Part shown: positions 1 through 36,997 of the stretch, piece by piece
Numbering within the stretch: position 1 is the stretch's first letter
How the letters are laid out: each line of letters starts with the position of its first letter
Assembly: GCF_020852195.1 (NCBI RefSeq)
Contig: NZ_JADZBI010000107.1
Coordinates: 1 to 36,997 of the forward strand
Source of the DNA: Hyphomicrobium sp.
GTDB taxonomy: Bacteria > Pseudomonadota > Alphaproteobacteria > Rhizobiales > Hyphomicrobiaceae
Direction: 5' to 3'
Length of the DNA stretch: 36,997 bases
Program-made: the position numbers and the translations under genes
The notes under the pieces: generated by a model
The model's database searches: none
What the model saw: the letters and a program-made list of their open reading frames with translations, nothing else
Told to the model about the DNA's origin: nothing

Positions 1-157
1 CGCTCTTGAGCGCCTCGTCCGAGAAGCGCGAGCGCCCGCCGGCCCCGGCTTCGACCCGCACCTTGGCGCCGAGCGCCGCGAGCTTCTTCACCGTCTCGGG
101 CGACACCGCGACGCGAGGCTCATCCGGGCTTTCGTGCGTGACGGCAATCGTGACCAT
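1..157 (-). CDS. pntA: NAD(P) transhydrogenase alpha subunit, N-terminal fragment
   Basis: Only the first 52 codons lie in the window; the gene runs off the left edge. Reading the minus strand from the ATG at 155-157 gives a protein beginning MVTIAVTHE and containing 'EPRVAVSPETVKKL' and 'GAKVRVEAGAG', the start of the alanine-dehydrogenase/PntA N-terminal domain. In the family this subunit binds NAD(H) and works with the membrane subunits to couple hydride transfer between NADH and NADP+ to proton movement. The beta subunit would be expected to the left, outside the window. The ORF track does not list this frame because it has no stop inside the window. Alanine dehydrogenase is the main alternative, since it shares this N-terminus. 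Confidence 0.8.
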   Translation of the reverse strand, partial: MVTIAVTHESPDEPRVAVSPETVKKLAALGAKVRVEAGAGGRSRFSDEALKS

Positions 158-364
158 GGCCTGTACACCCGTTCGATGCGGCCATGACGGGCCGCTTCGC
201 GATGACGTCGGCGTGTAGCAGGCTGCACCTCGCACGACCTTGCCGGTCCTAGCGCAATGAGAGGCATGCCATCAAGCTGCACCAAGGTAACTCCACGAAC
301 GACAAGACAGTCTACGGCACGATCGCCCATCGGCCGATGCGATGTACGAATGGCAAGAAACGGC

Positions 365-2374
365 TTATGTCGTTTCAGGCAGCCAGACCGTAAAGGTCGT
401 CCCTTTGCCGGGCGCGCTCTCGACGTCAAACATGCCGCCCTGTCGCGTGACCAGCTTGTGGCTTATGGACAAGCCCAGCCCCGTGCCGTTCCTCCGCTTG
501 GTGGTGAAGAACGGATCGAAAATGCGGGCCTTCACCCCCTCGCTCATGCCGACGCCGGTATCCCTCACCTCCATCACGATGCCCGCGCCGCCGTTCCTGT
601 CCTCGTCGCGCGTTTTGAGGAAAAGGCGGCCCCCCTCGGGCATGGCGTGGATGGCGTTGACCATCAGATTGACGAGCACCTGCTGCAGCTCCGTGCGGTT
701 CATGAGCACCATACGCTGGGCCCCCGCTTGATGGATGATGTCGATGTTATCGTTCTTGAGCAAATGTCGGATCAGCGGCAGGCTGTCGACGATCACGTCG
801 TCGGGCGCAAGGCGCTCGATATAGCCCGCGTATTCCTCCGGTCGGGCAAACTGCAGCAGCTTGGTGACGATCTGGCTGATGCGGTGAATCTGCTCATCGA
901 GCAGGCGGAACTCCACATGCGCCGGATCCGCATTGTTCTCCATAAGCGCGCGCACGACCTCGAGATTGCCCTGCATGACGGCGATGGGATTGTTGATCTC
1001 GTGGGCGACGCCGGCCGTGATCTCCCCGATCACGGCGAGCTTCTCCGACATGACGAGCTGCTTGGTTGTGGCTTCGAGCTGGCGGTTGGCGACTTCGAGA
1101 TCATGCGTACGCTCCGCCACGCGCGTATTCAGATCCTCGTTCCAGCCGCGAAGCTGGCGGTCGCGCTCCTGAAGCAGATCGAGCAAGTGATCCAATTGCG
1201 CCGCGACCCGGCCGATCTCGTCGCGGGCCGCGGCCGCGCCGGTGCGTGCGCTGAGATCGCCGGTTTCCACCTTGGCGATCGTGCCCATCATCCGTTCGAT
1301 GGGCCGAAAGATCGCGCCCGCCCAGCGGAGGAAGATCGGGACGCTCAAGGCGGCAACGCCCAGGAACGCGGACACAACGATCAGCAGGGTCTCCCGCCTC
1401 GCCTTGACGAAAGGCGCCTCGAGAAAGCCCACATAGAGCATACCGATGCGTCGGCCGGAGCTGCCAACGATCGGCTCATAGGCGGAGATGTACCAGTCGT
1501 TGACGACGAATGCACTATCAAGCCAGGTGTTGCCCTGGTCGAGCACGGCCAAACGCACGGCGGCTGAGACGCGGGTTCCGTTTGCGCGCTGCCCCTTGAA
1601 CAGACGCACATTTGTGGCGATTCGTACGTCGTCGAGAAAGATTGTGACTGTGCCCTGGCTGCCCTTGGGAAGGCTGGCCTCGCGATAGACGAGATCGTTG
1701 ATGGTATCGATGAATTTGAGGTTGGCGTTGAGCAGAATACCACCCACGAGCGCGCCCGACCGTCCGCCCGCCAGGGTGACGGGCGTCGCGGAGTGCACCA
1801 CCATCCCGCGTGTTTCCTCGGTGCGGTCGGTCGCAACAGCATTGGGAGTCGGCACAAGCTCCACGCGGGCGCGGGTGGCCAACTCCGGCCCGAAGGCGGC
1901 GAGATCTTCATTGTTGAAGATGTCGATCGAGGTCAGCGGCTTGTTCGCCAGAGCGGAAGCAATGATCGGCCAATCGGCGCGCGGCGACCGTTTGAACGGT
2001 CGTGCAGAGACCACCGGGTTTAGCCGGTCGTCGATGAGATAGAGGAAGTCGAAATCAAGAGCGACGCGGGTTTCGTCAAGCAAACCATCCAACGGTGCGC
2101 CTGCCTCCACCGCATCGCGCAAGCGCGTCGAGGCGCCGAATGCCGCGGCCTGCTTGCCGGTGTCTTCCAGAATACGAGCCAGATATTGGTGAGCGATGGT
2201 GAGGTCGCCGCTGACCTTGGAGATCAAGGTCGCATCGAAGTTGGCGTTCCATCGGTAGACGGCGATGCCGAGTAGCAGCGGCATCACCACCAACGTCGGC
2301 AGGAGCGCGATGGCGAGCAACCGGAACCGGACGGAAAGCCCTCGTTCTCGCGTTTCGGTTCCGATGTCGGTCAT
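365..2374 (-). CDS. membrane sensor histidine kinase (Cache-like sensor, HAMP, HisKA, HATPase)
   Basis: 669 residues. A first membrane helix lies at about 17-41 and a second at about 330-350, enclosing a periplasmic region of about 290 residues that resembles a Cache-type ligand sensor. A HAMP linker follows ('RPIERMMGTIAKVETGDLSAR', about 350-402), then a coiled coil, a dimerisation domain with the phospho-accepting His458 in 'GVAHEINNP', and an ATPase domain with the N box ('NLMVNAIHAM'), 'DTGVGM' and 'GTGLGLS'. The His-box type is the one usually paired with NtrC/DctD-like activators. It is the last gene of a probable LysR - response regulator - kinase unit, 65 bases after the regulator, with only a weak ribosome site. 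Its partner may therefore be the FixJ-like regulator next door or the sigma-54 activator at 6200-7588. The ligand is unknown; a small carboxylate would fit the neighbouring OFA transporter. Confidence 0.93.
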   Translation of the reverse strand: MTDIGTETRERGLSVRFRLLAIALLPTLVVMPLLLGIAVYRWNANFDATLISKVSGDLTIAHQYLARILEDTGKQAAAFGASTRLRDAVEAGAPLDGLLDETRVALDFDFLYLIDDRLNPVVSARPFKRSPRADWPIIASALANKPLTSIDIFNNEDLAAFGPELATRARVELVPTPNAVATDRTEETRGMVVHSATPVTLAGGRSGALVGGILLNANLKFIDTINDLVYREASLPKGSQGTVTIFLDDVRIATNVRLFKGQRANGTRVSAAVRLAVLDQGNTWLDSAFVVNDWYISAYEPIVGSSGRRIGMLYVGFLEAPFVKARRETLLIVVSAFLGVAALSVPIFLRWAGAIFRPIERMMGTIAKVETGDLSARTGAAAARDEIGRVAAQLDHLLDLLQERDRQLRGWNEDLNTRVAERTHDLEVANRQLEATTKQLVMSEKLAVIGEITAGVAHEINNPIAVMQGNLEVVRALMENNADPAHVEFRLLDEQIHRISQIVTKLLQFARPEEYAGYIERLAPDDVIVDSLPLIRHLLKNDNIDIIHQAGAQRMVLMNRTELQQVLVNLMVNAIHAMPEGGRLFLKTRDEDRNGGAGIVMEVRDTGVGMSEGVKARIFDPFFTTKRRNGTGLGLSISHKLVTRQGGMFDVESAPGKGTTFTVWLPETT

Positions 2375-2439
2375 GCGATTTCCAGTCGGGTATCGCCCGC
2401 CGATCTACTCCCTCCGCCGGATCATGACGGTCCACGTCA

Positions 2440-3183
2440 TTAAAGCAACTGGGGCGATGAGATCACAGGGGCGCCCGCGCTCGGTGCGCAATGCGCTACC
2501 AAGGGGTTGGCTAGTCCATCGACAATTCTGATCAGCTCCGCAAGGTTTGTCACGCCCATCCGTCGCATGGCCTTGCTTCTGTACATTTTGACGGTATTTA
2601 GGCTGAGCCCCAGATCGCTGGCAATCTGCTTGCTGAGGCGACCGCGCGCGACGTGCTCGATCACCTCCCGCTCTCTCGGCCTCAAGGCCGCAAAGCGTCT
2701 GCGCGTCTCGGCCTTCCGGGCTTCAGCCATGCGGAAAGCGCGATCCCTATTGATGCCCTGACGCACGGCATCCAACACATCCGGATCGCGAAGCGGCTTC
2801 TCCAGGAAGTCGACGGCTCCCGCCTTGATGGCGCGAACGCATGTCGGCACATCCACGTGCCGTGCAATGAAAATAACGGGTAGAGAGCCGCCGAATTTCG
2901 CCAGACGGATCGGATAGTCAACCCCGCTCCACTCCGGCGTGCGGACGTCCAGGACGAGGCATGCGGCGTCGTCGCTGCGCCCTTGCAATGAAAACTCACG
3001 CAGCGACGTCAAGGCGTGAACTTGGTATCCGACCGAACACAACAGGTTCTCCAGGCCCTTGCGGACCGAGGTGTCATCGTCGACCACATAGATGGTACCA
3101 GCATGCACAGACATCATGCCCTCCATTGAACGGGAGCCCAACCCCCCAATAGTCTGAGGTGACGAAAGTATGTCGGCTGTCAT
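2440..3183 (-). CDS. FixJ/NarL-type response regulator (REC plus LuxR-type HTH)
   Basis: 247 residues if the first ATG is used. A receiver domain starts at 'TIYVVDDDTSVRKG', with the phospho-acceptor Asp79 in 'LVLDVRTPEWSG' and the conserved Lys in 'DFLEKPL'. A LuxR-type helix-turn-helix follows ('LRPREREVIEHVARG', 'SKQIASDLGLSLNTVKMY'). The residue that is Thr/Ser in nearly all receivers (FixJ Thr82) is Ala here ('FIARHVDV'), which may weaken the phosphorylation switch. Two starts are credible. The ATG at 3183 overlaps the LysR stop as ATGA and has GAGG seven bases ahead. The ATG at 3114 has GGAGG five bases ahead and would put the Asp at position 56, closer to FixJ Asp54. The regulator probably acts with the kinase downstream. 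Its targets are not visible. Confidence 0.9.
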   Translation of the reverse strand: MTADILSSPQTIGGLGSRSMEGMMSVHAGTIYVVDDDTSVRKGLENLLCSVGYQVHALTSLREFSLQGRSDDAACLVLDVRTPEWSGVDYPIRLAKFGGSLPVIFIARHVDVPTCVRAIKAGAVDFLEKPLRDPDVLDAVRQGINRDRAFRMAEARKAETRRRFAALRPREREVIEHVARGRLSKQIASDLGLSLNTVKMYRSKAMRRMGVTNLAELIRIVDGLANPLVAHCAPSAGAPVISSPQLL

Positions 3184-4106
3184 CCAGTGACCTCGCAGTT
3201 GATGTCGACGGTCGCGTCCGCAGTGTTCATGGCAACGGACAGGCGGTTTGCCTCATCCAGGAGCGCGGCGACCAGCGGCGTATTCGGCTCGCGTCGCATA
3301 GCGACGAGCCCGACGATGCGCCTAGCGTCAGGCTCGACGAGGGGAATAGCCCGGATCGCCGCGGTGAGGCTTGTTCTCGCGAGGTTCAGCGGAAGGATCG
3401 ACGACCAGCTGTCATCGCTGATATGCGAGACAAGCACCTGAATGGAGTTCGATTCCAGAACGGGCCGCGCGTTGGCGCGCGCCAGATGCTGGTCGATAAG
3501 TCCGCGGACGCGGGTATCGGAGGACAGCAGGCACAACGGGAGTCGGGCCGCACGCGCCCAACTTATTGCCTTCAGCTTTTTTGGCAGAACGCCATCCGCA
3601 GTCACAAGATAGTAACGTTCGGCATAGAGGGGGATAGAGACGACATGACCATCCGACTCGGTGTCGAGATACGTGATCCCTGCTTCAATGTCGAAATTTG
3701 CCAGCAGCGATGGGATCTCCGACGAGGCGCTCGCACGCACCGAGAAAGTGACGCCAGGGTGTTTCTCAAGGAGAGGCTTGGTAAGCCTCGCCACCATCTT
3801 GAGCGCCGTCGGAACGACGGCGATTCGCACGCATCCGGTGAGTCCGCGCTTCGCCGCGCGGATTTCCTCCTGCATTGCCCGTGTATCCGCCAGGATTCGC
3901 CGCGCCCACGTGAGCACTTGCTCGCCTTCTGGGGTCAGCCTACGGAAACGCGAGTCGCGCTCGACCAGCATGACGCCCAGTAAGCATTCGAGCTGCTTGA
4001 TGGACGCGGACAATGTCGGCTGGGTGATATTGCAGACCTCGGCGGCGCGACCGAAGTGCTTCTCCTTCGCAACCGCAATGAAGAGTTCGAGATGTTCGAT
4101 CAACAT
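3180..4106 (-). CDS. LysR-family transcriptional regulator
   Basis: 308 residues from the ATG at 4104-4106; the track extends 15 codons further to a GTG, but family members begin at 'MLIEHLELFIAVAKEKHFGRAA'-like sequence, as here. The N-terminal winged helix-turn-helix covers about 1-60 ('TQPTLSASIKQLE'), followed by a linker helix and a periplasmic-binding-protein-like effector domain containing 'VRIAVVPTALKMVARL'. It lies 116 bases downstream of the OFA transporter and overlaps the FixJ-like regulator by four bases (ATGA), so the two are probably translationally coupled. LysR proteins usually sense a small molecule and control neighbouring genes; the obvious candidates are the transporter and its own operon. 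A LysR gene coupled directly to a two-component pair is uncommon. Confidence 0.92.
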   Translation of the reverse strand: MLIEHLELFIAVAKEKHFGRAAEVCNITQPTLSASIKQLECLLGVMLVERDSRFRRLTPEGEQVLTWARRILADTRAMQEEIRAAKRGLTGCVRIAVVPTALKMVARLTKPLLEKHPGVTFSVRASASSEIPSLLANFDIEAGITYLDTESDGHVVSIPLYAERYYLVTADGVLPKKLKAISWARAARLPLCLLSSDTRVRGLIDQHLARANARPVLESNSIQVLVSHISDDSWSSILPLNLARTSLTAAIRAIPLVEPDARRIVGLVAMRREPNTPLVAALLDEANRLSVAMNTADATVDINCEVTG

Positions 4107-4222
4107 TGCGTTCTTCCCGCCGTCGTCGGTATAGCAATCTTCGAGGAGCACAACCGGGATCTGTCACCTGCCGGCTTCCGGCGCATGACAGGAGCGGCCG
4201 GGGTGGCCCCTGAGCGTAAGCG

Positions 4223-5917
4223 TCAGAACAGCGTCAGGGCTCTGGCGACCGTGTTCCAGACGCCCCACGCAAGCGGCAAGCCGACCAGCAGCCAGAGGCC
4301 GATGCCCTTGAGATCCAATCCACCCTTGCCGATTCCGAATGAGCCGGTTCCGGACGGCGTGCTCGCAGAGTGCGAAAGCTTGGCCCGCTCGGCAGCCACC
4401 TCCGTATCGCTCATGTGCCACTTCGGATTGACGGGCCTCACGAGCAGGTTGGCAATGAAGCCGATCACGAGCAGACCCGCAAGAATGTAGAAGATCTCGC
4501 CATAGATCTTGTCCGGCGGGATGCCCGATGCGGCCCGCGTATCGTGCAAGTAGTTCACGATCACCGGTCCGACGATGCCGGCCGTCGACCACGCAGTCAG
4601 AAGGCGGCCGTGGATCGCACCGACGAACTGCGTTCCGAAGACGTCGGCAAGATAGGCCGGGATGGTCGCGAAGCCTCCGCCGTACATCGACGCGATGATG
4701 CAGATCGCTGCCACGAAGAGCGCCATCGCCTTCCAATCCGCGGCAACCGAGGCCAGCACATAGAGTGCCCCGCCCAGTACGAAAAAGATGCAGTAGGTCA
4801 GCTTGCGGCCGAGCTTGTCCGAGGAGGTGGCCCACGCAAACCGACCGAAGATGTTGAACAACGAGATCAGCCCGACGAAGCCGGCCCCCACCGCGGCAGC
4901 CGACGCGAGCAGCGCCGGGTCCTTCTGCACGTCGAGATAGCCGAGCTCTGGTGCGCTCGCGAGCATGCCGCCGAACGTCTCTTGCAGCATGGGCGAGGCC
5001 GCGCCGATAATGCCGATGCAGGCCGACACGTTCATGCACAGCACGGTCCATAGCAGCCAGAACTGCGGCGTCTTGTGCGCGTTCTTGAGATGCACGTGCT
5101 TCGACGTGATCATCGCGTTCGATGTGTCGGGCGGCTTCCAGCCCTCCGGTTTCCAGCCATCCGGCGGCAGCCTGTATCCCGATGCACCGAGCCCCATGAA
5201 CACGGCATAGATCACCGCTAAGGCGACGAACGTGGCCGCCACGCCGGGATCGGCAGGCGTCTTGAACTGGTTCATCAGGAAGGTGGCGAGTGGCGAGCCG
5301 ATCATGGCGCCGCCACCGAATCCCATGATCGCCATGCCGGTCGCCATGCCGCGACGGTCTGGGAACCACTTGATCAGCGTCGAGACCGGGGAGATGTAGC
5401 CGAGCCCCAGGCCGATGCCGCCGATGATGCCCGAGCCGAGCCAAAGCAGCCAAAGCTGATGTAGGTAAACGCCGAGCGCCGAGATGAGCAGACCGCCGGA
5501 CCAACAGATTGCCGCCACGGTACCGGCCCTTCGGGGTCCGGCCCGCTCGAGCCAGGCGCCCCAGATCGCCGCAGACACGCCGAGCATGACGAAGAAGAAG
5601 GTATACATCCAGCCGAGGTCGAACTGGCTCCAGTTGCAGTCGGTGGCGAACAACGCCTTGGCGGTGCCGGCCGCCTTCTCCGAAAACGTCGTCGCGCCCT
5701 CCGAGCAACTCGGCAGGGCTTTGCCATCGGCACCGACGAGCACACCCTCGAGCGGCTTCCAGAACACCGAGAACCCGTACGCCATGCCGATGCAGAGGTG
5801 GATACAGAGCGCGGCAGGCGGCACGTGCCATCGATTGAAACCGGCTTTGGCGATGATTCTTTCTCGGTCGAAAATGCCGGGCGCGATTTGATTTGGAGCG
5901 CGGATTCCGATTGTCAC
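4223..5917 (-). CDS. OFA-family MFS transporter (oxalate/formate antiporter type)
   Basis: 564 residues from a GTG start chosen because GGGAGGA lies six bases upstream and the sequence further upstream (to 6034) is not protein-like. The protein is a 12-helix major facilitator of the OFA family: it has 'GMAYGFSVFWKPLEG' in the first helix, 'DRRGMATGMAIMGFGGGA' after the central helices, and an 'LFNIFGRFAWATSSDKLGRK' motif in the second half. A loop of about 50 residues between helices 1 and 2 and a hydrophilic C-terminal stretch before a last helix make it longer than OxlT (about 418 residues). The family exchanges oxalate for formate or takes up other small monocarboxylates; the substrate here cannot be read from sequence. 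A sigma-54 promoter and two enhancer-like palindromes lie upstream, and the NtrC-type activator gene is next to it. Confidence 0.9.
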   Translation of the reverse strand: MTIGIRAPNQIAPGIFDRERIIAKAGFNRWHVPPAALCIHLCIGMAYGFSVFWKPLEGVLVGADGKALPSCSEGATTFSEKAAGTAKALFATDCNWSQFDLGWMYTFFFVMLGVSAAIWGAWLERAGPRRAGTVAAICWSGGLLISALGVYLHQLWLLWLGSGIIGGIGLGLGYISPVSTLIKWFPDRRGMATGMAIMGFGGGAMIGSPLATFLMNQFKTPADPGVAATFVALAVIYAVFMGLGASGYRLPPDGWKPEGWKPPDTSNAMITSKHVHLKNAHKTPQFWLLWTVLCMNVSACIGIIGAASPMLQETFGGMLASAPELGYLDVQKDPALLASAAAVGAGFVGLISLFNIFGRFAWATSSDKLGRKLTYCIFFVLGGALYVLASVAADWKAMALFVAAICIIASMYGGGFATIPAYLADVFGTQFVGAIHGRLLTAWSTAGIVGPVIVNYLHDTRAASGIPPDKIYGEIFYILAGLLVIGFIANLLVRPVNPKWHMSDTEVAAERAKLSHSASTPSGTGSFGIGKGGLDLKGIGLWLLVGLPLAWGVWNTVARALTLF

Positions 5918-5923
5918 AAATTT

Positions 5924-5930
5924 TCCTCCC
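5924..5930 (-). promoter_or_regulatory. ribosome binding site that fixes the GTG start of the OFA transporter
   Basis: The minus strand reads GGGAGGA, then six bases, then GTG (5915-5917). No comparable site precedes the ATG at 6034 offered by the ORF track. That ATG also lies between the predicted transcription start (about 6024) and the sigma-54 promoter, so it would not be transcribed from that promoter. Confidence 0.75.
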
Positions 5931-6034
5931 GATTGGTGCGATCTACCGATTGCGTCGCTTTGGAATGAGGGCCGGTCGCCGCTGTTGAAGCTCACGCTTC
6001 CTCGCTGCATCGTGCCGCTCTTCACGGCGCGCAT

Positions 6035-6050
6035 AGCAACCAGCGGGCCA
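6035..6050 (-). promoter_or_regulatory. sigma-54 (RpoN) promoter of the OFA transporter
   Basis: The minus strand reads TGGCCCGCTGGTTGCT, which matches the consensus TGGCAC-N5-TTGCW with one change. The invariant GG (6049/6048) and GC (6037/6036) are separated by exactly ten bases. Transcription would begin near 6024, giving a leader of about 107 bases. An activator of the class that sigma-54 needs is encoded immediately upstream. Confidence 0.7.
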
Positions 6051-6097
6051 ATTCGGGCCGAGAATTATTTCAAGGAGTTATGGAAGGTCTCCCGCAG

Positions 6098-6120
6098 TGC
6101 GGGGACAGATTGTCCCCGCA
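6098..6120. promoter_or_regulatory. perfect inverted repeat, probable enhancer site 1
   Basis: Ten-base arms TGCGGGGACA and TGTCCCCGCA flank the trinucleotide GAT. The centre (6109) lies about 85 bases upstream of the predicted sigma-54 start, a usual distance for an NtrC-type activator site. It shares the core GGACA-N3-TGTCC with the neighbouring site, so the same dimeric protein probably binds both. A terminator for the upstream gene is less likely because no T run follows on either strand. Confidence 0.65.
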
Positions 6121-6123
6121 CGC

Positions 6124-6140
6124 TCGGACAAACTGTCCGA
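6124..6140. promoter_or_regulatory. perfect inverted repeat, probable enhancer site 2
   Basis: Seven-base arms TCGGACA and TGTCCGA flank AAC. The centre (6132) is 23 bases from that of site 1, about two helical turns, so both sites face nearly the same side of the DNA. The core GGACA-N3-TGTCC is identical to site 1 apart from the spacer. Confidence 0.65.
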
Positions 6141-6199
6141 TCAGCCGTGGGCAGGGGAGCTTCCGGCGTAGCGCGTCGAGCGCTTCAGAACGAGGCTGG

Positions 6200-7588
6200 C
6201 TAGAGACCCCACGACGCGCATTTTCGATCGATCGTCTTGCGCGATACGCCGAGCCGCCGCGCGGCTTCCTGGCGGTCGCCACCAGCCTCTCCCAGCACGG
6301 ACAGGATGTGCCTTCGCTCCACGTCCGCCAGGCTCTGCCCAGCGTGAGTGGAAGGTTCCGCTGCTCGTTCGAAGTCATCCGGGAAGCGGCCGAGGATCAA
6401 TGTCCGCTCGATGAAATTGCGCAATTCCCTGACGTTTCCGGGCCAGCTGTACCGCAAGAGAAAAGAGCGCGCCTTCTCGTCCAGTGCAACGGGAGGCACG
6501 CCGAGCTGCTGGGAAAGCTTGCGCATGAAGAGCGCGGCAAGATCCAGCACATCGCCGTCGCGATCCTTCAACGGCGGCAAGTGGATATGCATGACGTTGA
6601 TACGAAAGTAGAGATCGGCTCTGAACGTCCCCGCTTCGACGCTCCGCTGCAGATCCGCGTTGGTGGCGAAGATAAGACGAAGGTCGACGAAGAACTCGCG
6701 TTCCGAGCCGACCGGCCGTACGCGTCGATCTTCGATCACACGCAAGAGCTTGCTCTGCAGGGCGTATGGCAGCTCGCTGATTTCATCGAGGAACAGCGTC
6801 CCGCCCTGCGCGTGCATGAACAGGCCCTGACGCACCGTGTCGGCGCCCGTGAACGCGCCCTTCAAATGGCCGAACAGCTCACTCTCGAGTACGTCCGCGG
6901 GGATTGCGCCACAATTGACCGGCACGAATAATTTATCGGCCCGATTGGACAGGGAATGGAGCGAGCGGGCCGCGACTTCCTTGCCCGTGCCCGAATGGCC
7001 CGTGAGCAGGACCGAGGTGGGCAACGGGGCAACCCGCGCTATGGTCTCGCGCACGTGCTGAATCGCGTTGGAGCTGCCGATCAACTTGTCACGCAAGAGA
7101 AGCTGGTCTGCAGACGACTTCAGCTCGTAACGCAGCACATGGTTCTCACGCAGCAAACGCACCCGATCAAGACAGCGCGCCACTGCATTGAGTAGTTGGT
7201 TGGAGCGGAAGGGCTTCAGGACGAAATCAACAACACCGGCGCGCAATGCCTGGATGGCGGTGTCCAGATCCGCATACGCGGTCATGAGGATCACGTCGGC
7301 GAAAAGACCAATCGACCGTTGCTCGACGAGCCAGTCGATTCCGTTCTTGCCCGGCATGATGTTGTCGAGGATGACGACGTCGTAGTGCCGTTCATCGAGC
7401 TTGCGCGACGCCTCTTGCGCGTCTGCGGCTTCGTCAAGACGCTTGCAGCGTGGCTTGAGAACGCGAACCAGGAAATTGCGCATTCCCGGCTCGTCGTCCA
7501 CGATCAGGATCGACGCCTGCGCCAACCATGGCCCGTACTCGGGATCGACGCTTGACCCACCGAGCTTTCCGGCTGGTTCAACAGGCAT
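6200..7588 (-). CDS. NtrC-family sigma-54-dependent response regulator
   Basis: 462 residues from the ATG at 7586-7588, chosen because GGAGGAG lies just upstream and because the longer track ORF lacks such a site. It has a receiver domain ('ILIVDDEPGMRNFL', acceptor Asp in 'VVILDNIMPGKNG', Thr in 'LMTAYADLD', Lys in 'FVLKPF'). An AAA+ domain follows with Walker A 'GHSGTGKE', the sigma-54 contact motif GAFTGA, 'GGTLFLDEI' and 'RADLYFRINVM'. The C-terminus carries a Fis-type helix-turn-helix ('EAARRLGVSRKTIDRK'). All parts are intact. It should activate the OFA transporter from the two palindromes in the 282-base gap just downstream of its own stop. No kinase is adjacent; the kinase at 365-2374 is the nearest candidate. 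Confidence 0.93.
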   Translation of the reverse strand: MPVEPAGKLGGSSVDPEYGPWLAQASILIVDDEPGMRNFLVRVLKPRCKRLDEAADAQEASRKLDERHYDVVILDNIMPGKNGIDWLVEQRSIGLFADVILMTAYADLDTAIQALRAGVVDFVLKPFRSNQLLNAVARCLDRVRLLRENHVLRYELKSSADQLLLRDKLIGSSNAIQHVRETIARVAPLPTSVLLTGHSGTGKEVAARSLHSLSNRADKLFVPVNCGAIPADVLESELFGHLKGAFTGADTVRQGLFMHAQGGTLFLDEISELPYALQSKLLRVIEDRRVRPVGSEREFFVDLRLIFATNADLQRSVEAGTFRADLYFRINVMHIHLPPLKDRDGDVLDLAALFMRKLSQQLGVPPVALDEKARSFLLRYSWPGNVRELRNFIERTLILGRFPDDFERAAEPSTHAGQSLADVERRHILSVLGEAGGDRQEAARRLGVSRKTIDRKCASWGL

Positions 7589-8242
7589 GCGCGCTCCTCC
7601 GGGTGCACCAAACAAAATATCACACGGCGGAGGGAGTGCAAAGCAGGCCGCAACTGCGTAGCACTTCTCGAAGCATGACGGATCGCCGTCATCGACCCCA
7701 CCGAAGCGCGCCGGTCATATTCCGTCGGGGGTTGAGGTGAGCTGCGCCTCCTGTCGGAGCACGAAGCGCTCTTCTCTCGATAATCCTCGCGCCCATAGCG
7801 CGCGAGATTCGGTGACGTCGCCACCCTCTAAACGATTGACGTTTTAGATCGAACAGACAAAGTCGTTCGACATTTCCGATCGTTTCGTCTGCATGGCTTT
7901 TTTAAAGAACAAAGAGTCGCGCCCGGATTCAATTCTACATTCCGCTGCCGAAAGGCCCTGCGCTGCAGGTCTCGTAGAGAGTGCGATGGCCGTATCTGTG
8001 TTTATTATTTGCCGTCAATCCATTCCGATCCATCTATCAAGACGCTGCAATCACACGCATTTATTATATCAAACAACACCTTGGTAAGTGTGCCGCCAAC
8101 GCCAGCATTCCTTGGTCATTTGCTGACCTCAAGCCAATTGCTAATTGCCATAACCGCAGCCCTCATTAGATTTTCGTGAGCGATCAAAAATGGTCGAATC
8201 CTTGAATCTATTTTGAAATGGCACGTTGGAGGCGTGGCTGGC
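7589..8242. other. intergenic region between the divergent activator and porin genes
   Basis: About 650 bases without a convincing gene. It must hold promoters for both divergent transcripts. The part from about 7985 to 8215 is clearly AT-richer than its surroundings ('tttattatttg', 'atttattatatc') and probably contains the porin promoter, but no textbook -35/-10 pair was obvious. No GGACA-N3-TGTCC site and no proper sigma-54 promoter were found here. The small ORFs listed in this region have no ribosome site or recognisable sequence. Confidence 0.5.
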
Positions 8243-9556
8243 ATGACGAAAGCGGGAATGCTCGCCACGCTATCGATTGCGCTTCACATTATGCTAATCT
8301 CATCAGCGAAATCGACCGATTTGGGAAGAGGCTGCTGCGATGACGACGAGGAGCGTATTGCCGAGCTGGAGGCGAGCCTTGCTCGCAAGGAAAAACGCAA
8401 AGTGAGCCTTGCCGTGTCAGGCTTTGTCAATGAGGCTCTTTATTTTTGGGACGACTGCGTTGAAAGCAACGTCTACGTCGGCACGAGCACGCGGGAGCAG
8501 ACGCGCGTTCGCTTTGTCGGCGACGCCGAGATCAACAGCGACTGGAGCGCCGGCTACACGTTGGAGCTCGGTTCCTTCGGAGGCGACAGCCGCAACTTCA
8601 GCCAAGATGACGCCGCCGGCAGTCGCGCGAACAGCATCGCGACTCGGAAGTCGTCCTGGTTCTTGAAAAGCAAGACATTTGGCAAGTTGACCGTCGGCAG
8701 GGATGCGTCAGCCATGTTCCATCTCCTCGATGATGGGAATGGAACAAACGCTGCAACGTTTGCAGATCCCGAGACGAATATGCTGGCGCTCGGCGCATTT
8801 CGCGTCCGCGATTCGAACGGTAGCTTCATCGGCGCCACCAGCGCGGGCGGCTTCCTCCGCTGGATCGATCTCCTCAATGGTGCCGCCAACGATGTGGCGG
8901 GCCAGGACGGTCTACGTGAGCTCGTTCGTTACGACTCGCCCGAGCTCGCCGGATGCGCCGTCGCGTCGACCTGGGGTGGCGACGACATCTGGGCCATCGC
9001 GCTGTCCTATAAGGGCACGATCGGTGACTTCGACCTCACCGGTAGAGCCGGCTATTCAAGAGATACCGACGAGGGGGTCCGCTGCAGTCCCAAGCCGGCC
9101 TCGCTCGGCGAGGACTGCACATGGTGGGGCGTTGCCGGCACGATCCAGCACAGCCCAACGGGTCTCTTCGTCTACGGCGTCTACAGCGGGCAGGAGGATG
9201 GCTCGCGTAAGGCGGCGGGCTCTGCGGCGGACGCTTCGGACAGACTGTGGTTGATCGAGGGCGGGCTCGAGAAGAGGTGGTCCGACTTGGGAAAGACCAC
9301 GATTTACGGCCAGTACAGTCAAGCCAATGGCGGCTCGGTGATTGGCGTTGCGCTGCCGGACAGCAGCGGCGCCTTCATACAGAACTCCGAAGTCGCTTTT
9401 TTGGGCACCGGCATCGTCCAACGGATCGATGCGGCCGCCATGGATCTCTATCTGACCTACACACACGCAGGAGGTGATTTCAACGATAGCGTGGGAAACA
9501 GCATCGAACTCGAGGGCTTCGATGTCGTTGTTACCGGCGCGCGTCTCAAGTTCTAG
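8243..9556 (+). CDS. outer-membrane porin (alphaproteobacterial type)
   Basis: 437 residues from the ATG at 8243; the track start at 8213 has no ribosome site, whereas GGAGG lies ten bases before 8243. The first 22 or so residues form a signal peptide. A short acidic helix follows ('EERIAELEASLARK') and then 'RKVSLAVSGFVNEALYFWDD', the standard opening of porins in Hyphomicrobiales. The rest alternates polar and hydrophobic residues as in a 16-strand barrel and ends in 'GARLKF', a terminal aromatic recognised by the outer-membrane assembly machinery. General porins pass small hydrophilic solutes. It is divergent from the sigma-54 activator and 69 bases ahead of the formate-dehydrogenase-like gene, so it may supply that enzyme's substrate. 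Confidence 0.88.
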   Translation: MTKAGMLATLSIALHIMLISSAKSTDLGRGCCDDDEERIAELEASLARKEKRKVSLAVSGFVNEALYFWDDCVESNVYVGTSTREQTRVRFVGDAEINSDWSAGYTLELGSFGGDSRNFSQDDAAGSRANSIATRKSSWFLKSKTFGKLTVGRDASAMFHLLDDGNGTNAATFADPETNMLALGAFRVRDSNGSFIGATSAGGFLRWIDLLNGAANDVAGQDGLRELVRYDSPELAGCAVASTWGGDDIWAIALSYKGTIGDFDLTGRAGYSRDTDEGVRCSPKPASLGEDCTWWGVAGTIQHSPTGLFVYGVYSGQEDGSRKAAGSAADASDRLWLIEGGLEKRWSDLGKTTIYGQYSQANGGSVIGVALPDSSGAFIQNSEVAFLGTGIVQRIDAAAMDLYLTYTHAGGDFNDSVGNSIELEGFDVVVTGARLKF

Positions 9557-9572
9557 CCGCAGGCCGCACGGA

Positions 9573-9597
9573 TCGGATCGCCGCGGCGGTGATCCGA
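9573..9597 (+). terminator. hairpin between porin and oxidoreductase genes
   Basis: Seventeen bases after the porin stop, 11-base arms (TCGGATCGCCG and CGGTGATCCGA, one G-T pair) enclose CGG. No T run follows (CAATAATTA instead), so it may be a partial terminator or an mRNA-end stabiliser that lowers expression of the next gene rather than a full stop. Confidence 0.45.
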
Positions 9598-9625
9598 CAA
9601 TAATTACGCAGATCGGAGTGCTCCC

Positions 9626-12085
9626 ATGGTCAAGAACCCGCACGACGTCTCGGGCGTCGAGAGTGAAAAGCGCCAGCCGGCGCGAAGCGACGAAACGGCG
9701 GTGCCGCGGGAGACGTTCGACCAGAAACCCCGGATGGAAACTCGGCCGTTCAACGACGACGAGACAACGCGATCGGCGAAGGCGAGCAAGCGGCACGTTG
9801 AGGGCGTCGAGACCTACACGGGACCTGCCGGCGGCTGGGGTGCCCTCAAGGCCGTCGCACGAGCGCTCAGCAACGAGATGTCCGTCTCGGTACCGCGCGA
9901 GATGAAGGGGCTGCTGACCCTGAACCAGCCGACCGGATTCGACTGTCCCGGCTGCGCATGGCCGGATCCGCGGCATACCTCATCGTTCGAGTTCTGCGAG
10001 AACGGTGCCAAGGCTGTCGCATGGGAGGCGACCAGCAAGCGTACCACACCGGAGTTTTTCGCAACCCATACCGTCTCGGAGCTGTGGACTTGGTCGGATC
10101 TCGCGCTGGAAGGCGAAGGCCGTCTGACACATCCGCTGGCCTATGATGCCGCGACTGACACCTATCGCCCGATCGCATGGGAGGACGCCTTTCGGCGCAT
10201 CGGCGAGGCGCTGCGCGCCCTGCCCGATCCGAACATGGCCGAATTCTACACCTCGGGCCGGACGTCGAACGAGGCAGCGTTCCTCTACCAGCTCTTTGTG
10301 CGCGAGTACGGAACCAACAACTTCCCCGACTGCTCCAACATGTGCCACGAGGCGACGAGCGTCGGGCTGCCGGAGTCGATCGGGGTCGGGAAGGGGACGG
10401 TCACGCTCGAGGATTTCGACCATGCCGATGCGATCTTCTGCATCGGCCACAACCCCGGCACCAATCACCCGCGCATGCTCGGCACTCTGCGCGAAGCGTC
10501 CCGGAGGGGCTGCAAGATCGTGGTGTTCAACCCCTTGCGCGAGCGGGGGCTCGAGCGTTTCCAGAACCCGCAGAACCCGTTCGAAATGGCGACGCTCGGC
10601 TCCACGCCGATCGCGTCATCTTACTACCAGGTCGCGATCGGCGGCGACATGGCCGTTCTCAAGGGAATGATGAAGCACCTGATCGCGTTGGATCGTGCCC
10701 AGACGGCAGCGGACAACCCGGGTGTCCTCGATCGCGCGTTCATCGCCGAAAACACGAACGGCTTCGATGCACTTGTGGCCGACATCGACACGTTGGACTG
10801 GTCGCAGATTGAACGATACGCAGGCCTGTCGCGTGCCGATATCGAAGCGGCGGCACAGGCATACGCCGAGGCCGAGCGCGTGATCGTGTGCTACGGCATG
10901 GGAGTAACGCAGCACCGTCATGGGACGTCTAACGTCCACCAGATCGCCAACCTGCTTTTGATGCGCGGTAACATCGGCAGGGAGGGCGCCGGCATCTGTC
11001 CGTTGCGTGGACATTCGAATGTCCAGGGCGACCGTACGGTCGGCATCACGGAGATCCCGTCGGATGAGCTGCTCGATAACCTCGAGCGTGCATTTCCCAT
11101 CAAGGCACCGCGCCATAAGGGCCACAATGCAGTCGAAGCCATTGAAGCGATCAGCAAGGGTCACGCAAAGGCCCTGATCTCCCTTGGTGGTAACCTGGCC
11201 GTGGCGATGCCCGATCCGGATGTCACGTTTCCGGCCATGCGACAGCTGGATCTCGCGGTTCACATCGCGACGAAATTGAACAGATCGCACCTTCTCCTCG
11301 CCAAGCAGAGCTTCATCCTGCCGTGTCTCGGACGAACCGAGCTCGATATCCAGGAAACGGGACGACAGAGCGTGACAGTGGAAGATTCCATGTCCATGGT
11401 GCATGCATCCTCCGGCGGGCTCAAGCCTGCGTCGGAACACCTAAAGTCAGAGCCTGCGATCGTCGCTGAGCTCGCATTGGCCACGTTGCCGAACACCCGG
11501 GTACCTTGGCGCGAGCTGGTCGCCGACTACAGTCGCATTCGCGACAAGATCGAGGCCGTGTTTCCGGACTTTCACGACTTCAACCAGCGCGTGGCGCGTC
11601 GGGGAGGATTTCGACTGACCGTGCCAGCGTCGAAGCGCGTCTGGAAAACCAGATCCGGCAAGGCCGAGTTCATCGTTGCGCCGGGACTGGAGGAAGACCC
11701 GAGATGCAATCAATCCGGTGCTCTTATCCTCGCGACCGTGCGTAGCCACGACCAATACAATACGACGATCTATACTCTGGACGACCGTTATCGGGGCATC
11801 ACGGGACGGCGCGACATCCTCTTTATGAATGTGGGGGATCTGGCTGCCCGCGGGCTGCGGCACGGTGATGTGGTCGACGTCGAGACGGTCTGCAACGAGG
11901 GTGATGCTTCGCGCACATTGTCCGGATTGACGGTCGTCGCGTTCGATATCGCCGCCGGCTCGGTCGCCGCATACTATCCGGAAGCGAACAACTTGATCGC
12001 CATCGATCAGTACGACCGCCGGAGCGGCACGCCGTCCTATAAATCCGTGCCCGTTTCCGTAAGACGCGCGGCTCGGCCCATCTGA
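9626..12085 (+). CDS. FdhF/YdeP-type molybdopterin oxidoreductase (formate-dehydrogenase-like)
   Basis: 819 residues; GGAG lies eight bases before the ATG. After a hydrophilic, probably disordered tail of about 70 residues comes 'GGWGALKAVARAL' and an iron-sulfur region with Cys107, Cys110 and Cys124 ('FDCPGCAWPDP', 'FCENGAK'). The active-site segment is 'NMCHEATSVGLPESIG', aligning with the selenocysteine-His segment of FdhF; Cys240 is the predicted molybdenum ligand and His241 follows. Cofactor-binding motifs include 'GHNPGTNHPRMLG' and 'GNIGREGAGICPLRGHSNVQG'. The C-terminal molybdopterin-guanine-dinucleotide domain is complete. There is no Tat signal, so it is cytoplasmic. E. coli YdeP is linked to acid resistance, and its reaction is not settled. 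The OFA transporter nearby makes formate or a related acid a reasonable guess. No FdhD or electron-transfer subunit is adjacent. Confidence 0.88.
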   Translation: MVKNPHDVSGVESEKRQPARSDETAVPRETFDQKPRMETRPFNDDETTRSAKASKRHVEGVETYTGPAGGWGALKAVARALSNEMSVSVPREMKGLLTLNQPTGFDCPGCAWPDPRHTSSFEFCENGAKAVAWEATSKRTTPEFFATHTVSELWTWSDLALEGEGRLTHPLAYDAATDTYRPIAWEDAFRRIGEALRALPDPNMAEFYTSGRTSNEAAFLYQLFVREYGTNNFPDCSNMCHEATSVGLPESIGVGKGTVTLEDFDHADAIFCIGHNPGTNHPRMLGTLREASRRGCKIVVFNPLRERGLERFQNPQNPFEMATLGSTPIASSYYQVAIGGDMAVLKGMMKHLIALDRAQTAADNPGVLDRAFIAENTNGFDALVADIDTLDWSQIERYAGLSRADIEAAAQAYAEAERVIVCYGMGVTQHRHGTSNVHQIANLLLMRGNIGREGAGICPLRGHSNVQGDRTVGITEIPSDELLDNLERAFPIKAPRHKGHNAVEAIEAISKGHAKALISLGGNLAVAMPDPDVTFPAMRQLDLAVHIATKLNRSHLLLAKQSFILPCLGRTELDIQETGRQSVTVEDSMSMVHASSGGLKPASEHLKSEPAIVAELALATLPNTRVPWRELVADYSRIRDKIEAVFPDFHDFNQRVARRGGFRLTVPASKRVWKTRSGKAEFIVAPGLEEDPRCNQSGALILATVRSHDQYNTTIYTLDDRYRGITGRRDILFMNVGDLAARGLRHGDVVDVETVCNEGDASRTLSGLTVVAFDIAAGSVAAYYPEANNLIAIDQYDRRSGTPSYKSVPVSVRRAARPI

Positions 12086-12206
12086 ACGATGCGGGAGGCG
12101 CCGCCATCGCTGAGGCAACAAAGTAAAGTGCTATGCAGAGGGAAACGCGCGAGGGACAGCAACGGCCATAGCATCGCTATGATGCATCGCTCGTACGCCA
12201 AACATC

Positions 12207-12860
12207 CTAGGTCTGCTTCGCACCATCGTTCAGGATGACGGCCAACGGATTGAGCGTCGGCGCCTCAACAAGCTTCAAGGTATTCGTGTCGTGATGATTG
12301 AAGGGCTGGTCGCGGCCTTTGACCAGAAGCTCGGTTGCGATGTCGTACGTCCAGCTTCCGTCATCGTTGAAGGTTATGTCGCAGCGGTAGCTGGTCGTGC
12401 GGAAGGCTTCGTCCAGGAACTCGTTCGAGCAGATCCCATAACGCGTATCGCCCCGCTTCGCCGTGACGGAGATTGTCTTTTCATCTGGCTTCGCTAGGCC
12501 GGATGCGAGCAGGACCTGACCTCGTGGAATTGTCACACTCTGCAGGATCAGGCCGGTCTTAGGCTCCCAAAGCCAATAGCCCACCTGATCGTGAAACGTG
12601 ATTTTCTCCTCGGGCGTGTTGATGTGGATGTGATAGCGCAATCCATAGAAGAGTTGGGGACCGTTGGTCTGCGGATCGATCGGATCCATCCGGATGTGCT
12701 CCCGAAAAACGCGGCGTTCCGGACCTTGGGCTTTGGGGTTGATGTCCACGCCCTTGTCGGCCTGCCAAACACCGGCCAGGCGGCGCAGTGGCCCAAGGTT
12801 GGCCAAGTCGTTCGGAGAGACGTCGGGTTCGGTAAAGATGTCGGCGGGAATGGGCAGCAT
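12207..12860 (-). CDS. heme-binding beta-barrel (nitrobindin/FABP-like) domain protein
   Basis: 217 residues with no signal peptide. The region 'LRRLAGVWQADKGVD' followed by 'FYGLRYHIHINTPEEKITFHDQVGYWLWEP' has the layout of the small heme-binding barrel family that includes nitrobindin and the THAP4 C-terminal domain. The strand pattern continues through 'TKRGDTRYGICSNEFLDEAF'-like sequence to the end. Family members bind b-type heme or fatty acids; the role here is unknown. AAGG lies about nine bases before the ATG. It converges with the oxidoreductase gene (121 bases between stops) and stands alone. Confidence 0.6.
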   Translation of the reverse strand: MLPIPADIFTEPDVSPNDLANLGPLRRLAGVWQADKGVDINPKAQGPERRVFREHIRMDPIDPQTNGPQLFYGLRYHIHINTPEEKITFHDQVGYWLWEPKTGLILQSVTIPRGQVLLASGLAKPDEKTISVTAKRGDTRYGICSNEFLDEAFRTTSYRCDITFNDDGSWTYDIATELLVKGRDQPFNHHDTNTLKLVEAPTLNPLAVILNDGAKQT

Positions 12861-13272
12861 GGGATGAACCTTGTGTGAGAGGGCGATCGGGTTCTATCGA
12901 TCTGCATCGACCGCCGGCGGCGGCTCAGTTCGCTGCACGTAAAGACGGAAGTCCATCGTATCGATTAATGTAGCCGCTACCCGTTCGTTGCAAAGTATCG
13001 GCAGCTATGCCGCCAATTGCAGACCAGCTCAACACATCATCACATTGAGCTTCTCGATCATGCCGCGATGTCCGCTTCTGGGACGCACCAACGATCAAGT
13101 CCGACGTGATGGCTTGACGTCGCTGAGGTTCGAAAGCCGCCATCACGCCGTTGACGTTCAGGGCCATAGGCTTTCCGTTCCGATCCGGACGAGATTGCAA
13201 TCAGCTATCAACGCAGACATGTGTCTCAATTCACGCTCTCAGGTGGCGAATTGCGGTGGATCTCGTTCCGCT
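12861..13272. repeat. intergenic region with degenerate 'ATGTCCGCT' repeat elements
   Basis: This 412-base gap lies between two minus-strand genes. It contains 'atgtccgcttctgggac' at about 13070 and 'ggcagctatgccgccaattgcagac' at about 13000. Both resemble the dispersed alphaproteobacterial intergenic repeats that give spurious translations such as 'SAIGGIAD' (the 91-residue track ORF at 12925-13200 contains 'SAIGGIAAD'). Similar pieces occur at about 18380-18530, 22280-22440 and 27430-27455. No gene is supported. Confidence 0.45.
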
Positions 13273-14793
13273 TCAAGGATTCGCACCAAGGCGCTTGAGG
13301 GCTTCGGTGCTCTCGGCAAGGTTTGCGTCAAGGGTCAGCGCCTTGCGGAAGTCGGCGATCGCTTGCTCTTTTCGTCCCAGCTTCTCGAGGCTCAAGCCAC
13401 GCGCTTGATGGACGAGGGCGAGGCCGGGCCGCAGTTCCAAGGCCTTGCTGTAGTTGGTTACGGCGTCTTCGTGCTTGCCGGTCTTTTTGGCGACTTCACC
13501 CAGGCCTGCGAAGGGAGAGGCGTCGTTCGGAATAACCTGCTTCAGTCGTTCGTAGCCGGCTTTGGCTTCCTCAAATCGGCCAAGCTCCAGCTTCGAAGTT
13601 GCGCTCCCGTAAAGGGCGTCTATGTTGTCGGGCAGTTGCTTGAGTGTGGCTTCGAAGTCGGCAATGGCGAGCTCATGCTTCTTGAGCGCTGCATACTTTT
13701 CACCCCGCCGCGTATAGAAATTCGCTAACCCTCCGGTGGCTCCGGATATTTCGATCGCGCGCGTATAATCGGCGATGGAGCCTTCATAGTCACCTTTGAG
13801 GCCGCGCATGTAGCCGCGGAACTCATGCGGCGCCGTCAACCCTCTGCCCCCCGCACCCTCGATCACGGCCGTGCATACCGCGATGCCATCGTCAGCCTTG
13901 GCGTGCTGGCCCTTCAGCACGGTTTCCATCGCCACGTTGCAACTTTCTCGGTTTTCGGAAAGCCGCGCCAAGGCGGCCGCCTCATCCTTCCTGCCGGCCG
14001 CTTCCAGCGCTTTGATAAGCTGTCGTTCAGCGTTGATGTTGCCTCCCGCCGAGTCGAGCCATTTCTGCGAGAACTCGAGGGAACGCGTGTAGTCTTTATC
14101 CGCAAGGGAAGTGATTGCCAGCACAGCGAGCGCCTGGGCATTCTTGGGTTCCTCCTTGTGGGAAGCCTCGGCATCGGCAACGGCCTCTTTCTTCCGCCCT
14201 AGGAAGTGTTGATAGAGTGCGCGCTTCCCAAGGGCCTCTGGATCGCCCGGATCGAAGTCGAGACACTCGGTGAGATCCTTGATGGCGCTTTCGATCCCCG
14301 GTCTGTCCGCATCGCCCGTAAGGGCGAATTCCGTCACGGTGCCTGCGGCTTTCTGAAATCTTTCGTCGGCACGCTCCACCAGGGTCTCGCAAGCCTCAGT
14401 GATCACTAGAGCCGCCGCGAGATCGCCGTCCGATTGCTTGTCATAGAAGGCTATCAGGGTCTTGAACGTCTTGATGGCCTGGTCAACGTCTCCGCGAGAA
14501 AGGTAGGCGTCCGCCTTGCCAAGGAGGCAGTTCTCGTCGTCAGGCTTGAGCTCCACGCATGCATTGAAGTCGTCAAGGGCAGCCTCGTGTTGCCCCAGCT
14601 GCAAGTAGGCGTCGCCCCGTCTGCTGAAGAGAACCGCCTTGTTCTTCTTGTTGAACTTCATCGTCTTGAGCGCCGCCGTGCACCCGGTGACCTGGCGCTC
14701 CTTGTCGTTTGAATTGCAATCCTCGAGAGGGCCGGCGCCGGCCGTTGTGGCCAACAACAAAGATGCACAGAACGCGATTACGGTGCTCTTCAT
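13273..14793 (-). CDS. exported tetratricopeptide-repeat protein
   Basis: 506 residues from the ATG at 14791-14793; the track start 30 codons earlier would bury the signal peptide 'MKSTVIAFCASLLLATTAGAG'. After cleavage comes 'LEDCNSNDKERQVTGCTAAL', a motif common at the start of such proteins, then two TPR units, a spacer with scattered helices, and at least five further TPR units between about 300 and 500 ('AIADYTRAIEISG', 'AIADFEATLKQLPDNIDALYG', 'AVTNYSKALELRPG', 'AIADFRKALTLD'). TPR proteins are scaffolds for protein contacts; no enzymatic domain is seen. It is divergent from the autotransporter gene, and both promoters must lie in the 614-base gap between them. Confidence 0.85.
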   Translation of the reverse strand: MKSTVIAFCASLLLATTAGAGPLEDCNSNDKERQVTGCTAALKTMKFNKKNKAVLFSRRGDAYLQLGQHEAALDDFNACVELKPDDENCLLGKADAYLSRGDVDQAIKTFKTLIAFYDKQSDGDLAAALVITEACETLVERADERFQKAAGTVTEFALTGDADRPGIESAIKDLTECLDFDPGDPEALGKRALYQHFLGRKKEAVADAEASHKEEPKNAQALAVLAITSLADKDYTRSLEFSQKWLDSAGGNINAERQLIKALEAAGRKDEAAALARLSENRESCNVAMETVLKGQHAKADDGIAVCTAVIEGAGGRGLTAPHEFRGYMRGLKGDYEGSIADYTRAIEISGATGGLANFYTRRGEKYAALKKHELAIADFEATLKQLPDNIDALYGSATSKLELGRFEEAKAGYERLKQVIPNDASPFAGLGEVAKKTGKHEDAVTNYSKALELRPGLALVHQARGLSLEKLGRKEQAIADFRKALTLDANLAESTEALKRLGANP

Positions 14794-15407
14794 GCGCCCC
14801 ATCTCCAACGTACAGGCCGCGTCATGTGAACTGATGACCAAGCCTCTATCGTCGCATTTCGACCGTAGTATAACAAGTTGCAACCGACTACGGCATCTCC
14901 CGGCGATTCCGCTTAGAGACAGTCGCCATTACCCGTGTGCTTTGCGCTCAGTTTGATCAAATGCTCCGCAGTCTCAAGAAGCCGGTTCCCGAAGTCCTCT
15001 TAGGGTCATGAGCACGCGACAGCTGTTCTGCAATTTGGACCGCTGTACACCAATATGCAGACGCGTATGGAGATCTCGTCTGGAACACCGATCATTCCAT
15101 CGTACACTTCCGCTGATGGGACACTGCGATTGAGCGTCCACCGCAAGCGGTGGACGAACGGGTGAGCCTTATGCACCGCCCGCGCTGGCCTCACGATTGG
15201 TGAAGGCCGGTGTGGACAGGCACCATTGGCGGTACCGATCATGTTGAGAAGGAATGGCTTGGTCGGGAGCTGACGTTGTTTGCGGGCCACAGTCCGCCGC
15301 ACGGATGTCTTTTCCGGCCGGCGCATCACCCGGAAGGGTGAAGTCAAAGAAGCCCCGATGTGATCCATTGCGGCCCATGCGTTGAGAGTGGCGTTGTGGG
15401 TGTGCGT
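14794..15407. other. intergenic region between divergent TPR and autotransporter genes
   Basis: About 610 bases. It contains the perfect palindrome at 15135-15156 and a short TTTGATCAAA palindrome at about 14953. The 348-residue minus-strand ORF (15006-16052) reaches into the autotransporter and has no recognisable content, so it is treated as a shadow. No clear promoter hexamers were identified. Confidence 0.5.
15135..15156. promoter_or_regulatory. perfect 22-bp palindrome, possible operator or hairpin
   Basis: Ten-base arms CGTCCACCGC and GCGGTGGACG surround AA. It lies 342 bases from the TPR start and 252 bases from the autotransporter start, in the shared upstream region. Either an operator for a dimeric repressor or an RNA hairpin in a leader is possible; no T run follows on the plus strand. 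Confidence 0.5.
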
Positions 15408-18128
15408 ATGTCTCAGTCTGCCCGGATGTTGGCGCCGGCAATCGTCATTGCCGATCAGGGTCGAAACTCGCCGCCCAAACGCGCAGCAGAGCGGATCCGC
15501 CACTGGCGCTCTCTGCTTCTCGGCATCGTTGCGGGATGTGCCCTCCTGGCTTGCGAAGGCAGGCCGGCTCAAGCCGCATGCGCGGACAACGGCGCCGGGA
15601 CGCTGACGTGCACTGGCGCAATTGCGGGCGACTCTGTGCCAGGCGTCGTCAACGGGGGCATCTCGGTCCCCGCCGGCATTTCGACGCTCAACGTGAACAG
15701 TCTGACGGCGAACATCGCGCCTAGCTCTGCCGGCACTGCCGGCATCCTTTTCGACACGACCGGGGACATCATTATCAATAGCAACACCACGCCTTGGGCG
15801 ATCATGGCGACGGGCGGGGGATTCAATGCGAGTGGAATCTTCGCCCGTACGACCGCCGGCACCCTCACGATCGACAGCACCGGCAATATCAGCTCGCGGG
15901 ATGGTTTGGGAATACACGCCGAAGTCCAAGGGGACGGAGCCCTTAAGATCGAAAGCAACGGCGTCCTCGAGTCCGACGGCGAAGCGATACGGGCGACCGG
16001 TCAAGGAAACGGCGATGTTACCGTCCTGACCACGGGTGACATCACATCGCACGGCTATTTCGGCATCATCGCGGAGAGCGATGGAACTGGAAAGGTCGTG
16101 GTGGAGAGCGACGGGTCGATAACGGCGGCGCAGAGCGGCATCACCGCCAGCTCGATCAGCGGCGAGGTTCAGGTCCAGAATACCGGCAACGTCACCGCGG
16201 GGGGCGCCTACGGCCTCTATGGCGCTAGCGATGCGAATGTCTCGATTACGAACAACGGGAACGTCCAGAGTCAGTACATCGGAATTTTCGCCCAGTCGTT
16301 CGCCGGAGAAACGACCGTCATCAGCACCGGCGATGTGACTTCACTCGGCGGCGGCGTGGGATCCGACCCCACGGGGATCACCGCATATTCTACGACCAGC
16401 GCCAACGTCACGGTGCTCGGCGGCAACGTCTACGGCGCCATAGTCGGCGTCAATCTCTCAAGCTTCGATCCCGCGTCCGTCAACATGCTCACCAACTACG
16501 GCTCCATTTCGGGCGGCGTACAGGCGGTCCGAAGCGGCCCCGGCACCGAAACCGTGGACAACTACGGCGTCATCAGCGGCGACGTTGCCCTCACGACCGG
16601 CGGCGAAAGCGATGTCTTCAACAACAAAGCCAGTGCATTTTTCAATTCGGGCGAGCATGTGCACGCCAACAGCGTGGTCAACGAGGGCACGCTGTCGCCT
16701 GGCGGGGCAGGGACGGTCCTCACGACTGAGCTCGTCGGCACCCTTGTTCAAACCAATACCGGCACGTTCCAAGTCGACATCGCCGGTGCCACGGCCGATC
16801 GCACCAACGTCATCGGCGCGGCGAGCTTTGCCGGTCTCGTTCTGCCCAACGTGATCAGCACTACCGGCTCTTCAGGATCCGCCGTGATCGCGACAAGCGT
16901 ACTCTCGCTTACGAGCACGGCGACAGTGAACGACACGGCGGCTTACGATTTCAGCTTGTCCGTCCTCGACGGCGACAAGCTGCTTCTCGAGTGGCAAGTC
17001 ATCAGCCTTCTCGCGCTCCTGAACGATCCACTGACGCCGAACCAGGAAGCCACGGCAATCTATCTCGATGCTCTTCGGCAAGGAGGCCCCTCCGCGGCAC
17101 TGCAGGCCCTCCTCGACGCCGTCATCGGGCGACCCAATGAGGCCGCGATCCGCGCCGCCCTCGACCGCCTCAATCCCGAGCACTACTTGGCACACGTCAA
17201 CGGTACACTGCTGTCGAGCCTCTTCTTCTTAAACAGCGCCCTCAGCTGCCCGAAGGCGGATGGCGGGCCCGGGCTTGTCGCCGAGGGCCAATGCTATTGG
17301 GCGAAGGTCGGGGCGCGTACCAGCGATTGGAACAGGACGTGGCAGAACATCGGCGGCAGCGAGGAGGCCTACAACTTCTCAGCGGGCGTCCAGGTGGCGC
17401 TCGCCGATTCGTGGCGCCTCGGCTTCGCCGCCTCGTATGAGCGCAGCGACACGAGCACGAACAATGGCGCCTCGACCGACGGCGACCGGGCGGAGGCGGC
17501 CATTGTCGTCAAGAACAACTGGGGCGCCACAAGCTTTGCCGCGGCCGCCTTCGCCGGCCGCGGCTGGTTCTCGACCAAGCGAGATATCGGCCTTGCTGGG
17601 CTTGGTGTTGCGGTTGGCGACCATGATATCGCGTTCGGCGGCTTGCATACGCGGCTCAGCCACGTTCTGGCTCAGGGCCGTGCCTATGACGGCACCTGGT
17701 ACGTGAAGCCGATGCTCGACTTGAATGCGACATATCTCGAGTACGGAGACTTCAACGAAACCGGCGCCGGCGCGGCGAACCTTTCCGTTCGCGGCGAGAG
17801 CGATTGGGTCTTCAGTGCGAGCCCGGCGCTTGAGATCGGCGGGGAGTGGCGCGGTGTAGATGGGTCCGTAACGCGGCCTTACGTCCGGATCGGCGGGACG
17901 TTCTTTAACGATACCGACTTCTCCTTGACCTCGAGCTTCATTGCGGCGCCGGCCGGCGTCACGCCCTTCACGGTCAGCTCGAAGTTCGATGATGCCCATC
18001 TCGACGTGAGCGCGGGCGTCGACGTGTTGAATGTCGGTGGCATCGACCTCAAGCTCAACTACGATGGACGCTTTGCGGAGGACAGCGAGACGCACTCGGG
18101 CGGGATCAAGGTTGGAGTGAAGTACTGA
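15408..18128 (+). CDS. type V autotransporter with beta-helix-like passenger
   Basis: 906 residues from the ATG at 15408; the track begins at a GTG 16 codons earlier, and neither start has a strong ribosome site. A long N-terminal region leads into a hydrophobic core ('RSLLLGIVAGCALLA') and a cleavage site near 'RPAQA-ACAD'. The passenger (about 60-520) is built of short Gly/Asn/Ser/Thr-rich repeats ('TIDSTGNISSRDG', 'VTVLTTGDITSHG', 'VQVQNTGNVTAGG'), typical of a right-handed beta-helix. A pertactin-like junction follows ('NTGTFQVDIAGATADRTNV'). The C-terminal barrel (about 625-906) starts near 'CYWAKVGARTSDW' and ends 'GGIKVGVKY'. Such proteins export their passenger to the cell surface, often for adhesion. 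No protease motif was seen in the passenger. Confidence 0.9.
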   Translation: MSQSARMLAPAIVIADQGRNSPPKRAAERIRHWRSLLLGIVAGCALLACEGRPAQAACADNGAGTLTCTGAIAGDSVPGVVNGGISVPAGISTLNVNSLTANIAPSSAGTAGILFDTTGDIIINSNTTPWAIMATGGGFNASGIFARTTAGTLTIDSTGNISSRDGLGIHAEVQGDGALKIESNGVLESDGEAIRATGQGNGDVTVLTTGDITSHGYFGIIAESDGTGKVVVESDGSITAAQSGITASSISGEVQVQNTGNVTAGGAYGLYGASDANVSITNNGNVQSQYIGIFAQSFAGETTVISTGDVTSLGGGVGSDPTGITAYSTTSANVTVLGGNVYGAIVGVNLSSFDPASVNMLTNYGSISGGVQAVRSGPGTETVDNYGVISGDVALTTGGESDVFNNKASAFFNSGEHVHANSVVNEGTLSPGGAGTVLTTELVGTLVQTNTGTFQVDIAGATADRTNVIGAASFAGLVLPNVISTTGSSGSAVIATSVLSLTSTATVNDTAAYDFSLSVLDGDKLLLEWQVISLLALLNDPLTPNQEATAIYLDALRQGGPSAALQALLDAVIGRPNEAAIRAALDRLNPEHYLAHVNGTLLSSLFFLNSALSCPKADGGPGLVAEGQCYWAKVGARTSDWNRTWQNIGGSEEAYNFSAGVQVALADSWRLGFAASYERSDTSTNNGASTDGDRAEAAIVVKNNWGATSFAAAAFAGRGWFSTKRDIGLAGLGVAVGDHDIAFGGLHTRLSHVLAQGRAYDGTWYVKPMLDLNATYLEYGDFNETGAGAANLSVRGESDWVFSASPALEIGGEWRGVDGSVTRPYVRIGGTFFNDTDFSLTSSFIAAPAGVTPFTVSSKFDDAHLDVSAGVDVLNVGGIDLKLNYDGRFAEDSETHSGGIKVGVKY

Positions 18129-18633
18129 CGGTGCGCCACTTCTTGAGCGCGGGGCCGACAGCGCATTGGCTTCCGACGTGTTCGGATCATCAAACCAAAT
18201 CGTCCCGGCCAATCTTCAAACGCACGCAGACCCCGTGCGGTGGCCGTGCGCTCACATTCGGAAGAGAGTCTTGTGGCCGCAACACGCTCCCGCCAATCAG
18301 GAGTAGGGTTCGCGCCTTGCCCTGCACAAGCGCACGATTTCGCGCATCAAAGAAGTCGACTCTAACCACGGCCCCCCAAGACGTCCGCTTAGCATCGAAA
18401 AGCGGAGCTGCTCCGGGAGGGTAGTTAGCGCGGTCCTTTATCATGACAAATGTCCGCTAGTGGGACCGATCGCCACTTCTTCGAGTTACCCTATCCCGTA
18501 GCCGATGCAGTTGGGGCCCACAGCAGCAAACGTCCGCGACAGCCTCGTTTATGTCTGCTTTTGTGTGCGTGGGCTAAGCTAAAGACGAGCGTCAGTTGAC
18601 GCATCGGCGAGGTTGCATGGATTGTTGCTGCCG
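18129..18633. repeat. intergenic region with several degenerate 'GTCCGCT' elements
   Basis: About 500 bases without a supported gene. It holds 'acgtccgcttagcatcgaaaagcgga' near 18380-18405, whose TCCGCTT and AAGCGGA arms can pair. It also holds 'atgtccgctagtgggac' at about 18446 and 'gcccacagcagcaaacgtccgc' at about 18510-18535. These resemble the pieces at 13070 and 22400. The promoter of the serine hydrolase gene is presumably at the right end. Confidence 0.4.
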
Positions 18634-19698
18634 ATGATAAGCGAACAGGTAACGGCCCTAGCACGCCAGGCGATTAAGAAAAGGATTTTTCCTGGATGTG
18701 TCGTGGGTCTGCTGGACAATAGTCGTCAGGATGTCTGCGCCTTGGGGACGCCGACATATGAGAGCGACAAGCCCGTTTCCGAGTGTAGCATCTATGACGT
18801 GGCCTCCCTGACCAAGACAGTCGTGACTGCCACGCTGATGCACCTCTTGATCGACGAGGGACAGTGCAGCCTTTTGGAACCCGTGTGCACATACATTCCC
18901 GAGTACGCTCAAAACGGCAAAGACGGGGTGCTGATCGAGCACCTGATGAGCTACACGGTTCAGCTCGCGTCTCCCTACATCGATGATTGGAAAGGAGACA
19001 CGACGCTTTGGAAGTTTCCGGAGCTCTTGGAGATCTACTACGGAGCATCGCTCAAGGCCGCGCCGGGCGAGACCTATCTCTATACGGACGCGACCGCCAT
19101 GCTGCTGGGCGAGTTGATACGGCGGATCGCCGGCGCTGACCTGGACACACTCGCCGAGCAGCGGATCTTCCTGCCGCTCGGCATGCACGACAGCACGCTC
19201 GATCCCTCGTCGTGGGACAGGGATCGCATCGTCCCCTCGGGCTACCGTCCCGATGGAACGCTTCTCTGGGGTATTCCAAACGACGAGAAGGCGGAAGTCG
19301 CGTACGCTTGCGGAATCCAGTCAGGCCTGGCGGGTCTCTTCACCACCGTTCCCGACATCCTGAGTTGGGTCGAGATGGTGTTCGGCGGAGGCCGCGTCGA
19401 CGGACGCACGTTTCTCAGCCCTCGCGCGATCGAGCTCATGACGCGCGATTACTATCTTGGAAAGCCGTTTCGCAGCGCGCTCGGGTGGGGCGACGGGCCC
19501 ACTCATCAAGCGCTCGACGGCGCCGTCGGCATGAGCATCCTTGCCAAAGGTGGCTTTACCGGGTGCTTCATGGTGGGCAGCCTCACCACCAGGAAGGCGG
19601 TCGCCTTCCTCTCGAACCGAGTCTATCCCGAGAGGCCCGTGAATTTGGAGCCCTGGCAGGAGTTCCGCAGGTCGATCGTTCGGTGCGTATTTGAGTAG
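18634..19698 (+). CDS. serine hydrolase of the class C beta-lactamase/penicillin-binding family
   Basis: 354 residues from the ATG at 18634. GAGG at 18609-18612 would better serve an in-frame TTG at 18622, so the start is uncertain by a few codons. The active-site motif SxxK is 'ASLTKT' (Ser58, Lys61). The second motif is Tyr150 in 'YLYTDATA', and the third box is 'AKGGFTG', the usual set for family S12 hydrolases (DD-peptidases, esterases, AmpC relatives). There is no signal peptide, so it is probably cytoplasmic, which argues against a secreted beta-lactamase. It lies 15 bases before an AmpG-like permease, suggesting a role in recovering cell-wall peptides. Other substrates, such as esters or D-amino-acid peptides, cannot be ruled out. 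Confidence 0.88.
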   Translation: MISEQVTALARQAIKKRIFPGCVVGLLDNSRQDVCALGTPTYESDKPVSECSIYDVASLTKTVVTATLMHLLIDEGQCSLLEPVCTYIPEYAQNGKDGVLIEHLMSYTVQLASPYIDDWKGDTTLWKFPELLEIYYGASLKAAPGETYLYTDATAMLLGELIRRIAGADLDTLAEQRIFLPLGMHDSTLDPSSWDRDRIVPSGYRPDGTLLWGIPNDEKAEVAYACGIQSGLAGLFTTVPDILSWVEMVFGGGRVDGRTFLSPRAIELMTRDYYLGKPFRSALGWGDGPTHQALDGAVGMSILAKGGFTGCFMVGSLTTRKAVAFLSNRVYPERPVNLEPWQEFRRSIVRCVFE

Positions 19699-19713
19699 GA
19701 ACAGCCACTTCCG

Positions 19714-21072
19714 ATGAATGCGCCCACGCCGACCGACAAAAGCTTGCAGACCGCGGTGTTGGCCGCCCTTTCCGTCTATCTTCGCCCGGGCGTTCTGATC
19801 GTCCTGCTTTTGGGTTTTTCCTCGGGGCTGCCGCTCGCGCTCTCGGGCGAGACGCTCAGGGTCTGGATGGCCGACCGCGGCGTCGACCTCGGCACCATCG
19901 GGCTACTCACGCTTGCGGGGCTGCCCTACACCTTGAAATTCCTATGGGCGCCCATCGTCGATGCCTGGGACGTTCCCTATCTCTCGCGTCGGCTCGGGCG
20001 GCGGCGCGGCTGGCTGGTCGGCTCCCAATTGCTGCTGATGGGTACGATCGTGTTTCTCGGCACGCGCAACCCGCTGTCGGCGCCGCTCATGGTCGGGCTT
20101 GCCGCGCTCCTTGTCGCCTTCGCGTCCGCGACGCAGGACATCGTCATCGACGCATTCCGCGTGCAGAGCCTGCCCGCCGACCAGCAGGCTGCCGGTATGG
20201 CGAGCTACGTTGCCGCCTACCGCGTGGGTATGTTGGCCTCCGGCGCGGGCGTAATCGGTCTTTCGGCATGGCTCGAAACGCAGGGCGTGAGTAAAGAGGC
20301 GATCTGGCCGATCGCCTATGCCGGGGCTGCGCTCCTCGTGCTTGTCGGCCTCGTCGCCGCACTGCTGGCGCGCGAGCCGGCCAGCGCCGAGGCCGATGCG
20401 GCGGCGGCCGTTCGTGCCGAGCCGATCAAGCGCTTCTTCGACACCGCGAAGGGCGCGTTCGTCGAATTCTTCAAACGGGATGCAGCCCTCGCCATCCTCG
20501 TGTTCGTCGTGCTCTTCAAGCTTTGCGATGCCCTGGCAGGCGCCATGACCGCGCCCTTCGTTCTATCGCTCGGCTACACCAAAGCCGAGTATGCCGCGAT
20601 CGTTAAGGGCGTAGGGCTCGCCGCGCTCCTTGCCGGCGGATTTGCCGGCGGCGCGGTAGCACGAGCGTTGCCTTTGCACACCTCTCTCTGGATCGCCGCC
20701 ATCGTCCAGATGCTGTCCAATCTCGTATTCGTGTGGCTTGGAACGCAGGCGACGAACCTCTGGTCGTTGACGGTCGCGATCGTGGTCGAGAATTTCTCAG
20801 GTGCCATCGGCACAGTTATTTTCGTGGCCTACCTCTCGGCTCTCTGCCGCAATCCTCTGCACACGGCCACCCAATACGCATTGCTGACGGCGTTTGCGTC
20901 CACGGGACGCACGCTCTTCTCGTCCGGCACCGGCTTTGCGGCGCAAATGCTCGGGTGGCCGGCTTTCTTCATCACCACGGCGCTCGCCGCGCTGCCGGCG
21001 CTCGCACTCATGACGTGGCTCGGCAAACGCGACCATTTCCGCGCGCTCGAAGCCGAGCGAAACAGTGCCTAG
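19714..21072 (+). CDS. ampG: AmpG-like muropeptide MFS transporter
   Basis: 452 residues with about 12 to 14 membrane helices. The family signature is clear: 'LLLGFSSGLPLALSGETLRVWMAD', 'LPYTLKFLWAPIVDAWDVP' and 'FASATQDIVIDAFRVQSL' followed by 'GMASYVAAYRVGMLASGAG'. AmpG imports anhydro-muropeptides from the periplasm for recycling and, in species with inducible AmpC, supplies the inducer. The gene follows the serine hydrolase by 15 bases and is probably co-transcribed with it. A second alphaproteobacterial use, import of related glycopeptides, is possible. Confidence in the family is high and in the substrate moderate. Confidence 0.88.
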   Translation: MNAPTPTDKSLQTAVLAALSVYLRPGVLIVLLLGFSSGLPLALSGETLRVWMADRGVDLGTIGLLTLAGLPYTLKFLWAPIVDAWDVPYLSRRLGRRRGWLVGSQLLLMGTIVFLGTRNPLSAPLMVGLAALLVAFASATQDIVIDAFRVQSLPADQQAAGMASYVAAYRVGMLASGAGVIGLSAWLETQGVSKEAIWPIAYAGAALLVLVGLVAALLAREPASAEADAAAAVRAEPIKRFFDTAKGAFVEFFKRDAALAILVFVVLFKLCDALAGAMTAPFVLSLGYTKAEYAAIVKGVGLAALLAGGFAGGAVARALPLHTSLWIAAIVQMLSNLVFVWLGTQATNLWSLTVAIVVENFSGAIGTVIFVAYLSALCRNPLHTATQYALLTAFASTGRTLFSSGTGFAAQMLGWPAFFITTALAALPALALMTWLGKRDHFRALEAERNSA

Positions 21073-21380
21073 CGCAGTGCCAAAGCTTAGCGAACCCTTG
21101 CCGTCTACCGAGCAGGCCCGGTCATCGGTCAGTTCCAGATAACCGCTTTTTACCGCTATGCGGACATCATAGGCGTGATCTTTGATATGGATGGTGTTTT
21201 GTCGCGCGTGTCTGCAACTGGGACGGACCGTAAAAAATTGGCCGGGGCAGCGATGGGCCAGGAGCGGGAATCGCCGCGCTGCGAAATCAGACCTTCGTTA
21301 ATCGCTATTTTCTTAGTGTGCGGTCTGCAACCTTATTAACATCCGTACACCGCAATCCAATTTTCAAGGAGGCGGAACGC
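21073..21380. other. intergenic region after ampG
   Basis: 308 bases between the ampG stop and the metallo-beta-lactamase remnant. A short 'ccgctatgcgg' inverted repeat near 21155 could aid termination, but no T run follows. 'atgcggacat' here matches the reverse of the dispersed repeat core. AT-rich sequence at 21290-21365 may have been the promoter of the remnant gene. Confidence 0.35.
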
Positions 21381-21647
21381 ATGTGCGCATACGCCAACCT
21401 CATTGGTTTGGGATTGCTGCTCACTTCAGCAGCGACGTCAACGCGCAAGACGCCCAGCCGTGCGCCCGACGCCGGAACAGCTCGCCAACGACAATAAACT
21501 CTTCATATCGCAACTTCCGAAGGGCTCATCCTGATGAATACGGGGATGCCGTCATCGGGACCCATGATTGTCGAGTCGATCAAGAAGCTCGCTTTCGAGG
21601 ATCAAGTCGACAAGGAGAAGGGCGTTTCAAATCCGTCGCATGAATAG
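21381..21647 (+). pseudogene. decayed subclass-B3-like metallo-beta-lactamase fold gene
   Basis: AAGGAGG lies eight bases before an ATG that opens a signal-peptide-like sequence ('ANLIGLGLLLTSAA'). The reading then passes through all three frames: 'NAQDAQP', then 'PTPEQLANDNKLFISQL', then back in the first frame 'LILMNTGMPSSGPMIVESIKKL', ending 'AFEDQVDKEKG' and a stop. These pieces match, in order, the N-terminus, the beta strand before the metal site, and the C-terminal helix of exported B3-type hydrolases. The HxHxDH metal site and most of the fold are missing, so the middle (roughly 150-200 codons) has been lost as well as the frame. It cannot encode an active enzyme. The assignment rests on remembered family motifs and needs a search. 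Confidence 0.5.
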
Positions 21648-21730
21648 CGGGAAGCCTGCTTTCGACTTTGTCTAGCGACGGTTTGCCGGCCATCGCGCCA
21701 CTCCGACGATGCTCGGCAGGGAGAGATCCA

Positions 21731-22278
21731 ATGTCACGCGCGAGAACGACCATCTGGTCCGATCCATCGCTGATTTCCCGATCGGTAGTCACTGCGACTG
21801 TAGCGTGTTTCGCGGCGCTTGCGCTCAACCAACCGCCTGCTGTAGCGGAAGAGGCCCATGGAACGCCGATCTCTGTCAACGTACACAACTTCATTCGCGC
21901 CGAAACGGATCTCTACTTTGCCAAGACCGCCGTCGACGATGGTGCGTTCGGCGCTTCTATCCGCCGAAGAACGACGGCAAGACTGTCCATAAGCTCACCG
22001 TGAAGGACGTGCCGGTGGACGGTTTCTGGTCGGTCAGCGTCTACAACGACAAAGGCTTCTTCGAGAAGAACGACATCAATGCCTATTCGCTCAACAATCT
22101 CACGGAGAAGCCAAACAAAGACAGCTCCGTCACGATCCAGTTCGGTGGCTGCACGAAGGAGACGGCGAACTGCCTGCCTATCATGGCAGGCTGGAACTAC
22201 ACCGTGCGTCTCTACCGGCCTCGATCGGAGATTCTCGATGGGAGCTGGAAATTTCCTGAGGCCCAGCCGAGCAACTGA
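21731..22278 (+). pseudogene. DUF1254/DUF1214 exported protein, internally deleted and frameshifted
   Basis: A ribosome site (GGGAGAG) precedes the ATG at 21731. The first frame gives a signal peptide ('VVTATVACFAALALNQPPAVA') and 'VHNFIRAETDLYFAK', the start of a DUF1254 domain. Near 21950 the frame breaks. The next frame, read as the second half of the 189-residue track ORF, gives 'FYPPKNDGKTVHKLTVKDVPVDGFW' (DUF1214) through to 'YRPRSEILDGSWKFPEAQPSN'. In intact relatives a further DUF1254 section with 'RMNRDTLYSS' stands between these parts; it is absent here. The gene is therefore both deleted and out of frame. The family function is not well established. Confidence 0.6.
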
Positions 22279-22580
22279 GCGATGTCTGCTCAGGGTTATC
22301 ATCGGGCCGCCTATGCGGAGACCAATTCGGCTGCTTTCACCCAGCGAGCCGACGTACTGAGTAAGTGCAACTTGTTGGCGAGCCGAGGTCCTGGCCACTT
22401 CTGCAATTGGGACGCAGCGTCCGCTTGTTTGACGTCCTCGCCCGTTCGGCCCTTGTGGAGCGCTCCCGGCCCACAGCAGTCATTGTCGGATCCAGGGGGC
22501 TAGGGGTCAGATGCTTTCTTAAGGGGGGACTTTGGAAACCTTCTGCTCAGTTATGGATGCGTGATCGACAGTCGACGCTT
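22279..22580. repeat. intergenic region with degenerate repeat elements
   Basis: About 300 bases between the DUF1214 end and the convergent carbamate kinase end. It contains 'atgtctgctcagggtt' (22282), 'cagcgtccgcttgtttgac' (about 22416) and 'ggcccacagcag' (about 22468), echoing the 18.4-18.5 kb region. No gene is supported. Confidence 0.4.
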
Positions 22581-23482
22581 TCAGGGTGTGACCAATGTTC
22601 CCGCATTCTCGGACAGGACGGCTTCGGCCTGCGATAGGGCGCCGATGCCTGCCGTTCTGCCCGTCCGTTCGACGAAATCGCATACCGCAGTGACTTTCGG
22701 TCCCATCGAGCCGCCGGCAAAAACGTGACGCCTGAGATTCCGCGCCTTGATCTGCCGAATAGGCTCAGCGCTGGCGCTCCCCCAGCCGAGATAGACGGCG
22801 TCAACATCGGTCAAGATGACAAGTCTGTCGGCGCCTAAGTTCTCGGCCAGAAGGGCTGCGGCAAAATCTTTGTCGATGACGGCCTCGACCCCGGTGAAAC
22901 GGCCGTCGGCCTCGCGTTGGACGGGTATGCCTCCACCGCCCGCGCACACCACAGTTTGACCTGCGGCAACAAGGGAGCCGATCACTGCCTGCTCGACAAA
23001 CGCGATCGGCCTCGGTGACGGGACGACGCGGCGTACACCCTTTCCATCGTACGCGAAACTCCAGTCATGTTGATTTTGCAGAGACGCAACCTCATCGGCG
23101 GCGTAGACAGGCCCGACAGGTTTCGTCGGCGTCTCGAAGGCCGGATCCTCCGAGTCGACGATGGTCTGGGTGAGGAGCGCCGCGATCGGCCAATCCGGCT
23201 GCGCGTTCTTCAGCTCCTGGGCAATGACGTAGCCGATCATTCCCTGCGACTCGGCGCCGAGCACATCAAGTGGATAGGGTGGCACAGCCTTGTAGGCATC
23301 AGCCTCAAGGGCAAGAGGCCGACCTGAGGACCGTTGCCGTGCACGATTGCAACCTCGTGATCCTGGCATGCCCGTGCCAACACGCCGGCGGCAGCGCGCA
23401 TGTTGCGGCGCTGGTTCTCGGCGGAGAGGACCTCGCCGCGCTTGAGCAAGGCATTGCCGCCGAGCGCGATGACGATCCGCAT
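22581..23482 (-). pseudogene. arcC: carbamate kinase, interrupted by a one-base frameshift
   Basis: Carbamate kinase converts carbamoyl phosphate and ADP to carbamate and ATP, the energy-yielding step of agmatine fermentation. The frame from the ATG at 23482 reads '[17 protein letters not shown]' to '[12 protein letters not shown]'. The rest, '[28 protein letters not shown]' through 'CAGGGGIPV', 'VIDKDFAAALLAENLGAD', 'ILTDVDAVY' and 'GGSMGPKV', lies in another frame to the stop at 22581. Adding one G between 23311 and 23312 (TTG-GCC-CTT instead of TTG-CCC-TT) restores a normal protein of about 300 residues. Everything else is well conserved, so this is either a recent mutation or a sequence error. 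The gene starts three bases after the agmatine deiminase stop. Confidence 0.85.
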
Positions 23483-23485
23483 CGG

Positions 23486-24610
23486 TCAGGCCGCGCCAGC
23501 GATCTGGAAGGAGCGCCGGCCGAGCGGCTCCTGCTGCGTGATGCAATGGATGTTGCCGCCGCCGAGAAGGATTTCACGCCCTGGCACCGTCACGATGCGC
23601 CGCGTGGGAAACAGTTTGGCAAGCGTCTTCTGGGCAGGACCATCGTGAGGATCGTCGAAGCGCGGCATGACGATGACGTCATTGGCGATGTAGAAGTTGA
23701 CATAGGATGCCGCTAGGCGATTACCTGCCTCGCGTGGCAACGTACCAGCCACCTTGTCTACGCCAGCCGCTTCCTCGGCCGTGATCAGAACCGGCGCCGG
23801 CACGTGGATCTTATGAATCTTGAGAGACCGGCCCCGCGCATCCGACATCCCCTTCAAACGCTCGTATGCCCCGGTGGAGATTTCATACTGAGGATCGGTG
23901 GGATCGTCCGTCCAGGTCAATACGACCTCGCCCGGCGCGACGAAGCGGCAGAAGTTGTCGACATGTCCATTCGTCTCGTCGAGATACACGCCCTTCTCGA
24001 GCCAAAGGATGGCGTCGACACTGAGATAGTCCCGCAGATACTGTTCGATCTCGGCTTTGCTCAAATCCGGGTTTCGGTTTGGGTTGAGGAGGCATTCCTC
24101 GGTCGTGAGGAGTGTTCCTTCGCCGTCGACGTCGATTGATCCGCCCTCGAGGATAAAGTCGGGTGCGTAACGGTCATCGCGTTCGAGCTCGACCACTTTC
24201 TCGCCGACCAGATCGTCCTGATCCCAAGGGAAATAAAGTCCACCGGCGAGCCCGCCCCAGGCGTTGAACTTCCAATCAACGCCGCGTACCTCTCCGGCGT
24301 CGTTGACCACGAACGTCGGTCCGCAATCGCGGATCCAACTGTCGTTGCTGGTCATCTCGACCAGGCGAATGTCGGGGTCGAGCATCTCGCGGGCGATAAG
24401 ATATTGGCCGGGCGACGCACAGACCGTCACCGGTTCACCTTGCGCGATGGCAGCCGCCACCTCCGCGAAGGCGTGTTGAGCCGGCTTGGCACCAGCCCGC
24501 CAGTTGTCAGACCGCTCGGGCCATAGCATCCAGCATCCGACATGAGGCTCCCATTCGGCTGGCATACGAAAACCGTCGTGGCGTGGGGTTGCGGTGAGAA
24601 GCTTAGACAT
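23486..24610 (-). CDS. aguA: agmatine deiminase
   Basis: 374 residues, the usual family length. The enzyme hydrolyses agmatine to N-carbamoylputrescine and ammonia. The signature segments are present: '[21 protein letters not shown]', '[12 protein letters not shown]', 'WKFNAWGG', '[14 protein letters not shown]', '[12 protein letters not shown]' and the catalytic '[11 protein letters not shown]' with Cys356 as nucleophile. It overlaps the permease gene by eight bases and is followed after three bases by carbamate kinase, so all four genes of the operon are tightly coupled. Peptidylarginine deiminase relatives share the fold, but the GGGNIHC context and the neighbours make agmatine the clear substrate. 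Confidence 0.95.
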
Positions 24611-26024
24611 TGGTCGTGACCTCCGTGGCGCTTGAGGGACGGCTGCGACGGACCAGAAGCTCCCCGACGAGAACCGTCAGCACCACGCCGCCGACGACGG
24701 AGAGCGCATAGGCGGCGTCGAACGCGTCGGGCTTGTAGATGAAGAACACGATCGCCTGCAGGATGAAGGCCATGCAAAGGACGCTGAGCGCGACCGCGAC
24801 CCGGTAGCTGCCGGGTACGCGATAGGGTCGCGGCCGGTCAGCATCGATCTGTCGAAGCTTCAGGAACGACAGGAACAGGAGGAAGTACGGAAGAAGGAAT
24901 ACGACAGACGAGAATGCGAAGATGGTCCAGAAGAGATCCTCAGTGTCCTTGGCGAGGAGCCCGTAGACGAGGAGCACGGCGCTGCTGATCACGCCGCACA
25001 ACACTGCGGAGCTGGTCGGCGTGAGGTAGACGGGATGCAGCTTGGCGAAGATCGCGGGCAGGTCGCCGCGGTTCGCGGCCTCGGCCGCAGACCTGTTGGC
25101 GCCGATGGTCCAGGTCGTCATGTTGGCAACGAAGGTGTAGAGTGCCATGGCGATCAGTACGGCGGTCAGGGCGCTGCCGAAAGTCCCCGTTCCGAATACG
25201 CGCTGGTAGGTGTCGAACAGCCCCTGGATAAGGCCGATCTCCTCCACCGGCAACGCCAGCAGAATGCCCACTGTGGCGAAGATATAGAAGAAAGCGATAA
25301 TGGCACCGGAGGTGATGATCGCCACGGGCACATCGCGTGCCGGGTTCTCCATCTCCTCGCCGGCGCCGGACATCAGTTCGAACCCAAGATAATTGTAGAT
25401 GATGACCGGAAGAAACGCGAGGCTGGCGCCCCAGCTCGGGGCCAGCGTCGCCAGGCTGAACTCGTTCGCGGCGCCATTGGAGAGCGCGTAGGCGATGCCG
25501 CCGAAGCCGAGCGCCAGCATGATGACCACCTTGAACAAGGCGCCGATGTTGGGCACCCACTTGCCGACCTCGAGCGTCACGATGTTGATGCCGACCGTCA
25601 GCCACGTCAGGGCCAGCGTGATGACGATCTTCGTCGACATGCTCATCTCCGGGGCAAGCACCTCGGAAAGAAGCCCGGCGAAAAGAATGTAAACGGAGGG
25701 CATCCAGAAGGCGACGTTGACCCACCAGAGCCACGCGGCACGGCCCGCCCACATTGATCCGAACGCACGGCGCACCCAGGCGTAGATGCCGCCCTCCTCG
25801 GTGTAGGTGCTTCCGAGCTCCGCCGTGATCAGGCCATAGGGGATGAAGAACAACACCAGTGTAAAAAGCCACCAGAAGATCGACTGCACGCCGATCGATG
25901 CCGCTGCGGCGAGCTGATCGATGACCAGGATGGCGCAGACGGTGAACAGCGTCATGTCGAGCCCGCGCAGGACCCTACGGAAGCGTCCTGCCGGCGGTGT
26001 GGGAGCCTGCGTGAGACTGGCCAT
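24603..26024 (-). CDS. aguD: APC-family permease, probable agmatine/putrescine antiporter
   Basis: 473 residues from the ATG at 26022-26024, five bases after GAAGGAGG; the track adds 57 upstream codons that overlap the previous gene out of frame. About 12 membrane helices are visible. '[26 protein letters not shown]' is the conserved helix 2 segment of amino acid-polyamine-organocation carriers, and '[24 protein letters not shown]' marks the helix 6 region. Placed between the carbamoyltransferase and the deiminase, it matches AguD, which swaps external agmatine for internal putrescine. The substrate is inferred from position; glutamate/GABA-type exchangers look similar. Confidence 0.85.
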
Positions 26025-26040
26025 GGCGGCCTCCTTCTGT

Positions 26041-27054
26041 TCAGGAATTGAGGAACGCCTCGACGCGGCCTCGGTGGTGGTCGACGAGCTCGTGCGAGGG
26101 ATGATAGAGGCGGGGATAGACGAAGTGGACGAGCAGCCCCTTCTCCGTGTGCAGCCGGTTCTCCGACTGGTCGTAGATGATCGAGCGCGGCCCATCCATG
26201 ACGGCGTCCGTCACCTCGACGCCGCGCGAGGCCGGCAGGCAGTGCATGAACTTGGCATGGGCCGGCGCGCGTGTGAGCAACGCCTCGTTGACCTGATAGG
26301 TCGGCATGAAAGCGCGCTGGCGGTCCGGGATCTCGGCCTCCTGGCCGATCCACCACCAGAGGTCGGTGTAGATGAAATCCGCGTCACTCACAGCCGCGTC
26401 GACGTCATCGGTGACCGTGAGCGATCCGCCGGATTGCGCGGCATTGGCCTCCGCGATAGCTTGCCATGCCTTTGGCGCCTGGTACTGCGGTGGCGCGGCA
26501 TGGGTGAAATGCATCCCCATCTGCGTGCAGATCATCATCAGCGAGGAGCAGACATTCGTGGCATCACCAATGAAGGTGACGCGCACCTCGGAGAGAGGCT
26601 TGCCCGAAATCCTGTGCTCGATCATCGTGAACACGTCGCACACGACCTGGGTGGGATGGTTGTAGTCCGTCAGCCCGTTGAGCACGGGAACGGTGGCGTT
26701 GACCGCCAGATCCAGCACGGTCTGGTGCTTCAGCGTGCGCGCCTCGATGACGTCGACCATGCGGCTGATGACACGCGCGGTATCGCGGACGTTCTCGCGC
26801 TGGCCCAGGTGGATTTCCCCGGGCCGCAAATAGAGGGCGTGACCGCCGAGCTTGGTCATCGCCACCTCGAACGACACGCGCGTGCGCGTCGATGGCTCCT
26901 CGAAGATCATGCCGAGCGAGGCGCCGGAGAGCAGCCGCGGGCAGGCTCGCGCCTTGTCCGCTTCCTTGAGCAGGCGGATCAGCTCGATAATGCGAAGCAG
27001 CTCTTCCCGCGTGAAATCCTGGGTATCGATGAAGTGACGCAAAGGTGTTGGCAT
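26041..27054 (-). CDS. ptcA: putrescine carbamoyltransferase (ornithine carbamoyltransferase family)
   Basis: 337 residues; GAGGA lies six bases before the ATG. The carbamoyl phosphate site 'EEPSTRTRVSFE' and 'HPTQVVCD' are present, as is 'FMHCLPASRGVEV'. Where ornithine enzymes carry the substrate motif SMG ('DVWVSMG'), this protein has 'DLWWWIGQEAE', which argues against ornithine. With agmatine deiminase and carbamate kinase in the same operon, phosphorolysis of N-carbamoylputrescine to putrescine and carbamoyl phosphate is the likely reaction. It is the first gene of the operon, and 16 bases separate it from the permease. Called aguB in Firmicutes clusters; that symbol means a different enzyme in Pseudomonas. 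Confidence 0.85.
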   Translation of the reverse strand: MPTPLRHFIDTQDFTREELLRIIELIRLLKEADKARACPRLLSGASLGMIFEEPSTRTRVSFEVAMTKLGGHALYLRPGEIHLGQRENVRDTARVISRMVDVIEARTLKHQTVLDLAVNATVPVLNGLTDYNHPTQVVCDVFTMIEHRISGKPLSEVRVTFIGDATNVCSSLMMICTQMGMHFTHAAPPQYQAPKAWQAIAEANAAQSGGSLTVTDDVDAAVSDADFIYTDLWWWIGQEAEIPDRQRAFMPTYQVNEALLTRAPAHAKFMHCLPASRGVEVTDAVMDGPRSIIYDQSENRLHTEKGLLVHFVYPRLYHPSHELVDHHRGRVEAFLNS

Positions 27055-27160
27055 TCGGCCGTCCTCTGCTGAGGCATTGGTGTCCTAGCGGCCGCATCCT
27101 TCTGAAGGAACGAGAGGTGGACGGCACAGCGTCAACGTAGTCACCGCGCCGCTGAGGTAA

Positions 27161-27174
27161 TTGATCTAGCGCAA
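27161..27174 (-). promoter_or_regulatory. FixK/FNR-type box upstream of the agmatine operon
   Basis: TTGATCTAGCGCAA fits the alphaproteobacterial FixK/FnrL pattern TTG(A/C)-N6-(T/G)CAA exactly. It lies 107 bases before the first gene's ATG, leaving room for an activator-type promoter with a leader of about 60 bases. Members of this family activate genes at low oxygen. The box is nearly symmetric, so strand is nominal. Confidence 0.55.
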
Positions 27175-27188
27175 TTAATGCTGCGCTA
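27167..27188. promoter_or_regulatory. inverted repeat overlapping the FixK/FNR-like box
   Basis: Perfect seven-base arms TAGCGCA and TGCGCTA are separated by eight bases. The overlap with the box means that a second regulator binding here could compete with the oxygen-responsive protein. Confidence 0.4.
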
Positions 27189-27493
27189 AGCCCTTCAATG
27201 GTTTTTCCACCTGCTTCCTGTTTCCCCTTGCACGCCAACGAAATGCAGGCCGTGAGATCGTTTGCGGTTGGCCGGTTCCTGTCATCTTGGGCAGAGACGC
27301 CAAATGGCCGCTCGTGACCCTGAGCCACAGTCGCGCTGCGGTTGCAGAAGGTCCGCAGTCGAACACTTGGCAGACCCACGTCCGGTCTCGTGACTTCAGC
27401 AGTCGTTGGCGTGGGCCGGTCCGACGCGAGCTTGTGACCCGTTGCGGACCTGAAACGGCGTCCGGGCTGTTGAGATCAGTGATAGGGTGCGCA

Positions 27494-28960
27494 CTACATC
27501 GCCCTAGGCGGTCCGAACCAGGTGCTCAGCGCGTCGGAGAGCCCTGGCTCCGTCTGCTCGCCTACCCAAGCCACATATCCGTCGGGTCGGATCAACACGA
27601 CGGTGGGCGCGGTGACCTCACCAAGGACAGGAAGCACCCATGTATCATCACATCCTGCGTCGATCAGCTTGACGCGATCGGCCCACGGCGTGATGTCGAG
27701 GCTGGCGGGTTCACCGAGGTTGAGCAGCACCGGCCGGGCATCGTACAGCAAGGTGAAGACCCGCAGCGGACCGTTGGCGGTGATCAAGTCGAGATCGGGC
27801 ATTCGATGCCCAAGCAGCGGATGCCCCTCACCGAGATCGTAGCGGATGTCGAGGCCCGACATCGTCGCCGTGTACCACCTGTGCGGCTCGTCCATCTTCA
27901 TCACCCCGGACATCATCTTGCGCAGGGCGTTCGTCCGGTCGTCGCCGCGGTTGAGCGCGGTGATCGCCATGGTGTGCTGGAGTACCCGCGCAGCGGCCGG
28001 GTGCCGCTCGGTCTGGTAGGTATCGAGGAGGCTTTCCGGCGAGGTGCACCCGACTACCTGCGCCAGCTTCCACCCGAGGTTCACCGCATCCTGGATCCCT
28101 ATGTTGAGTCCCTGCCCACCGGCCGGGGAATGAATATGCGCCGCATCGCCGGCCAACAGGACTCGCCCTTCCCGGTAGGTCGCAGCCTGTCGCGCCGCGT
28201 CGGTGAACCTGGAGAGCCACGTGACGTTGCGGACGCCATAGTCCGTCCCGTAGGCGGCGACGAGCGCCGCGCGAAGCTCCTCAAGTGCTGGATTGTCTCC
28301 TTGCTCGAGCCGCTGCTCCGTCACCACGCCGCCGACGCGCTTGCCGTCCTCCAGTTTGCCCAGGGCATAGATGCCCTTCTCGCCGTTGAGGATCCCCCAA
28401 ACCGGCTCCTCGGCCATCTCCGCTTCAAAGATCAGGTAGCTGATATCCGGATCCCACCCAGGGAAGTCGATGCCGGCCGCCTTGCGGATCAGGCTGCGCC
28501 CCCCGTCGCACCCGACGAGGTAGCTCGCCCGGAGCGACGCGCCGTCCGAAAGCGTTACGTCCACCCCTGTGCCGTCCTGCGCGAAGCCGGTCACCTCGCG
28601 GCCGCGATAGAACGTCACCGGCAACTCGCCGACCCAGTCGGCCAGAGTATTCTCAAACTGCTGCTGCCGCAGCCCGAGCCAATAGTTGTGCCGTGTCGGA
28701 AGGTCGCTGGAGTCGAGGACGGCCCCGGGGAACAGTGCAACCTGGTGCTTCTGGCCCTGTGAGACGAAGCGTTCGGCGATGCCGCGCTGGTCGAGCATTT
28801 CGATTGTTCGGGGATGCAACCCACGGGCGCGGGAACTCGCCAGCTCCTGGTTCACGCGCCGCTCAACAGTGGCAACGTCGACGCCCGCCAGCGCCAGTTC
28901 GCCCGCCAGCATCAACCCGGTCGGGCCTCCTCCGGAGATCACCACCGCATGGTCGGTCAT
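27494..28960 (-). CDS. FAD-dependent monooxygenase (PheA/TfdB-type aromatic hydroxylase family)
   Basis: 488 residues from the ATG at 28958-28960, which has GGAG eight bases upstream; the track adds 15 codons. The FAD-binding motif 'VVISGGGPTGLMLAGELA', the 'LVGCDGGRSLIRKAAGI' segment and the ribityl-contact motif 'GDAAHIHSPAGGQGLNIGIQDA' are intact. A thioredoxin-like C-terminal domain ends the protein ('VVLIRPDGYVAWVG'), as in the phenol hydroxylase and rifampicin/tetracenomycin-type hydroxylase branch. The enzymes use NAD(P)H and O2 to hydroxylate aromatic rings. The substrate is unknown; relatives occur in antibiotic pathways of actinobacteria, so lateral origin is possible. It stands alone. 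Confidence 0.9.
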   Translation of the reverse strand: MTDHAVVISGGGPTGLMLAGELALAGVDVATVERRVNQELASSRARGLHPRTIEMLDQRGIAERFVSQGQKHQVALFPGAVLDSSDLPTRHNYWLGLRQQQFENTLADWVGELPVTFYRGREVTGFAQDGTGVDVTLSDGASLRASYLVGCDGGRSLIRKAAGIDFPGWDPDISYLIFEAEMAEEPVWGILNGEKGIYALGKLEDGKRVGGVVTEQRLEQGDNPALEELRAALVAAYGTDYGVRNVTWLSRFTDAARQAATYREGRVLLAGDAAHIHSPAGGQGLNIGIQDAVNLGWKLAQVVGCTSPESLLDTYQTERHPAAARVLQHTMAITALNRGDDRTNALRKMMSGVMKMDEPHRWYTATMSGLDIRYDLGEGHPLLGHRMPDLDLITANGPLRVFTLLYDARPVLLNLGEPASLDITPWADRVKLIDAGCDDTWVLPVLGEVTAPTVVLIRPDGYVAWVGEQTEPGLSDALSTWFGPPRAM

Positions 28961-29231
28961 CGCAATACTCCGGCCGTCTCCGCGGCAGCCAGATCGGCCG
29001 CGCACAGCCCGCTCGTCGATAAAAACACACGCATCCAGGAACCCCCTAGCTTCGGGCTTTGGTCAAGCGGTTCTACCGGATGATCCGGGTCTTGAAGCAA
29101 GCCCCTTGCTCACCACATGTTTGGGTGGGGAGAGCGCCTTTCCGTTATTTCCGCGCCAGAATTGCGATTGCGAAGATGGCTTTGCAAATGTCGCCTTGTG
29201 GCGGGTCTGTCTCTTGAAAAGGAGGCGGACC

Positions 29232-29303
29232 ATTGACAATGATCACGAATATGAAGACCTGAAGTTGGCCCGCCGCGAACCCTGGAACAAGGGCACGCTT
29301 TAA
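29232..29303 (+). pseudogene. possible remnant of a tyrosine recombinase 5' end
   Basis: AGGAGG is followed six bases later by ATT where a start codon would stand, then a 22-codon frame 'DNDHEYEDLKLARREPWNKG' and a stop. The ending 'RREPWNKG' resembles the N-terminus of a group of alphaproteobacterial site-specific integrases. Nothing recognisable follows. If correct, the start codon has mutated and the gene has been cut short. The match is short and from memory, so confidence is low. Confidence 0.35.
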
Positions 29304-29404
29304 GGGCGGTCCTCGGATCCCGTGCTGTGGCGCTCCAGAAAAATGACACGGTTCTGACAAGCAGAGGCCTGGTGCTCTCACAGCTACCTTTTGGGATTCG
29401 GACG

Positions 29405-29418
29405 TGTTAATATTAACA
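29405..29418. promoter_or_regulatory. perfect AT-rich palindrome TGTTAATATTAACA
   Basis: A 14-base perfect palindrome 45 bases before the ATG of the small secreted protein. Position and symmetry suit an operator near the promoter of the two-gene CHAT unit; the binding protein is unknown. Confidence 0.45.
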
Positions 29419-29462
29419 GCTGGCTGCGCGTATTTTTGAATTTATTTCGATGGAGGATTGTA

Positions 29463-29846
29463 ATGCGGTCAATGGCCTACTTCTGCCTGCTTGCCATCGT
29501 CTCTGCTGCGGTTGTAGCTCTTCAAGGCTCGTACCACTCTGCTCAAGCGCAGGAAGTGATCGTGCTGGAGTCGAATGTTCCCGAGATTGAGGGCCAGCAA
29601 CTTTACACGACGATCGACCCCAACACCGACGGTCAGCCTATGATATTCAACATACCTGCGGGTCAGTCGATCACGGTGATGAAGCCTTCTGGCGCTATTG
29701 AAACGATTTCGGGGCCGCGAAGCATTGCGGCTGCCGATCTCGTGGATACCGAGGATCAGAGCGAGACTTTTAACAAGCTGGCGCAAGACATCGTGGACGG
29801 CAATCGTAACTCTTTTGGCGAATCGTCGATTTTCAATCAGCAATGA
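29463..29846 (+). CDS. small exported protein of unknown function, partner of the CHAT gene
   Basis: 127 residues from the ATG at 29463, which follows GGAGG by six bases; the track start 24 codons earlier has no ribosome site. The first 30 residues form a signal peptide ('AYFCLLAIVSAAVVALQG', cleavage near 'AQAQ'). The mature part includes 'FNIPAGQSITVMKPSGAIETISGP', a small beta-rich motif, and an acidic helix near the end. I do not recognise a named family. The stop is 21 bases before the CHAT gene start, so the two are almost certainly co-transcribed, and both are exported. It could be an anchor, inhibitor or substrate of the CHAT protein. Confidence 0.8.
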   Translation: MRSMAYFCLLAIVSAAVVALQGSYHSAQAQEVIVLESNVPEIEGQQLYTTIDPNTDGQPMIFNIPAGQSITVMKPSGAIETISGPRSIAAADLVDTEDQSETFNKLAQDIVDGNRNSFGESSIFNQQ

Positions 29847-29867
29847 ACCCGCGGGGAGCCTTGAGGG

Positions 29868-32800
29868 ATGTGTCTCTCATTGCGTCGGTTCGCGCTGATT
29901 TTGGCGATCGCGTCGCTTCTGACTGCGTTGCCCACTTTGGGTCCGTTCGCAGGCGGTCTTGACACAGTCGACGGCCTTACGCGACGTGTTCTCGAACTCT
30001 ACAAGAGCAACGAGTTCGATGAGGCTGTTCCGCTCGCAGAGCGAGCCGTCGCGCTGGCCGAAAGTAAATTTGGGCCCGAGCATTTGGAAGTCGCGACGGC
30101 ACTGAGCAACGTGGTGCTGGTCTACAAGGCGAAGGGCCGATTTGCTGATGCAGAAGGTCCAGCGCAGAGGGCTTTGGCCATAACTGAGAAGCTGCTAGGG
30201 CCCAATTTTCCCGACGTGGCCCGCCAACTGACCAACCTCGCATCGGTGTATACCGCACTTGGACGATTTGATGAGGCAGAGCAGCTTTACGTTCGCGCGC
30301 TCGCGATAGTTCAGAAGTCGTTTGGAAAGCGCTCCCCGCTTTTTGGGGCAATCTCCGGAAGTTTGGATGACTTGCGCCGCGGGCGCAAAGATCCCGATAC
30401 TCTGTCCGTCCAGTCCTCGGCTCATCGCGATCCGAACGATCCCGATCTAGCGATGAGGGATTCTGCTTCGGCAAGAATTCGGGGAAGCCAAAAACCCTCG
30501 GATGAACTCGGCGTCCTCAACGCGCAAGCTGAGAAATTATATGAGGAAGGAAGATATTTCGAGGCTGTTCCGGTTATGGAGCAAGTGTTAGCGCTGACCG
30601 AAACGTTTTACGACGCCAACCACACCGCTCTTGCCGCCGCGCTCAGTCACTTGGCAACGCTTTACCTCAATCAAGGTCGTCACGCTGATGCCGAACAGCT
30701 CTTTAAGCGCTCGCTCGCGATCACCCCTGAGGATGATGCCACCGTCAACAACTTGGCGGAGCTCTACCGTGTCGAGGGTCGCTACGCCGAGGCTGAGAAG
30801 CTCTTTGTGGGCTTGCTTGGAAAAAACCCTGAAGAGACTTTCGCGCTCAATAACCTGGCGCGCCTCTACATCACTCAGGGTCGCTACGCTGATGCCGAGG
30901 CGCTCTGCAATCGACGGCTTGCCAAAGAGCCGGATGACCCCGCCGCGCTTAACAATTTGGCCACGCTGTACCTCAACCAAGGTCGCTACGCCGATGCCGA
31001 GCCGTTCTACAGAAATGCGCTTGCTACCAACGAGAGGCTTGGCCCAGACCATCCCTCTGTCGCCTTCGCGCTAAACAGCTTGGGTACTTTGTACCGGGCA
31101 GAAGGCCGCTATGCCGACGCCGAGCCGCTCATAAAACGCGCTCTGGCGATCCATGAGAAAGGGCTTGGCGCCGACCATCCTCACACGGCCCATATCTTGA
31201 ACAACCTCGCGGAGTTGTATCGAGAGACTGGCCGTTACAGCGACGCGGCGCCCCTCTATCAACGCGCGCTTGCGATTTTTGAGCGCGCATACGGTGCCGA
31301 CCATCCCGATGTCGCTAGCGCGCTCAACAATCTGGCCATGCTCTATCGCGAGGAAGGTCTCTACACCGACGCCGAACCGCTCCACAAGCGATCGCTTGCA
31401 ATCCGCGAGAAGACCTTCGGTTCCGAGCACCCCGACGTCGCAACCGCGCTCAGTAACTTGGCCGACCTGTATCGCGAATCCGGCAGGCCCGCCGACGCCG
31501 AGTCGCTCTACAAGCGTGCGATCTCGATCTTCGAGAAGGCATACGGCCCCGACCATCCCGGCATCGCAACCGCTCTGAGTGACCTTGGCGCGATGTACTT
31601 CGCTCGTCAAAATTGGAAACAGGCGGTCGACTACTGGCGCCGCAGCACCAGCATAACGACCCGCCGCGCCGACGGCGGTACGAGCTCCTTTGGTCTGAGC
31701 CCTACTGGCAAGAAGAGGAGCGAGCCAGAACGGCTACAGAAGCGATTTTGGGGGCTCATCAAGTCGGCCTATCACCTTTACAAATCCAACTCTGGGCCGA
31801 AACTAGCAGCCGAAATATTTGAAACCACACAATGGGCACAAACTTCCGAGGCTGCCCAATCGCTTGCACAAATGGCGGCCCGCGCGGCGGGCGGAAACCC
31901 CTCGCTGGCGACCATCGTCCGCGAACGTCAGGATCTCGTGGAAGACTGGCAACGGAGAGACGCGGCAAGCGGCGCCGTTGCTACCGAGGCGCTGGAGAAC
32001 CGCAGCAAAGATGCTGCGAATGCGGCATGGCTCAATGTCATTGAAGTTCGCCTCAAAGCCATCGATGAGCGGCTGCAAAAGGAATTCCCGGATTATGCGG
32101 CTATGATGAGCCCGCGTCCGCTCACCCTCCGGCAGACTCAGACCCTGCTTGGGATCAACGAGGCGCTTGTCCTGTTTGTCGACATGCCGGAATTCAAACC
32201 CTCTGCCGAGGAGACCTTCATCTGGGTCGTTACCAGAACCGATGCACGCTGGGTCCGTTCAGATCTCGGCACCAAGGCACTTACGGAGCGCGTTGCCCGA
32301 CTCCGCTGTGGGCTGGATCGTGACGGCGAATGGACTTGGTCAAAGGAGAAGGACCGCTTCCTCGGTAAGAAAGCGGCGTGCACCGCGCTCCGGCCCAATG
32401 GCCTCAGGCACAGCGAATTGCCGCCCTTCGATCTCGCAACCGCACACGAGCTTTGGACGGCGCTCCTTGGCCAAAGTGCCGACTTGATCAAAGGCAAGCA
32501 TCTGCTCTTGGTTCCCTCGGGACCGCTGACCAGCTTGCCGTTTCAAGTACTGGTGACCGCGCCTCCGGTCGTCGACGACTTATCGACCGCGCCCTGGCTG
32601 ATCCGCGATCATGCGCTGACCGTGCTGCCGTCGGTAGCGAGCCTTGCCGCGCTTCGCCGCAACACCAATGTCTCGACGGCGCCCGAGCCATTCGTCGGCT
32701 TCGGCAATCCGGTGCTCACAAGGGACTGCGGCGAAGCCTACGTCCCCGACACCTGCCCCGGGGACAGGACTAACGTCGCCGCCACTGACGCCAGCGCGAC

Positions 32801-33500
32801 GGCTCGGTCGTCCGGGTCGGTCAACGAAGTCGCGAGCTATTTTCGCGGCGGTCGCGCCGACGTGGCGACTCTCAAGGCGAGTTTATGCCCGCTTCCCGAT
32901 ACTGCCCACGAGCTGTTGTGCGTCGCGAGAAGCCTCGGCGCGCCGGACACCAGCATCGTGCTCGGCAGGGACATGAACGAGCGCACGGTGAAGAGCATGC
33001 AACTCGACCGCTACCGCGTCATTCACTTTGCGACCCACGGGCTGCTGGCCGGGCAGACAGAGGAGCTTGCCAAGATCCACGCCGAACCGGCATTGGTGTT
33101 GTCCCCTCCCGAGATCGCGAGCGAAGAGGACGACGGGCTGCTTACGGCCTCAGAGGTCGCGGGGCTGAAGCTGGATGCTGACTGGGTGGTGATGAGTGCG
33201 TGCAACACCGCGAGCGCCGCTGCGCCCGGCGCCGAAGCGTTGTCGGGGCTCGCCAAGGCGTTTTTCTATGCGGGAGCCCGCGCGCTGCTCGTGTCGCACT
33301 GGCCGGTCAACTCATATGCGGCGACCATGCTGACCACCCGGGCATTCGCCGAGATGAAGCGCGACTCGTCTGTTGGTCGCTCGGACGCACTACGCATCTC
33401 CATGCTGGCGCTTCTAGGCGACACCGACCGCCTCTGGGCCGTGCATCCCTCTGTCTGGGCGCCTTTCGTAGTCGTCGGCGAGGGCGGCGCTGGCCAGTAA
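29868..33500 (+). CDS. exported TPR-CHAT (caspase-like) protein
   Basis: 1210 residues. A signal peptide covers about 1-30 ('RFALILAIASLLTALPTLG'). Three TPR units follow, then a linker (about 170-215), then about nine more TPR units of the 42-residue kinesin-light-chain kind ('YADAEPLIKRALAIHEKGLG', 'HPDVASALNNLAMLYREEG') to about residue 590. A helical stretch leads to the C-terminal CHAT domain (about 870-1205), a clan CD peptidase fold. Its catalytic pair is present: His1057 in 'VIHFATHG' and Cys1112 in 'WVVMSACNT', followed by 'GLAKAFFYAGARALLVSHWPVN'. CHAT proteases include separase relatives and the bacterial TPR-CHAT effectors of type III-E CRISPR systems, but this one is exported and has no CRISPR partner here. 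The likely partner is the small exported protein upstream. The target is unknown. Confidence 0.9.
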   Translation: MCLSLRRFALILAIASLLTALPTLGPFAGGLDTVDGLTRRVLELYKSNEFDEAVPLAERAVALAESKFGPEHLEVATALSNVVLVYKAKGRFADAEGPAQRALAITEKLLGPNFPDVARQLTNLASVYTALGRFDEAEQLYVRALAIVQKSFGKRSPLFGAISGSLDDLRRGRKDPDTLSVQSSAHRDPNDPDLAMRDSASARIRGSQKPSDELGVLNAQAEKLYEEGRYFEAVPVMEQVLALTETFYDANHTALAAALSHLATLYLNQGRHADAEQLFKRSLAITPEDDATVNNLAELYRVEGRYAEAEKLFVGLLGKNPEETFALNNLARLYITQGRYADAEALCNRRLAKEPDDPAALNNLATLYLNQGRYADAEPFYRNALATNERLGPDHPSVAFALNSLGTLYRAEGRYADAEPLIKRALAIHEKGLGADHPHTAHILNNLAELYRETGRYSDAAPLYQRALAIFERAYGADHPDVASALNNLAMLYREEGLYTDAEPLHKRSLAIREKTFGSEHPDVATALSNLADLYRESGRPADAESLYKRAISIFEKAYGPDHPGIATALSDLGAMYFARQNWKQAVDYWRRSTSITTRRADGGTSSFGLSPTGKKRSEPERLQKRFWGLIKSAYHLYKSNSGPKLAAEIFETTQWAQTSEAAQSLAQMAARAAGGNPSLATIVRERQDLVEDWQRRDAASGAVATEALENRSKDAANAAWLNVIEVRLKAIDERLQKEFPDYAAMMSPRPLTLRQTQTLLGINEALVLFVDMPEFKPSAEETFIWVVTRTDARWVRSDLGTKALTERVARLRCGLDRDGEWTWSKEKDRFLGKKAACTALRPNGLRHSELPPFDLATAHELWTALLGQSADLIKGKHLLLVPSGPLTSLPFQVLVTAPPVVDDLSTAPWLIRDHALTVLPSVASLAALRRNTNVSTAPEPFVGFGNPVLTRDCGEAYVPDTCPGDRTNVAATDASATARSSGSVNEVASYFRGGRADVATLKASLCPLPDTAHELLCVARSLGAPDTSIVLGRDMNERTVKSMQLDRYRVIHFATHGLLAGQTEELAKIHAEPALVLSPPEIASEEDDGLLTASEVAGLKLDADWVVMSACNTASAAAPGAEALSGLAKAFFYAGARALLVSHWPVNSYAATMLTTRAFAEMKRDSSVGRSDALRISMLALLGDTDRLWAVHPSVWAPFVVVGEGGAGQ

Positions 33501-33904
33501 CGCTCCCGCTGCCCGCTCTTGCTGACATGGACTTGCAAGCCGTGCCTACGCATTACGGTGGTGGGGAGACTGTCGACTTTTGGGACGAAGCCACCACCTC
33601 GCGCAGGTGGCGGCTCGCGGTTGCCTCAGATGATTTCAAATCATATTGTAACTTCAATAATATAGTTGTTTGCAGTTATATTTAGTTCGTCGTGTCACGT
33701 CTAGAACATTCAATTCGTTTAAATAAAGTAGAACGCTCACCTTGCAACGGGGGTGGCGCTGGGTGAAGCGGCTTCTGCGGCGCCGATTCCGATAACGATG
33801 GCGTTGATGACGATAGCGTTGGCGGAGGCGGACAAGAGAGACGGTTTGGGCTTCGTTCCTGGCTTTCGGCGCTGAGCAGGACGAAGGCCAACAGAGCAAA
33901 CATG
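33501..33904. other. intergenic region with AT-rich palindrome
   Basis: About 400 bases between the convergent CHAT and cytochrome genes. 33630-33644 is a perfect palindrome with arms ATGATTT and AAATCAT around C, followed by AT-rich sequence to about 33740. GGTGGTGG and CCACCACC at about 33558 and 33589 could form a long-loop stem. These may act in termination of the CHAT transcript. No gene is supported. Confidence 0.45.
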
Positions 33905-34378
33905 CTATTGGCCAGGCGCCTTGCCGAGATGATTGAGATAGGCGACCAGCTCCCAGATCTCCTCTTCGCTGAATACATCGCCCCAAGGTGGCATTGGGGT
34001 CGCGCCCTTTCCGCCGTCACGAATGGTTTCAAAGGCGTGATGCGGCTCCACGGGGCGACCGATGAACAACGCCGGCTCGTGACCGTGACAGAAGTCGGCA
34101 CAGGTCGAATGAAAGCGCTCTTTGCCCGCCTCGATACGGGCCGCGTCGTTGAGATTGATCGGAATGTCGCTGCTCTCCTCCTGCTCTGCCAGATTATTGG
34201 ATTTCTCTTCAGGGGGACTTTTGCCTGTCGTGGTGTCGTCGCTGGTCGTCCCCTCCGTTTCCGAGGATGGTTGGGAGAAAGGATCTTCGATGGGCGGAGG
34301 GAAACCTCCTGCCATGACGGTTACAGCCATAAAAAGAAAGCAGAGCGCGGATGCAATCTTGATGGTCGTGGCGTTCAT
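33905..34378 (-). CDS. exported c-type cytochrome with a CX3CH heme motif
   Basis: 157 residues from the ATG at 34376-34378, where a signal peptide begins ('IKIASALCFLFMAVTVMAGG'); the track start 55 codons earlier reads through hairpins. Residues about 25-80 are a Ser/Thr/Glu-rich linker. The cytochrome domain follows. Its heme site is Cys93-Ala-Asp-Phe-Cys97-His98, with three residues between the cysteines instead of two, and Met129 in 'ATPMPPWGDVF' is the likely sixth ligand. A final helix 'EEIWELVAYLNHLG' is standard for class I cytochromes. It lies 100 bases after the PQQ dehydrogenase and is the obvious electron acceptor for it. Confidence 0.88.
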   Translation of the reverse strand: MNATTIKIASALCFLFMAVTVMAGGFPPPIEDPFSQPSSETEGTTSDDTTTGKSPPEEKSNNLAEQEESSDIPINLNDAARIEAGKERFHSTCADFCHGHEPALFIGRPVEPHHAFETIRDGGKGATPMPPWGDVFSEEEIWELVAYLNHLGKAPGQ

Positions 34379-34405
34379 TGACTGATCCAAGACGTTGTTG
34401 AGCCG

Positions 34406-34423
34406 CTGAAGGGGACCCTTCAG
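34406..34423 (-). terminator. short hairpin in the dehydrogenase-cytochrome gap
   Basis: Perfect eight-base arms CTGAAGGG and CCCTTCAG around GA. It stands between the larger hairpin and the cytochrome start, so the cytochrome leader may fold into two stems. No T run follows. Confidence 0.4.
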
Positions 34424-34435
34424 TTGACGAAAGAC

Positions 34436-34459
34436 GGCGGATGGCAAATGCCATCCGCC
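34436..34459 (-). terminator. strong hairpin after the PQQ dehydrogenase gene
   Basis: Perfect 11-base arms GGCGGATGGCA and TGCCATCCGCC with a two-base loop, 19 bases beyond the dehydrogenase stop. On the transcribed strand it is followed by GTCTTTCG, only a short T run, so it may end some transcripts and let the rest continue into the cytochrome, or protect the upstream message. Confidence 0.5.
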
Positions 34460-34478
34460 GCGCTTGTTGTTGTCGGTG

Positions 34479-36443
34479 TCAGTCGACCTGTACGGCGATG
34501 AGCTCTGCGGGCACTCCTGCGCCGCCAGTGGGCACGACGACATACTGCTTGCCGTCGGCCTTGTAGGTCATCAGAGCGCCGAATGCTGCTCCGGGCAGCT
34601 TGAGCTCGCTGACCAGCTCTCCCGACTTCGCATCATGAGCGTAGAGCATGGGCTCGGGCTCATCCTTTGTCGCTTGCGCTACGATGGCGGTGCCGCGGTT
34701 AGACAACCCAGTGACGCTGTACGTGCCATCCGGCGCCAGGAACAAGATGTTCTCGGTCAGCACGAGGTGGCTCATGCGCGGCACGCCCAAGCGATCGAGG
34801 TTGAGATGCTTGATCTCCGGGTTGTCGACCGGGCCGCGTCCTGCCGGAATGCGCCAGAGGTGCTCGCCAGTGTTCATGTCGATCGCAGTGACCGTCGAGA
34901 ACGGCGGCTTGAACAGCGGCAGTCCCTTGGGGCCGCCGACGCCCGCCCAGGTTCCCGTGTAGTCGTAAGCCGATCCGATCTCCTTCTTCAGCTTGGTTGC
35001 GAACGGCAGCATGTACGAGTGCACGTAGAGCACGTTCGTTTTCGGGTTGTGCGGAGCGCCGACCCAGCTTGCGCCACCGAGAAGACCTGGAACGAGCAGC
35101 GTGCCCGCCTTCTCGGTTGTCGGAGGCGTGTAGAGCGGACCGTAGTGATAACGATTGAGGATCTTCTTTGCCTCCTCCCGCAGCTCCGGCGTGAAGTCGA
35201 TGAGATCATCCTCGGTCGCACCCTGCTGGATGTAGGGTAGCGGCTTGCTCGGGAACGGCTGCGTCGGCGAGGATTGCTCTCCCGGCACGGTCGACTGCGG
35301 GACAGGCTTTTCCTCGATGGGCCAGATCGGCTCGCCGGTGAGCCGGTCGAAGGCGAATACAAAGCCCTGCTTTGTCACCTGCACAGCGGCTTTGATGTCC
35401 TTGCCGTCGACCTTGAGGTTCATCAGATTCGGTGCCGTGGGCAGATCGTAGTCCCACAAGCCATGATGGGCGATCTGATAGTACCAGGCGATCTTTCCGG
35501 TTTTGACGTCGAGAGCCACGAGCGACTCGCCGAACAGACCGTTGCCTTTGCGATGACCGCCGAAGAAGTCGTTGGCCGGCGTGGAAAGCGGCAGATAGAC
35601 TATCCCCGCCTCCTCGTCGCAACCGGGGCGCGCCCACATGTTCATGCTGCCGGCCGTTTTCCAGGAGTCTCCCTCCCAGGTCTCGTTACCAGGCTCGCCT
35701 TCCTGCGGAGGAGCGTGGAAGACCCATTTTTCCTCTCCAGTCTTTACGTCGAACCCGCGGACGTCGCCGGGCGCATGCGATTGCAGCGGCGGTCGCCCGA
35801 TCGCAAATGAATCGAGAATGAGGACACTAGGGACAACCACGCCACCGCAAACGATTGCCGGCGAGGCGACCATCATATGCTCACGCAACACTGGCCTTCT
35901 GAGGCCCTTCGTGAGGTCAATGCGGCTCTTGTCGCCCCAGCTTTCGATGGGCTTTCCGGTCTTGGCATCCAATGCGATCAGGTAGGCATTGCCGGTGCCG
36001 ACAATAATTCGCTTGTCGTCGCCATCTTCCCAATACGTCAGACCGCGGCTGAGGAAGCCGAGGTTCGGCGGGCTGCCATCGTCATAAGTGCGCGGATCAT
36101 AGGTCCACAATGTTTTGCCCGTCGCACCGTCGATCGCAGACACAAAATTCATCGGCGAGGACGAGTAGAGGATGCCATCGATAGCAAGCGGCGTGCCTTC
36201 GTTGACCCACGTGCGCAGGTCCGGGTTGCTTGCGGCTAGTTCATTGTCGGGCATCGGCCAGCGCCATGCGACCTTCATCCCCTTCACGCTATCCTTGGTC
36301 ACAGTCGGCGCCGGACTGTACTTCGACGCTGTCTTGTCGCCGTTGTATTCCCGCCAGTTGCCTTGCGGATCTGCGTATGCCGCAGCTCCCAATGCGGGGA
36401 TAACCAATGCGCCCAACAGCGCAGGTCGCAGCCTTCGTGTCAT
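34479..36443 (-). CDS. periplasmic PQQ-dependent dehydrogenase (membrane-glucose-dehydrogenase-like)
   Basis: 654 residues; GGAGG lies eight bases before the ATG. A signal peptide ends near 'AAAYA-DP'. The mature protein begins 'GNWREYNGDKTASKYSPA' and contains beta-propeller repeats ending in tryptophan motifs ('DGATGKTLWTYDPRT', 'DVKTGKIAWYYQIAHHGLWDYDLPTAPNL', 'DRLTGEPIWPIEEKPVPQS'). This layout matches the quinoprotein domain of membrane glucose dehydrogenase and quinate dehydrogenase, but the five N-terminal membrane helices of those enzymes are absent, so it should be soluble in the periplasm. It lacks the adjacent-cysteine ring of methanol dehydrogenases as far as I can see. Electrons probably pass to the cytochrome encoded next. 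Substrate unknown. No PQQ synthesis genes are in the window. Confidence 0.9.
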   Translation of the reverse strand: MTRRLRPALLGALVIPALGAAAYADPQGNWREYNGDKTASKYSPAPTVTKDSVKGMKVAWRWPMPDNELAASNPDLRTWVNEGTPLAIDGILYSSSPMNFVSAIDGATGKTLWTYDPRTYDDGSPPNLGFLSRGLTYWEDGDDKRIIVGTGNAYLIALDAKTGKPIESWGDKSRIDLTKGLRRPVLREHMMVASPAIVCGGVVVPSVLILDSFAIGRPPLQSHAPGDVRGFDVKTGEEKWVFHAPPQEGEPGNETWEGDSWKTAGSMNMWARPGCDEEAGIVYLPLSTPANDFFGGHRKGNGLFGESLVALDVKTGKIAWYYQIAHHGLWDYDLPTAPNLMNLKVDGKDIKAAVQVTKQGFVFAFDRLTGEPIWPIEEKPVPQSTVPGEQSSPTQPFPSKPLPYIQQGATEDDLIDFTPELREEAKKILNRYHYGPLYTPPTTEKAGTLLVPGLLGGASWVGAPHNPKTNVLYVHSYMLPFATKLKKEIGSAYDYTGTWAGVGGPKGLPLFKPPFSTVTAIDMNTGEHLWRIPAGRGPVDNPEIKHLNLDRLGVPRMSHLVLTENILFLAPDGTYSVTGLSNRGTAIVAQATKDEPEPMLYAHDAKSGELVSELKLPGAAFGALMTYKADGKQYVVVPTGGAGVPAELIAVQVD

Positions 36444-36997
36444 CGCCTTTTCCTCCAGATTTCTTATCTTCGTCTTTCGTGCCGGACGAGCCGGCCTCGA
36501 TGTCGTCGTTCTGGAGAAGCGCTATGGACGCGCGCACTCAGTCAATCGCCAGAGTCGCCCGCTCAGGGCTCCACTGACGACCGATGACCAAGCTTCCAAC
36601 GTGCTTTGGAAGGCTCCCCAGATGCCGATAAAAAGGGGAGGCTGCAAACCGTATGCCATGGTTTGGAAGGCGTGCAGTCGCGAGATGAATCGGCGGAAAA
36701 CCAACGGCTCAGCTTGAGCAAAGGCGAGGTCTACGCACCGTTACATCGTTACGCGCACTGAAGGTGCGCTGAATGCACCCCGGCGCCGAGCAACATTTGT
36801 AGCCTGCGAGGCTACATTTGACCTCAAGCGCCGCGCATCGCTCGCCGCGCTCTACCCTTCCAATTATTCCCGATTTTCATGGCATTAGCTCCCAACGTTT
36901 GTGGAGTTTTGGCATGGCATGCGGGTTGCTTTTCCCTATTGCGCTTCAACTTTGGCAGGGGAGCAAGACGACAGATCCGTGGCTGCCGCCCCCAGAC
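36444..36997. other. right-end intergenic region
   Basis: About 550 bases upstream of the PQQ dehydrogenase with no supported gene. Near 36478-36540 the plus strand reads 'RAGRAGLDVVVLEKRYGRAH', resembling the second strand of a flavoprotein nucleotide-binding fold; it may be a gene scrap or chance. An inverted repeat lies at 36798-36816. The last 150 bases are AT-richer and may belong to a promoter of a gene beyond the edge. Confidence 0.4.
36798..36816. promoter_or_regulatory. perfect inverted repeat TGTAGCCT-GCG-AGGCTACA
   Basis: Eight-base perfect arms around GCG, about 355 bases upstream of the PQQ dehydrogenase start. It could be an operator for that gene or for one to the right. No T run of terminator type follows on either strand. 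Confidence 0.45.

Follow-up and report, generated by a model that had tools for sequence, protein, structure and literature searches.

How is the OFA-type transporter gene on a contig of Hyphomicrobium sp. (36,997 nucleotides, the whole stretch analysed and hereafter the window) switched on, and by which regulator? The DNA in front of this gene is very likely an enhancer-dependent promoter, driven by the NtrC-type regulator encoded at 6200-7588 together with the kinase encoded at 365-2374. This reading draws on sequence architecture, conservation, co-occurrence of the DNA motif with the activator, a recognition helix common to the activator family, and genes for RpoN and IHF-alpha in the genome; within it, we infer binding, phosphotransfer, signal and transport substrate. 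The elements follow one another on the minus strand in the 5′ to 3′ order end of the NtrC-type gene, distal palindrome, proximal palindrome, TAACTCCTTGAAA, TGGCCCGCTGGTTGCT, predicted transcription start, GGAGG ribosome site and GTG start codon at 5917.

The sigma-54 -24/-12 element, TGGCCCGCTGGTTGCT (6050-6035, minus strand), was read from the sequence and recovered by a promoter scan. A GG-N10-GC promoter with one consensus mismatch had been proposed in a first-pass annotation of this DNA, and that description is exact: the sole departure from TGGCACG-N4-TTGCW is an A-to-C change, the GG/GC pair is intact, and the element fits GG-N10-GC within TGGCAYR-N4-TTGCW at one mismatch. The position of this promoter predicts a +1 for the OFA transcript at about 6024, and RpoN itself is encoded in the same genome (450 bits, over the cut-off). 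The target gene (4223-5917, minus strand) is best taken as starting at the GTG at 5917 instead of at the ATG of a longer frame (6034), because the latter lies upstream of the predicted transcription start, at the -12 element. Its product matches MFS_1 and carries the C-terminal MFS_OXA small-subunit tail, reaches 145 bits against TIGR00890 (cut-off 375), and scores nearest the SfMCT lactate transporter model at 312, just under the cut-off of 320; the transporter appears OFA-like.

Upstream of the promoter lie two perfect palindromes, neither assigned a strand. The proximal one, TGCGGGGACA-N3-TGTCCCCGCA, spans 6098-6120 (core GGACAGATTGTCC, 6103-6115, centre 6109) and was also picked up in the promoter scans; the distal one, TCGGACA-N3-TGTCCGA, spans 6124-6140 (core GGACAAACTGTCC, 6126-6138, centre 6132). 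Judged by eye, perfect pairing extends to 10+3+10 and 7+3+7 positions, respectively. The centres are 23 bp apart, as had been claimed for the two GGACA-N3-TGTCC palindromes, and the proximal one is 59 bp from the -24 element. Their earlier placement at 85 and 108 bp upstream of the start agrees with a +1 near 6024, and the activator gene, said to end about 60 bases past the second palindrome, has its last codon at 6200-6202, some 62 bp from the distal palindrome. The 4.24-Mb genome holds only four perfect GGACA-N3-TGTCC sites, two of which are the window pair; with about 2 background sites per 4.24 Mb, the probability that a given site has another perfect one no more than 50 bp away is about 5e-5, and the pair is not a product of chance. 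The other two sites (C192:3897 and C261:1584) were rejected as targets: each stands alone within an ORF, no good sigma-54 element is near it, and the scan for UAS-promoter combinations gave no hit there. A repeated upstream dyad that is conserved, phased and associated with an activator gene has the makings of a UAS, and we treat the pair as a putative one.

Between this UAS and the promoter sits an IHF-like site, TAACTCCTTGAAA (6080-6068, minus strand), with one mismatch to the consensus YAANNNNTTGATW. It lies 29 bp from the centre of the proximal palindrome, and its position is conserved in relatives. The first-pass annotation had the coordinates and description of the parts that it named right; it missed this site and the sensor kinase. 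Across 197 UAS-promoter rows, YAANNNNTTGATW occurs at 0-1 mismatch in 135, against about 2% of shuffled spacers, a count that is descriptive because the rows are related and many promoters were counted once per palindrome and hence twice. Almost all of the matches fall at the same place, 28-30 bp away when measured from the centre of the proximal palindrome and 51-53 bp when measured from that of the distal palindrome; in the OFA set alone, 42 of 72 have a site with 0-1 mismatch. With the consensus between UAS and -24 and with ihfA (IHF-alpha) encoded in the window genome, the promoter is a candidate for IHF assistance.

The gene beside the promoter (6200-7588, minus strand; P0001, 462 aa) encodes an NtrC-type response regulator, recognized from its domain matches and its orthologs in relatives. 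Receiver, sigma-54 AAA+ and Fis-type HTH domains are all there, as are the receiver Asp, the Walker A motif GHSGTGKE and GAFTGA, with the stop codon at 6200-6202, which bears out the claim of an intact GAFTGA activator gene and gives the domain set of an NtrC-type (group I) bEBP. The protein matches the NtrC superfamily and scores well below the NCBIfam curated cut-off of each named equivalog among NtrC, AtoC, ZraR, NtrX and FlbD (AtoC 373 versus 714, NtrC 358 versus 559, ZraR 318 versus 760). Its recognition-helix region, EAARRLG[IV]SRKT[IV]DRK, is nearly invariant in the activator family over 49-100% overall identity and is absent from the other NtrC proteins of the order, which differ there.

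A probable cognate sensor histidine kinase is encoded at 365-2374 (minus strand), with a presumably periplasmic sCache_3_3 domain followed by HAMP, HisKA and HATPase. It is 57-74% identical to the kinase that adjoins the activator in most orthologous loci. The window departs from this arrangement: 3.8 kb separate the kinase gene from the activator gene, with the OFA gene, a LysR gene (3180-4118) and a FixJ-type regulator gene (2440-3183) in between; the pairing of these non-adjacent genes is based on orthology. Since the activator appears to have a cognate kinase, the system is a candidate two-component system.

Conservation of the palindromes and of the GG/GC elements at orthologous loci had been set beforehand as the test of the proposal. 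We collected 84 activator-bearing loci, 76 of them with an OFA gene nearby, which with the window makes 77 related loci, many from Bradyrhizobium, that are not 77 independent observations. The order activator-kinase-OFA is kept across Rhizobiales and also in Thalassospira and Stappiaceae, where the OFAs are more divergent; in most loci the kinase follows the activator and OFA is usually the third gene, and in a Hyphomicrobium MAG the kinase follows OFA. The palindrome pair (at most one mismatch per site) stands upstream of OFA in 75 of the 77 loci, and in the two without a strict pair (L048 and L114) the second site has two mismatches. Pair spacing is 20-24 bp in 58 loci (mostly 22-24) and 42-43 bp in 17 (Thalassospira, Stappiaceae and others), or about two and four helical turns. 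A good -24/-12 element (promoter score at least 18) is present in 72 of 77. The proximal centre lies 59 bp from the promoter in 49 loci, 58-62 bp in ten more and 74 bp in 11, the last in loci with the 42-43 bp pair spacing. This distance is nearly constant, and the reversed-sequence control returned no UAS-promoter combinations. These regularities also bear on whether the palindromes are instead RNA hairpins, for example a terminator of the activator gene. The window pair could fold and comes about 60 bp after the activator stop codon, but no T-run follows it, the gene before the pair is in most orthologs that of the kinase rather than that of the activator, and the pairs of the stress islands described below stand before divergent or stand-alone genes. 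A promoter spacing mostly fixed at 59 bp and half-sites kept in sequence, not just in pairing, make hairpins a highly improbable explanation.

Whether the motif belongs to this activator was addressed in 398 genomes of the order, with the activator called at E <= 1e-120 and the motif defined as the exact tandem palindrome. The motif occurs in 23 genomes (its reversed pattern in none), the activator in 44, and both in 16. The motif is thus present in 16 of 44 genomes with the activator versus 7 of 354 without it (Fisher p = 4e-12, an optimistic value because the genomes are related). A different regulator, LysR- or FixJ-type or a repressor, could bind the palindromes while another activator serves the sigma-54 element, and the LysR and FixJ-type genes downstream in the window, together with a LysR gene near OFA in Thalassospira, Stappiaceae and G086, would fit such an arrangement. 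We judge it unlikely: in most loci of Rhizobium, Mesorhizobium and Bradyrhizobium the motif is present with neither LysR nor FixJ beside OFA, the motif also stands at non-OFA genes in activator-bearing genomes (in several, before multiple genes each), and its presence tracks the activator. The NtrC-type regulator is accordingly the protein that we match to the motif. The claim of a control region for an unnamed NtrC-type regulator gains support from the conservation and from this tracking, and it was too narrow, as the kinase makes the system a two-component one and the motif is not OFA-specific.

The seven genomes with the motif and without the activator comprise three with a dispersed repeat, two with an apparent coding repeat, G311, in which kinase and OFA nevertheless adjoin the motif, and G346, which falls in none of these groups. 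A dispersed GGACATCYTGTCCGC...GCGGACARGATGTCC pair was seen at L120, L121 and L122 (G177, G205 and G251, all of one family), which are without the activator, and is possibly a REP-like repeat. One could therefore ask whether the motif pair is everywhere a dispersed REP-like repeat unconnected with the activator, given the similar GGACATCYTGTCC pairs dispersed through those family f50 genomes and the repeat resembling coding sequence in G348 and G374. Such repeats are a most implausible source of the window pair, as a good sigma-54 element is lacking at the required distance from the REP-like copies checked (L120 and L122), the window genome has only four perfect palindromes, and in activator-bearing genomes the pair is placed non-randomly, at sigma-54 promoters.

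How far would a regulon built on this element reach beyond OFA? Eight activator loci have no adjacent OFA gene, and six of them (Bradyrhizobium tropiciagri, B. uaiense, B. acaciae, Bradyrhizobium sp. CER78 and two Rhizobiales isolates) carry the same pair, the 59 bp spacing and a sigma-54 element before other genes, with such modules recurring several times within 30 kb. The first downstream genes include Hsp70, Hsp20, ClpB, HdeD-like DUF308, Fe/Mn SOD, CsbD and GNAT, and in G268 FdhE and bestrophin; CbpA (DnaJ) and Dyp peroxidase genes are located in the same stress islands. Islands with several UAS-IHF-promoter modules before chaperone, HdeD-like, SOD and FdhE genes were seen at L170/L171 (B. 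uaiense), L172, L177, L173/L174, L175 and L061. A single island of the gammaproteobacterium Frateuria (L113/L176) brings together a YdeP-like oxidoreductase, HdeD, DnaK, CbpA, activator, kinase, OFA, Dyp peroxidase and bestrophin; motif pairs precede HdeD, OFA and a stretch after OFA. In the regulator tree, the window and its Hyphomicrobium relative form a group (98/91) whose sister is the stress-island clade (the join has 100/99), and both nest inside a broader set mostly adjoining OFA. This nesting suggests that the OFA switch came first and that the stress island was recruited later, an order that we infer from the tree.

Genes for NAD-dependent formate dehydrogenase and molybdopterin flank the Rhizobium and Bradyrhizobium OFA loci. 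In E. coli, the YdeP and HdeD families are known to act in acid resistance, and NCBIfam also names YdeP accordingly. On account of these neighbours, and of the stress and formate-dehydrogenase-related genes placed under the same element, we give about an even chance to a signal that is a carboxylic acid, formate/oxalate or acid stress; a nitrogen cue is probably not the case. The window itself encodes a recurrent neighbour of the regulator, also seen beside it in several of the stress islands: an FdhF/YdeP-family molybdopterin oxidoreductase (9626-12085, plus strand), which is 49-62% identical to its counterparts in L058, L113, L170, L174, L175 and L177. No recognisable UAS pair precedes it or the window's porin gene, where only scattered single sites with two mismatches were found. 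The window locus is nearest to that of a Hyphomicrobium MAG. None of the genus mates searched carries the activator and the genome bin has 4.87% contamination, so that the window may hold a recent acquisition or be a foreign contig.

These observations can be assembled into a mechanism. The sCache domain of the kinase would detect a periplasmic ligand or a stress, and the kinase would phosphorylate the regulator, which would then oligomerise on the two in-phase GGACA-N3-TGTCC sites. With the DNA between UAS and promoter bent by IHF, the GAFTGA loop would remodel sigma-54 RNA polymerase at TGGCCCG-N4-TTGCT for a start near 6024. In the sister clade, the same regulator family would act through the same element on an island of chaperone, acid-stress and formate-dehydrogenase-related genes. 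The wider picture that we favour, with fair confidence, is of a horizontally mobile and undescribed sigma-54 two-component stress system of Alphaproteobacteria, also found in Frateuria, in which one kinase-regulator pair and one rigid enhancer-IHF-promoter module serve OFA in most lineages and a whole island in the sister clade (Hsp70, CbpA, ClpB, Hsp20, HdeD-like, SOD, peroxidase and formate-dehydrogenase-related genes). If that picture is true, a heat-shock/acid regulon would be under sigma-54 instead of sigma-32, and, through the link to the chaperone/acid-stress island, heat-shock genes would be turned on by an unusual route, sigma-54 plus a two-component system; that link also suggests weak organic acids or acid stress as the likely signal. 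Additionally, an orphan enhancer-binding protein family in many rhizobia and other soil and marine bacteria gains a candidate binding motif, sensor partner and target set, and the rigid promoter layout can be scanned for in any genome.

Among known systems, the rhizobial MctSR and RpuSR are alike in the dedicated two-component control of an organic-acid transporter and differ in their proteins and in their target, MctP instead of OFA. RpuR is LuxR-type, its kinase is SLC5/STAC and its target is the monocarboxylate permease MctP, not OFA (PMC9100948). The NCBIfam MctR model gives a weak match to the window's FixJ-like protein and is missing from the 25 best matches listed for the activator. The Desulfovibrio EBP regulome (PMC4641369), from a different phylum, catalogues bEBP motifs beside sigma-54 promoters derived in the same way, and its running text, figure logos aside, contains neither the GGACA nor the TGTCC string. 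The chaperone passage of a PSSM survey (PMC12316311) gives dnaK, dnaJ and ibpA as computationally predicted sigma-54 targets, with such chaperone targets enriched in Planctomycetota and Bacteroidota, and that passage names no activator or motif of the window's kind. In the open-licence papers covered, we did not find the regulator, motif or stress island named, nor the GGACA-N3-TGTCC motif and target set described for any AtoSC/NtrBC/ZraSR-type system. The regulator, motif and regulon appear undescribed, and the mechanism appears to be textbook sigma-54. What the window has in common with AtoSC/NtrBC/ZraSR-type systems is a receiver-AAA+(GAFTGA)-Fis HTH protein with a paired kinase, a tandem palindromic UAS about 100 bp upstream and a -24/-12 promoter, and its IHF-like site lies between UAS and promoter as in many sigma-54 promoters. 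Our best reading of the locus is a bEBP regulon that is so far undescribed and built on an ordinary sigma-54 plan.

What the first reader, a model, noticed from the sequence alone, without database searches (positions are those of the whole stretch)
29463..33500. Two-gene exported CHAT protease unit
A small secreted protein and a 1210-residue TPR-CHAT protein, both with signal peptides and 21 bases apart, share one promoter region with a perfect palindrome. The catalytic His1057 and Cys1112 are intact. Known TPR-CHAT effectors act in the cytoplasm; a periplasmic pair would be a different system, perhaps surveillance or toxin-antidote.
Basis: partly seen in the sequence, partly recalled or inferred. 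Interest (0 to 1): 0.7.

Follow-up and report, generated by a model that had tools for sequence, protein, structure and literature searches.

The report
Exported small protein beside CHAT protease
A bacterium related to Hyphomicrobium carries an exported caspase-like (TPR-CHAT) protein next to a small exported protein; the small protein belongs to a widespread, unannotated family that usually sits beside membrane cyclic-nucleotide receptors (CHASE2) and often beside caspase-like proteases, so the pair looks like a stripped-down piece of a little-studied envelope signalling module rather than a toxin and its antidote.

Summary
The two genes are real: 29463-29846 (127 aa) and 29868-33500 (1210 aa, TPR-CHAT, His1057/Cys1112 intact), 21 bases apart, both with Sec-like N-termini. 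The small protein, called SM here, matches no Pfam or NCBIfam model. Profile searches place it in a family found in 27/398 genomes of the order, 36/385 of the class, and in other classes. Of 58 SM loci, 46 hold a CHASE2 receptor gene (usually fused to a cyclase), 31 a caspase-fold protease (23 C14, 9 CHAT) and 27 both. CHAT/SM/CHASE2-cyclase operons recur, and the window CHAT's close relatives lie in CHASE2-SM-CHAT-C14 operons in Hyphomicrobiaceae. The window is therefore a reduced, CHASE2-less form. But export of TPR-CHAT looks common in this order (40/65 by a strict heuristic), SM is not CHAT-specific, and toxin-antidote is not supported. Long SMs have two folded domains joined by a flexible linker with an invariant Arg (39/39). 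I propose SM is a periplasmic adaptor or substrate linking protease and CHASE2. No activity, interaction or localisation was tested.

The parts
29405..29418 (.). perfect palindrome TGTTAATATTAACA, 44 bases before the SM start
   Evidence: sequence; one of 6 perfect 14-bp palindromes in the window; unique in the genome
29452..29457 (+). ribosome-binding-like GGAGGA before SM
   Evidence: sequence
29463..29846 (+). SM gene: 127-aa exported protein, short form of an unannotated family
   Evidence: no Pfam/NCBIfam match
29463..29549 (+). predicted Sec signal peptide of SM (residues 1-29, AQA|Q)
   Evidence: sequence; same feature across the family; helix 3-22 in model
29553..29747 (+). SM N-terminal beta domain (about residues 31-95)
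   Evidence: profile match to family and AF2 model
29805..29807 (+). Arg115, the position aligned with the invariant linker Arg of the family (VDGNR here, LGAxR in most members)
   Evidence: alignment A3
29868..33500 (+). TPR-CHAT gene, 1210 aa, predicted exported
29955..31667 (+). TPR region (about residues 30-600)
   Evidence: Pfam TPR_12/TPR_10
32436..33482 (+). CHAT domain (residues 857-1205)
   Evidence: Pfam CHAT 1e-49
33036..33038 (+). catalytic His1057
33201..33203 (+). catalytic Cys1112

Best explanation
The window pair is a reduced form of an envelope signalling module made of (i) SM, a Sec-exported small protein, (ii) an exported caspase-fold protease (TPR-CHAT here, C14 in many relatives) and (iii) in most relatives a CHASE2 membrane receptor, usually with a cytoplasmic adenylate/guanylate cyclase. 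Shown by sequence: the two genes, the SM family, its statistical linkage to CHASE2 and to caspase-fold proteases, and the operon orders. Inferred: SM and the protease meet in the periplasm, SM is the adaptor or substrate of the protease, and the state of SM (bound or cleaved) sets the CHASE2 signal. In the window the CHASE2 gene is absent from the locus, so SM would act directly as regulator or substrate of the CHAT protein, or work with the genome's single unlinked CHASE2-cyclase. The output of the window pair is unknown.
For: SM family recognised by profile without using its neighbours. 46/58 SM loci have CHASE2, 31/58 a caspase-fold protease and 27/58 both; CHAT alone in 9/58 against about 0.2 expected from CHAT density. 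Tight same-strand operons: CHAT-SM gap 3, 3, 15 and 18 bases and SM-CHASE2 gap -4 to 31 in L156, L171, L174, L176, with a cNMP-binding protein gene beside the cyclase in three of them. Nearest relatives of the window CHAT: Hyphomicrobium (CHAT domain 64% identical) and a Hyphomicrobiaceae MAG, both CHASE2-SM-CHAT-C14; they fall in one clade with the window (99/83). In 59 CHAT loci CHASE2 occurs only in two, L027 and L031, and both have SM. SM proteins carry signal peptides, and the long forms have two invariant Cys. AF2 of a long SM shows two folded domains and a low-confidence linker that holds the invariant Arg. Precedents: the TPR-CHAT Csx29 cleaves a partner encoded in its locus within a flexible loop (PMC10028731); CHASE2 cyclases of S. 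meliloti respond to a signal relayed by another envelope protein, NsrA (PMC13001267); the window genome's own CHASE2-cyclase lies near a FecR-domain gene.
Against: No binding, cleavage or localisation data. The window SM lacks the C-terminal domain and its linker motif is degenerate (VDGNR). The invariant Arg is also kept in SMs with no protease nearby, so it may bind CHASE2 or be structural rather than a cleavage site. 27 of 58 loci have no detected protease within the fetched stretch (several contigs end early). The window genome's only CHASE2 gene is on another contig. Two of five members of the window's CHAT clade have no SM found beside them.
Confidence: 0.45

Rival explanations
1. SM is mainly a CHASE2 accessory protein (a FecR-like periplasmic sensor or ligand partner). 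The proteases are loosely associated members of the same envelope or cell-surface loci, and the window SM is a leftover after CHASE2 loss.
For: CHASE2 is the commonest neighbour (46/58); SM-CHASE2 loci without protease keep the Arg motif; FecR genes accompany CHASE2 receptors in the window genome and in Burkholderia (PMC5192318).
Against: Window and L030 keep SM with CHAT but no CHASE2 nearby; CHAT linkage is far above chance; the window SM is an intact ORF with RBS and signal peptide.
Confidence: 0.3
2. SM is the inhibitor (antidote) of a toxic exported CHAT protease.
For: Small gene directly upstream of the protease gene, 21 bases apart, both apparently exported.
Against: Very few of the surveyed CHAT loci have SM; the window genome has three other CHAT genes and one SM; SM is often present with no protease; no PADLOC match beyond generic TPR-type hits.
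Confidence: 0.07
3. Chance neighbours: an ordinary exported TPR-CHAT gene with an unrelated small secreted gene in front.
For: Same-genus genomes lack SM, and most CHATs lack it.
Against: Same order (SM directly before CHAT) in two relatives within the same CHAT clade, and CHAT-SM operons in further genera; 9 CHAT linkages against about 0.2 expected.
Confidence: 0.1

Closest known systems
TPR-CHAT protease Csx29 of the type III-E CRISPR system (Craspase), with its substrate Csx30
   Same: TPR plus CHAT architecture; Csx30, encoded in the same locus, is cut in a flexible loop (PMC10028731)
   Different: Cytoplasmic and RNA-activated; no CRISPR gene was seen among the window neighbours examined, and the window CHAT looks exported
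CHASE2-domain adenylate cyclases CyaD1/CyaD2/CyaK with NsrA of Sinorhizobium meliloti
   Same: CHASE2-cyclase coupled to another envelope protein that relays a signal (PMC13001267)
   Different: NsrA is an outer-membrane beta-barrel, not SM; no caspase-fold protease is described there; the window lacks the CHASE2 gene
FecR-domain/CHASE2 operons (Burkholderia biofilm-regulating operon)
   Same: Exported FecR-domain protein encoded next to a CHASE2 receptor (PMC5192318)
   Different: SM matches no FecR model in Pfam; the output there is a histidine kinase; no protease
Alphaproteobacterial metacaspases/orthocaspases (Peptidase C14)
   Same: Caspase fold; common in the class (PMC3501461); cleave after basic residues (PMC6426788); neighbours of SM in 23 loci
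   Different: The window enzyme is CHAT, with Ser rather than Asp two residues before the catalytic Cys, so Arg specificity is not implied

Membership tests
CHAT protease family (PF12770) | CHAT domain above curated cut-off | tested here: met
   170 bits against cut-off 24
CHAT protease family (PF12770) | His-Cys catalytic dyad | tested here: met
   His1057 in HFATHG, Cys1112 in SACNT
CHAT protease family (PF12770) | proteolytic activity | not testable with these tools
   needs an assay
Type III-E CRISPR TPR-CHAT (Csx29) | encoded beside Cas7-11/crRNA, Csx30, Csx31 | tested here: not met
   the neighbours scanned (22581-36443) are metabolic genes; N-terminal signal peptide
SM family (defined here) | profile match of the N-terminal domain | tested here: met
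   5.4e-18 to a family profile that includes it; P0001 alone finds an SM in a non-CHAT locus at 3e-4
SM family (defined here) | C-terminal Ig/FN3-like domain with two invariant Cys (long form) | tested here: not met
   absent; the window has the short form
SM family (defined here) | LGAxR linker motif | tested here: inconclusive
   Arg115 aligns but the sequence is VDGNR
SM-CHASE2-protease module | CHASE2 gene in the locus | tested here: not met
   none in the window; one unlinked in the genome
SM-CHASE2-protease module | caspase-fold protease gene in the locus | tested here: met
   CHAT 21 bases downstream
FecR protein (PF04773) | match to FecR model | tested here: not met
   no Pfam match for P0001 and no FecR match for 39 long SMs at E 0.1
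Toxin-antidote pair | small gene present with its protease partner and the reverse | tested here: not met
Known anti-phage defence system | PADLOC match beyond generic TPR | tested here: not met

The most novel reading that the evidence does not exclude
SM is the dedicated periplasmic substrate of caspase-fold proteases: cleavage at the invariant linker arginine separates its two domains and switches a CHASE2 cyclase, giving a caspase-to-cyclic-nucleotide signalling pathway across the bacterial envelope, of which the window pair is a short variant.
Probability: 0.15. Interest if true: 0.85.

Novelty: new variant of a known kind. Interest (0 to 1): 0.5.

Why it matters
Exported TPR-CHAT and C14 proteins are numerous in Alphaproteobacteria, and I found no paper that assigns them a substrate or signal. 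A conserved, unannotated partner family that ties them to CHASE2 cyclases gives a concrete handle: a candidate substrate or regulator, a candidate receptor and a measurable output (cyclic nucleotide). It would make the role of extracytoplasmic caspase-like proteases directly testable.

Tried and rejected
P0001 alone as query found almost nothing; the family only appeared after seeding a profile with weak hits. Toxin-antidote: rejected on co-occurrence. Defence system: no PADLOC match, metabolic neighbours. Palindrome as operator: unique in the genome, not pursued. FecR membership: no Pfam match. Foldseek of the window SM model: no match; of the long SM: only a generic Ig/FN3-like C-domain (best MalQ, 2e-4). 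Arg-specific cleavage by CHAT: CHAT partners lack the Asp two residues before Cys that many C14 partners have (that this Asp sets basic-P1 specificity is my own knowledge of metacaspases and MALT1), and the Arg is kept without a protease nearby, so cleavage is left as a hypothesis. CHAT domain against PDB sequences: nothing at 0.01.

Full report
Observation. The two genes lie as described: 29463-29846 (127 aa) and 29868-33500 (1210 aa), same strand, 21 bases apart. The large protein has many TPRs and a C-terminal CHAT domain at residues 857-1205, with His1057 and Cys1112 in the usual HFATHG and SACNT motifs. Both N-termini read as Sec signal peptides; I had no signal-peptide predictor. The palindrome TGTTAATATTAACA at 29405-29418 is real but is one of six perfect 14-bp palindromes in the window and unique in the genome, so I give it no weight.

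The small protein. P0001 matches nothing in Pfam or NCBIfam and as a single query finds one weak relative in 100 relatives (3e-4). That relative, and hits from it in loci fetched around CHAT genes, gave a five-row alignment whose profile finds matches in 27 of 398 genomes of the order and 36 of 385 of the class; a wider profile finds it in 26 of 299 genomes of the phylum, other classes included. The 39 long members aligned match no family with any consistency. The typical member is about 240 aa: signal peptide, N-terminal domain, linker, C-terminal domain with two invariant Cys. Short forms (window, L027, L031, L131, L132, L145) lack the C-terminal domain. The linker is variable (mean top-residue frequency 37%) except for the motif LGAxR and its variants, whose Arg is 39/39. 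AlphaFold2 gives two confident domains and a low-confidence linker around that motif (residues 96-98 below 50). For the window protein the model has a similar N-terminal strand order, a helix at 99-112 and a loose tail with Arg115 (mean pLDDT 76). Foldseek finds an Ig/FN3-like C-domain and nothing for the window protein.

Neighbourhood. In 58 loci found by SM profile, 46 contain CHASE2, 23 C14, 9 CHAT, 31 any caspase-fold protease and 27 CHASE2 plus a protease. From a little over 100 CHAT matches in 100 relatives about 0.2 CHAT loci are expected by chance. Recurrent orders are C14/CHASE2-cyclase/SM (L136, L137, L141-L144, L146, L148, L167-L169, L172) and CHAT/SM/CHASE2-cyclase (L156, L171, L174, L176), with gaps of mostly a few to some tens of bases. 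In L156 and L171 the gene before CHAT encodes an MBG-repeat protein, and in L156, L171 and L174 a cNMP-binding protein follows the cyclase, so the likely output there is cyclic-nucleotide signalling. Some of those CHATs look like lipoproteins (lipobox-like LSAC, LTAC, LAAC).

Where the window fits. The CHAT domain of a Hyphomicrobium MAG is 64% identical to the window's, and its operon is CHASE2-SM-CHAT-C14; a Hyphomicrobiaceae MAG has the same order. A tree groups the window with these two and with two CHATs for which no SM was found (99/83). SM linkage appears in several CHAT clades (at least four changes forced by supported branches). The window locus has no CHASE2; the genome's only one is on another contig, near a FecR-domain gene. 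The most economical reading is a reduced or orphaned SM-CHAT pair.

How general is export? Of 65 CHAT proteins in the surveyed loci 40 pass a strict Sec-like heuristic, and more look exported by eye.

Mechanism. I favour an envelope module in which SM links protease and receptor. By analogy, Csx29 cuts a partner encoded in its locus within a flexible loop (PMC10028731), CHASE2 cyclases of S. meliloti take their signal through another envelope protein (PMC13001267), and CHASE2 with an exported FecR-domain protein is a described gene pairing (PMC5192318). Orthocaspases cut after basic residues (PMC6426788), and many C14 partners keep the acidic residue before the Cys, whereas CHAT partners have Ser there. 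Since the linker Arg is also kept in SM-CHASE2 loci without a detected protease, cleavage at that Arg is a hypothesis only; binding to CHASE2 explains it equally well. For the window, where the motif is degenerate and CHASE2 is missing, I can say only that SM is probably a regulator or substrate of the CHAT protein.

Literature. Searches for CHASE2, CHAT, FecR and metacaspase combinations returned no description of SM or of this module; the library is open-access only. The CHASE2-metacaspase links I found are single-protein fusions in cyanobacteria (PMC3501461, PMC2853523).

Limits. Genes were called by a simple script; fetched stretches were about 14 kb and several contigs end early; E-values of home-made profiles that include the tested loci are not independent. 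SM was recognised without using its neighbours, but three of the five seed rows come from CHAT loci, as does the window itself.

Noticed in passing
L012-L025 (genome G002, same genus): 17 CHAT matches in one 3.7-Mb genome, most looking exported and several side by side (four in 20 kb of L019), while the other same-genus genomes searched have none.
   Followed up: partly
L156:4274-14000, L171:3759-14000: MBG-repeat surface-type protein, lipoprotein-like CHAT, SM, CHASE2-cyclase and cNMP-binding protein in one tight operon; reminiscent of a regulated protease acting on an adhesin.
   Followed up: partly
L152:2380-4404, also L138, L140, L161, L164: SM-like stretch inside longer ORFs; in L152 with a C-terminal DUF4384 domain.
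   Followed up: no
L230:5863-9418 (own genome, contig C77): The genome's only CHASE2-cyclase lies near a FecR-domain gene on the opposite strand.
   Followed up: partly
L233 (G945): Two SM genes in tandem with no CHASE2 or caspase-fold gene found near.
   Followed up: no
window 22581-27054, - strand: Agmatine deiminase, putrescine carbamoyltransferase, carbamate kinase and an amino-acid permease: a likely agmatine catabolism cluster.
   Followed up: no
window 33905-36443, - strand: Cytochrome c and a PQQ-type dehydrogenase downstream of the pair, opposite strand.
   Followed up: no

What the first reader, a model, noticed from the sequence alone, without database searches (positions are those of the whole stretch)
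33905..34378. CX3CH heme motif in the cytochrome partner of a PQQ dehydrogenase
Cys93 and Cys97 are separated by three residues, not two, and His98 follows. The DNA is clear, and the axial Met129 and final helix are normal, so this is not a broken gene. CX3CH is rare and may need special maturation or tune the heme potential to the quinoprotein.
Basis: seen in the sequence. Interest (0 to 1): 0.6.

Follow-up and report, generated by a model that had tools for sequence, protein, structure and literature searches.

The report
CX3CH cytochrome family serving PQQ dehydrogenases
A small bacterial electron-carrier protein holds its heme with a signature one residue longer than the textbook one; this is not a mutation but the fixed hallmark of a widespread, apparently undescribed family encoded right behind PQQ alcohol/sugar-type dehydrogenases.

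Summary
In detail: window 33908-34378 (- strand) encodes a 157-aa periplasmic-type monoheme cytochrome with C93-A-D-F-C97-H98 and M129, 100 bp behind a PQQ dehydrogenase (34482-36443). It is not a one-strain mutation. A scan of 84,980 species genomes found 68 relatives, all CX3CH, in Alpha-, Beta- and Gammaproteobacteria; in all 65 with enough flank a PQQ dehydrogenase lies directly upstream on the same strand. The cytochromes form one clade, but their partner enzymes are two far-apart PQQ-dehydrogenase lineages (mGDH-like and alcohol-DH-like). The predicted fold resembles cytochrome cL/XoxG, the known PQQ-enzyme acceptors. No dedicated maturation is indicated: the genome holds one ordinary Ccm set and no second heme lyase. 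CX3CH is not obligatory for the partner: a Skermanella enzyme of the second lineage (about 64% identical) sits beside a CX2CH cytochrome. Most likely it is a normal Ccm-matured class I cytochrome that accepts electrons from the PQQ enzyme, with an inherited one-residue insert beside the heme. Whether the insert tunes potential or docking is untested. Neighbouring AcoR-type regulators, acetoin-dehydrogenase-type genes and a perfect sigma-54 promoter suggest small-alcohol (2,3-butanediol-type) oxidation. New variant of a known kind.

The parts
33905..34378 (-). Monoheme c-type cytochrome gene with CX3CH motif, 157 aa, stop included
   Evidence: PF13442 49.2 bits
34085..34102 (-). Codons of the heme attachment motif C93-A-D-F-C97-H98 (CX3CH)
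   Evidence: Read from DNA; invariant C, C, H in 24 relatives, 68 of 68 CX3CH
33992..33994 (-). Codon of Met129, predicted sixth heme ligand in MPPWG
   Evidence: Invariant in alignment A2; role inferred from class I cytochromes
34310..34378 (-). Probable Sec signal peptide (residues 1-23)
   Evidence: Sequence reading: n-region Lys, hydrophobic stretch, ...TVMA|GG; no signal predictor was run
34163..34309 (-). Acidic Ser/Thr/Glu-rich linker (about residues 24-72), predicted disordered
   Evidence: 12 D/E, 14 S/T and 2 K in 48 residues; pLDDT about 50-63 there
34479..36443 (-). PQQ-dependent dehydrogenase, 654 aa, mGDH-related type without the vicinal Cys-Cys pair
   Evidence: PF01011 582 bits; groups with mGDH-like enzymes; no CC motif in relatives
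34435..34460 (.). Perfect 11-bp inverted repeat in the 100-bp gap between dehydrogenase and cytochrome genes
   Evidence: function not tested
36643..36658 (-). Perfect sigma-54 promoter match TGGCATACGGTTTGCA about 200 bp upstream of the dehydrogenase start
   Evidence: 2 exact matches to TGGCAYRN4TTGCW in the window against 0.06 expected

Best explanation
The protein is a periplasmic monoheme class I cytochrome c that takes electrons from the PQQ dehydrogenase encoded just upstream and passes them to the respiratory chain. Heme is attached through Cys93 and Cys97, with His98 and Met129 as axial ligands. It is a member of a conserved CX3CH family whose one-residue insert in the heme loop (C-[A]-[A/G/D]-[Y/F]-C-H) arose once, is fixed by descent and purifying selection, and is handled by the ordinary Ccm System I. 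Shown: motif, conservation, operon pairing, predicted fold, a single Ccm set. Inferred: covalent double attachment, electron transfer from the partner, absence of special maturation. Open: what, if anything, the extra residue changes in potential or docking. The operon probably serves oxidation of a small secondary alcohol or diol (2,3-butanediol/acetoin type) under sigma-54/AcoR-type control; this step is the weakest.
For: 68 of 68 family members CX3CH; PQQ dehydrogenase directly upstream on the same strand in 65 of 65 loci with enough flank (three others are cut at contig ends). C, C, H and M invariant. Family rows (33) are compatible with one clade when motif columns are left out (AU p 0.60). 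AF2 heme domain block means 84-97 pLDDT; best PDB folds are cytochrome cL 7c90, c552 9vr0, c6 1cyi, XoxG 6onq, Hyphomicrobium cytochrome cL 2d0w. One System I set: CcmF, CcmE, CcmH, CcmC, CcmG. AcoR-like regulator or acetoin-dehydrogenase-like E1/E2 genes in 48 of 73 family loci against 4 of 54 other Hyphomicrobium PQQ-DH loci. Sigma-54 site upstream. PQQ alcohol dehydrogenases PedE/PedH oxidise (2S,3S)-2,3-butanediol to acetoin in Pseudomonas putida (PMC8427195). System I recognises little beyond the motif (PMC3601427).
Against: No protein was made: heme attachment, thioether number and potential are untested. PMC3601427 reports that altered cysteine spacing can give aberrant attachment by Ccm. 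The AcoR comparison mixes taxa and was not matched for relatedness. The window contig ends 554 bp upstream of the operon, so a regulator of its own is not seen.
Confidence: 0.8

Rival explanations
1. The extra residue is a functional adaptation: it reshapes the exposed heme edge, places an aromatic residue next to Cys97, and tunes potential or docking for disulfide-less PQQ dehydrogenases.
For: The residue before the second Cys is Y/F/W in 67 of 68 members (M in one). None of the 65 partner enzymes shows the vicinal Cys-Cys at the usual place, whereas 40 of 64 PQQ-DH frames in Hyphomicrobium-group loci do. Expanded motifs recur in other PQQ-DH-adjacent cytochromes: CGAYCH and CX4CH CSSSFCH.
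Against: A class II enzyme in Skermanella sits beside CVYCH, a CX2CH cytochrome. More distant disulfide-less relatives pair with CGFCH. The same clade serves two very different enzymes. Some expanded-motif partners do have Cys-Cys (L113, L124).
Confidence: 0.3
2. The CX3CH motif needs a dedicated maturation factor.
For: Some unusual motifs have dedicated lyases (NrfEFG for CXXCK in PMC3601427; CX15CH in MccA from general knowledge).
Against: Only CcmC and CcmF are found in the own genome with PF01578; no lyase-like gene was recognised among the recurrent neighbours that were examined. From memory, not held here: E. coli Ccm matures CXnCH with n = 3 and 4 correctly in a model cytochrome (Allen et al. 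2009).
Confidence: 0.06
3. Single-strain mutation, sequencing error or decayed gene.
For: None beyond the oddity of the motif.
Against: 68 relatives keep it; C, C, H, M invariant.
Confidence: 0.01

Closest known systems
Cytochrome cL (MxaG) and XoxG, acceptors of methanol dehydrogenases
   Same: Small periplasmic class I cytochrome encoded with a PQQ dehydrogenase; among the top PDB fold matches (7c90, 6onq, 2d0w)
   Different: CX3CH motif; no match to the NCBIfam MoxG model for the window protein; different partner enzymes
Cytochrome c-550 PedF/ExaB (TIGR04494)
   Same: Acceptor of a PQQ alcohol dehydrogenase; C-terminal part matches weakly, 21 bits
   Different: Cut-off is 122 bits; the true TIGR04494 members whose loci were read here all have CARCH, CX2CH
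Pfam Cytochrome_CBB3 (PF13442)
   Same: Score above cut-off, 49.2 against 27 bits
   Different: One-residue insertion between the heme cysteines
c-type cytochromes with unusual motifs (CX4CH in cytochrome c3, CX15CH in MccA, CXXCK in NrfA)
   Same: Covalent-heme motif departs from CXXCH
   Different: Largely from general knowledge; those are multiheme proteins of other pathways. CX3/CX4CH motifs are counted in multiheme surveys (PMC10734462), but no paper on this family was found

Membership tests
Class I c-type cytochrome (PF13442) | Profile score above curated cut-off | tested here: met
   49.2 bits against 27
Class I c-type cytochrome (PF13442) | Canonical CXXCH motif | tested here: not met
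   CADFCH in DNA; whole family CX3CH. Filed as a variant for this reason
Class I c-type cytochrome (PF13442) | Met ligand before the C-terminal helix and class I fold | tested here: met
   M129 invariant; helices 79-90, 93-98, 112-121, 138-153; fold matches
Class I c-type cytochrome (PF13442) | Heme covalently attached | not testable with these tools
   Needs purified protein
Cytochrome c-550 PedF (TIGR04494) | Score above 122 bits | tested here: not met
   21.4 bits
Cytochrome cL (MoxG, TIGR03872) | Family model match | tested here: not met
   Not listed for the window protein; one class II diheme relative 32 bits against 147.8
Periplasmic electron acceptor of a PQQ dehydrogenase | Conserved gene pairing with a PQQ dehydrogenase | tested here: met
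   65 of 65 loci with enough flank
Periplasmic electron acceptor of a PQQ dehydrogenase | Measured electron transfer from the enzyme | not testable with these tools
   Needs kinetics
Membrane glucose dehydrogenase (TIGR03074), for the partner enzyme | Score above 832.65 bits and N-terminal membrane segments | tested here: not met
   364.6 bits; match begins at model position 151. Related, not a member
PQQ methanol/ethanol dehydrogenase (TIGR03075), for the partner enzyme | Score above 480 bits | tested here: not met
   208.1 bits

The most novel reading that the evidence does not exclude
Expanded heme motifs (CX3CH here, CX4CH and CGAYCH in others) are a recurrent, selected design of cytochromes that serve particular PQQ dehydrogenases, with the extra residue shifting heme potential or the docking edge, still using the ordinary Ccm machinery.
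Probability: 0.3. Interest if true: 0.65.

Novelty: new variant of a known kind. Interest (0 to 1): 0.5.

Why it matters
Heme-counting scripts that look for CXXCH alone miss this family, so respiratory cytochromes of many Zoogloea, Azoarcus, Aromatoleum, Methyloversatilis, Azohydromonas and Hyphomicrobium genomes are undercounted. The family is a natural test of how Ccm tolerates motif spacing in a simple soluble monoheme protein, and the Skermanella CX2CH cytochrome beside a close enzyme gives a matched natural control. It also defines a cytochrome module used by two unrelated PQQ-enzyme lineages.

Tried and rejected
Single mutation or pseudogene: rejected, orthologues keep the motif. General rule that PQQ-DH partners are CX3CH: rejected, all other partners seen in Hyphomicrobium-group genomes are CX2CH. 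Fused dehydrogenase-cytochrome proteins with CX3CH: apparent 700-aa frames in L068, L079, L081 were stop-free frames overlapping the enzyme, not fusions. One origin of all CX3CH including the CGAYCH group: the tree prefers separate places but does not reject one clade (AU p 0.27). Lanthanide link from the WDxD motif: seen in 43 of 46 class II partners but also in mGDH-like enzymes, so not pressed. Enzyme-anchored phylum samples gave only five foreign hits at 45-49% identity: the class II relatives pair with CGFCH, and no cytochrome was seen beside the two class I relatives within 1.5 kb. Literature: no paper found with CX3CH/CXXXCH and PQQ; only open-licence papers are held.

Full report
Observation. 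The window gene at 33905-34378 on the - strand reads ...STCADFCHGH... with codons TGT GCC GAC TTC TGT CAC at 34085-34102. The frame is open, has a probable signal peptide, an acidic linker (about residues 24-72) and one heme domain above the PF13442 cut-off. Upstream on the same strand, with a 100-bp gap, lies a PQQ dehydrogenase (34482-36443; PF01011 582 bits).

Is it one strain's oddity? No. A protein search of 100 related genomes, which does not depend on motif spacing, found strong matches (E below 1e-20) only with CX3CH: two further copies in the own genome (contigs C185 and C261) and copies in several other genomes of the genus and family; the next matches drop to E of 1e-6 or worse and are CX2CH. 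A scan of the GTDB species genomes with the nine-member alignment returned 76 loci; 68 belong to the family and all 68 are CX3CH, and the 8 others are distant CX2CH cytochromes. One of the two scan patterns contained the CX3C spacing, so this count leans towards CX3CH; the searches are the spacing-free check. Hosts named in the titles include Zoogloea, Thauera, Azoarcus, Aromatoleum, Parazoarcus, Denitromonas, Methyloversatilis, Methylibium, Ideonella, Azohydromonas, Derxia, Sphaerotilus, Ralstonia, Neptuniibacter, Rhodoblastus, Bradyrhizobium and Hyphomicrobium.

Residues. Across the 68 motifs the first X is A in 66, the second A, G, D or S, the third Y 57, F 9, W 1, M 1. In a 24-member alignment G85, C93, C97, H98, G99, F105, I119, G122, M129, P130, W142 and Y147 are invariant. 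Both heme cysteines are therefore under selection, which speaks for two thioether bonds.

Partner enzymes. In 65 of 65 loci with enough sequence the gene directly upstream on the same strand is a PQQ dehydrogenase; in L085 its frame looks interrupted. The three other loci (L042, L043, L091) begin at a contig end. In the own genome the contigs C185 and C261 also begin with a PQQ-DH C-terminus before the cytochrome. There are two sub-families. Class I cytochromes (window type) sit beside enzymes 56-74% identical to the window enzyme; class II cytochromes carry about five extra residues after the motif and sit beside enzymes only about 25% identical to it. In an enzyme tree the class I partners group with mGDH-like enzymes and the class II partners lie among the alcohol dehydrogenases, each a clade at 100. 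In cytochrome trees made without the motif columns, classes I and II fall together, and class I is one clade at 100/98 placed among the class II rows (branches between them weakly supported). So one cytochrome lineage with CX3CH was recruited to two enzyme lineages. None of the partner enzymes shows the Cys-Cys pair at the usual place before the [S/N]RG motif; three 'CC' flags there come from elsewhere in stop-to-stop frames.

A natural control. Plasmids of two Skermanella species carry a related cytochrome. In S. mucosa (the one read here) its motif is CVYCH, that is CX2CH, and it lies behind a PQQ enzyme 62-66% identical to class II partners. A class II enzyme can thus live with a CX2CH cytochrome. 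At about 45% identity, class II-like enzymes of one further genus of the same order (code g59) pair with CGFCH. CX3CH therefore follows descent of the cytochrome and is not dictated by the enzyme family.

How unusual is it? Among 37 heme-motif frames found by a cytochrome profile near PQQ dehydrogenases of Hyphomicrobium-group genomes, 5 are CX3CH and all belong to this family; the rest are CX2CH. Two other expanded motifs turned up beside PQQ dehydrogenases: CGAYCH in L113 and L124 (L127 alike, with a PQQ-DH end in the same locus), and CX4CH (CSSSFCH) in L128 and L131. The first group lies elsewhere in the cytochrome tree, though one clade is not rejected (AU p 0.27); the partner of the second is sister to class II partners at 94.

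Fold and maturation. The AF2 model is confident over the heme domain (block means 84-97) and poor over the linker. Best PDB folds are cytochrome cL of Methylophaga, c552 of Thioalkalivibrio, c6, XoxG and cytochrome cL of Hyphomicrobium; TM-scores are low against the full chain because half of it is linker and signal, and only two matches pass E 0.001. The own genome has CcmF, CcmE and CcmH together, CcmC and CcmG together, and no third member of the CcmC/CcmF family. System I needs little beyond the motif (PMC3601427), though the same review notes that altered spacing can misdirect attachment. From memory (Allen et al. 2009, Biochem J; not held here), E. coli Ccm attached heme correctly to CX3CH and CX4CH variants of cytochrome b562. 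A dedicated lyase is thus unlikely.

What the operon does. Within the fetched flanks, 48 of 73 family loci hold an AcoR-like sigma-54 activator or acetoin-dehydrogenase-type E1/E2 genes, against 4 of 54 Hyphomicrobium-group PQQ-DH loci without the family (Fisher p 8e-12, taxa not matched, so the p value is only a guide; one of the 4 lies next to a family locus). The NCBIfam models name the E1/E2 genes pyruvate-dehydrogenase type below their cut-offs except one subfamily hit; 'acetoin dehydrogenase' is my reading from the company of the AcoR-like regulator. In the own genome an AcoR-like regulator follows the C261 copy (L175). Upstream of the window operon is one of only two perfect TGGCAYRN4TTGCW sites in the window (36643-36658, -; 0.06 expected), with a divergent second site at 36915-36930 near the contig end. 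PQQ enzymes feeding acetoin catabolism are known in Pseudomonas putida (PMC8427195). I infer a small-alcohol or diol dehydrogenase module; the substrate is a guess (about 40%).

Origin of the window copy. In both trees the window proteins group with Beta-/Gammaproteobacterial ones (Neptuniibacter, Methylibium, Aquariibacter) and apart from the other Hyphomicrobium copies (support moderate), which suggests lateral transfer of the pair.

Verdict. A real, conserved and apparently undescribed CX3CH cytochrome family, ordinary in fold and probably in maturation. The effect of the insert is an open, easily tested question.

Noticed in passing
L128:1543 and L131:1543 (+): CX4CH motif (CSSSFCH) in a cytochrome directly downstream of a PQQ dehydrogenase that lacks the Cys-Cys pair; its enzyme is sister to the class II partners.
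   Followed up: partly
L113, L124, L127: A second CX3CH group, CGAYCH, in short cytochromes ending ...C[EK][QK]; in L113 and L124 behind PQQ dehydrogenases that keep the Cys-Cys pair; the L124 protein looks like a lipoprotein (LLAGC).
   Followed up: partly
window 36643-36658 (-) and 36915-36930 (+): Two divergent perfect sigma-54 promoter matches at the contig end; the gene served by the second lies beyond the contig.
   Followed up: partly
window 34435-34460: Perfect 11-bp inverted repeat between the dehydrogenase and cytochrome genes; could adjust relative expression.
   Followed up: no
L082 4325-5047 (+), also L047, L061: Class II members with two cytochrome domains: CX3CH twice in L082, CVSCH plus CAGYCH in others.
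   Followed up: no
L221 and L222: PQQ dehydrogenase, CX2CH cytochrome and a cytochrome c oxidase gene set in a row on Mesorhizobium and Methylocystis plasmids: a complete alcohol-to-oxygen electron line.
   Followed up: no
own genome contigs C185, C261, C27: Two nearly identical class I pairs at contig starts, probably one repeat split by assembly.
   Followed up: no
window 29868-33500 (+): 1210-aa TPR-repeat protein with a C-terminal CHAT caspase-like protease domain.
   Followed up: no
own genome: Very rich in PQQ dehydrogenases: 38 PF01011 matches, roughly 18 genes.
   Followed up: no
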